A stretch of 33,362 bases of DNA from a virus, in the IMG/VR virus record IMGVR_UViG_3300028025_002797, positions 1 to 33,362 of that record; one strand, written 5' to 3'. The position numbers were made by a program, and so were the translations under genes. Below are positions 1 to 33,362 of this stretch, one piece after another (the first letter of the stretch is position 1; each line of letters begins with the position of its first letter). Under the pieces are notes generated by a model. That model searched no databases and had not been told where the DNA came from. It saw only the letters and a list, made by a program, of their open reading frames with translations.

Positions 1-5
1 CCTAA

Positions 6-23
6 GGGGGGGGGCGGGGGCGG
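6..23. other. G-rich run at the left edge
   Basis: Nine consecutive Gs are followed by C, five Gs, C and two Gs. Such a tract can form a G-quadruplex and often breaks assemblies, so the window edge here may be an assembly or extraction boundary. GC-rich termini are also seen at cos ends of actinobacteriophages, but nothing in this sequence proves a physical end. Confidence 0.5.
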
Positions 24-42
24 ATCAGCGAAGACAAAGCTA

Positions 43-68
43 AACCCCTAAGCACGGGCCTAGGGGTT
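43..68 (-). terminator. Hairpin ending the left gene cluster
   Basis: AACCCCTA (43-50) pairs perfectly with TAGGGGTT (61-68) around a 10-base loop. It lies just past the stop codon of the last leftward gene (89-370), where a terminator is expected. The tract after the stem in the leftward sense is only moderately T-rich, so an intrinsic terminator is likely but not certain. Confidence 0.5.
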
Positions 69-88
69 CGCTGTGTTGCTATGTGTGT

Positions 89-370
89 CTATTGCTTAAC
101 GCTTTTCTTACTCTCTCCGACTATCAGCCCGCCAAATATCAGCGCACTAAAGGCGGTGAGGCCATAGGTTATTTTCTCAACGGTTCGCCACGCTCTGACC
201 CACTCGCTCCCCTGTACATGCTGAGGGGCTTGTGTTGCAGACTTCGGGCTATAGATTGCTTTCCGTTGTTCCGCTGTTAGCTTCAAGGCTTGCTCTATCG
301 CTTTTGGGTCGTCTACTCGTCTAACCTTTTGGGCTGCCAGTATTGCGCGGGTTCTGTTTGCGTTAGCCAT
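89..370 (-). CDS. Small membrane-anchored protein, unknown function
   Basis: This 93-residue protein is the last gene of the left cluster. The N-terminal 60 residues are charged and soluble-looking. Residues about 67-86 are a single hydrophobic segment (GLTAFSALIFGGLIVG) followed by lysines, so a tail-anchored membrane protein is likely. Its ATG overlaps the TAA of the preceding gene (TAATG), implying coupled translation. I do not recognise a family. Confidence 0.7.
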   Translation of the reverse strand: MANANRTRAILAAQKVRRVDDPKAIEQALKLTAEQRKAIYSPKSATQAPQHVQGSEWVRAWRTVEKITYGLTAFSALIFGGLIVGESKKSVKQ

Positions 371-561
371 TACCAGCCACCCATAACGGCTAATGCGCCT
401 TTGGTTCGGTAAGTGTCCATCAGTGCTAAAAATAAGCGCGTTGCCTGTTGCTTGTCTTTGATTGTGTACGCCTGCGAATAAGTAGTGCGCCCGCGCTTCA
501 TTGTCAAGATTAGGCCGTTGTTTGTTTCTCTTATCTCTAATCCTCTAGCTGTTGTTTTCAT
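370..561 (-). CDS. Hypothetical protein, 63 residues
   Basis: A small, basic, probably alpha/beta protein. I chose the ATG at 559-561 because it overlaps the upstream stop as TAATG; a TTG two codons earlier is less likely. It overlaps its downstream neighbour in the same way. The N-terminal half looks like beta strands (LEIRETNNGLILTMKRGR) and the C-terminal half like a helix. No family recognised. Confidence 0.7.
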   Translation of the reverse strand: MKTTARGLEIRETNNGLILTMKRGRTTYSQAYTIKDKQQATRLFLALMDTYRTKGALAVMGGW

Positions 562-962
562 TACCAACCATCCTCAGCGTTGCTTAGTACCCGTTCTATT
601 TTTGCGCGTCTGTCTGCGTATTCGGGCCAGATTGTTTCATCCAAATAGATTGATCCATATACGGCGATTGGCAGATATCTAAACACGCTGATACATTCTT
701 GACGGCTAACACCTGACAGAAAACCCTCGACCTCTTTCCAGTGGCTTTCAAGTTTTTTTAGTTTCTTATCTGTCATATCTATATCGGGCGTTTCGTAATC
801 TGCCCTGTTTCCGCTGTCGCCTGTCGCAACATACGCGGCTAAGCCGTGGCCTATGTGTTTAACGCTCATCTCGTCTCTATCGCCTAGTTTCCATATGTCG
901 GTGAGTATTGTGTTTAGTATGTCAATGTCGGAGAGTCTTAACTGTCTCTTTGTGCTTTCCAT
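561..962 (-). CDS. Hypothetical acidic protein, 133 residues
   Basis: The ATG follows a clear Shine-Dalgarno (GAAGGG) at normal spacing. The protein is acidic and predicted mostly helical, with no membrane segment or signal peptide and no motif I recognise. It sits in the left cluster of nine small genes, where phages commonly carry host-takeover or anti-defence genes; that role is inference only. Confidence 0.7.
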   Translation of the reverse strand: MESTKRQLRLSDIDILNTILTDIWKLGDRDEMSVKHIGHGLAAYVATGDSGNRADYETPDIDMTDKKLKKLESHWKEVEGFLSGVSRQECISVFRYLPIAVYGSIYLDETIWPEYADRRAKIERVLSNAEDGW

Positions 963-987
963 TTTTGTTTTCCCTTCGTTTTTTTTA

Positions 988-1176
988 TTAGCTGTTTGCT
1001 AGTGCTTCTCTGTCTAGTGCTGTCCAAATTATCGCGCCCTTTTCTCGGATAGAGATATAACTAACGGCTTCCCAGTTTTCTAACTCGTCTCTTAGAATTT
1101 CCCAGTGTGTACCCGCGATTTCTAAGCGGGTCCAGAGTCCACTTTCAAAGTTTATTTCTAGCTCATAGTTCGTCAT
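988..1176 (-). CDS. Hypothetical protein, 62 residues
   Basis: A short acidic protein of alternating strands (YELEINFESGLWTRLEIAG) then a helix. A strong SD (AAGGAAGGG) precedes the ATG. Its start overlaps the end of the upstream gene by 14 bases. Function unknown. Confidence 0.65.
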   Translation of the reverse strand: MTNYELEINFESGLWTRLEIAGTHWEILRDELENWEAVSYISIREKGAIIWTALDREALANS

Positions 1177-1405
1177 CTGTTGCCCTTCCTTGCATTTTGT
1201 AGGTCTGCTCTTGTATTCCCTCGTAAACTGGTGTCCATAATTCCCAACGCTCTATCTTGTCCGCGATTGTTGCGAACTGTTTTTTAGTTAGCTCTGGTTC
1301 ATCAAGTGCGAAGTCATGGCGCGTGTAATACTGCCAAATAACTATCTCATCGGGGTCCGTGTATTTTTGCAGGATTTCGATTAGTTCCTTGCTAGTTGTT
1401 GCCAT
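1163..1405 (-). CDS. Hypothetical protein, 80 residues
   Basis: The reading frame is open upstream, but a strong SD (GGAAAGGG) sits just before the ATG at 1403-1405, so I start there (MATTSKELIEILQKY). The protein looks helical and acidic (KELIEILQKYTDPDE, then aromatic residues WQYYTRHDF). No known domain seen. Confidence 0.7.
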   Translation of the reverse strand: MATTSKELIEILQKYTDPDEIVIWQYYTRHDFALDEPELTKKQFATIADKIERWELWTPVYEGIQEQTYKMQGRATDDEL

Positions 1406-1431
1406 TTTGTTTTTCCCTTTCCTTTTTGTTT

Positions 1432-1860
1432 TTATAGTGCGTTTAGCCAGTGTCCCGCAAGTTCCTTGCGCGTTCTCCATCCGCCCTCTGCGGTGTCAAT
1501 CTCAAAACCAAACACCTTTCCAAGTGCAACTGCTACCTCGTCAGATATGTCGGTCCAGTCTTCACTTGTTGCGCTTTCGCTGTATAGCTTCGATGCGTTC
1601 GGATAATTCGGGATATCTTCGTCTTCCGTGTAATCGCCTAGGATGACAACGCGATCACCAACCCAACGGCCCGACAAGTCTGCGAAACTTTCCCAGTCCC
1701 CCCCGCCTCTAGCTGGTGAGGTCATCACTAGCAGATATAGCGCGTCAGATATTGACCCGTTCTCTCCTGTCTGCTCGTATTGTTTCGCACCCAGTCCCAG
1801 ATTGTAGGGGCTCACTGTTTCTTTTTTATCTAAGTTAACTAGCTTGTGATACTGTCCCAT
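1432..1860 (-). CDS. Conserved unknown protein (MGQYHK family)
   Basis: This 142-residue protein starts MGQYHKLVNLDKKE and contains RGGGDW, GRWVGDRVVILGDY and WTDISDEV. From memory these match the layout of an uncharacterised family found in actinobacterial genomes, plasmids and phages (MGQY-KVVNLDK start, central RGGGD, then a W-GDR-V-GDY block). That recollection is not backed by a search. It has a good SD and no membrane segment. Biochemical role unknown. Confidence 0.75.
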   Translation of the reverse strand: MGQYHKLVNLDKKETVSPYNLGLGAKQYEQTGENGSISDALYLLVMTSPARGGGDWESFADLSGRWVGDRVVILGDYTEDEDIPNYPNASKLYSESATSEDWTDISDEVAVALGKVFGFEIDTAEGGWRTRKELAGHWLNAL

Positions 1861-1864
1861 TTTT

Positions 1865-2173
1865 TTATTCCCCTTCGTTTTCTTGTGTTTGTTTTTCTTC
1901 GGTGATTTCTGTAAAAGCCTTTTCGACTAGCGCAAAATAGTAAAGATGTAAGTCCGTTGTCATTAGGCTGTAAATTGTGGTGTCGGGCGTGAACTCAACG
2001 CCGTAATCTCTCCATGCGTCTGTATCTTCCATGGGTAGCGCTTTCCACTCATCGGCAATATCAGAATAATAAACTGGCGTATTGCTTTCCGCGTATTCGT
2101 GCAGGCGTGATTCGGTTAGGTGTTCCCACTCGCTTAGCAGTTCCGCTTTTATTTCTTCGTATGTTGTAAGCAA
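1865..2173 (-). CDS. Hypothetical acidic protein, 102 residues
   Basis: It starts at a TTG (2171-2173) preceded by AAAGGGAAAAA, a normal SD and spacing; no ATG fits better. The protein is strongly acidic and helical, with many tyrosines and tryptophans in the middle and a Glu/Gln-rich tail. No recognised fold. DNA mimicry by an acidic phage protein is conceivable but unsupported. Confidence 0.65.
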   Translation of the reverse strand: MLTTYEEIKAELLSEWEHLTESRLHEYAESNTPVYYSDIADEWKALPMEDTDAWRDYGVEFTPDTTIYSLMTTDLHLYYFALVEKAFTEITEEKQTQENEGE

Positions 2174-2184
2174 TTTTTCCCTTT

Positions 2185-2331
2185 CTAGTTTTTTTCAATT
2201 TGTATCAGAAAAGACAAGACCAGCGAGACGATGAGAAGCAACGCCCCCGCCATGCCCTGCCCGTTGTCCTGCAAGTCCCACGCAACTAGCAAGACGCAAA
2301 ACAAAAACACCATATTTAGAATTAGTCTCAT
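2185..2331 (-). CDS. Very small two-helix membrane protein
   Basis: I start at the ATG at 2329-2331, just after an SD (GGAAGGG), which gives 48 residues. Two hydrophobic stretches (MVFLFCVLLVAW and ALLLIVSLVLSFLI) are separated by a short polar turn (DLQDNGQG), so it is probably a hairpin membrane protein. Function unknown. Confidence 0.65.
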   Translation of the reverse strand: MRLILNMVFLFCVLLVAWDLQDNGQGMAGALLLIVSLVLSFLIQIEKN

Positions 2332-2356
2332 TTTGTTTTCCCTTCCGTGATCTCGA

Positions 2357-2545
2357 CTAAAAACCAACGGTAATGATTTTAAAGTGTTCAGAGAAAAACT
2401 CGGTGGCTTCGGCCTTTGCTTTAGACACGCGCTGTTCTTCCCTTAGTCGGTGCAGGCGGTGTTCTATTTCTAAAATTTCCGCTTCTAGTTCGTTGATTCT
2501 GTCCTGCTCTGTCTCTATTGCCTGAGCTAGTTCTTTGCTGTTCAT
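2357..2545 (-). CDS. Short coiled-coil protein, first gene of the left cluster
   Basis: The ATG at 2543-2545 follows GAAAGGGAACGAAAC, so I start there (62 residues). Residues about 5-45 are a heptad-like coiled coil rich in E, R, L and I. It is the promoter-proximal gene of the leftward cluster below the large non-coding region. Function unknown. Confidence 0.7.
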   Translation of the reverse strand: MNSKELAQAIETEQDRINELEAEILEIEHRLHRLREEQRVSKAKAEATEFFSEHFKIITVGF

Positions 2546-2588
2546 GTTTCGTTCCCTTTCGTTTAGGCCCTGTCTGGGCCATGTGTCC

Positions 2589-2594
2589 ACTATA
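2589..2594 (-). promoter_or_regulatory. Candidate leftward promoter, -10 element
   Basis: In the leftward sense the sequence reads TGG TATAGT GGACAC, an extended -10 box about 45 bases before the first start codon of the left cluster. No good -35 is visible, but the upstream DNA is a long A-tract in this sense, which could act as an UP element. Confidence 0.5.
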
Positions 2595-2607
2595 CCAGAT
2601 TTTTCCC

Positions 2608-2640
2608 TTTTTTTTCTGTTTTTTTCTGTTTTTTTGTGTT
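2608..2640. repeat. Phased T-tracts
   Basis: Runs of seven to eight Ts alternate with CTG, CTG and GTG. The tracts recur about every 10 bases, which should give intrinsic curvature and easy melting. They flank the candidate leftward promoter and could also serve as an unwinding element if the region is an origin. Confidence 0.6.
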
Positions 2641-2764
2641 TTTCGGCGTGTCGTTATAAAACCGTTATTTTAGGCTTTTTGGCCCTGTTTGGCTTCCCTA
2701 TCCTGTCGGGGGCGCTCTGACCTCTTTATATGTTCGCCGTGGCAATTTCTGGGCCGTGGTTCGG

Positions 2765-2862
2765 TGTCGGGCGTGTCGCGGATCTCGGCGGGGCAGTCTG
2801 TCGGGCGTGTCGCTTTTCACTCTCTCGCGGATTCTTCGGGCCGTGCTTGTCGGTAGTGTCGC
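2765..2862. repeat. 15-base element in three direct copies
   Basis: TGTCGGGCGTGTCGC occurs at 2765-2779 and 2799-2813, and TGTCGGTAGTGTCGC at 2848-2862. All three have the same orientation, with starts 34 and 49 bases apart. No convincing gene covers them. A related GCGTGTCG lies at 2645-2652. They look like protein-binding sites; the binder is unknown. Confidence 0.6.
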
Positions 2863-2942
2863 GGTTGGCTTCAATATCTCGCGGGGCGCTTCAGGCGCTC
2901 GCCGTATCCGTGGCAATAGGTCGGTGGCAGACTGTCAGACTG

Positions 2943-2996
2943 TCGAACAAGTGTCCGATCTGCGTCTATCGAACAAATTTACGAAACAAGTGTTCG
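2943..2996. promoter_or_regulatory. SOS-box-like sites
   Basis: TCGAACAAGTGTCCGA (2943-2958) matches the Gram-positive/actinobacterial LexA box TCGAAC-N4-GTTCGA with one mismatch. TCGAACAAAT at 2969-2978 is a half site. CGAAACAAGTGTTCG (2982-2996) is a second box carrying one extra A in its left arm. Host LexA, or a phage repressor of similar specificity, may bind here upstream of the left cluster. Confidence 0.5.
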
Positions 2997-3030
2997 AGTG
3001 GCTTTCTGGCCCTGTCTGGCTGGCTGTCCA

Positions 3031-3156
3031 ACCGAATCCTGACCGAATATTGGAATCCTGACCGAATCTCAGAATTTTTCCAACCGAATCTTGACCGAAT
3101 ATCGAACCGAGTCAGTGCCATTGTCTAACCGAGTCTGACCGAATCTTGACCGAATC
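3031..3156. repeat. Helically phased array of 11-base repeats
   Basis: The core ACCGAAT starts at 3031, 3042, 3061, 3083, 3094, 3138 and 3149, with variants ACCGAGTC at 3106 and 3128. The best consensus is TGACCGAATCT. Steps are 11, 19, 22, 11, 12, 22, 10 and 11 bases, with degenerate copies in two of the long gaps. All copies point the same way. This resembles iterons of a replication origin or an operator array, not a CRISPR. Confidence 0.75.
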
Positions 3157-3200
3157 TTTTGGTTTTTATTTGTCAGCCATGTTGCCTTGGCTTATTGGTG

Positions 3201-3530
3201 TTAGTCGGTAGTAGTAAGAGGCTTGTTGCCTCTACGGGCGTTGCAGGATCTATGGGCTGGGGCTAGTGGGCTGTTGGGGTCGCCTGGAATCAAGTGGTCA
3301 GCTTGGAATGGGTCGTCTATCCTCATGCCTTCGTTGCAGAGGTGGCAGTAAAGGGCTGAGTCTCTGACTTGCTTGGCACGCTTACGGTAGTCGCCAGCAT
3401 ACTGACCTGTTTCTCGTTTTCTTTCAGCTCGCTTGGCTTCTAGCCTTTGTTCCAACATTTTCTGGTGAATGTCACACCTAGAGGCCCCCCCAGTAAGTTT
3501 TCCGCAATCTAGGCAAGGTTTTGCATACAT
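3201..3530 (-). CDS. HNH endonuclease with zinc fingers
   Basis: This 109-residue protein has an N-terminal CLDCG...C-H zinc knuckle, a basic linker, then CHLC...ADHLIP...HRSCNARRGN, a standard HNH nuclease core (two Cys pairs bind zinc; DH and the late HRSCN supply the active site). Proteins of this size are often coded close to phage terminase genes and can aid DNA packaging; here terminase lies at the other end of the window. SD (GAGGGG) is good. Confident as HNH, unsure of role. Confidence 0.85.
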   Translation of the reverse strand: MYAKPCLDCGKLTGGASRCDIHQKMLEQRLEAKRAERKRETGQYAGDYRKRAKQVRDSALYCHLCNEGMRIDDPFQADHLIPGDPNSPLAPAHRSCNARRGNKPLTTTD

Positions 3531-3557
3531 GAGGCCCCCCTCTTTTTTTGGGCTTTT

Positions 3558-3731
3558 TTACTGTTCTTTTCCAGCCCAACCGCCCCCCTTGAATTGAATT
3601 GGGGGTGGAAAGTAGCTTCTTGTCATTTCTTTCTTGCATTTAGCACAGATGGGTTTGTTTTCTTCTTCTGTGATTGCTCGAACAATAGTCATTGTGTCGC
3701 CACATGAGCAGCGGTATTCATAGGCTGGCAT
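3558..3731 (-). CDS. FmdB-type zinc-ribbon protein
   Basis: A 57-residue protein that begins MPAYEYRCSCG, continues with a CAKC second pair, and ends IQFKGGGWAGKEQ. This is the complete plan of the FmdB/CxxC-CxxC small zinc-ribbon family: MP-YEYRC start, two CxxC-like pairs and a terminal FKGGGW. Its ATG overlaps the upstream TAA (TAATG). The family is annotated as regulatory, but its biochemical function is not established. Confidence 0.85.
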   Translation of the reverse strand: MPAYEYRCSCGDTMTIVRAITEEENKPICAKCKKEMTRSYFPPPIQFKGGGWAGKEQ

Positions 3732-3847
3732 TACTTCTTTCCAAACGGTGTATTACATGTCAGGCAAACCGAAGGCAACGCGCTCTTAGGTCCAATAATC
3801 ATTTCAAGCATGTGTCCATTGGGACAAATCAAAAGTATCGCTACCAT
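3731..3847 (-). CDS. Zinc-ribbon microprotein, 38 residues
   Basis: Translation gives ICPNGH near residue 8 and CLTCNTPF near residue 28, a CxxxH/CxxC zinc site. Start and stop are both locked to neighbours: ATGGTAG overlap upstream, TAATG downstream. I infer it is expressed with the FmdB-type gene as a pair of tiny zinc proteins. Function unknown. Confidence 0.7.
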   Translation of the reverse strand: MVAILLICPNGHMLEMIIGPKSALPSVCLTCNTPFGKK

Positions 3848-4089
3848 GCTTCACTCACTATCTTTTTGTAGGTTTCTTGATAAGTAAGCTTTTGCCCTGT
3901 CCTGTAGCTGATGTCCCACCACTCCATCTCAATAGCAGGAATGACATGATCAGGGAATACGCAATCTGAGTGATTGCAAGTCCTCGCACCAGGCATGTAC
4001 GGGTTGAACTTTTCGTCAAGCGGGTTGTCATAATCGTCAAAGTTTCCTTTGTGGGGCCAGCAGTAGTTCTTACGGTTCCTATTCTTCAT
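3841..4089 (-). CDS. Small protein with HNH_3-like zinc loop
   Basis: I start at the ATG that overlaps the methyltransferase stop (TGATG); an in-frame TTG lies one codon earlier. The 82-residue protein has PGARTCNHSDCVFPDHV, much like the zinc-loop of HNH_3 homing nucleases (C-x-N-x-x-C-x-N-P-x-H) and like the product of 9283-9561. No full nuclease core is seen, so it may be a degenerate or DNA-binding-only module. Confidence 0.65.
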   Translation of the reverse strand: MKNRNRKNYCWPHKGNFDDYDNPLDEKFNPYMPGARTCNHSDCVFPDHVIPAIEMEWWDISYRTGQKLTYQETYKKIVSEAW

Positions 4090-5213
4090 CAAATAACCTT
4101 TATTTCGCCAAACATTCCTATTGCATCTGTGATTCGTTTTTCAGAAATAGTTGCGTACTCAGGGTTTAGCTCTAGCCCTATATAATTCCTGCCATGCTTT
4201 AAGGCTACTTCGCCTGTAGTTCCAGAACCGCTAAATGGGTCTAATACGGTGTCGCCCTCTTTACTTCCTGCAAGGATGCACGGTTCAATTAGCTCTGCGG
4301 GGTAAGTGGCAAAGTGCGCCTCTTTATAACCCTTGACATTGATAGACCATACTGAACGCTTGTTTTTCTTGTCAACGATTGAAACAAAGTTTTCCTGACC
4401 TGTGCCCTTTTCGCCCTGCCTCTTGCCGTCATAGTGCAGCCGACCTTTGCCAGCTCGCTTTTCCTCTGCCCAGATAGCATCCTCTTTGATTGCCTCATGG
4501 TCATAGTAATAGCGTGGAGATTTGGTCATCAAGAAAATGTACTCATGAGATTTGGTTGGTCTATCTGTCACACTCTCAGGCATTGGGTTTGGCTTATGCC
4601 AGATGATGTCTGACCTCAAGTACCAGCCTCTTGCTTGCATAGCAAAAGCAAATCTCCAAGGTATGCCAACAAGGTCTTTATGTTTCAACCCTGCCTTGCG
4701 TAAGTTTTCGGGATTGCGATTGGCAGCAGTGCCGACTTTGGTTCCATCTCCCGTTCTTAGGCTGTCAGGTGTTGCTTTACTATCTCTCATAGCAGAGTAG
4801 CTATCACCTAGGTTTACCCAGATAGTTCCGTCATCCTTTAGCACACGCCACACCTCATCAAAGACAATGCATAGCTGCTCGATAAAGTCATCAGGGCTTT
4901 GCTCTAGTCCTATCTGATTGTCCTCAAAGATTGCTCCACAAGATTCACAAAGGTCTTTGTAGTAATAGCCAGGAAGTTTAGTTGCTTCTCTGCTTGGTCT
5001 ATTTTTATTGAACTCATCGTTGCCAAACTTTTTAGTCTTGCTTGGGTCTTTGATGTGTTCACAAGATTCGTCTCCGCCAGTCCAATTAGCTGTTCCGTAA
5101 TCCCTCAGCCCCCAATAAGGCGGTGATGTCACTACTGTTTGAACTGATGCATCGGGTAAGTTCTTTAGTGACTTTCTGTTGTCCCCGATTAGTATTTGTG
5201 CTTTTACCTTCAT
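4089..5213 (-). CDS. DNA N4-cytosine/N6-adenine methyltransferase
   Basis: This 374-residue enzyme has the catalytic motif IV TSPPYWGLRDYG at residue 29 and the AdoMet-binding motif DPFSGSGTT at residue 325. Motif IV before motif I makes it a beta-class amino-methyltransferase (N6_N4_Mtase family). SPPYW is frequent in N4-cytosine and some N6-adenine enzymes; the target base and site cannot be read from sequence. No cognate restriction gene is nearby, so it is an orphan that probably protects phage DNA. A Cys-rich stretch (CESCG) lies in the insert after motif IV. Confidence 0.9.
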   Translation of the reverse strand: MKVKAQILIGDNRKSLKNLPDASVQTVVTSPPYWGLRDYGTANWTGGDESCEHIKDPSKTKKFGNDEFNKNRPSREATKLPGYYYKDLCESCGAIFEDNQIGLEQSPDDFIEQLCIVFDEVWRVLKDDGTIWVNLGDSYSAMRDSKATPDSLRTGDGTKVGTAANRNPENLRKAGLKHKDLVGIPWRFAFAMQARGWYLRSDIIWHKPNPMPESVTDRPTKSHEYIFLMTKSPRYYYDHEAIKEDAIWAEEKRAGKGRLHYDGKRQGEKGTGQENFVSIVDKKNKRSVWSINVKGYKEAHFATYPAELIEPCILAGSKEGDTVLDPFSGSGTTGEVALKHGRNYIGLELNPEYATISEKRITDAIGMFGEIKVI

Positions 5214-5237
5214 TATTTTCCCTTTCTCAATCCCACT

Positions 5238-6392
5238 CTATAGCTTGTAAACGGTCCCTGTAAAGTGCATTTGGCGCTCTAGCTCAAAGCAAACAATTCC
5301 AGTCACGCTGTCCGTTCCAGACTGAAGCCTGAACCAGTCAGAGCCGTTGTCCATCGTTGAAGCCTGCACCCAGTATCGAGATCCGCCGTTATGAGCCTGA
5401 CCGAGTTCCTCTACCCGAAGGTGGTGGAAGTGTCCGCTGACAAACAAGGTGAAAGCCGAAGTCGGACCCTGACCGAATGTTTGCTTCTGTAGCCAAGCTT
5501 CCATTCCGTTTGGTCTCTTTGCTTGATGACCGTGAGCAAGCGCAACAATGTGGAAGCCATCGTCAAAGACATCAAGTGCCAGCGACTCGTCATAGGGGTC
5601 AGGAATAAGGTAAGTGACATCCATACCTAGCTCAGTAGTCAATCGTCTGAGCTGTTGCAGGATTACTATGCCCCAGTCATCGAGTCCAGGCTTACCGACT
5701 GTCTGACCGTTGAATCTCCACTGACAATGATTGGAAGCAACCGAAGCGTAGGTGACTGGTGCGTACTTGTGCGCCATTTTGACCAAATCGTAAAGTAATG
5801 CGGCACTAAGGTCCACTTGTTGCATTGGAGATATGTCGTTGGATTCAAGCTGAGCAAACTGAGCAGCGTTCTGTACTGACTCAATTACATCGCCAGCATC
5901 CAGAATAATTATGCGCTCATAGCCCCCCCTCTTTAGTTTTTGCTCGATGCGCTCGTAGCTTTCAAAGACTCTGGCAATTAGGTCTTGAGTGTTTCCTCTT
6001 GAGCCTGTCTTGCCTACTTGGAAGTCGGCTGGGACAATGACAAAGGCTTTGCCTTCTTTTGTCTTTTTCACTTCTTGCTTTTTAGTCTTCTTGGCTTGTG
6101 CGTAAAGTGTCGGCAGGTCTAGCTCTAGGTCTGCCTTCATACGAAAGTTGAACCGCCAGCTAACCAGCCAGTCCCCACCCTCGCGCTGTTGCCAGCGTGA
6201 TGTTCTTACAGGACCGTAGATCTCTACTCTCTCAGGGTCAAAGCCTTGGTCTATAAGAAACTGAGTGAAGTCTGGCTGGTCGCCAGTAGTTGGTGGAGTG
6301 GTGGCAAGTCCGTTCGTGCCATCAAATTCCACCGCGGGTCGCCAGTCTTTAGGGGCCGTAACCTTCCGAGCTGGCTCTAAGTTTTCAAGCAT
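5238..6392 (-). CDS. Mre11/SbcD-like metallophosphoesterase
   Basis: The C-terminal two thirds carry the metal-binding motifs of calcineurin-like phosphoesterases in order: VPADFQVGK, ILDAGDVIES, ASNHCQWR, LAHGHQAK and SGHFHHLR. The first 110 residues are a separate domain with a basic linker. Phage members are usually annotated as Mre11-like double-strand-break nucleases. I chose the ATG at 6390-6392, which overlaps the upstream stop by 8 bases. Likely acts in DNA repair or recombination with the exonuclease and annealing protein upstream. Confidence 0.8.
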   Translation of the reverse strand: MLENLEPARKVTAPKDWRPAVEFDGTNGLATTPPTTGDQPDFTQFLIDQGFDPERVEIYGPVRTSRWQQREGGDWLVSWRFNFRMKADLELDLPTLYAQAKKTKKQEVKKTKEGKAFVIVPADFQVGKTGSRGNTQDLIARVFESYERIEQKLKRGGYERIIILDAGDVIESVQNAAQFAQLESNDISPMQQVDLSAALLYDLVKMAHKYAPVTYASVASNHCQWRFNGQTVGKPGLDDWGIVILQQLRRLTTELGMDVTYLIPDPYDESLALDVFDDGFHIVALAHGHQAKRPNGMEAWLQKQTFGQGPTSAFTLFVSGHFHHLRVEELGQAHNGGSRYWVQASTMDNGSDWFRLQSGTDSVTGIVCFELERQMHFTGTVYKL

Positions 6393-6606
6393 TACAGCTA
6401 CATCTTCCAATGCGGTGTTTCCTGATTGGGTGTTCGCTGATAAATATTCCGCGCTTATTCAGCTCAATCGCAAGGGATTGATGTCCCCAGTCAGGATTAT
6501 CTAAAGCACTCTTGAGTGCTTCTTTATCTTTGTCATTCAGCGCGTTCATAACAGCTCTAACTTTGCACGCTGGAATCTTTTTAGGTGGTGTAAGTCCCTC
6601 TAGCAT
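6385..6606 (-). CDS. Helix-turn-helix DNA-binding protein
   Basis: A 73-residue protein. Residues about 20-65 (LNDKDKEALKSAL, then SLAIELNKRGIFISEHPIRKH) read as a helix-turn-helix, and it ends HRIGRCSC, a signature shared by many small actinophage HTH proteins. SD GGGAGC is present. It precedes and overlaps the phosphoesterase. It may be a transcription factor; targets unknown. Confidence 0.7.
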   Translation of the reverse strand: MLEGLTPPKKIPACKVRAVMNALNDKDKEALKSALDNPDWGHQSLAIELNKRGIFISEHPIRKHRIGRCSCNA

Positions 6607-6790
6607 TGTTGCTCCCTTCGTTGTTTACTTGTCTTGCCAAAGCGTCAAGTTCCGCTTCAAGCTTATGGTATTCGACATCAGCAGCCTTTCGCAGTAGCTG
6701 TGTCAATTCTAACCGAATCGTGTCGAAATCCTCAGACCAGACTAGGTTCTTGTCTTCTAGTAATTTGATTGCCTTTTCCAGCTCATTCAT
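6581..6790 (-). CDS. Short coiled-coil protein
   Basis: A 69-residue, almost wholly helical protein with leucine heptads (IRLELTQLLRKAADVEYHKL) and a polar tail. It overlaps the next gene by 26 bases and the upstream microgene by 8. No recognised family. Confidence 0.65.
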   Translation of the reverse strand: MNELEKAIKLLEDKNLVWSEDFDTIRLELTQLLRKAADVEYHKLEAELDALARQVNNEGSNNARGTYTT

Positions 6791-6908
6791 GGTTTAGCCT
6801 GGCTTTCATTAGTCTTCTAATCTTGATCCACAGCGCAATGATTCGGCGCTGGTGGTAACGATACTCAAAGACATTCCAGCGTCTTCTGATCCCTAGGTGC
6901 TTTCCCAT
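6783..6908 (-). CDS. Highly basic microprotein, 41 residues
   Basis: Translation from the ATG at 6906-6908 gives a peptide in which about a third of residues are Arg, Lys or His (GIRRRWNVFEYRYHQRRI). Its ATG overlaps the upstream TAA (TAATG) and its stop overlaps the next start by 8 bases, the same coupling as its neighbours. It may bind nucleic acid; no family recognised. Confidence 0.55.
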   Translation of the reverse strand: MGKHLGIRRRWNVFEYRYHQRRIIALWIKIRRLMKARLNHE

Positions 6909-7102
6909 TAGGATTCCTCGACAATCTGGACAATCTTTTCTATTGTTTCTGTACCCATACAGAAACTAAGCACGGCATCATTGAGTATGTTGTAGATAAT
7001 CATTTCCCGCAGGTGTTCCGCCATCTCTTTTGCTCCGCGCTCGTAGCCCTTTGCGTAGATTTTGGCTTCTTTGTTTGCCTCAGCTAGATTGAATAGCCTC
7101 AT
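6908..7102 (-). CDS. Small helical protein of the YxxG paralogue set
   Basis: I start at the ATG at 7100-7102, which follows GGAAGGGACC. The 64-residue product has AKGYERGAKEMAEHL, a Y-x-x-G-x-x-x-E motif that recurs in the four similar genes at 7225-7999. Two amphipathic helices are likely. Function unknown. Confidence 0.65.
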   Translation of the reverse strand: MRLFNLAEANKEAKIYAKGYERGAKEMAEHLREMIIYNILNDAVLSFCMGTETIEKIVQIVEES

Positions 7103-7232
7103 TTGGGTCCCTTCCGTATTTCTTCTGTATTGCCAGCAAGCCATCCTCTATGGCCTGAAGGTCCTGTGCAATGCTGTCTAGCTCAATGGCTACCAGCTCT
7201 AACTTTGTTTCAGTTGTGAAATCCTCATCCAT
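7080..7232 (-). CDS. Small acidic helical protein, 50 residues
   Basis: The frame from the ATG at 7230-7232 encodes an acidic helix (LELVAIELDSIAQDLQAIED). SD AGGGAGAAG precedes it. It overlaps the downstream gene by 23 bases and its start overlaps the upstream stop by 8. No family recognised. Confidence 0.6.
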   Translation of the reverse strand: MDEDFTTETKLELVAIELDSIAQDLQAIEDGLLAIQKKYGRDPNEAIQSS

Positions 7233-7401
7233 TGTTCTTCTCCCTTATGTCTTGACGCTGTAGGTATTCGATCTCGCTTGCTATGTCTTCTGAAGTGATG
7301 TCTACTTGTTCCAAAAAATGCTGCTGTATGTACTCAAGAATCTGATTGCGAGCATAATCTTTGCCAGCCGCATACCCTCTGGAATAATCGGTGTCAGCCA
7401 T
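7225..7401 (-). CDS. Small helical protein of the YxxG paralogue set
   Basis: A 58-residue protein with YSRGYAAGKDYARNQILEYI, aligning with the repeated Y-x-x-G-x-x-x-G-x-x-x-x-x-x-I-L core of its neighbours. SD GGGAGAGA is good. The stop overlaps the next ATG as ATGGATGA. Function unknown. Confidence 0.6.
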   Translation of the reverse strand: MADTDYSRGYAAGKDYARNQILEYIQQHFLEQVDITSEDIASEIEYLQRQDIREKNNG

Positions 7402-7603
7402 TTATCTCTCCCTTTATCTCTTTGATGATGAAATCAAAAGCGTTAGTCCAGGACTGGCATCCTTCGCAATCACACTTAGTTTCCTGCTCGTGCTGCTCTA
7501 ACAGCTTGACAATGTTCTGTTGTTCTTCTTTTCTACCAAAGCTGTAGCCACTCTTGAAGGCTCTAATTGAGGTAGTTGCAATGATGTCTTGTAGGTCACT
7601 CAT
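7394..7603 (-). CDS. YxxG paralogue with a CxCxxC site
   Basis: The 69-residue protein contains FKSGYSFGRKEEQQNIVKLL, the family core, and then CDCEGC, which could bind a metal. It has an 8-base overlap with the downstream paralogue and an ATGA-type overlap upstream. Function unknown. Confidence 0.65.
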   Translation of the reverse strand: MSDLQDIIATTSIRAFKSGYSFGRKEEQQNIVKLLEQHEQETKCDCEGCQSWTNAFDFIIKEIKGEING

Positions 7604-7794
7604 AGTTCTACCTTCGGTCTACGATCAATGTGGTTTAGGTGGTCATGGATAATGTTGCATGTTGCAGCATCTAGCCACCTGCTTAGTCGGAACGAATCAA
7701 TCAATGACTCAACAGCCATTTGCTCGTCTCGTCTGCCCTGGTTGTAGGCAGCTAATTTATCTACTGGATATAGAAAAGACAGAATCCGTCTCAA
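7600..7794 (-). CDS. Small helical protein of the YxxG paralogue set
   Basis: I prefer the TTG start at 7792-7794 because GAAGGG lies six bases before it; an upstream in-frame TTG lacks an SD. The product (64 residues) has AAYNQGRRDEQMAVESLI, the family core with one Gly replaced. It overlaps the upstream gene by about 38 bases and the downstream gene as ATGA. Confidence 0.55.
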   Translation of the reverse strand: MRRILSFLYPVDKLAAYNQGRRDEQMAVESLIDSFRLSRWLDAATCNIIHDHLNHIDRRPKVEL

Positions 7795-7999
7795 TTTGTA
7801 TCCCTTCAATTAGGTCAGCAATAATTTTTGTTGCTTTGGTAGGTGTCGGGTATGCGGCATTGATAAGTCGCAACACTTCTTCCCTCATCAGCCTTCTGCC
7901 GATTGCGATTCCCTCAGCTTGAGCAACTCCGTGGTTGTACTGGTGTGGGTTGAAATCGCTCATGTCTAAGTCAATTTGTAGTGGTGAGTCTGTTGGCAT
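7757..7999 (-). CDS. Small helical protein of the YxxG paralogue set
   Basis: The ATG at 7997-7999 overlaps the TAA of the winged-helix gene (TAATG), so I start there (80 residues). It carries HQYNHGVAQAEGIAIGRRLM and then a second helix. It is the promoter-proximal member of five similar small genes. Function unknown. Confidence 0.65.
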   Translation of the reverse strand: MPTDSPLQIDLDMSDFNPHQYNHGVAQAEGIAIGRRLMREEVLRLINAAYPTPTKATKIIADLIEGIQIETDSVFSISSR

Positions 8000-8292
8000 T
8001 AGTTCCTTCCCCAAACAATCATTTGACGGTTTGATGCCGATTTATCTCTCTTGCCCGTGTCTTTCACGAGTCCAAGCTTTACTAGCTCAGCACGGCGTGA
8101 CCGAATACCAGACTCGCTGGCTCTCGGTGCTTTGTTTTGTCTGACTAGCTTTGAGTAGTTTGCAACCAGTTGCATGTCTGACTGGTGCTTGCGTAGCAGA
8201 CTCAGAATGGCCTGCTTAGTTTTGTTTACATCCTTCACTGACCTAGCAGCATCGTGCGATGTCTGTGGATCAGTCCTTCTTGCCTGTGGCAT
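7999..8292 (-). CDS. Winged-helix DNA-binding protein
   Basis: The 97-residue protein begins with RRTDPQTSHDAARS and has a wHTH core ending SGIRSRRAELVKLGLV, then a basic wing and a terminal IVWGRN. This layout is common in actinophage early regions and is annotated as an HTH DNA-binding protein. SD AGAGGG precedes the ATG. Its target is unknown; it may regulate the small genes that follow. Confidence 0.75.
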   Translation of the reverse strand: MPQARRTDPQTSHDAARSVKDVNKTKQAILSLLRKHQSDMQLVANYSKLVRQNKAPRASESGIRSRRAELVKLGLVKDTGKRDKSASNRQMIVWGRN

Positions 8293-8334
8293 TTTCCCTC
8301 TTTCCCTTATGTCAGCTATTTAGCTAACAAGATG

Positions 8335-8363
8335 AAAATAGCAAAAAATCACAGAAAAAGCAA
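8335..8363 (-). promoter_or_regulatory. Candidate leftward promoter before the winged-helix gene
   Basis: In the leftward sense TTGCTT (8358-8363) and TATTTT (8335-8340) are 17 bases apart, in an AT-rich gap of about 85 bases between rusA and the winged-helix gene. The -35 matches the consensus at three of six positions, so this is only a candidate. Confidence 0.35.
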
Positions 8364-8376
8364 GATTTAGGTATTT

Positions 8377-8799
8377 TTATTCTTCGGCGTGTCGGATAGC
8401 CCTGACCTCGATGGTTGCGCCTGGTTCTATCCCTTGGGCATACAGCTTGCGAGCGCTAATACGGACTATGCGGGAGTCATCGGCATAGACACCAGCTATA
8501 GCCAAAGCGTCTCCGACTGCTCTGATTAGTTTGTCAAGTCAGAGATCGGGGGCTACAGATGGCAACCCCCGACTCACGGATTTTCCTTTCGGCATGTAGA
8601 AGTTCACGATTAGCTCAACTGGCTCATCTAATGGAACCCAGCCTTGGGGCAGGTTCTCAATGCAGGTATTGACAATGGCTGTGCGCCAAGCCTTGTGTTT
8701 CTTGGAATTGACTTGAACAATACGCCCATTCATAATGGCGTGCGAGCCTTGTGAGGCTGGGTCTCCAGTCACGGAGATTGTGAAGTTAGTTTCTGACAT
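8377..8799 (-). pseudogene. rusA: RusA-type Holliday-junction resolvase with in-frame TGA
   Basis: Reading through the TGA at 8539-8541 gives a 140-codon frame that looks like a full RusA. Before it are GDPASQGSH and the N-terminal strand-helix region ending SVAPDL; after it, in the same frame, come LDKLIRAVGDAL and GVYADDSRIV. RusA enzymes normally have an uninterrupted PDLDKL here, whose aspartates bind the catalytic metal. The DNA looks like PDLDKL with six extra bases that create the TGA. It is a broken gene, a readthrough gene, or an assembly error. Confidence 0.75.
8539..8799 (-). CDS. RusA N-terminal fragment as terminated
   Basis: If the TGA at 8539-8541 is obeyed, only 86 residues are made, stopping within the PDLDKL metal-binding motif. 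This product lacks the third catalytic aspartate region (YADDSRIV) and should not be active. Its ATG overlaps the stop region of the small membrane gene upstream, so translation is probably coupled. Confidence 0.6.
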   Translation of the reverse strand: MSETNFTISVTGDPASQGSHAIMNGRIVQVNSKKHKAWRTAIVNTCIENLPQGWVPLDEPVELIVNFYMPKGKSVSRGLPSVAPDL

Positions 8800-8947
8800 A
8801 AATCATCCAGGCGGCACTGAGGCCAGCCCAGATGTAAAAGAGTCCAACGGCGACTCCCGCCACATTCCAGAATCCCTCTGCTGTCTTAGATAGGTTTAGC
8901 AGAAGCAATCCAGTAGATGACGGGAGAAGCCATTGAACGATTCTCAA
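8786..8947 (-). CDS. Putative 53-residue membrane protein
   Basis: This frame opens at a TTG that overlaps the TGA of the SSB-like gene (TTGA) and closes 14 bases inside rusA. It encodes two hydrophobic stretches (LLPSSTGLLLLNLS and GVAVGLFYIWAGLSAAWMI). A GAGG lies about ten bases before the TTG. The overlaps and hydrophobicity argue for a gene; the weak start leaves doubt. Confidence 0.5.
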   Translation of the reverse strand: MRIVQWLLPSSTGLLLLNLSKTAEGFWNVAGVAVGLFYIWAGLSAAWMIYVRN

Positions 8948-9255
8948 AAGGGTGTTGCCTCGTGTGTCGGGGCAAAGGTAGGTTCTGAAACTGTCACGAC
9001 TGGGTTATTGATCGCAACTTGAACCTTACGCTTTATTTCGCCTTCTGAATCCCACTCACTAATTTCGTGTGAGTAGAGTCCTTTTGCTTTTACCTCATCG
9101 CCAACTTTTAGAGTTGTTGTTGGGGTGCTTAGCCAAACCGTAAAGTATGCGTTTACTTCTTTGCCTGCTTTGTTTGTGTAAGTCTCAATGATTTCAAGAC
9201 CCTTGTTTTCCCAGAAAATCCTGCCGATTTTCCCTTTTACTTCGATGGAAGCCAT
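8944..9255 (-). CDS. ssb: SSB-like single-stranded-DNA-binding protein
   Basis: This 103-residue protein has the pattern of an OB fold: KGKIGRIFWENKGLEII, then KAGKEVNAYFTVWLS, KVGDEVKAKGLYS, and a final VAINNPVVTV strand. It ends in ATPF, like the Pro-Phe tip that bacterial SSB uses to bind partner proteins, but without the long acidic tail. It lies in the replication block, as expected. SD AAAGG is good. Confidence 0.65.
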   Translation of the reverse strand: MASIEVKGKIGRIFWENKGLEIIETYTNKAGKEVNAYFTVWLSTPTTTLKVGDEVKAKGLYSHEISEWDSEGEIKRKVQVAINNPVVTVSEPTFAPTHEATPF

Positions 9256-9282
9256 TGCTGCCTTTCTCTCTTTTCTTTTAGT

Positions 9283-9561
9283 TTAGTCATCCACTTGGAT
9301 AACATGCTCAGCATTTACGCAGTCTATGTGACCACACTTGCGTAATCCTGGCAATACTGGGTGTCCTTCGTAAATTGGAACAGTTAGCGTCTCTCGGTCA
9401 AACTCGCCCTGCCAAGTGACGCACTTCTGGCTACCGTACTTGATAACCAGAGACTTACGCATCCGACAGGAGAAGCACCGAAGGTCGTTTCTATTGCGCT
9501 TTTGGGCATTGATAGTCCATGTAGACCCACAGCGCGAACAGATTGCTTTGTTCTCATCCAC
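9283..9561 (-). CDS. Zinc-finger protein with HNH_3-like loop
   Basis: A 92-residue protein with CSRCG near residue 8 and CFSC near residue 29, then PGLRKCGHIDCVNAEHV near the C-terminus. The last motif resembles the zinc loop of HNH_3 nucleases and that of the 3841-4089 product. It starts at a GTG; no ATG fits. Probably a DNA-binding protein or degenerate nuclease. Confidence 0.65.
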   Translation of the reverse strand: MDENKAICSRCGSTWTINAQKRNRNDLRCFSCRMRKSLVIKYGSQKCVTWQGEFDRETLTVPIYEGHPVLPGLRKCGHIDCVNAEHVIQVDD

Positions 9562-9565
9562 AAAC

Positions 9566-9931
9566 CTACTTTAGCAATCCAGCTTGTTGAGCAGCCGTTT
9601 TGCAACACGGGTCGCAAAGCAACAGCCCAATGCCGTGCTGACACTTAGGCATACGAGAACCGAATGTCAGGGGCTTTTCCTTGAATTGCTCAGCTCTCTG
9701 TTCTTCGGACTTCTTACGATCTTGGATTGACTTTGCCTTGCCCAAGATGTGCTTTGGCTCTATGTACTGAATTGCGCTGTCCCGCTGAGCCTCAATGACT
9801 GCCTGTTTAGCCACAGGATAGTCCAAGAAGCCTAGGACCTCGTGCCAAGCCATAATCTTCTCGCCAGAGATTTTGCGCCCGTCTACAAGGCTTAGAAACT
9901 CTATTAGTTCTGCTGTCTCAGTCTTTTGCAT
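9566..9931 (-). CDS. Helicase-loader/replisome-organiser-like protein
   Basis: The N-terminal 70 residues (ELIEFLSLVDGRKISGEKIM, AWHEVLGFLDYPVAKQAV, YIEPKHILGKAK) follow the pattern of an actinophage family coded next to the replication initiator and thought to load or organise the replisome. The C-terminus has a CQHG...CDPCC cluster that likely binds zinc. It overlaps the initiator gene by 14 bases. The helicase-loader role is inferred. Confidence 0.6.
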   Translation of the reverse strand: MQKTETAELIEFLSLVDGRKISGEKIMAWHEVLGFLDYPVAKQAVIEAQRDSAIQYIEPKHILGKAKSIQDRKKSEEQRAEQFKEKPLTFGSRMPKCQHGIGLLLCDPCCKTAAQQAGLLK

Positions 9932-10580
9932 TTTTTAGAAACTCCCTAATTGCTTTTTTGTTTTCGTCTTCTCTTGAGACTCTAGCTTTTGCTTCGGGTC
10001 TTGTTGTTCTTATCCATCGTTGCCAGGTGCGTGTCCAATCTAGCTGCTTGTTGTCTTTTGGCTTGGACTTCCAGTAGTCCACGAAGTTCAGAGTTGCCTT
10101 GTCAATGTCCACCTGCGGGTGCTTCTCAGTTGCCCAAGATCGCATGTCTTCCGTGACCGAAAAGTCATCTGGGATTTGCGAAGCCTTATTGGTGCTTTCT
10201 TTAGAAATAGTGTTCTTAGTAATAGTCTTCTTTGTGTCCTGTTTTCCGTGCGCGGTTTTCACCGTGACGGGGTTTTGGAACGGGTCAGCAGTTGTCCAAA
10301 GATAATCGGCAAATGTGCCGTCTTCGTTGTGAAGCTGGTCCGCAGAGCGCGTTAGGTAGCCAAAGGTTTCTAGTTCCTCTACAGCCGACTTGATTGTTCC
10401 AACGCCAGTCTCATTGATTCGGGCGATAGAGCGCAGGCTTAGATTCCAGCCAGGCTTGTGGCTCATAATCTGAGCAAGCAAACCAATCGCCTTTAGGCTT
10501 AGTCGGCTATCTCTAACCCAGTCGTTAGGTATCTGGGTGTAGTGATCATCAAAGCTGTGGTGTCCACGGATTAGTGGCAT
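9918..10580 (-). CDS. Phage replication initiator (winged helix)
   Basis: This 220-residue protein has an N-terminal winged-helix domain (LSLKAIGLLAQIMSHKPGWN, RSIARINETGVGTIKSAVEE), a Lys/Thr/Ser-rich linker, and a C-terminal domain with FVDYWKSKP and LDWTRTWQRWIRTT, typical of DnaD/DnaT-like phage replication proteins. It would bind the origin and recruit helicase. The iteron-like array at 3031-3156 is a possible target, though that link is inference. SD AGAGGG is present. Confidence 0.8.
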   Translation of the reverse strand: MPLIRGHHSFDDHYTQIPNDWVRDSRLSLKAIGLLAQIMSHKPGWNLSLRSIARINETGVGTIKSAVEELETFGYLTRSADQLHNEDGTFADYLWTTADPFQNPVTVKTAHGKQDTKKTITKNTISKESTNKASQIPDDFSVTEDMRSWATEKHPQVDIDKATLNFVDYWKSKPKDNKQLDWTRTWQRWIRTTRPEAKARVSREDENKKAIREFLKNAKD

Positions 10581-10597
10581 CTCTCTTTTCCCTCTTT

Positions 10598-10939
10598 CTA
10601 GTCCGCTTCTTTGTGCGGGTTCACTTTCGTTCTTCCAAACTCATCATCTAACAAGTACCAACCATTTGCCAAGTACACAGGAACTTTTTTAGGGTCCTGA
10701 CCTGCTGTCAGTTTCCAACCGAAGTCCCTGCCCATCTGAGCAAAGGTAGCATTTGACTCTAACTCCCCATTTGCCCTACTGCAAATCAAGATTATGTTTG
10801 ACGGAACATCTCGTTCTTTGGAACCGCCCATCCCACGATTTTGCCTGTGGTGGGGCGAAACAGTATCGTCATCTGTCCCACAATGGCAACAGATTCCTTC
10901 ATCCCTTTTGATGTACTTTTGAAACTCTTTGCTATTCAT
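10598..10939 (-). CDS. HNH-type nuclease-like protein
   Basis: This 113-residue protein has CCHCG near residue 17, SPHHRQNRGMGGSKERD, then SNIILICS, and a C-terminal GWYLLDDEF. This is the order of an actinophage HNH family (HHR-RGMGGS, then a NLI-LC loop), but the second zinc cysteine pair is poor (CSRANGE), so catalysis is uncertain. It lies in the replication block and overlaps its upstream neighbour by 8 bases. Confidence 0.7.
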   Translation of the reverse strand: MNSKEFQKYIKRDEGICCHCGTDDDTVSPHHRQNRGMGGSKERDVPSNIILICSRANGELESNATFAQMGRDFGWKLTAGQDPKKVPVYLANGWYLLDDEFGRTKVNPHKEAD

Positions 10940-11150
10940 CTTCCCACGGGTCGTATTTCTTTGCAGGTAGGTCTAGTCCTGTGCCAGTGTAATCAGCAGA
11001 AAAACCGATAGTTGAGCTAGTTTCGTAGTCTCGTGTTTCGGATTCAGCTTCCTGACAATGATGCTTTCTACGCCACTCTCGGACTAGGGTTATCCCCTTG
11101 GCCTCATCCGTTTTGAACTTGGCCCCGCATGAGCAGGTTTCAGCAATCAC
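10932..11150 (-). CDS. Small zinc-binding protein
   Basis: A 72-residue acidic protein. CSCGAKF near residue 6 and RKHHC near residue 28 could form one zinc site; the rest is polar and probably flexible, ending in WEDE. It begins at a GTG because the frame is closed two codons upstream. Function unknown. Confidence 0.6.
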   Translation of the reverse strand: MIAETCSCGAKFKTDEAKGITLVREWRRKHHCQEAESETRDYETSSTIGFSADYTGTGLDLPAKKYDPWEDE

Positions 11151-11166
11151 CTTTCAAGGCTACCAG

Positions 11167-11505
11167 CTAGGGTGTTCGCCACTGAAGCTCGACATTTTTG
11201 GACATAACAGCCATCATTGTTGCTTGGTCTGACAGGGTTTTCATCTTGGTTTTGACCCTGTTGAACTCGGCTCTGGCTAGGTCAGCTTGTAGCTTTGCGT
11301 CTACTGACTGCAACTTAGCCACGGCTTGACGATCTGCCACCGTGCCTTGGTTGTTTATGAAAGCTAGTGAGACAGCCTTGTCGTAGGCAGCTTCGGCATC
11401 TGCCATTTTGCACTCAGCGTCATAGAGGGCATTACTGCCCTTGTCCATCTCCGCTGTTAGTCTCTGAAGCTCCTGGATGATGTGAGTCGGTGAAATAATC
11501 TCCAT
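11167..11505 (-). CDS. Coiled-coil protein next to the annealing protein
   Basis: A 112-residue helical protein with long heptads rich in Ala, Leu and Lys (LYDAECKMADAEAAYDKAV; LQADLARAEFNRVKTKMK) and a C-terminal VELQWRTP. Small coiled-coil proteins of this type commonly sit beside single-strand annealing proteins in actinophages. SD GAGAGAGG is good. Molecular role unknown. Confidence 0.75.
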   Translation of the reverse strand: MEIISPTHIIQELQRLTAEMDKGSNALYDAECKMADAEAAYDKAVSLAFINNQGTVADRQAVAKLQSVDAKLQADLARAEFNRVKTKMKTLSDQATMMAVMSKNVELQWRTP

Positions 11506-11662
11506 TTTTTAGCCTCTCTCCTTTTTCCCTCTGAAGCAGCCACATCTTGTCCACCGTGGCGTAGTTTCCCCTACCCATTTGCTCATGCAGACACTCCTGA
11601 ACTTCCATCAGTGAGGCTATTAGGATTCGCATTTCCAGATGATCCATTGGCAATTTCGGCAA
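11432..11662 (-). CDS. Possible overlapping small protein
   Basis: This frame overlaps the annealing gene by 80 bases and the coiled-coil gene by 74. The middle (MEVQECLHEQMGRGNYATVD, KMWLLQREKGERLKNG) reads like a real helical protein, but no SD marks a start; internal ATGs at about 11632 or 11611 would reduce the overlap. A competing 25-residue frame at 11509-11586 fills the same gap. Treat as unproven. Confidence 0.28.
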   Translation of the reverse strand: MPKLPMDHLEMRILIASLMEVQECLHEQMGRGNYATVDKMWLLQREKGERLKNGDYFTDSHHPGASETNSGDGQGQ

Positions 11663-12143
11663 TCCTATCTAGCGTGTCTTTTGGTGCGTTTGCAGTTTTG
11701 GCTTCGCTGTATAACAGTCTAAGACCGTCTATGTCATCTCCCATTGATTGAGCCATTACTAGCCAGTCTTTAGCAGGCGCTACTGGTGTCTTGCCTCGTG
11801 CAACCTTTTCCATCTCGGTCCGTGAAGCTCGTTTGTTGCCAGAGTAGTTGGCATTGGCAAGCGCTCGCCCGATTGAGCTGGTCTCACATACCTCAAGGGC
11901 TGATGTAGCTTGAGGACCTTTGCTTGAGTCAATCTCAAACGCCAGTCCAGTTGCTTTAGGCAATCCTTTAGCCTGGTCATCGGCATTAAGGTAGACATAG
12001 CTCTTAGTAACCCAAGTGCCAACTTGTCGGTCCTGAAGCGTGGTGATGTTGTCAGTCACAATACGCCCCTCTGGATTGTCCTTGTACCAGCGTTTGATTC
12101 TTTCTTCTACAGTCTCGTAGTCAGCTAGTGAAAAATTCGGCAA
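11583..12143 (-). CDS. erf: ERF-like single-strand annealing recombinase
   Basis: This 186-residue protein has the conserved plan of phage ERF/Rad52-like annealing proteins: ERIKRWYKDNPEGRIVTD, SYVYLNADD, KATGLAFE, ALEVCETSSIGRALANANY and RASRTEMEKVARG. It starts at a TTG preceded by AAGGG. With the YqaJ exonuclease two genes upstream it forms a two-component recombination system: resection then strand annealing. The C-terminal 40 residues are Ser/Gly/Asn-rich and likely flexible. Confidence 0.8.
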   Translation of the reverse strand: MPNFSLADYETVEERIKRWYKDNPEGRIVTDNITTLQDRQVGTWVTKSYVYLNADDQAKGLPKATGLAFEIDSSKGPQATSALEVCETSSIGRALANANYSGNKRASRTEMEKVARGKTPVAPAKDWLVMAQSMGDDIDGLRLLYSEAKTANAPKDTLDRIAEIANGSSGNANPNSLTDGSSGVSA

Positions 12144-12603
12144 TTTCCCTTACTTCCTTCCATTTTTTTCTTTTTACTATTTGGTGTACCTCGGATGCCG
12201 TAATGCCATACATTTTTGCTAAATCAGTTAGGACAAAACCCCGACCAGACAAAATACGAATCTCAACCACTTCTTCTTTCGTAAGCTTTGCTTGAGAGTG
12301 TTCTTCGCCTTTTTTAGGATTAGTTTTATGTCTTCCTTTGGCAAGCATGTCTTGAACATTTTGTTTACGAGTACCCCACCGAAGATGCTCTGGGTTTAGA
12401 CACGGTGGGTTATCGCATAAGTGCATGACCTCTTGGCCTGTTGCACCAGGACCATAGTGCATTTCTGCACTAAGGCGATGAGTGTATTGCTTCTTACCAT
12501 TTACTGCTTTTTGACCGTAGCCGCCTTTGGATCTTGATTTTGTCCAAACTATGCAACCATTATCAAGAGTTTCAGTGTTTTTTAGTAGCTGTTCGTAATT
12601 CAT
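12121..12603 (-). CDS. HNH homing endonuclease (HNH_3 plus HTH)
   Basis: The N-terminal half has GCIVWTKSRSKGGYGQ, THRLSAEMHYG and the HNH_3 signature VMHLCDNPPCLNPEHLRWGT. The C-terminal half has a helix-turn-helix (LTDLAKMYGITASEVHQI). This is the standard build of free-standing phage homing nucleases. It is wedged between the exonuclease and annealing genes and appears more AT-rich than either, which suggests recent arrival. An in-frame ATG six codons earlier is possible; neither has an SD. Confidence 0.85.
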   Translation of the reverse strand: MNYEQLLKNTETLDNGCIVWTKSRSKGGYGQKAVNGKKQYTHRLSAEMHYGPGATGQEVMHLCDNPPCLNPEHLRWGTRKQNVQDMLAKGRHKTNPKKGEEHSQAKLTKEEVVEIRILSGRGFVLTDLAKMYGITASEVHQIVKRKKWKEVREIAEFFTS

Positions 12604-12639
12604 AAGAAAATGATAACACATAAGTAAAAATGTGCCAGC

Positions 12640-13527
12640 TTATTTCTTTTCGTGATGTAAGTACGGAAGTCCCGCACCCCTAGCTCGCAAGCTAATTCTG
12701 TGTTCGCCGTAGACTAAGCCCCGTTTTTTACCTTCCATAGCAGATAGGACTCTACTCTTTAGCTCGTTTAGTTCCTTTTCAACACGCTCATACTCGTCAA
12801 GTTTGTTGAAGTAATGCATACCCAAATCGTCTAGGTCTATCTCGCCATCTTCAATGTTCGGGTTGAGCTTCTTGACTGTCTCCAGCGTAGAAAGCGAACC
12901 ATCCCACTGAGGCGCTCGCATTTGTACGACATGGTTGCGGAATCGAATCGCAGCAGCAAACAAAGCGTCTGCCTCAAACTGATCCCACTCGATGTCAAAC
13001 TCTTGATAGCTAGAGCCACAGAGCGCAACTAGCTTTGCTTTGCGAATACCGAATACTCGCATGTACCAAAGAACTTGTGCGCGGTAAGACTGTGGAACCT
13101 GTGTCCAGTAGTCTCGACTAAATTTGACTTCAATGATTCCGAACTCACCTGCCTGGTCTGCGTAAAGACCATCTGGGTTTGCTCGCATCCAAGGTTCTTC
13201 TTTGTTAGCCCAAGTTCCTGTTGTGTAGATTTCTAACTCAGGATGTTCCTCAGCAAAGATTTCTAGGATTGGAGCTTCTAGCTTTGTACCAAGTCGCATT
13301 GACATATTTGGCTCAAAGTCATCTGGGATTTGTTTTGTCTTCTTTGCCCATTTGGTGTACGGGCTTTCCCACTGAGACAGTCCTGCGATTGCTCCGATGT
13401 CTGACCCGCCAATAGCGCCAGCTTCATTACGAAGCTCGTGCCATTCATCGGACCCGTTCTCAAAGTCGCCTAGTAGGACTGCATCCTGCAACTCGTTTAT
13501 TACGGTTGGTAGCTTGGTTATAGCCAA
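12640..13527 (-). CDS. YqaJ-type viral recombinase exonuclease
   Basis: This 295-residue protein belongs to the YqaJ/lambda-exonuclease fold: EWHELRNEAGAIGGSDIGAI starts the conserved helix-Ser loop, LGTKLEAPILEIF carries the conserved Glu, and NPDGLYADQAGEFGIIEVKF holds the catalytic Asp and the E-x-K. It degrades one strand of duplex ends so the ERF-like protein can anneal the other. It begins at a TTG seven bases after GAGAGGG and is the first gene of the leftward block, directly below the interlocked promoters. Confidence 0.85.
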   Translation of the reverse strand: MAITKLPTVINELQDAVLLGDFENGSDEWHELRNEAGAIGGSDIGAIAGLSQWESPYTKWAKKTKQIPDDFEPNMSMRLGTKLEAPILEIFAEEHPELEIYTTGTWANKEEPWMRANPDGLYADQAGEFGIIEVKFSRDYWTQVPQSYRAQVLWYMRVFGIRKAKLVALCGSSYQEFDIEWDQFEADALFAAAIRFRNHVVQMRAPQWDGSLSTLETVKKLNPNIEDGEIDLDDLGMHYFNKLDEYERVEKELNELKSRVLSAMEGKKRGLVYGEHRISLRARGAGLPYLHHEKK

Positions 13528-13551
13528 GTGTTTCCCTCTCTTTCATTTGGC

Positions 13552-13585
13552 GTGAATCCCACATCCACTCGGTGTGGGATTTCAC
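13552..13585. promoter_or_regulatory. Inverted repeat, likely operator
   Basis: GTGAATCCCACA (13552-13563) faces TGTGGGATTTCAC (13573-13585), a 12-base palindrome with one extra T. It covers the predicted leftward transcription start and touches the rightward -35. A protein bound here could shut both promoters. It could also act as a hairpin in the exonuclease leader. Confidence 0.6.
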
Positions 13586-13609
13586 ATTAGCGGGTTTTAT
13601 CAGTAATGT
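13581..13609 (+). promoter_or_regulatory. Rightward promoter for whiB
   Basis: TTCACA (13581-13586), a 17-base spacer and TAATGT (13604-13609) lie exactly six bases before the whiB ATG. Transcription would start at or beside the A of ATG, and no SD is present, so whiB mRNA is probably leaderless, as is common in actinobacteria. Confidence 0.6.
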
Positions 13610-13612
13610 AAA
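13584..13612 (-). promoter_or_regulatory. Leftward promoter for the recombination block
   Basis: On the minus strand TTTACA (13607-13612) and TAATGT (13584-13589) are 17 bases apart. Each box of this promoter overlaps a box of the rightward promoter, so RNA polymerase cannot occupy both. Predicted start is near 13577, about 50 bases before the exonuclease TTG. Confidence 0.6.
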
Positions 13613-13615
13613 TCT

Positions 13616-13888
13616 ATGCTTAGCCACCGACAATTAGAACGCAAATACATTGAGCTTCAAGAAGCCATCAGAGAGATACCAGGCGGAGTGGGGTGCGCAG
13701 CTGACCCTGACCTGTTCTTCCCTGAAGACCTAATTGGAAGTACCCATGATCGGAAATGGGTTGCCGACCAAGCCAAGGCAATTTGCTCCCAATGCCCAAT
13801 CAAGATTATGTGCCTTGACTACGCAGTATCCGCAGGTATGCACGGAGTCTGGGGCGGTACAACCGAATCTGAGCGTAAACGCCGATAA
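13616..13888 (+). CDS. whiB: WhiB-family iron-sulfur regulator
   Basis: The 90-residue protein has the four cysteines of the WhiB family (C27, C57, C60, C66; the last three in CSQCPIKIMC), the turn GVWGG at 77-81, and a basic C-terminus (SERKRR). Wbl proteins bind a 4Fe-4S cluster and the housekeeping sigma factor in actinobacteria. Phage copies are known, for example in mycobacteriophage TM4. It is one of only two rightward genes, is set opposite the replication block, and probably controls host or phage transcription. Confidence 0.92.
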   Translation: MLSHRQLERKYIELQEAIREIPGGVGCAADPDLFFPEDLIGSTHDRKWVADQAKAICSQCPIKIMCLDYAVSAGMHGVWGGTTESERKRR

Positions 13889-13904
13889 ATCAAGGCGCTA
13901 AAAA

Positions 13905-13979
13905 GCCCGTAGAAGCCATAACCGAATCTCGGCAAGGTATTTACCTTATCTGAGGGCTAAGAGCCTGTACGGGCGTTTT
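13905..13979. terminator. Bidirectional terminator-like structure
   Basis: GCCCGTA (13905-13911) pairs with TACGGGC (13968-13974). Four Ts follow after one base on the right, and the mirrored side has AAAA just before the stem, a T run in the leftward sense. The 56-base interior holds smaller hairpins (AAGGTA/TACCTT; GGCT/AGCC). It lies between convergent whiB and the lysis genes. Confidence 0.5.
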
Positions 13980-13983
13980 GGGG

Positions 13984-14175
13984 CTATTTAGGGTCTGTTG
14001 GCGGTACATTGCTGATTGCAAGGGCAGATCCACCGATAGCAAGCACGGCTGCTGCCACATCAAGAATCTGAGTTCCCATTTCGCCTGTCAAAGAACCAAG
14101 GCTAATCAGTAGGGGTACTGTTGCGGCAATAATGGCATAAATCCACTTGCGTACTGCTGGCTTCATTTCTAACAT
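13984..14175 (-). CDS. Holin-like membrane protein
   Basis: A 63-residue protein with two hydrophobic segments (WIYAIIAATVPLLISLG and AAAVLAIGGSALAI) joined by an acidic loop and ending NVPPTDPK. Size and layout match small class II holins of actinophages. The ATG follows the upstream TAA without a gap, with an SD (GAGGAAG) inside that gene. Last gene of the lysis cassette. Confidence 0.75.
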   Translation of the reverse strand: MLEMKPAVRKWIYAIIAATVPLLISLGSLTGEMGTQILDVAAAVLAIGGSALAISNVPPTDPK

Positions 14176-14451
14176 TTATTCTTCCTCATCTGTTGGTTTG
14201 TATAGCTTTACATCTTCAAAGGTAGCACTAGCGGTATAGGCCGTGAGGATGATGGAAATAAGGGCAACACCGCCGACCACCATTTGAATTGAAACCTGCC
14301 TGTCCCAGACAAAGGTAATCATTCCAAACACGATCATCAGCACGCCGACTCGGTAAGAACCGAAGATTAGCTTGCGTCTAAAGTTCCAAGATGGGCCAGA
14401 GCTTTTGCCTTTTTCATCCTTGAGCAGAAAGACCGAATCTAGCCACTTCAC
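14176..14451 (-). CDS. Second holin-like membrane protein
   Basis: A 91-residue protein with a soluble N-terminus, a basic stretch (NFRRKLIFGSYRVG), then two membrane segments (VLMIVFGMITFVW and MVVGGVALISIILTAY) and an acidic tail ending DEEE. It starts at a GTG overlapping the endolysin TGA. With its neighbour it may form a two-component holin or holin-antiholin pair; which does what is not visible. Confidence 0.7.
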   Translation of the reverse strand: MKWLDSVFLLKDEKGKSSGPSWNFRRKLIFGSYRVGVLMIVFGMITFVWDRQVSIQMVVGGVALISIILTAYTASATFEDVKLYKPTDEEE

Positions 14452-14930
14452 TTTAGCTTTTCTATTGCTCTCTGCGTCTTGATGTAGCTCACAGGCTCTG
14501 TGTAGCGTGTGCCGTTGTTGGTCCAGATGTAAGTCTTGCCACGCTGAATCTCAAAGTGTAAATGTGGGCCTGTGGACTCGCCTGTGTTGCCAGACAATCC
14601 GATGACCTGACCCTCGGTGACAAGCTGACCCTTTTTGACGGTGATGCTGTTTTTGCGTAGGTGCATGTAAGCCGATGTAATCCACTCGCCATTTACCTTG
14701 TGTCTAATCTTGACGATGTAACCACCGCCAGCAGGTTCGCCGTTGGGAAACTTTAGAGTAGATGGTCCAGCAAATAGAACCTTGCCAGCCTCAATAGCTT
14801 TGACCTCTCGACCAATAGCAACTGCGTAGTCGCAGCCATTATGGAAACGGCGTGTTTTTAGGATCGGATGTATCCGCCAACCAAATGGAGAACTTATCGG
14901 CGGCATTGGTTTATCAAATGGAAATCTCAT
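14448..14930 (-). CDS. M23-family endolysin (LytM-type peptidase)
   Basis: This 160-residue protein is a single M23 domain. The zinc ligands are visible: H30 and D34 in RFHNGCDYA, H90 in YMHLRK, and H123/H125 in GPHLHFE. It should cut peptide cross-bridges of peptidoglycan. There is no signal peptide and no separate wall-binding domain, so export would rely on the adjacent holins. There is no SD before the ATG; the start sits beside a 10-base inverted repeat. Confidence 0.88.
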   Translation of the reverse strand: MRFPFDKPMPPISSPFGWRIHPILKTRRFHNGCDYAVAIGREVKAIEAGKVLFAGPSTLKFPNGEPAGGGYIVKIRHKVNGEWITSAYMHLRKNSITVKKGQLVTEGQVIGLSGNTGESTGPHLHFEIQRGKTYIWTNNGTRYTEPVSYIKTQRAIEKLK

Positions 14931-14932
14931 GG

Positions 14933-14961
14933 TTTTAGTTTACCAGCACACTAAACTAAAA
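14933..14961. repeat. Perfect 10-base inverted repeat before the endolysin
   Basis: TTTTAGTTTA (14933-14942) and TAAACTAAAA (14952-14961) flank a 9-base spacer. In the leftward sense the proximal arm contains TAAACT placed like a -10 box for a leaderless endolysin start, but no -35 is clear. An operator or an attenuator hairpin are alternatives. Confidence 0.55.
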
Positions 14962-14968
14962 GAGAAGA

Positions 14969-14995
14969 CCCCTGCGATGCAGAAACATCCAGGGG
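14969..14995 (-). terminator. Candidate leftward terminator upstream of lysis genes
   Basis: CCCCTG-C-GATG (14969-14979) pairs with CATC-CAGGGG (14986-14995), ten pairs with one bulged C and a 6-base loop. In the leftward sense the stem is followed by TCTTCTCTTTT. It would end transcription coming from the tail operon. In the rightward sense it lies in the leader of the HNH gene. Confidence 0.5.
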
Positions 14996-15022
14996 CGTGG
15001 CCAGACTAAAAAGGAGTCCAAC

Positions 15023-15646
15023 ATGATTGAGTATAAGACCTGCACTAAGTGTGGTCAAACCAAGCCTTATGGCGATTACTACAAAGACACAAACACTAAT
15101 GGACTAAGGGCTGCCTGTAAGCCATGCATGAACAAATCAGCAAAAATAAGCAGGGCTAAAAATCCAAGTAAACATAGGCAGACAAATCTTGCTTACTATT
15201 ACGCCAACAAAAATGAGCTAAACGAATACCGCCGATCTAAGTGGCCTGAACTATACAAGTCAAAGATTGAGTATCACAGGGAAAAGGGAAAAAAGTACCG
15301 AGCTGAAAATCCAGACAAAATTGCTGGCATTGCTCGTAGGAAAAGAGCTAGAAAAAAAGCTAATGGTTGGGAAAAATACACTGAGGCTCAAGTTCTAAAT
15401 ATGTATGGAACTAACTGCCACATCTGCGGTGAGGCAATCAATTTAGAAGCGTCTAGAAAGATTGGGACTAAGGGCTGGGAGAAAGCACTGCATATTGATC
15501 ATGTGATACCGATTGCAAAAGGTGGCCCAGATACATTAGCTAATGTCAAGCCTTCTCATGGCTTATGCAACATCCACAAACAAGATAAATTACTTTACCA
15601 AGATGCTAAACAGGGCAGACATCAAGCCTGTGATACCAGCAGCTAA
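15023..15646 (+). CDS. HNH endonuclease on the opposite strand
   Basis: The 207-residue protein has an N-terminal zinc finger (CTKCGQTKPYGDYY, then CKPC), a long Lys/Arg-rich middle, and a C-terminal HNH core (CHICGEAI, HIDHVIPIAKGG, HGLCNIHK). A strong SD (AAGGAG) precedes the ATG. It is antisense to the leftward operon between tail and lysis genes and overlaps the end of its neighbour by 57 bases, as expected for a mobile homing-type insertion. Confidence 0.9.
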   Translation: MIEYKTCTKCGQTKPYGDYYKDTNTNGLRAACKPCMNKSAKISRAKNPSKHRQTNLAYYYANKNELNEYRRSKWPELYKSKIEYHREKGKKYRAENPDKIAGIARRKRARKKANGWEKYTEAQVLNMYGTNCHICGEAINLEASRKIGTKGWEKALHIDHVIPIAKGGPDTLANVKPSHGLCNIHKQDKLLYQDAKQGRHQACDTSS

Positions 15647-15835
15647 ACCTGTGTAGGCAATCTTTTCAATCCATGCTAGGCGAGCAAGGGTCAGCTCTAC
15701 TTCTCTAAGTCTGTTTGGTACTTCGTCAAGGTGGTCCAGCTTCTCTAAGATCTTGACAAGGGTTTCGCCATGCTCTAGTTGCTTGGCATAGATTGCTTGC
15801 TGGGTAATGCGTACCCCCGTTGTTTCCTCAGCCAT
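15590..15835 (-). CDS. Coiled-coil protein with C-terminal membrane anchor
   Basis: An 81-residue protein starting MAEETTGVRITQQAIYAKQL, with a heptad-rich middle and one C-terminal membrane segment (AYTGLAAGITGLMSALFSIL). The build recalls XhlA-type lysis accessory proteins and similar actinophage proteins coded just before lysis genes. The start is a TAATG overlap. Confidence 0.7.
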   Translation of the reverse strand: MAEETTGVRITQQAIYAKQLEHGETLVKILEKLDHLDEVPNRLREVELTLARLAWIEKIAYTGLAAGITGLMSALFSILVK

Positions 15836-16128
15836 TAGCCTTCAACCACCTCAGCAGCAATACGACCATCTGGCAATATGTAAGCCGTTGGGTCAAGAGC
15901 AAGGCAAAACTCAATAGCGTCAAGTTGGCTAATGTTCGTGAATTCCCAAGTTGTTAGCTGTGACTCATCTTGTGCCTCAGTAACATAGCCAAGAATTGTG
16001 CCACCATCCTCAACCTGACCAGATACCCAAGCACCCTCAGCAGCAAAGCCTAGCTCGCCGATCTTGTCCTCTGGTCCAGTCCCATACTTAGGATCTGTGA
16101 AGTTTAGTTTCCAAGTTGCGTAGTTCAT
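15835..16128 (-). CDS. Hypothetical protein, 97 residues
   Basis: A small acidic, beta-rich protein (MNYATWKLNFTDPKYGTGPE; EGAWVSGQVEDGGTILGYV) with no membrane segment. It is translationally coupled at both ends (ATGA upstream, TAATG downstream) to tail-distal genes, so a structural or assembly role is likely. No family recognised. Confidence 0.7.
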   Translation of the reverse strand: MNYATWKLNFTDPKYGTGPEDKIGELGFAAEGAWVSGQVEDGGTILGYVTEAQDESQLTTWEFTNISQLDAIEFCLALDPTAYILPDGRIAAEVVEG

Positions 16129-16649
16129 GCTAGTTCTTTCTTTGTCTTTTCTACCTCGGCAACAAAGCTGTCGAGTACCCCTGCTTGTTCCATAGCCTCT
16201 ATGTGAGCTGGGTTCACACCAGCACCACCCATCAGCATTGCTTTGGCGTTGTTGCTTAGTCTTGCTTGCCAGTAGTCAGGTTGAGCTGCCTCTATCTGGT
16301 CACGAGTGTATTTTTGCTCAAAGCTGTCCCAGATTTCAACAAGGTGCTTCATCTCTCGCTCGGCACCCAACATAGCAAACTGAGTCTGAGCTAGTCCCAG
16401 CTCTAGCTCTTGTGCCTTTAGTTCATCAAGCTCATCGCCAGTAGATCGTAACCTGGCAATCTTGAGTTCTGACTTTTTTACATTTATCTGTGCAAGCTTG
16501 TATTTGTAGATTGAGTCCTGAAGCTCAATGACAGTTTGGTAATACTTCATCTCTGAGGTTGCGTGTTGCCCCAAAACGAAACGCTCTAGCTGGAAGCGTG
16601 AGCGTGGCTGCTGAACTTCTGCGATTGCTTGTTCTATCTTGTCCAGCAT
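16125..16649 (-). CDS. Helical protein downstream of tail fibre gene
   Basis: A 174-residue helical protein containing QQPRSRFQLERFVLGQHATS, a long coiled-coil centre (LAQINVKKSELKIARLR) and an acidic C-terminal helix. Its start overlaps the propeller gene stop (TAATG). It could be a fibre chaperone or virion component; nothing specific proves either. Confidence 0.7.
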   Translation of the reverse strand: MLDKIEQAIAEVQQPRSRFQLERFVLGQHATSEMKYYQTVIELQDSIYKYKLAQINVKKSELKIARLRSTGDELDELKAQELELGLAQTQFAMLGAEREMKHLVEIWDSFEQKYTRDQIEAAQPDYWQARLSNNAKAMLMGGAGVNPAHIEAMEQAGVLDSFVAEVEKTKKELA

Positions 16650-17590
16650 TAGAAAACCCCTGCGTCTGCCATACCTGCTAATTGGGTTCTAGTTGAAGAC
16701 AATCCCGTTCCAAGTGTGCTTCTAGTATCACTAGGAAAAGCGAAAACATCAACAGTAGAAACCCTGTTACTAGTCGCCGAACTTGTTTGTCCACCCGCAA
16801 TATAACCAGCCGAACCTGAATTAGCCATACCTGCTAACCAAATTCTCGCGGCAGATAGTCCAGTTCCTAAAGTGCTACTTGTATCAGCAGGAAAGGCAAA
16901 CTTAAACATTGTTGCCACAACAGAGGCTCTTTCACCGCCACCTGCGTAACCAGCAGTTCCAGAGTTAGCAAAGCCCGCTAATCTTCGCGTACCGGGACTC
17001 GGAAGAAAGCCGTTGTTGTTTGTCATTGTGTCAGTTGGAAAAGCAACTTTAGAACAACGCCTATTTCCAGCGTCTACGGAATCATCTCCACCAACAAAGT
17101 AACCCGCTACTGCGTTATCAGCGAAGCCTGTAAGCATAGCCGTATTAGTTACGAAGGTCGCTGCCAAGGTTGAAGTGGTGTCGGCTGGGAAAGTAATTTT
17201 GCTAACAGTTCCAAGTCTTGTTCCCGTAGAGTTTTCTCCACCACCAATATACCCAGCTACTCCAGAGTTAGCAAAGGCTCCAGCGTTGTTTCTTGTCGTC
17301 ACTGTTATTGTTGTTCTAGTTTCAGAAGGAAAAACAAACTTATCGCTAGAGCTAGAGTTGCTTCCACCAGAAATATATCCAGCTACTCCAGAGTTAGCCA
17401 TTCCGTTAGTTTGCGACCTAGCAGAGGATAATCCAGTAGCTAAAGTAGTTCTTGTATCGCTGGGAAAAGCGAACCTATCAACAGTAGTAACATTGGCAGT
17501 TTCAAAGCCACCCCCAAAATAACCAGCAACACCGACTCGAATCAAACCCGAACCAGCAGCACTCAAAAGACCAATCGGAATGAGTGACAT
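16649..17590 (-). CDS. Six-bladed Kelch-like propeller, probable receptor-binding protein
   Basis: The 313-residue protein is built of six repeats of 42-51 residues. Each has a GY-x-x-GG strand (at residues 23, 71, 113, 163, 214 and 262), then a K/RFAFP-D-T strand, then STLGTGLS..R and AGMANSG. The chain starts at one blade's GYFGGG and ends with MADAGVF, the strand that would precede it, so the ring can close by the usual propeller velcro. Its position after minor tail genes suggests a tail-tip adhesin. Secretion signals are absent. Confidence 0.8.
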   Translation of the reverse strand: MSLIPIGLLSAAGSGLIRVGVAGYFGGGFETANVTTVDRFAFPSDTRTTLATGLSSARSQTNGMANSGVAGYISGGSNSSSSDKFVFPSETRTTITVTTRNNAGAFANSGVAGYIGGGENSTGTRLGTVSKITFPADTTSTLAATFVTNTAMLTGFADNAVAGYFVGGDDSVDAGNRRCSKVAFPTDTMTNNNGFLPSPGTRRLAGFANSGTAGYAGGGERASVVATMFKFAFPADTSSTLGTGLSAARIWLAGMANSGSAGYIAGGQTSSATSNRVSTVDVFAFPSDTRSTLGTGLSSTRTQLAGMADAGVF

Positions 17591-17980
17591 TTAGACTGCC
17601 GTTGCGTTACCAATAATGCGGTAAGTGTTAGCTGCCACACAGATCACAGAAACAGCGTCATAACGCTGACCGATTCTGTAAGCGGTTCCTGCGGTTCCTC
17701 GACCAGCAAGTGAGGTGGCTGTGCCATCCCTAGTGATGGTTACTGTTCCAGCACCATCCTGCAAGATGTCCACACGCTCGCCAGCCTGGAAAGCTGTGGC
17801 TGTACCAATAGTCACTGTGGTGTTTGAGGCAGAGTCAAACTCTAAAATCTTGTAGCGATCTGCGGTTTGGACTGTGTAAGTTGTAGCAGTAGAGGCAGTT
17901 AGTGTGACCTCATTGCTGAGGTATAGGTTTACATCAGCGGCTGCTAGGACTTCACCAGCGGTAAAGGTTTTTCTTGGCAT
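17591..17980 (-). CDS. Minor tail/baseplate protein
   Basis: The 129-residue protein begins MPRKTFTAGEVLAAADVNLY, a start that recurs in actinophage tail-tip and fibre proteins. The rest is Thr/Ala-rich and predicted all beta. It lies between the large minor tail gene and the propeller gene and may attach the propeller to the tail tip. SD AAGGA is good. Confidence 0.75.
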   Translation of the reverse strand: MPRKTFTAGEVLAAADVNLYLSNEVTLTASTATTYTVQTADRYKILEFDSASNTTVTIGTATAFQAGERVDILQDGAGTVTITRDGTATSLAGRGTAGTAYRIGQRYDAVSVICVAANTYRIIGNATAV

Positions 17981-18009
17981 TGGGTTCCTTAGTTGTTGGT
18001 TATAGTTTA

Positions 18010-19257
18010 CTACTCGTAAGCAAGGCGGTCATTGTCCAGCTCACCAAGGATCAAGTCATCAAGAATAAAGATAGCAAAATCAAGGCGTTCTAGGGCAAAA
18101 CTGATGTTCTTGCTACCTGGTGTCCATTCGTGGCTGACCCCGATGATTCGGCAGTATTGCTCAATGGCTGGTGGAATGTCTGAAGGCTCAAACCTGACCA
18201 AAACCACATCACCAATCTCCAAATCAAGGACCTTGTCCTGATTCGCTCTAGTAAGGGTGTCCATTACCACGGTCACGGTCTCAAAGCGATACTGAGGGTC
18301 CTTGTATCTAGCAAGTAGGTAATCTGCTAGGAACTGAAGCTGAACTGGGTCTTGTATGAGCAAACCTGACTGATTATAGGCTCTTGGTCCATAGGTAATT
18401 TGGGAATCAGCGTCATTTGCAAAAACTTCATCTGGGATTGCATCGGCGTTGCTTAGTGTAATGCTGTTGTAAAGGTTCTCTGATCCATAAACAATGTTTA
18501 CATCGGCAAACTGGATTCCCGTATATTCACCAGCAACTACTTCATCGCTAAATACGATGTTTGGAGTGTTGGGTATTGAGTTTCTTTCTTGATAAACAAT
18601 TTTGCCGTCTTTAGACAGAAACAGGTTTCCAAACTCGGAGCCAGCAACAAGATTGAGGTAGTCAAGGGTTCCCGTACCTTGAGCTACATCGTTATCAAGC
18701 ATGACAGAGTTGCCTGTGTCAATTTGTCTAAGGTTTATGGGCCAATCTACTTCTGGTCTATCAAGAACAGCGGAGACCCTTGCACCTGACAATTCAGAAA
18801 CTGGGGTAAATTCATCAAGCTCTGAGTTGGCTAAAACTGAAAGTGCGTCTGATGCCTCAATGCGTACTACCGATTGCACGCCTGGCTCATACTGAATGTC
18901 AAAGTCGTCAATAAAGCCTTCAAAGACAGGTAGGTCGTTTGCAGATACTCGGATGGAACGGCGCGGAATAAGCTGACCGAAATAAGGACCATTTTCATAA
19001 AGCGGGTCAAAGTGCCTATCAGAGTTATCTACGCTAATAGAGGTAACACCTGCGTCAATGCGGTTTAGCGCTTCGTTTTTGCCCCTCTTTACGCTTGTGG
19101 TTACAAGCCTTGGCGTAATGTCAAAGTACCTGTCACCGCTGAGTGTAAAGCTAGTGCTGTCAAGCTTGCCTCTTGGGTCATCGTTTAGCACAAACGCTAA
19201 AGGATCTCTACTGCCTAGGTTTAGACCAAGCTCGACCTTGACGGCTGGGGCTGCCAT
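18010..19257 (-). CDS. Minor tail protein (tail-tip hub)
   Basis: This 415-residue beta-rich protein follows the tape measure gene, the usual place for distal tail or hub proteins of siphoviruses. Segments such as DITPRLVTTSVKRGKNEALN, FEGFIDDFDIQYEPG and a late EIGDVVLVRFEPSDIPPAIE fit phage tail-tip proteins of actinophages. Its ATG overlaps the tape measure stop (TAATG). Confidence 0.75.
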   Translation of the reverse strand: MAAPAVKVELGLNLGSRDPLAFVLNDDPRGKLDSTSFTLSGDRYFDITPRLVTTSVKRGKNEALNRIDAGVTSISVDNSDRHFDPLYENGPYFGQLIPRRSIRVSANDLPVFEGFIDDFDIQYEPGVQSVVRIEASDALSVLANSELDEFTPVSELSGARVSAVLDRPEVDWPINLRQIDTGNSVMLDNDVAQGTGTLDYLNLVAGSEFGNLFLSKDGKIVYQERNSIPNTPNIVFSDEVVAGEYTGIQFADVNIVYGSENLYNSITLSNADAIPDEVFANDADSQITYGPRAYNQSGLLIQDPVQLQFLADYLLARYKDPQYRFETVTVVMDTLTRANQDKVLDLEIGDVVLVRFEPSDIPPAIEQYCRIIGVSHEWTPGSKNISFALERLDFAIFILDDLILGELDNDRLAYE

Positions 19258-21524
19258 TAGGCTCCCTGCCAGACTGCGCCAGAGACTCGCTCATAGTCCT
19301 TGATTGCCTGCACAATGGCTTGACCGATAGTTGCACCAGAGCCGACACCACCGCTGACATTGATGTTGTAAACATTCTGCTGTGCCTGAGTACCGAATAG
19401 TGCGTTGGTTCCTGTGGTGGCGATTGAGGTAGCTAGGTTGCCGAACTCTCCGTAGGCTGCGTTTATCTGACCTAGAGCGCCAACCCCACCTTGGACAAGG
19501 GCAGCAGCAAGCCTAGCTCCCGCCATTGGACCAGCGGAGATAACTTGCTGTAGCAAAGCTGGGTCAAGTCCCATGGAGCTTAGCTTTGAAATGTTGGCAG
19601 CGAAATCTCTAGTTTTTGAAAGTAACTTATTTAGGTTGCGAATAATAGAGTTCGTAGATCCGCCAAGCGCTGTGATGTCAAAAGCGCCCAAAATAGCTTC
19701 TTTTATCCCGCCAAAGGTGCTTTTGATGGAATCTAGGAAAGACTCGTAAACGCGCTTCTGTTCTTCTATCCGTGCCTCTCGCGCTAACCTTGCAGCTTCT
19801 TCCGCAGCTTCTTCTTCTGCTAGTTGATTTGCGATTGCCTGAGCCGCCGCCGCCCGACCAGCAGCAGACTTTTTGTAAAGCTCCGTTAGTTTCTTTATTG
19901 CAGCGCCAGCGTTCTTGCTAATAAGTTTTAGCACATCGTTTGCAGCTTTTACAGGCTTACTTGTACTCAAAATAAAATCAATTACTTCTTTACTTAGATC
20001 CTTATTTTGTAATTGAATCCTTTTCTTTGCGAGCAGGGTTGCTTTCTCAGCATCGGCAATTAGAGCTGCTAATCCGCTTACCTCTGGCTTTTTACCCGCC
20101 CCGCCTTTATCATCTTGATTTTTGCCTTGGTCAAAGCTTGCCCCACCTGGCTCATTTGCTCTGCCAGTTAGAAGCGCTAAGTAATCACCAAGTTGTTTAT
20201 TCCTTGTGTCTGCTTCAAGCTTGATTTTTATTATTTTTTCTTTAGGCAATAGGTCCAAAGCACCAGTAAGACGCATGGCCCATTTGACTGCCTCTTGCAG
20301 TAATGTAATCAATGGATTTTTGAGAGGGTTGAACCCAGTTAATGCGCCCTGTAGTGCTAGTCCGTCTTTTTGAGTTTCGGTAAGGCTATCCCCAGCTCTT
20401 TCAGCAGCTATGCGTACCCTTTTGAAAGTATCTGCTGCAACAATCAAGCTTGCAATCAAAGAACCAATGGTCGTCATGTAGATAGCTACTGGAGTTACCT
20501 TCAAGGCAGCATTGAATAGTACGACTGCGACTCTAGCTGTGCCAAAAACAATGGCTAATTGCACAATTACACCTAGGTTTTCAGCAACTAATCTAAAGGT
20601 GTTGCCCAGCATAGATGTCAAGGCTCCAAAAGTCTGACCAGTAGTAGTTGTTTCATCGCTCATGTCTTTGAGCGTGCCAATCAATGTTTCCAATACAGGT
20701 ATGGAATCTTGTACGACTTTTGCTAATTTTGGTGTCAAATCGTCTACAAGTGGGACTAACGCTTCAACAAGTTGTCCAAAAACAGGCAATAAATCTGTAC
20801 CGATTTGAGCTTGCATGTTTTCAAATTGAGCCTGAAGCTTTTTCTGTTCTACATAAAGGTTTCCAGATTGGGCGCTAAAAGCACCTGTAGCATCGGCAGC
20901 ACGCTGGTAAAGAAGTTCCAACCGAATTGTCTGCTCAGCATTACGCCGGGCAGAACCCTCAAGTTTGTCAAGCTTCCTAGCAGCAAGCTCAGCGTTTATT
21001 TCGCTCTGCTTCATAGCGACACCGAACTTCTCAATCGGGTCGTACTCACCGCGGAACAGAGCAGTCATACCAAGCAAAGCTTCTTGGACATCGTAGCCAT
21101 AAGTAGCTGCAAGGTCCACACCTAGGCTTACAAGCTTCTGGGTTTCGTTAGTTACAAAGTCCATGCTAAAGCCAGATTGCTTTAGAACAGATCCTAGAAA
21201 AGTAGAAGCTTTAGCAGCATCCTTTTGGCTTAGACCAAGCTGTTCAGCATCTTTTGTAAACTGAACAATTTTTGGGGAAAACTCATCAAAAATAGTGTTT
21301 ACAGAAAAGAGGTTTCTTTCTAAGTCTCTTGCCGAGTCAATGGAATCTTTACCAAATTTGATAGCTTTAGTTGCCAGACCAAACGAAGCAAGTGCAGCAC
21401 CGACTTTACCTAGTGTTGAACCCAGTCCGCTAGATGCTTGTCCAAACGCACCTAGTTGGCGTGTGGCAGCCGCAAGGCCGTCTCCTTTGAATGTGCTGAC
21501 GACATTCAAGAACATGTTGCTCAT
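19257..21524 (-). CDS. Tape measure protein
   Basis: At 755 residues this is the longest gene of the window and comes after the tail chaperones. It has an N-terminal helical domain, a hydrophobic region at about residues 310-365, and an Ala/Glu/Arg coiled coil near 560-600 (AEEEAAEEAARLAREARIEE). By the rule of about 0.15 nm per residue, the tail would be near 110 nm. It guides tail-tube length and probably passes DNA through the host envelope. Its start overlaps the preceding stop (ATGA). Confidence 0.9.
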   Translation of the reverse strand: MSNMFLNVVSTFKGDGLAAATRQLGAFGQASSGLGSTLGKVGAALASFGLATKAIKFGKDSIDSARDLERNLFSVNTIFDEFSPKIVQFTKDAEQLGLSQKDAAKASTFLGSVLKQSGFSMDFVTNETQKLVSLGVDLAATYGYDVQEALLGMTALFRGEYDPIEKFGVAMKQSEINAELAARKLDKLEGSARRNAEQTIRLELLYQRAADATGAFSAQSGNLYVEQKKLQAQFENMQAQIGTDLLPVFGQLVEALVPLVDDLTPKLAKVVQDSIPVLETLIGTLKDMSDETTTTGQTFGALTSMLGNTFRLVAENLGVIVQLAIVFGTARVAVVLFNAALKVTPVAIYMTTIGSLIASLIVAADTFKRVRIAAERAGDSLTETQKDGLALQGALTGFNPLKNPLITLLQEAVKWAMRLTGALDLLPKEKIIKIKLEADTRNKQLGDYLALLTGRANEPGGASFDQGKNQDDKGGAGKKPEVSGLAALIADAEKATLLAKKRIQLQNKDLSKEVIDFILSTSKPVKAANDVLKLISKNAGAAIKKLTELYKKSAAGRAAAAQAIANQLAEEEAAEEAARLAREARIEEQKRVYESFLDSIKSTFGGIKEAILGAFDITALGGSTNSIIRNLNKLLSKTRDFAANISKLSSMGLDPALLQQVISAGPMAGARLAAALVQGGVGALGQINAAYGEFGNLATSIATTGTNALFGTQAQQNVYNINVSGGVGSGATIGQAIVQAIKDYERVSGAVWQGA

Positions 21525-22183
21525 CGGGTATTCCTATCAATGTTGGCTTCTACTATTCTGACAGCTTTGTCAATCGCTTTTGCGGCTTCCCTAGTTACAG
21601 CAGGTTCGGACCTATCAAAGCCTGGATAAACATTTCGAGACTTCTTGCGCTTGCTTGGCTTACTAATCCCACCTAGGTTGGTAAGCATTTTCTGGACTGC
21701 ACTTGATCTAATTTGGTGAGTCCTGCTAATTTCTGGACCACCGAACTCCCTAATTTTGTAAAGGCGTGTTCTGCCTTCGCCACGGGTTTTATTTGCAAGA
21801 TCACCTATGACCGTTGAAGCTGACCGAACCCTAAGTCGAGCAATACCCGTCTGTCCTCGTTTTGGCTTATTGAAAGCCTCGGTGAAGACCGAATCATAAG
21901 GGAAGCGACTGGCTCCCGAAACTGGACTACCTATGTTGCCGTAATTCCTGCCCCAACCAGTGCGACCACCATGACGCATACCGCGCATTGGACCCGAAGT
22001 ACCTAGGCTCTTTAGTTCTTGTCTAACCGAAAGCTGGGCAGGCTTCATAATGTCTTTGAAGTCTTTTTTCAACTGAATTGAAGCTTCTTTATCAGTCTTG
22101 TTCAGCTCTTTAGCAAAGACTTTCCAGTCGGTAGCGTAAACCTTTACGGCGCTATTGCGCCCAGTGTAAAGTTTCAATGCCAT
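21521..22183 (-). CDS. Basic protein between chaperones and tape measure
   Basis: The 220-residue protein is strongly basic, with KDFKDIMKPAQLSVRQELKS, a Gly/Arg-rich loop (PMRGMRHGGRTGWGRNYGN) and a lysine-rich C-terminus. Small basic HK97-gp10-like neck proteins share the N-terminal feel, but its position between chaperones and tape measure is not the usual one for those. It follows a strong terminator, so it may have its own promoter. Probably a virion or assembly protein; identity unsure. Confidence 0.7.
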   Translation of the reverse strand: MALKLYTGRNSAVKVYATDWKVFAKELNKTDKEASIQLKKDFKDIMKPAQLSVRQELKSLGTSGPMRGMRHGGRTGWGRNYGNIGSPVSGASRFPYDSVFTEAFNKPKRGQTGIARLRVRSASTVIGDLANKTRGEGRTRLYKIREFGGPEISRTHQIRSSAVQKMLTNLGGISKPSKRKKSRNVYPGFDRSEPAVTREAAKAIDKAVRIVEANIDRNTR

Positions 22184-22216
22184 TTAGTCCGCCTATCTAA
22201 CCTAAGTCTACCGAAC

Positions 22217-22246
22217 AAAAAAGAAGCACCCCGAAGGGTGCTTCTT
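22217..22246 (-). terminator. Strong intrinsic terminator after tail chaperones
   Basis: In the leftward sense an 11-base perfect stem (arms 22236-22246 and 22221-22231) closes a TTCG tetraloop with C-G closing pair and runs into six Ts. The stop of the frameshifted chaperone lies two bases before the hairpin. This is a textbook rho-independent terminator. Confidence 0.85.
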
Positions 22247-22247
22247 C

Positions 22248-22663
22248 TCAACGCTTAGGTGCTTGGTGCGTAGCTCGCCATACTAGATAGCGACCAATGG
22301 TCCAGAGCATCCGATCATCGAGCTTCATAAGCTCTCTGGGACTGATGCCTGTCTCTACAGCTAATGTGGCTAAATACCAATGAGCTGAAGATTCACCAAG
22401 CCCAACTATTTTTTTTGTTCTTCAGAAGGGCTGACACTTTCAACGGTGTCCACCCACTCCTCAAACGAAAGAGTAGTTGCTTTAGTGCGGGACTCGCTTG
22501 CCCAAGCTAGGAAAAGCAAGTGAGTAATCTTGATGTTGCTTTCAAGACTGGCTATTGACATGTCAAACTTAGTTTCAAGCTTTACCATGTCAGACGGATT
22601 GCAAATGATTTCTTTTAGCTCATCTGGTTTAGCAGAGTAAGCAACTTGTAGGTTTAGTCTCAT
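22248..22663 (-). CDS. Tail assembly chaperone, -1 frameshift fusion
   Basis: After the slip at the eight-A run (22409-22416) the frame continues IVGLGESSAHWYLATLAVET and ends RYLVWRATHQAPKR, 53 more residues with the conserved HW-LA-LA and RA pattern of the C-terminal chaperone half (lambda GT equivalent). The fusion is 138 residues and binds the tape measure during tail assembly. The frameshift site A AAA AAA is in the correct frame, directly before the zero-frame TAG. Confidence 0.8.
22406..22663 (-). CDS. Tail assembly chaperone, short form
   Basis: The zero-frame product is 85 residues, ending SEEQKK at a TAG right after the slippery As. It is helical (LAWASESRTKATTLSFEEWV) and corresponds to lambda gpG. 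Position between the major tail protein and tape measure genes is canonical. SD TAGGAT precedes the ATG. Confidence 0.85.
   Translation of the reverse strand: MRLNLQVAYSAKPDELKEIICNPSDMVKLETKFDMSIASLESNIKITHLLFLAWASESRTKATTLSFEEWVDTVESVSPSEEQKK
22409..22416 (-). other. Programmed -1 frameshift slippery site
   Basis: Eight consecutive As (minus strand) form the heptamer A AAA AAA in the zero frame, immediately followed by TAG. The -1 frame stays open for 53 codons with chaperone-like sequence. The downstream terminator hairpin is too far away to be the stimulator, so any stimulating structure would lie in between. Confidence 0.8.
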
Positions 22664-22680
22664 TCTTTTATCCTAGCGGA

Positions 22681-23094
22681 TTAGGCTGCGGCTGTGGCTC
22701 TAGTTACTGCGCCATCTACAGGCCATGAAACTGAAAGTGTAGCTAGGTCGCCCACTGCGCCAGCGTAGGGCGAATACTGGGTTACAAGCGCGTTGAACTC
22801 GTACTGCGGATTTGTGGCAGTAATGGTTCCAGAGGTAGGTGCAATCTTGATTGCTACTGTAGATCCCAATAGTGGGAACAGTAGTGCGTCTACGGCTCCT
22901 GCACCGAAGTCCTGCATGAAGTCAAGGGATACTGAAGCATCCTTTAGGCCACCAATGCGAGTGCGGTAAGACGAACCAAAAGCGGTTGTCTCTACTTCGT
23001 CTGCTGTGATGTCAAGGGTTACTGAGTTTACTGAAGTGCTGAGGTTTGCGGTTCCTACGGTAATTTTGTAATCCGCAGCGTAAAACTTTGGCAT
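22681..23094 (-). CDS. Major tail (tube) protein
   Basis: The 137-residue beta-rich protein (YKITVGTANLSTSVNSVTLD; RIGGLKDASVSLDFMQD; then SVSWPVDGAVTRAT) has the size and pattern of siphovirus tail tube proteins, and sits just before the chaperones. SD AGGAG is strong, fitting high expression. It polymerises into the tail tube around the tape measure. Confidence 0.85.
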   Translation of the reverse strand: MPKFYAADYKITVGTANLSTSVNSVTLDITADEVETTAFGSSYRTRIGGLKDASVSLDFMQDFGAGAVDALLFPLLGSTVAIKIAPTSGTITATNPQYEFNALVTQYSPYAGAVGDLATLSVSWPVDGAVTRATAAA

Positions 23095-23105
23095 GTGTAT
23101 TTCTC

Positions 23106-23510
23106 CTAGTTTGCTATGACTGTGACCGTGAAGTCAGCAGCCAGGTATGTGTTGTCATTTAGTTGAATTGAACCAATCGAGTTCAATGAAGCTACTCGGC
23201 AATCGTAGGCTTTACCGCCAAGGCTCTTGTCTAACTCTATCGCATTTTTGATAGAGTTTGCCCCTGTTGAGATGTAGGTGTCTAGCGTTCTTTGGGCAAT
23301 ACGCTCGGCTGAACGACCCACAATGACCGTGACAGTAAAGTTGTATTCCACTAGCCCTTTAGCGTAAGCCTTGTCGTAATTCACCGAATCCAGAGAGACG
23401 ATAGCTACAGGTGGGTTCGGGTTGTCTGGAATTTCTGCGGATGTCCGAAGACCAGTAATGGTTGCAAGGTTGGTTGCAATCCCAGCGCGGATGTCTGAGA
23501 TAGATGCCAT
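23106..23510 (-). CDS. Tail terminator protein
   Basis: The 134-residue protein (ISDIRAGIATNLATITGLRT; AIVSLDSVNYDKAY; FTVTVIVGRS; YLAADFTVTVIAN) follows the alpha-beta pattern of tail terminator/completion proteins, which cap the tail tube and join it to the head. Its place between adaptor and tube genes agrees. The start is a TAATG overlap. Confidence 0.75.
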   Translation of the reverse strand: MASISDIRAGIATNLATITGLRTSAEIPDNPNPPVAIVSLDSVNYDKAYAKGLVEYNFTVTVIVGRSAERIAQRTLDTYISTGANSIKNAIELDKSLGGKAYDCRVASLNSIGSIQLNDNTYLAADFTVTVIAN

Positions 23511-24109
23511 TAGCTAAAGTTCCTCATAATGCGGTAAGGCATTACTAGCTGTTCAACATCTGGGTCAAGCGAGCGACCAACTCGGATAGCTCCAAGATCA
23601 CCGAATCCAGCAACACCAAGAGGCGAGTCAAGGCGCTTGTAGATTCTTGAGGACTGAATAACTGTGGCTTGCTTGATTGCGATTGGAACTGCCGACCAAC
23701 CCCAAACACCAGTCACACGAACTAGGGCTTGTTCTCCCAGTTTGTTGAATAGCAAGTCATCGGTAGACAGGATGCTGTTGTATGGAACTGCAAGGCCATC
23801 TATTCTGCCATTGACTGGTTGTAGCTGGTAATCTGCTGTTCCCCAAGTTACATACTCACTACCGATTTCATCAGTTGTCTTTAGCTCTGAAAGGCTAATT
23901 AGGTCATCAATGATTGTTAGGTAGGAATCCTCGGCAACAAAGTTTCTAGTGGCTGTTCCAGCGTTGTAGAAGTATCTTGTGGTGTAGCCGTCAATCAATC
24001 GAGAAGCTGACTCAATCGCCATCTCAAGAAGCGAGTCATCTACCGAATCTGTGATTCTTAATGCAGCTTTGACTTCTGTAAGTGTGGCATAGCCATTTGA
24101 AATTGCCAT
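23510..24109 (-). CDS. Head-tail adaptor (connector)
   Basis: The 199-residue protein starts YATLTEVKAALRITDSVDDS, LLEMAIESASRLIDGYTTR, the helical core of HK97 gp6-type connector proteins, followed by a beta insert and a C-terminal arm (RVGRSLDPDVEQLVMPYRI). It would bind below the portal. No separate head-tail stopper gene is evident between it and the tail terminator. Confidence 0.8.
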   Translation of the reverse strand: MAISNGYATLTEVKAALRITDSVDDSLLEMAIESASRLIDGYTTRYFYNAGTATRNFVAEDSYLTIIDDLISLSELKTTDEIGSEYVTWGTADYQLQPVNGRIDGLAVPYNSILSTDDLLFNKLGEQALVRVTGVWGWSAVPIAIKQATVIQSSRIYKRLDSPLGVAGFGDLGAIRVGRSLDPDVEQLVMPYRIMRNFS

Positions 24110-24138
24110 GGGGGTCCTTTGCTAAATCTAGGTCTAGT

Positions 24139-24561
24139 CTATCGCCTAAACAGCATACGCTCTTTGATAGCTGTAGAGCTGATACCAGGCGTGTATGGAA
24201 TGTAGCAAAGCCCAATGCCCCGTGCGTCTAGCCAATCTTGGTCAAATGCCATCTGCGTATAGTAATCACGCCTAGCCCAGTCTGAGCCGATAACAACAAG
24301 GTCAGGCATAACCGAATCAATCGTGATACGGCTGTCTGGTCCCCCGATGTTAGGTACAACCGAATCTACATAACGACAGGCAAGCAAAACATCTTTGCGA
24401 TCTGCGTAGCTAATCACTGGTGGCTTGCCTTTGTATTCTTCTATAAACTCATCGGTGTTTAGGGCAACGACAACGCTACCCAGCTCTGAACAGCGTCTTA
24501 GAAACTCAACATGCCCCGCATGGAACAAATCAAAAGTCCCGCCTGTGTAAATTACTCCCAA
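24139..24561 (-). CDS. Cytidylyltransferase-like nucleotidyltransferase
   Basis: The protein (140 residues from the TTG at 24559-24561, which has AGGAGAG seven bases upstream) has GTFDLFHAGHVEFLRR, the HxGH nucleotide-binding motif, DLVVIGSDW in the middle and ISSTAIKER, the second signature. This is the TagD/RfaE-type family that makes CDP- or ADP-activated alcohols or sugars. It ends a cassette with two glycosyltransferases, so it may supply an activated donor. The substrate is unknown. Confidence 0.8.
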   Translation of the reverse strand: MGVIYTGGTFDLFHAGHVEFLRRCSELGSVVVALNTDEFIEEYKGKPPVISYADRKDVLLACRYVDSVVPNIGGPDSRITIDSVMPDLVVIGSDWARRDYYTQMAFDQDWLDARGIGLCYIPYTPGISSTAIKERMLFRR

Positions 24562-25199
24562 GAGTTGTCTCTCCTGACCTTTAGACTCCATTGACCCTCT
24601 GAATAGTCATTTTGAGCTATTTTTTGGTCAAAAAGGGCGTGATTTGCCATGAAACTGACCGAATTTTGGCTTTGGAAGCCACTTTTGATGGTTGAGCTGT
24701 TCTCGTGATGCACTTTGGCTTGAATCCGCTTGATTTCAATGCCTTTTTTGTCAATTCGGCGCTCATAATCGTTGTCATCAAAGTAAAGAGGATAAAAGCG
24801 CTCGTCATAAAGCCCTACCTTGTCTACAACACGCTCTCCAAGCACGATACAGGACCAATCTGGCACGATGTCTGGAAAAGATAGTGCGTTTGGGTCTGCT
24901 TGTTCTGCAATCTTGGCTAGTGAGCCTGGTTCAAACCAAGCGTCATCGTTTACAAGCACCCAGTAAGGAGCAAATGGTGTGGTCTTGACAATCAAGTTCC
25001 AAGCACCAACCAAACCGAGTCCGTGAGGTACTTGGATGTTCCACTGGTTCTTAGCCATAGCTACTCGTGGTGGCATCCAGTTTTGCGTGCCTGAATTGTC
25101 AATAACAACCAAATGCTCAACTGGATAGTCAATGGACATCATCAAACGCTCAGCTAGATCAAAACGCTTTAGCGTACAGAAGCCTAGGACTGGAATCAC
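24552..25199 (-). CDS. GT2-like glycosyltransferase (GT-A fold)
   Basis: I start at the GTG that overlaps the upstream stop (GTGA), giving 216 residues. Visible signatures are PVLGFCTLKRFDLAERLM, VVIDNSG, WVLVNDDAW (DXD-like metal site), YPLYFDDNDYERR and KVHHENSST. It should transfer a sugar from a nucleotide donor; acceptor unknown. Located between the GT4 gene and the nucleotidyltransferase. Confidence 0.8.
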   Translation of the reverse strand: MIPVLGFCTLKRFDLAERLMMSIDYPVEHLVVIDNSGTQNWMPPRVAMAKNQWNIQVPHGLGLVGAWNLIVKTTPFAPYWVLVNDDAWFEPGSLAKIAEQADPNALSFPDIVPDWSCIVLGERVVDKVGLYDERFYPLYFDDNDYERRIDKKGIEIKRIQAKVHHENSSTIKSGFQSQNSVSFMANHALFDQKIAQNDYSEGQWSLKVRRDNSWE

Positions 25200-26371
25200 T
25201 TGAGCAACTTCTTTAGTGCTGGTCTCCAATACTTATCCCACACAACATCGTGGTCGTATTGCTGGGCAAACTCTATTGCTTTTTCTGATTTGCCTTTTCC
25301 TCTTGCAAAGGCTTCTTCAAGAGCCTGAAGAATTAGCGGTACGGATGGAATAGTGAAGAAAGAGTTTTGAGTATTGTCGTAAAGTGGCTGACCACCAACT
25401 ACCCAGCCGTCTCCAACAAGTTCTGGTGAAGCAGCAAAGTCTGAAACAATGACAGGCACGCCACAGGCTTGAGCTTCAACGGTTGGAATACCGAATCCTT
25501 CTCCGTAGCTTGTAGCTAACAGCACATCCATAGAGCTGTAGATTCCAGCTAGGTCTTCCTGGCTCATACCAAAGCGATAGCTAACTGGGTCTACAAAAGC
25601 CATGTTGTCTGCTGGGATGCCTAGAGTTTCACCCAAAGCCATCAGGTTCCAGCCGTGCGGACTGACTGGATCAGTATGAATGTACAAGATAGCTTCTGGG
25701 TGTTTCTTACAGAACATTGCAAAGGCCATAAGGTTTTCGCCAAACGCCTTACGGTGAATAATTCCACCAGACTTATTAGCTGCGTTCATGCCGACAACAA
25801 AGCGGTCATTGCTAATACCCATGTAGTCTTCGATTGACTGTCCAGCAATCTTTTCTCTGGGCTTGAATACCTTAGTGTCTATTGAGTGAGGAATGTAGAT
25901 GGAATCTATGCCCTTTGCCTGTAGCTCTTTCTGACCGAATTTTGACATTGCAAGAGGCGTGACATTTTCTTTTGCACTCCACTTGGCTACGCTTGGTGGA
26001 ACTGGGCTGTGATCTATAGGTGTCCAAGATGCAACATTTAGACCATCCCAGTTCTTACCCTGAAACACCCAAACATCGTAAAGAGTAATTAGTAGGTCTG
26101 GTTGCTTTTTGTTTAGAGCTTTCCAGTGCTTATGTCCCAAGATGGCGGAATCGTTTGAATAAACTTCTGCCCCCCTTGGATAAACAGGTATGTCCCCATA
26201 GCCAGTGTCAAACTGAGTTCTGATTCCCTCGTTGCCGTAGTTAGAAATAGCAGCTACATCTGCGCCGTCTCTTTTTAGTCTTTGTATTAGTGCTTCAGCA
26301 GCAATGCCGTAGCCCGTAGGTTGCCCAGGTGAATTTGAGAATACGGAAACAGTCCCTTTTATTTTTGCCAT
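25196..26371 (-). CDS. GT4-family glycosyltransferase (GT-B fold)
   Basis: The 391-residue enzyme has an N-terminal Rossmann-like domain (SNSPGQPTGYGIAAEALIQR), LAMSKFGQKELQAKGI, and the GT4 donor-binding signature SYGEGFGIPTVEAQACGVPV followed by VSDFAASPELVGD. It is the first gene after the capsid terminator and probably glycosylates virion proteins. No signal peptide or membrane segment is present, so it acts in the cytoplasm. Confidence 0.88.
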   Translation of the reverse strand: MAKIKGTVSVFSNSPGQPTGYGIAAEALIQRLKRDGADVAAISNYGNEGIRTQFDTGYGDIPVYPRGAEVYSNDSAILGHKHWKALNKKQPDLLITLYDVWVFQGKNWDGLNVASWTPIDHSPVPPSVAKWSAKENVTPLAMSKFGQKELQAKGIDSIYIPHSIDTKVFKPREKIAGQSIEDYMGISNDRFVVGMNAANKSGGIIHRKAFGENLMAFAMFCKKHPEAILYIHTDPVSPHGWNLMALGETLGIPADNMAFVDPVSYRFGMSQEDLAGIYSSMDVLLATSYGEGFGIPTVEAQACGVPVIVSDFAASPELVGDGWVVGGQPLYDNTQNSFFTIPSVPLILQALEEAFARGKGKSEKAIEFAQQYDHDVVWDKYWRPALKKLLK

Positions 26372-26406
26372 GTAGGTTGCCTTTCTTTAGCCCCAGCATA
26401 GCAAAA

Positions 26407-26444
26407 GAAAGACCCCAAGCGAACCTACACGCTTGGGGTCTTTC
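26407..26444 (-). terminator. Strong terminator after the capsid gene
   Basis: A perfect 14-base stem (26407-26420 with 26431-26444) encloses a 10-base loop; in the leftward sense it ends GGGGTCTTTC then TTTTGC. It lies between the capsid stop and the GT4 start and would reduce transcription of the glycosylation cassette relative to the capsid. Confidence 0.85.
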
Positions 26445-26460
26445 AGCTTTTAGCTAGTGA

Positions 26461-27639
26461 TTAGGAAGCGCCACCGCGGAACTTCACAACATGTGAAGCG
26501 TGGGTTAGGTTTCCGTCTACTCGCATGGTGACACGGAATGTTGTAACATCCTTGTCAAATGCGAAGTCGCTAGACTGTGCTACTTGGATTCCACCAGCGG
26601 TGCGAATCTTGTAGCTTGGAAGGTGTCCGAAACCAACGCTAAATGCGTTAGTTGCAACCGCAGCAACCGCTGGGTTTTCGTACACTGGGTAGCCAAGCAA
26701 GGTTGCTGGCTGTCCTGGGACTGCTGAGTCGGTCCAGATGTAGTTACCTGCACCATCCTTTAGCTTGCGCATAGCAGCTAGGCCAGACTTACCAGTGATG
26801 AATCCAACACCAGGAAGTAGACGAGCCTGTCCGTCTAGTGCGTAAATTAGGTCAATCAGGTTCTCGTATGAAGCAGCACCTGATACTCCAGTTCCACCAG
26901 TTACAGCAGAAGAAGCAGCGGTCATAACACCAGTAGGCTCAACGGTTCCAGTTCCAGTGGTTAGACCAGTGTTTACTGCGAATCCGATTGAGTTTCCAGC
27001 CTGCTCAGCGATAAGCGCTGATAGGTCAAACCCTGCATCGTTCAATAGTTCGTTGGCAACAGGTACTAGGAAGCTGTACTTGAAAGCACCCAAAACGATT
27101 GAGCTGAATGTTGGGTCAGAGTCAGAGATCTGAACACCCTGTCCCTTGATGGTCGCGGTTGAGCGAGCAGTTAGGGTTGGGATGGTTAGTGACTCACCAG
27201 TGGATGTGTTGATAACCTGTCCAACATCAAGCATTGGACCAGCAAGTCTAGCAATCTGGAAGACCTGGTCGTAGAAGCTCTTTGGAACAGTGTTGTCAGA
27301 AGAAGTAAGGGTACGCTTCTCAGACTTGAACTCGTGTCCGCCACGGATTTCTCCCATAGCGATTGAACGGAAAATGTCAGATTCTGACTGACGGCTTTCT
27401 GCTGGAGTTGTGTTTAGTGTTGCAGCAGCTTCGTTAGCGCGGTTCTCGCGCTCGGTTAGCTTGCGTGCGGTGTCAATAGCTGCATCGCGCTGATCAATGT
27501 CAGCCTCAATACGAGCAATCTTCTCGTTTTCCTCAGATGATAGTCCGCGGTTCTCGGCAGAAGCTAGGTCTAGGACCTCGCGTGCCTGAGCAATCAAGTT
27601 GTTGCGAACTTCTACCTGAGACTTTACAAATTCAGACAT
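26461..27639 (-). CDS. Major capsid protein (HK97 fold)
   Basis: This 392-residue protein has an N-terminal charged coiled coil (residues about 1-85), the delta/scaffold domain normally removed by the maturation protease, then a linker and the HK97-like shell domain with LNDAGFDLSALIAEQAGNSI and GTGTVEPTGVMT, ending in a beta-rich region. SD AAGGAG is strong. It lies after the protease gene as in most HK97-type phages. Confidence 0.9.
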   Translation of the reverse strand: MSEFVKSQVEVRNNLIAQAREVLDLASAENRGLSSEENEKIARIEADIDQRDAAIDTARKLTERENRANEAAATLNTTPAESRQSESDIFRSIAMGEIRGGHEFKSEKRTLTSSDNTVPKSFYDQVFQIARLAGPMLDVGQVINTSTGESLTIPTLTARSTATIKGQGVQISDSDPTFSSIVLGAFKYSFLVPVANELLNDAGFDLSALIAEQAGNSIGFAVNTGLTTGTGTVEPTGVMTAASSAVTGGTGVSGAASYENLIDLIYALDGQARLLPGVGFITGKSGLAAMRKLKDGAGNYIWTDSAVPGQPATLLGYPVYENPAVAAVATNAFSVGFGHLPSYKIRTAGGIQVAQSSDFAFDKDVTTFRVTMRVDGNLTHASHVVKFRGGAS

Positions 27640-27675
27640 TTAGTCTCCTTGAATAGTTATTGGTAGGGGATTCCT

Positions 27676-27720
27676 GCGGTGCTGACACTCAACAGATACA
27701 GCGGTGCTAACACTCAACTG
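27676..27720. repeat. Two 20-base direct repeats before the capsid gene
   Basis: Positions 27676-27695 and 27701-27720 match at 18 of 20 bases, with a 25-base period. Each contains GTGCTGACAC or GTGCTAACAC, near-palindromic decamers. They lie between the terminator at 27765-27800 and the capsid SD, where a late promoter or leader-binding site would be. No clear promoter boxes were found. Confidence 0.6.
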
Positions 27721-27764
27721 CTAGTACAAGGCTACCAACCGAAAAAGATTCGGGTAAAGAAAAG

Positions 27765-27800
27765 GCCCCCCACCAAGGAAGGGAATACTTGGTGGGGGGC
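27765..27800 (-). terminator. Terminator between protease and capsid genes
   Basis: GCCCCCCACCAAG (27765-27777) pairs perfectly with CTTGGTGGGGGGC (27788-27800) around a 10-base loop; leftward it is followed by CTTTTCTTT. The strong hairpin implies that the capsid gene is transcribed at least partly from its own promoter. Confidence 0.8.
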
Positions 27801-27811
27801 AGGAAACCAGT

Positions 27812-27985
27812 TTACCTGATTTCTTTGGATTCGACAACTCTTACCTCTTTGGCAGGTGTCGAGTTTTTCTCCTCTAGAGCCGCTACAGCATCAGCGAACT
27901 GGTCTGCCATCTCAGCAATAACGCCTACTGATGGGTTGCCAGCAGCGTTTAGAATTGCAGCTTTGATTTCTTCTTTGGTTGCCAT
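27812..27985 (-). CDS. Small protein between protease and capsid genes
   Basis: The 57-residue frame starts MATKEEIKAAILNAAGNPSV and ends AKEVRVVESKEIR. Similar short proteins (helix, then a basic tail with E-R-V) lie beside the maturation protease in many actinophages. SD AAAAGGAT precedes the ATG. It may be a capsid assembly factor; function not established. Confidence 0.75.
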   Translation of the reverse strand: MATKEEIKAAILNAAGNPSVGVIAEMADQFADAVAALEEKNSTPAKEVRVVESKEIR

Positions 27986-27987
27986 AG

Positions 27988-29829
27988 TTAGATCCTTTTT
28001 AGTAGTAGGTCGAGCTGTTTCTTTTTTAGGTCAAGCAAAGCCAGTCCATTGTCGCCAGTCTCAACTTCAGACTCAGGTTGCTGTCTTAGTTTACCTACAA
28101 CATCTGTAATTAGGGTGGCTGACTTCTCGTCTAGGTCTTCGCCCGACTCTAGCTTGAGAAGTGCGTTAGCAAGCTCGTCAGCGTCAATAGTTGGCTGTAA
28201 TGACCTTACAGTTGCGGTGGTAGCCGTATATGCTGGAAAAGTTACGACTGAGACTTCCGAAAGCCTTACAGATTCCAAAGTTCTAACCGAACCGTTGTTT
28301 GACCAAGAGTCTTTGATTACATTGAAACCGAATGACATTGAGTCAATAACCTTTGACCGAAGAAGCTCGGCTACATCACGACCACGAGTTGTGTTTGGTA
28401 GTTTTGCAGTTACCTTTAGTCCACGGCTGTCTTCAACTAACTGAAGGCTTCCGCCACGGACCGAAGCCAATGGTTCGCTAGTGTCGTGGTTCCAGAGAAG
28501 CTTGATTTCGTTGCGTGCTTGTAGCGAGCGCTTGAAAGCACCAGGGGCAACATACTCTATGAAGCCCCCAAGATCCTCAGATGGCGAATCAAACACAGAA
28601 GCGTAACCACTAAAGGTCATGCCATCGCCCTCGGACCGAACCTCAATCTCGGTGCTGTTTACTCGAACCTCTGGCTCTTTAGACTCTGACCTAGGGCCGT
28701 CAATCTTTAGAGCAATGGCTCTGGCTACATCTAGCCACTTATTGTCTGTTCTCATACCGTTAGTTTCCTCTGCTCTAATTCTAGCAACAACTGAATCAGC
28801 GTAGTCTTTAGTTCTTTGTGCGGCTCTCTTAGTTGGACCTGAACCCCAAAGTAAATGTGCAACCACACCTGCTGATGGGTAGTTGTCCGAGTCTGGGTTT
28901 GCATCTGGGGCATCAAGGTCTGGTAGGTGTCTAGCAATCCAAGCTGAAAGCCTGACCCACTTGTCATCACTAACTTCACCACTAGCCATAGCTCTAGCTT
29001 CTCTGATAGTTCCAGGTGTTACACCGTCTCCAGCAAGTCCCTGCTCGTAATACTCAAGTCCACGCCTAGCGGCAGCTCTCATGTAAGCAGGTGCTTCTTG
29101 ATTGATAGCACGGTTCTCTGACCGAAGCTCGTCAATCTTTGTCAAGGTTGTAAATCTGTGTACAACAATAACTGGGGTTTCTCTCCAGCCTTCAGCAGTC
29201 TGCTCGTAAATGCGTATTAGCGCAGCAGGATCATCTGGTGTTCCAGTGACAGTAAAGTCGCTCTCTGGAGCAGTAAGGTCTCCATCACGATTGATGCGTG
29301 TAATTCTGCCCCTAGCTCTACCGCCAGATGCACGCCAAGAAACAAAGTCACCGACTTCTAGCTCATCTGGCAATGCACGGCTTGTGAACTGCTCGCCTGG
29401 TATCATGTCGTCATCCATGTCATCCATGTCGTCTTCTGGTTCTGGCAGTTCTTCTTCTTCTACTGCAACACGCTCAGGTCGCTGAGTCTTGTCAATGCTC
29501 AGAACATTGATAACCATTAGCTTGTCAGTTGGACTGAATACTCCGTACTCGTATTCAAAGACCCTTACTACTGCGTACTGATCTTCTACGACTACTACCT
29601 GAGCCAGAATTGTAGGGTCGTTTGTATCCCATGACACCCAGTCACCTGAAGCAAGCAAGCCAACTGCTGCTCGCTCTCCACCAAACTCTGTGTCTTCGGC
29701 AAGGCTGACGGCAATAGCTTGGTCAATAGCTGACTCTTTAGTGTCGTGGCAGGCTAGGACTTCTCCGTCTGCTTTGATAACTGCCCAGCTAGAGCAGTCA
29801 TCGGATTTGTCTGTAATGTAATACGGCAA
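27988..29829 (-). CDS. Capsid maturation protease with large N-terminal fusion
   Basis: The 613-residue protein has several parts: an N-terminal domain (YYITDKSDDCSSWAVIKADG), two small barrel-like units (GDWVSWDTNDPTILAQVVVV and GDFVSWRASGGRARGRITRI) separated by an Asp/Met-rich linker, a helical domain (YYEQGLAGDGVTPGTIREA; HLLWGSGPTKRAAQR), and a C-terminal HK97 prohead protease (SGYASVFDSP, LLWNHDTSEP with the catalytic His, SMSFGF with the Ser, SEVSVVTFPAY). It starts at a TTG after AGGA. It should cut the capsid delta domain. Confidence 0.85.
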   Translation of the reverse strand: MPYYITDKSDDCSSWAVIKADGEVLACHDTKESAIDQAIAVSLAEDTEFGGERAAVGLLASGDWVSWDTNDPTILAQVVVVEDQYAVVRVFEYEYGVFSPTDKLMVINVLSIDKTQRPERVAVEEEELPEPEDDMDDMDDDMIPGEQFTSRALPDELEVGDFVSWRASGGRARGRITRINRDGDLTAPESDFTVTGTPDDPAALIRIYEQTAEGWRETPVIVVHRFTTLTKIDELRSENRAINQEAPAYMRAAARRGLEYYEQGLAGDGVTPGTIREARAMASGEVSDDKWVRLSAWIARHLPDLDAPDANPDSDNYPSAGVVAHLLWGSGPTKRAAQRTKDYADSVVARIRAEETNGMRTDNKWLDVARAIALKIDGPRSESKEPEVRVNSTEIEVRSEGDGMTFSGYASVFDSPSEDLGGFIEYVAPGAFKRSLQARNEIKLLWNHDTSEPLASVRGGSLQLVEDSRGLKVTAKLPNTTRGRDVAELLRSKVIDSMSFGFNVIKDSWSNNGSVRTLESVRLSEVSVVTFPAYTATTATVRSLQPTIDADELANALLKLESGEDLDEKSATLITDVVGKLRQQPESEVETGDNGLALLDLKKKQLDLLLKRI

Positions 29830-29830
29830 C

Positions 29831-30091
29831 TTATTCCTGCTTCATATAGCTAATTATGTGTCCAGTTTTACCTGAAACAGCGTAAACCGAATCAAGTGGG
29901 TTCATTTCTAATTGAAGAATGATTCCCTTATCTAGTTGCAAACCATTAGCAATGGTGACATTAGGACCGCCTAAGTAAACTGCATCAGTGTTGTCGTTAT
30001 TGTGAACAAGTAGGCGAAAGTTGGAAACAGAGGTTCCGTCAATAAGTGATGCGACAGTTCCAACTGTTATGTTCCCAGATGTAATAGCCAC
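29831..30091 (-). CDS. Small beta-rich structural protein
   Basis: The 86-residue protein (NITVGTVASLIDGTSVSNFR, LLVHNNDNTDAVYLGG, then LEMNPLDSVYAV) has the look of a small jelly-roll or beta-sandwich virion protein found near portal genes in aquatic phages. It begins at a GTG with SD GAGGAA. Could be a decoration or head protein; not proven. Confidence 0.65.
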   Translation of the reverse strand: MAITSGNITVGTVASLIDGTSVSNFRLLVHNNDNTDAVYLGGPNVTIANGLQLDKGIILQLEMNPLDSVYAVSGKTGHIISYMKQE

Positions 30092-30093
30092 GA

Positions 30094-31428
30094 TTATTCC
30101 TCGTAAACGGTTGTCGGGGCTTCTGGATCAATTTGAGAAACTGGCTGCAACTGAACGCTAGGTACTCCAGAGTGAGGAATAGCAGGCAGGTTGAAAGTAG
30201 ACAAAATGTCGTCTGGCTGGTATCCAGCTTGAACAAGCTTGGAAACAATGTCGTACATCATTTGCTCTCCAACAAGCTTTGCGTCTGGCAAATTGATGTT
30301 GGCTAGTGGAACGCGGTAAATGTCTCCACCGTCTACTGGGCGCATGTCCTCAAAGGCGTGGATGTCATTGATTGACAAGAATCCTGACTGGGTTGCAACG
30401 GAATAAGCGTTGAAGCGTGATTCTAGGTCTCCACGAAGCAAACTGTTGAAGTTGAACTTGATGTAAGCGTTAGGCGGCAGTAGGCGAGAGTAAGCCCACT
30501 CAACCTTTTCTGCGTAAGGGCGAAGTGTGTGAGTCACGAACTGAATTGCGTTCTGCTCAACCGAAGCGTAGCTTGCTGTGTCAGGAACACCGAGCATGTG
30601 TAGCGGGATGTTGAAGATACGAGCGATTTCTTCCACACCGAACTTGCGTGAGTCAAGTGCCTGAGACTTTTCAGGATCTACTTGGGTTGGAACGAACTTA
30701 GCTCCGCCAGATAGAACACCAGTGCGGTGCGCTCTGCGTGAGTTGTTCTTGTGGCGTGAGTCAAAGCCATCGGCAAGTTGCTTAGCTTGTTCTGGTGTTA
30801 GGTTGCCAGGGAACTCAATGACACCCTGAGCTGATGCACCAGCACCGAAGAAGCGTGCTGCGTACTGCTGTAGTGCAAGGTTTAGTCCAAGTGCTTCACG
30901 AAGTTTCTCAACACGGCTTGTTCCGACAAGCTTGCCTGGTAGCACCAAGTCTGTAATGTGAATAATCTGGTCAGATGTCATCAGGTTCTTGTCATCTTCG
31001 TATTCGTAAAGCTTGCGACCAACTGCTGACCGAGTAACCTTCATCTTCTCTGGGTCAAGCGCCATTAGGTTTACAACTTCGCCACTACGGTCACGGAAGA
31101 CACGAGTATAAGAGTTGCCGTGCATCAAAAGTGAAATAAAGACTTGCTGGTAATGACCAGAGCGAGTCATGTCTACATCTGGCTGTTGAATCCAGTTTGG
31201 CTGTGGGTCTAATGGAACTCTGTCTGCGCCACGGTGAACATGAGCGTCAATAGGCAAAGTTGCAAGAGTGTCAGAGATAAGACTGACTGCCGAAAAGAAC
31301 GCAGAGATTTCTAGCGACTTCTGGGTGTTCATTAGCTGACCAGCAGAAGTATCTAGCTGCCAGACCTCGCCCGAACCCCAGATTGACTGAAAGCTTACAT
31401 TTCTGCTTTCAAAAAGATTACCTAGCAT
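30094..31428 (-). CDS. Portal protein
   Basis: This 444-residue protein has the conserved portal elements of HK97-type phages: SAFFSAVSLISDTLATLPID near the N-terminus, LLMHGNSYTRVFRDRSGEV, GARFFGAGASAQGVIEFPG-like helices (here AARFFGAGASAQGVIEFPGN), and EEIARIFNIPLHMLGVPDTA. It forms the dodecameric DNA channel at one capsid vertex. Its ATG overlaps the stop of a small membrane protein gene (TAATG). Confidence 0.92.
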   Translation of the reverse strand: MLGNLFESRNVSFQSIWGSGEVWQLDTSAGQLMNTQKSLEISAFFSAVSLISDTLATLPIDAHVHRGADRVPLDPQPNWIQQPDVDMTRSGHYQQVFISLLMHGNSYTRVFRDRSGEVVNLMALDPEKMKVTRSAVGRKLYEYEDDKNLMTSDQIIHITDLVLPGKLVGTSRVEKLREALGLNLALQQYAARFFGAGASAQGVIEFPGNLTPEQAKQLADGFDSRHKNNSRRAHRTGVLSGGAKFVPTQVDPEKSQALDSRKFGVEEIARIFNIPLHMLGVPDTASYASVEQNAIQFVTHTLRPYAEKVEWAYSRLLPPNAYIKFNFNSLLRGDLESRFNAYSVATQSGFLSINDIHAFEDMRPVDGGDIYRVPLANINLPDAKLVGEQMMYDIVSKLVQAGYQPDDILSTFNLPAIPHSGVPSVQLQPVSQIDPEAPTTVYEE

Positions 31429-31565
31429 TACTTACCTCGCTCTAAGGCAATCCCGAAAGCAAGAAAGCCAATACCTAAAAGAATCACACCTGCTGGTGGA
31501 AAAAGAAGACCCGCACCTGCGGCAACTGTCAAGATCCCTAGTGCTTGGAGTATTGTCGCTGTCAT
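31428..31565 (-). CDS. Small membrane protein between terminase and portal
   Basis: A 45-residue protein with two hydrophobic helices (ILQALGILTVAAGAGLLF and GVILLGIGFLAFGIAL) split by a Pro-Pro turn, ending ERGK. Small membrane proteins occur at this site in many actinophages. Stop and portal ATG overlap as TAATG. Function unknown. Confidence 0.7.
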   Translation of the reverse strand: MTATILQALGILTVAAGAGLLFPPAGVILLGIGFLAFGIALERGK

Positions 31566-31572
31566 AACCAAC

Positions 31573-33108
31573 CTAAATGAAGAATTGCGGAGATAGTTCA
31601 TCTTCTAGTTTAGTGCTGTTTATGCACCTATCTAGGGCGATGACAGCAGCAATCGCCGCGTCTATCTTTCTGGGACTTCCAGCCGACTCTTTTGTAATCC
31701 TTCTACCGTACCTGTCCGATTTCACAACAGCGTTATCTAAGTGCCGTGTAAGCACAGGATTGCCGTCATGCGTGATTGTTTGCTCGGTCACAGCATCGTA
31801 GAAGATTTGACAAGCAGGAACGATACGGGCAGCCGAGAAAGTTGGGAAGCCAACAACTGGGAAACCCATCTCCTCAAGCATCACCATTGTCTTAGTCCAC
31901 CTTGGCGGGTCAAACACTACTTCTCGGACATTTCTGTACTTAGTGCAAAACTGAATGATGACATCCTCGACTTCAAGCGTTGGCACTCGCCAGCTTGCGT
32001 CATCTTCTGGTTGCTTCTCCCAAGTCTGAATCATAAACAAGTGAGGCTTGTCGTCTTCGTGTCTTGGCAACCGAACACCGACTACAGCGGTGGAGTCATT
32101 AGACCAAGAACCGTCAAAGCCAATGATGAACTCGTCATCTTCGGTGTAATCACTAGGAACAGCCAACTGGTCCCATGATCCTGCTGGCAACCAAGCATCC
32201 TTGCTGGAAACCCAGTTATTGATTCGCTTACGCCTAAACTCTGACTCTGGTGTTCTAAGCACGGCAGACTCAAAGTCGCTCTTGGCACAGATGTCGTCAA
32301 AGCCAGGGTTAGCTAACTCCCAAGTCTTCGGGTCAGTGTGGTCGAACTCTTGCGGAGCTTCCCACCAAGCCATGAAGAAAGTTGGGTCGTCTATTTCTCC
32401 TCTTGCAACTTTCTGCCCGTACTGGTAAAGGTTATAAGCAATCGAGTCCTGACCTGAGTTGTCAGACTTCACGCCAGCCGTTGTGATGGCGATTAGTGTG
32501 GCAAGGTTTCCTCGCGCACCCTGGGCGAGCGCCATAACATCAAACAGCTCTCTGTTGGGCTGGGCATGAAGCTCATCGAACACCACCATTGTTGGACTCA
32601 GTCCCTCTTTACTGTAAGCCTCTGCTGAAAGAACACGATAGACCGAACCTGTCTCTGGAACTTCAATAGCGTCTCGGTAGAGCTTGCACATCTCGGACAG
32701 CTCGCTTGCCTCAATCAGCTTCTTGGTATCGGCGAACACCAACCGAGCCTGATCTTTGTCAGCCGCACACGAGTAAACCTCAGCGCCTCGGATAGTTGAG
32801 CCAACAAGACCATAAGCAGCGACAACAGACATTAGCGAACTTTTGCCATTTTTGCGTGGCATCCCGACCAAAGATACTCGGTTCTTCAAGCCTTTGTCAT
32901 CGTGGGCGAACAAGTGACGGAGTAGCTCGGCTTGCCAGTCGCGTAGGTCCATCGGACTTCCTGCCTTGCCAGCAATCGAGTCTTTGGTAATGATGCCGAA
33001 AGCCTCTGCAAAGTCAATGACATCATCGCCTTCTCCTAACTGAATCATCTCGTCTGAGATAGGGGTCAGCCAAGCAGGGGGCCAGCTACTTGCCTTTTTC
33101 AAGCTCAC
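31573..33108 (-). CDS. terL: Terminase large subunit
   Basis: The packaging motor. The ATPase domain has a Walker A-like VGMPRKNGKSS near residue 85 and Walker B MVVFDELHAQP; the nuclease domain begins FIIGFDGSWSNDSTAVVG, with the metal-binding Asp, and has a late Asp in PRKIDAAIAAVIAL. I start at the GTG at 33106-33108, which has GAAGGG six bases upstream (511 residues); an earlier TTG is possible. It overlaps the small subunit gene by 23 bases. Confidence 0.92.
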   Translation of the reverse strand: MSLKKASSWPPAWLTPISDEMIQLGEGDDVIDFAEAFGIITKDSIAGKAGSPMDLRDWQAELLRHLFAHDDKGLKNRVSLVGMPRKNGKSSLMSVVAAYGLVGSTIRGAEVYSCAADKDQARLVFADTKKLIEASELSEMCKLYRDAIEVPETGSVYRVLSAEAYSKEGLSPTMVVFDELHAQPNRELFDVMALAQGARGNLATLIAITTAGVKSDNSGQDSIAYNLYQYGQKVARGEIDDPTFFMAWWEAPQEFDHTDPKTWELANPGFDDICAKSDFESAVLRTPESEFRRKRINNWVSSKDAWLPAGSWDQLAVPSDYTEDDEFIIGFDGSWSNDSTAVVGVRLPRHEDDKPHLFMIQTWEKQPEDDASWRVPTLEVEDVIIQFCTKYRNVREVVFDPPRWTKTMVMLEEMGFPVVGFPTFSAARIVPACQIFYDAVTEQTITHDGNPVLTRHLDNAVVKSDRYGRRITKESAGSPRKIDAAIAAVIALDRCINSTKLEDELSPQFFI

Positions 33109-33362
33109 GCTTAGCCCTTCGAGCAAATAGTTCTTCTAGCTTGCTTTCTCGCTTGACTTCTGCCAAACCGAGTCTGGTACGGGCTTCGGGTGAGAAACCG
33201 AGTTTACCTAAGTTGCTGGCAATTAGGGCTTCTATGTCATTTAGCTGTTTTAGCAAGTGCCAGTCGTATTCCTCGACCAACCGAGACTCAATGACATCAC
33301 GGCGATCTAGTTGTTCGCAGGTCATCTGGAGTAAGTGAACATCTACCGCACCAATCCAAGGC
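33086..33362 (-). CDS. terS: Terminase small subunit, 5' end outside window
   Basis: The frame is open to the right edge, giving 91 residues that begin PWIGAVDVHLLQ; the first ATG inside is at 33323-33325. The pattern GPW-x-x-x-x-D-x-x-L, then CEQLDRRD, a helical stretch and KLGFSPEARTRLGL matches P27-type small terminase subunits, which have another 50-80 residues before this point. So the gene is cut by the window edge. It recognises phage DNA for packaging. Confidence 0.8.
   Translation of the reverse strand, partial: PWIGAVDVHLLQMTCEQLDRRDVIESRLVEEYDWHLLKQLNDIEALIASNLGKLGFSPEARTRLGLAEVKRESKLEELFARRAKRELEKGK

Follow-up and report, generated by a model that had tools for sequence, protein, structure and literature searches.

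The junction between the lytic unit and the right-end operon

The DNA examined here (the window) is the 33,362-nucleotide sequence of IMG/VR virus record IMGVR_UViG_3300028025_002797, which is read as an uncultured actinobacterial phage. A long unit of mostly same-strand genes, extending from terL to an HNH endonuclease gene (3201-33126, minus strand; the lytic unit), is followed by a right-end operon of small, mostly variable ORFs (89-2545, minus strand). The stop codon of the HNH gene (3201-3530, minus strand), the last gene of the lytic unit, is 45 bp before a repeat array (3031-3155, minus strand), which is inside the 655-bp gap (2546-3200) that separates this stop codon from the start of the following minus-strand gene (the ATG at 2545). 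Along the gene strand, the order is HNH stop, array, LexA-like palindromes, GC-rich stretch, A-tract region, right-end operon and genome end. The hypervariable small-ORF operon has no recognised function and looks like a set of early host-takeover or anti-defence genes.

The nine exact copies of ACCGAAT or ACCGAGT listed by the first-pass annotation are all present on the plus strand (at 3031, 3042, 3061, 3083, 3094, 3106, 3128, 3138 and 3149), and the steps between them (11, 19, 22, 11, 12, 22, 10 and 11) were given correctly. Because the neighbouring genes are all on the minus strand, the natural reading is GATTCGGTCAAGATTCGGTCAG..., with nine copies of ATTCGGT/ACTCGGT in an 11-bp unit GATTCGGTYRR along the direction of transcription and with decayed copies between them. 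The chance expectation is 0.10 copies per 126 bp, even at the raised density of this word in the window (P about 2e-15, or about 1e-12 once placement is allowed for). The copies had also been described as being on one face of the helix. The regular steps of about 11 bp hold, and multi-copy arrays prefer the 11-bp step among 31 distinct related arrays, for which near-identical loci were thinned (as also for the co-variation test below) and which still overlap in part. Strict B-DNA phasing is doubtful, as the best common period is 11.0-11.25 and not 10.5; it is no general property of the arrays, since steps of 25/27 (L314, L316) and of 5 (the G007 clade, for example L026, and G013) are found in relatives.

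Beyond the array, three palindromes resemble SOS/LexA boxes, all on the minus strand. The box TCGGACACTTGTTCGA (2943-2958) has one mismatch to TCGAAC-N4-GTTCGA, the box TCGTAAATTTGTTCGA (2969-2984) has two and is exact or near-exact in relatives at +53, and the degenerate box TCGAACACTTGTTTCG (2982-2997) overlaps the second. In window-like clades, the palindromes begin +53 and +79 (or about +89-91) past the last TTCGGT, and many of these, including those of G004, G006 and G007, match TCGAAC-N4-GTTCGA exactly, as compared with one to two mismatches in the window. The LexA consensus of Streptomyces is tCGAAC-N4-GNNCGa (PMC9380542). The fixed offsets of the palindromes at 2943-2997 in relatives suggest DNA-damage control of the right-end operon. 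A -10-like TATAGT (2589-2594, minus strand) ahead of this operon was seen by eye and is absent from the promoter-scan output. Upstream of the right-end promoter, there are also direct repeats CGTTAT (2652-2668; ATAACGR on the minus strand), with similar repeats in G013, G023, L319 and L335, which are possibly the site of another regulator.

The array word is enriched on one strand of the lytic unit

The array word also occurs outside the array, which the first-pass annotation had missed: the two strands of the window together have 31 further matches, of which 26 are on the strand of the array, and altogether 40 matches are found against 5 expected. With the array left out, no hexamer of the genome is more unevenly divided between the strands than TTCGGT (46 versus 7), and the counts of 53 TTCGGT and 7 reverse complements show a single orientation relative to transcription. 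In the lytic unit, TTCGGT is enriched about 5-6 fold on the gene strand. It is the most over-represented coding-strand hexamer in CDS, where it occurs 41 times as compared with 7.7+-2.8 times in synonymous-codon shuffles, none of the 300 shuffles reaching 41. These sites are distributed over frames 0, 1 and 2 as 16, 10 and 15. Codon or dipeptide bias is ruled out as the cause by the synonymous shuffles together with the presence of the word in all three frames. The reverse complement is not enriched in CDS (6 versus 6.8 expected in synonymous shuffles). Escape from Type III restriction by keeping all sites in one direction is rejected because the opposite strand is not depleted either. Among the single-base variants of ATTCGGT, a strand bias is seen when position 1 is C or G, when position 2 is C and when position 5 is A, and in little else. 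Only 5 of the window's 46 dispersed sites are between genes. Gene starts are poor in sites (6 versus 16.7 within the first 45 nt).

The enrichment stops at the array. Between the array and terS/terL, TTCGGT is absent from the coding strand of the window, and 0 copies are found in 26 right-end operons of window-like clades (90 kb). At the 5-6-fold enrichment of the lytic unit, about 19 copies would be expected there. The right-end coding strand is T-poor, and by codon usage 3.4 copies are expected in its CDS, so that active avoidance of the word in this region (0 versus 3.4) is not proven; strong counter-selection, as suggested by 0 forward and 76 reverse copies, was dropped for the same reason. 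In the more distant relatives G013, G018, L319 and L335, there are a few sites past the array. The age of the genes does not explain the motif-free right end, as the enrichment in the lytic unit is equally strong in variable and in conserved genes: lytic-unit genes absent from relatives have 6 sites versus 1.25 expected and conserved genes 35 versus 5.9, and the pooled values are 11 versus 1.9 for variable lytic genes and 139 versus 25.9 for conserved genes.

Two other observations concern the lytic unit. There are two likely mobile HNH/endonuclease VII-like genes (12121-12621 and 15023-15646), the second being on the opposite strand, and the frames of the exonuclease (5238-6410), the HTH protein (6385-6606) and the terminase large subunit (31573-33126) have an N-terminal MLE[GN]L peptide in common.

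Conservation of the array and of the dispersed sites in relatives

Relatives were gathered by means of the HNH protein, giving 44 IMG/VR loci; all relatives except phiPsal1 are metagenomic contigs, whose ORFs were called by a simple longest-ORF rule. Many hits of a pattern scan of viral contigs were coding repeats with a 12-bp step, and these were discarded. L001-L029, whose HNH proteins are 63-95% identical to that of the window, have arrays of 4-9 copies after the HNH stop. In dozens of uncultured relatives, the array is directly 3' of the last stop codon preceding the right-end operon, and the array and its spacing are kept while the flanking DNA diverges. In distant relatives, the array comes after another gene (an MNWYS... 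gene in G017, G018 and G024; small ORFs in G016), and it is always sense-oriented and just ahead of the right-end region. Terminator-like hairpins are found after several arrays (G017, G018, L337 and L344).

The genome-wide enrichment is also found in the full-length or long array carriers G001, G003, G004, G006, G007, G013, G016 and G022, and in array-bearing relatives of window-like clades TTCGGT is first or near first among hexamers. No TTCGGT enrichment is found in the array-less HNH relatives G008, G009, G010 and G011. The nearest cultured relative, Pontimonas phage phiPsal1 (MG835450), has a similar gene plan (TerL 54% and HNH about 50% identical) and differs from the window in having neither the array nor TTCGGT enrichment. 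No cultured match was obtained by megablast of the first 25 kb or by blastn of the array. The sharing of individual sites is 26/38 between the window and G004 (P 7e-5) and 32/40 between G001 and G004 (P 3e-5); it is weaker in other pairs, another pairwise figure being 21/37, and all hexamers are shared at 37-40%. Individual sites turn over, yet they are kept more often than average hexamers, and their conservation is moderate.

In the array-less G008 (L143, L144), a different word, TGCTGA(C), is over-represented and polar (52 versus 14); it possibly belongs to a system of the same kind. As to the genome ends, the left edge of the window (1-25) carries a probable cos site, a CCCCCC...GGGGTGG-like palindrome is seen near the genome end of G001, G011 and phiPsal1, and many related contigs (L058, L059, L060 and L066-L070) start about 487 bp upstream of terL.

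The array word and the genome-wide word change together

The array that follows the HNH stop of G023 is made of AATCTGGTCAA, and the top enriched polar 7-mer of this genome is TTCTGGT, not ATTCGGT (27 forward and 3 reverse; 25 in CDS versus 5.9). In clades with mixed arrays (L324, L329, L340 and L342), TTCGGT, TTTGGT and TCTGGT are all enriched in coding sequence, whereas in strict-ATTCGGT clades essentially only TTCGGT is. As the genome-wide word shifts along with the array word, one and the same factor very probably recognises both the array and the dispersed sites, and its specificity has diverged between phages. This factor may come from the host or be one of the core proteins of the phage.

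A weak candidate for the binder of the word is a 73-residue predicted helix-turn-helix (HTH) protein (6385-6606, minus strand), which is present in almost every array carrier with a locus that extends over its gene. Its AlphaFold model has a mean pLDDT of 84, and helices 42-51 and 58-65 form a probable HTH. The recognition helix begins at residue 58, which follows the word loosely: it is Glu or Asp in most TTCGGT clades, Arg in the mixed clade and Gln in G023; this pattern is broken by L314/L316/L321 (Asp, with TTTGGT) and L325 (Ala, with TTCGGT). Once overall divergence is corrected for, the co-variation between the HTH and the motif falls short of significance (partial Mantel r 0.11, p 0.13), and a Foldseek search with this protein gave no meaningful match. 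No repressor, integrase or partition gene was recognised among the phage proteins scanned.

Interpretation of the array

The first-pass annotation had suggested that the array consists of iterons bound by a replication initiator. The repeats are indeed regularly spaced, direct and in a non-coding region, and the phage does code for an initiator-like protein (9918-10580, minus strand; HTH_36, PHROG replication initiation). The part of the suggestion that stands is that of conserved direct repeats resembling protein-binding sites, kept with their spacing in dozens of relatives; the assignment to the 9918-10580 initiator does not, and no link of this protein to the array was found. The other suggestion of the first-pass annotation, operators bound cooperatively, may still hold. 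The initiator is 92% identical in G004 and 34% identical in G001/G003, all three having the array word in common, and it is undetectable by tblastn in G006/G007, which carry the same word. The location of the array tracks the end of the transcription unit and not the rep gene (6.8 kb away in the window), the polar repeats extend on one strand over about 30 kb instead of being confined to an origin, and the proposed GC-skew check finds no switch at 3.0 kb. The swapped or undetectable initiator, the genome-wide polarity and the unit-end position argue strongly against iterons, which we regard as very improbable. The array is the densest patch of a genome-wide word and looks like a new form of gene control and not like a replication origin.

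The explanation that we tentatively favor is that the phage has transcription-oriented, stoperator-like sites that silence or end the lytic unit, all of them being read by one factor, and that the array is their dense cluster at the end of the unit. We infer a sequence-specific DNA-binding factor that would bind both the array and the dispersed ATTCGGT sites and act on RNA polymerase moving along the unit. In a quiet phage, the dispersed sites would reduce transcription through the lytic genes. Past the last stop codon, the head-to-tail cluster would act as a roadblock to elongation, terminating the unit and shielding the next promoter. The LexA-like boxes are in the region of this next promoter; DNA damage could thus induce the right-end operon, which would be switched on without blocking sites inside it. 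Such sites account for the polarity, the restriction to the lytic unit, the 11-bp clustering at its end and the diversifying word. The explanation is weakened by the mostly intragenic location of the sites, by the lack of a recognisable repressor and by the nearest cultured relative being judged lytic by its authors (PMC6106888). Where arrays are followed by terminator-like hairpins, the roadblock would be redundant.

The main rival places the recognition in RNA. A host or phage RNA-binding protein would read AUUCGGU in lytic mRNAs, most densely in their 3' untranslated end, and alter stability, processing or translation, the right-end transcripts being untagged. This is in agreement with the sites following the sense strand of one transcription unit, with their scarcity at gene starts, with the array being in the 3' UTR (closely followed, in several relatives, by a terminator-like hairpin) and with the spacings of 25/27 and 5, which are not B-DNA-like. 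No consistent RNA fold is found (z +2.3 to -2.8), by which a structured RNA array is rejected, and there is no Rfam match. Moreover, in ATTCGGT clades the change of position 4 from C to T is not kept and that of position 5 from G to A is kept, a pattern that argues against recognition through base pairing, such as pairing with an antisense RNA, and leaves an RNA-binding protein unaffected. An RNA tag of this kind is possible, and on the whole we consider it unlikely. A regulator acting at the array only, as an operator of the right-end promoter, would fit the joint occurrence of the array and the SOS-like boxes upstream of the right-end operon. The dispersed sites would then titrate the regulator weakly or be due to something else, which explains neither their strand bias and 5-6-fold enrichment nor the change of the genome-wide word with the array word; as the array is also about 440 bp from the -10-like site in the window, such a local operator seems decidedly doubtful. 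The enrichment on one strand across about 30 kb could also reflect a polar word read on phage DNA by a host helicase-nuclease or translocase. Of 297 actinobacterial genomes, 0 stand out for GATTCGGTCA, and in 15-40 kb samples of ten of these chromosomes, picked for high extended-word counts or small size, there is no excess of ATTCGGT/TTCGGT, though the host may be in neither set. The enrichment ends with the transcription unit irrespective of gene age, and such systems give an 11-bp array no role, which leaves little probability for this explanation.

Comparison with known systems

Chi and KOPS are polar recombination and segregation signals, and like the word described here they are short, polar and over-represented. 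The word in the window differs in not being enriched in the sampled chromosomes, in being bounded by a transcription unit and in being clustered in an array. The parC-type centromeres, such as that of plasmid R1 (ParR/parC), have 11-bp iterons and thus resemble the array as tandem 11-bp direct repeats near a promoter. Unlike these, the window has no recognised adjacent partition gene, and its word is dispersed genome-wide on one strand.

As far as we know, the cluster A mycobacteriophages are the only phages in which genome-wide silencing sites oriented with transcription have been worked out well. Their stoperators (in L5, Bxb1 and TipsytheTRex, with the L5-type immunity repressor) are likewise many short asymmetric sites in one orientation, with a motif that varies between relatives. 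The sites described here have a 7-bp core as compared with 13 bp, and they are mostly inside genes, whereas stoperators are described mainly from short intergenic spaces. The cognate repressor of cluster A is the L5-type immunity repressor; none was recognised here among the scanned proteins, and transcription blocking is proposed by analogy. The dense array with 11-bp steps at the end of the unit is a feature of the window, not of cluster A.

It is possible, if rather doubtful at this stage, that these phages have an undescribed class of control, in which a clade-specific tag runs in one orientation through one lytic unit, is capped at the 3' end by a tandem array and is read by a factor with a specificity that has diversified among the phages. 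The window also shows that repeats resembling an origin can be the most conspicuous part of a code spread over the whole genome. Cluster A stoperators have one orientation relative to transcription, and their motif differs between related phages together with the repressors (PMC9283540, PMC6550527). If the stoperator-like explanation is correct, the dormancy of phages in these hosts and their immunity to superinfection could be predicted from sequence, as the uncultured actinobacterial phages would have a convergent or distant version of these sites, with a diversifying word and adjoining LexA-like boxes.
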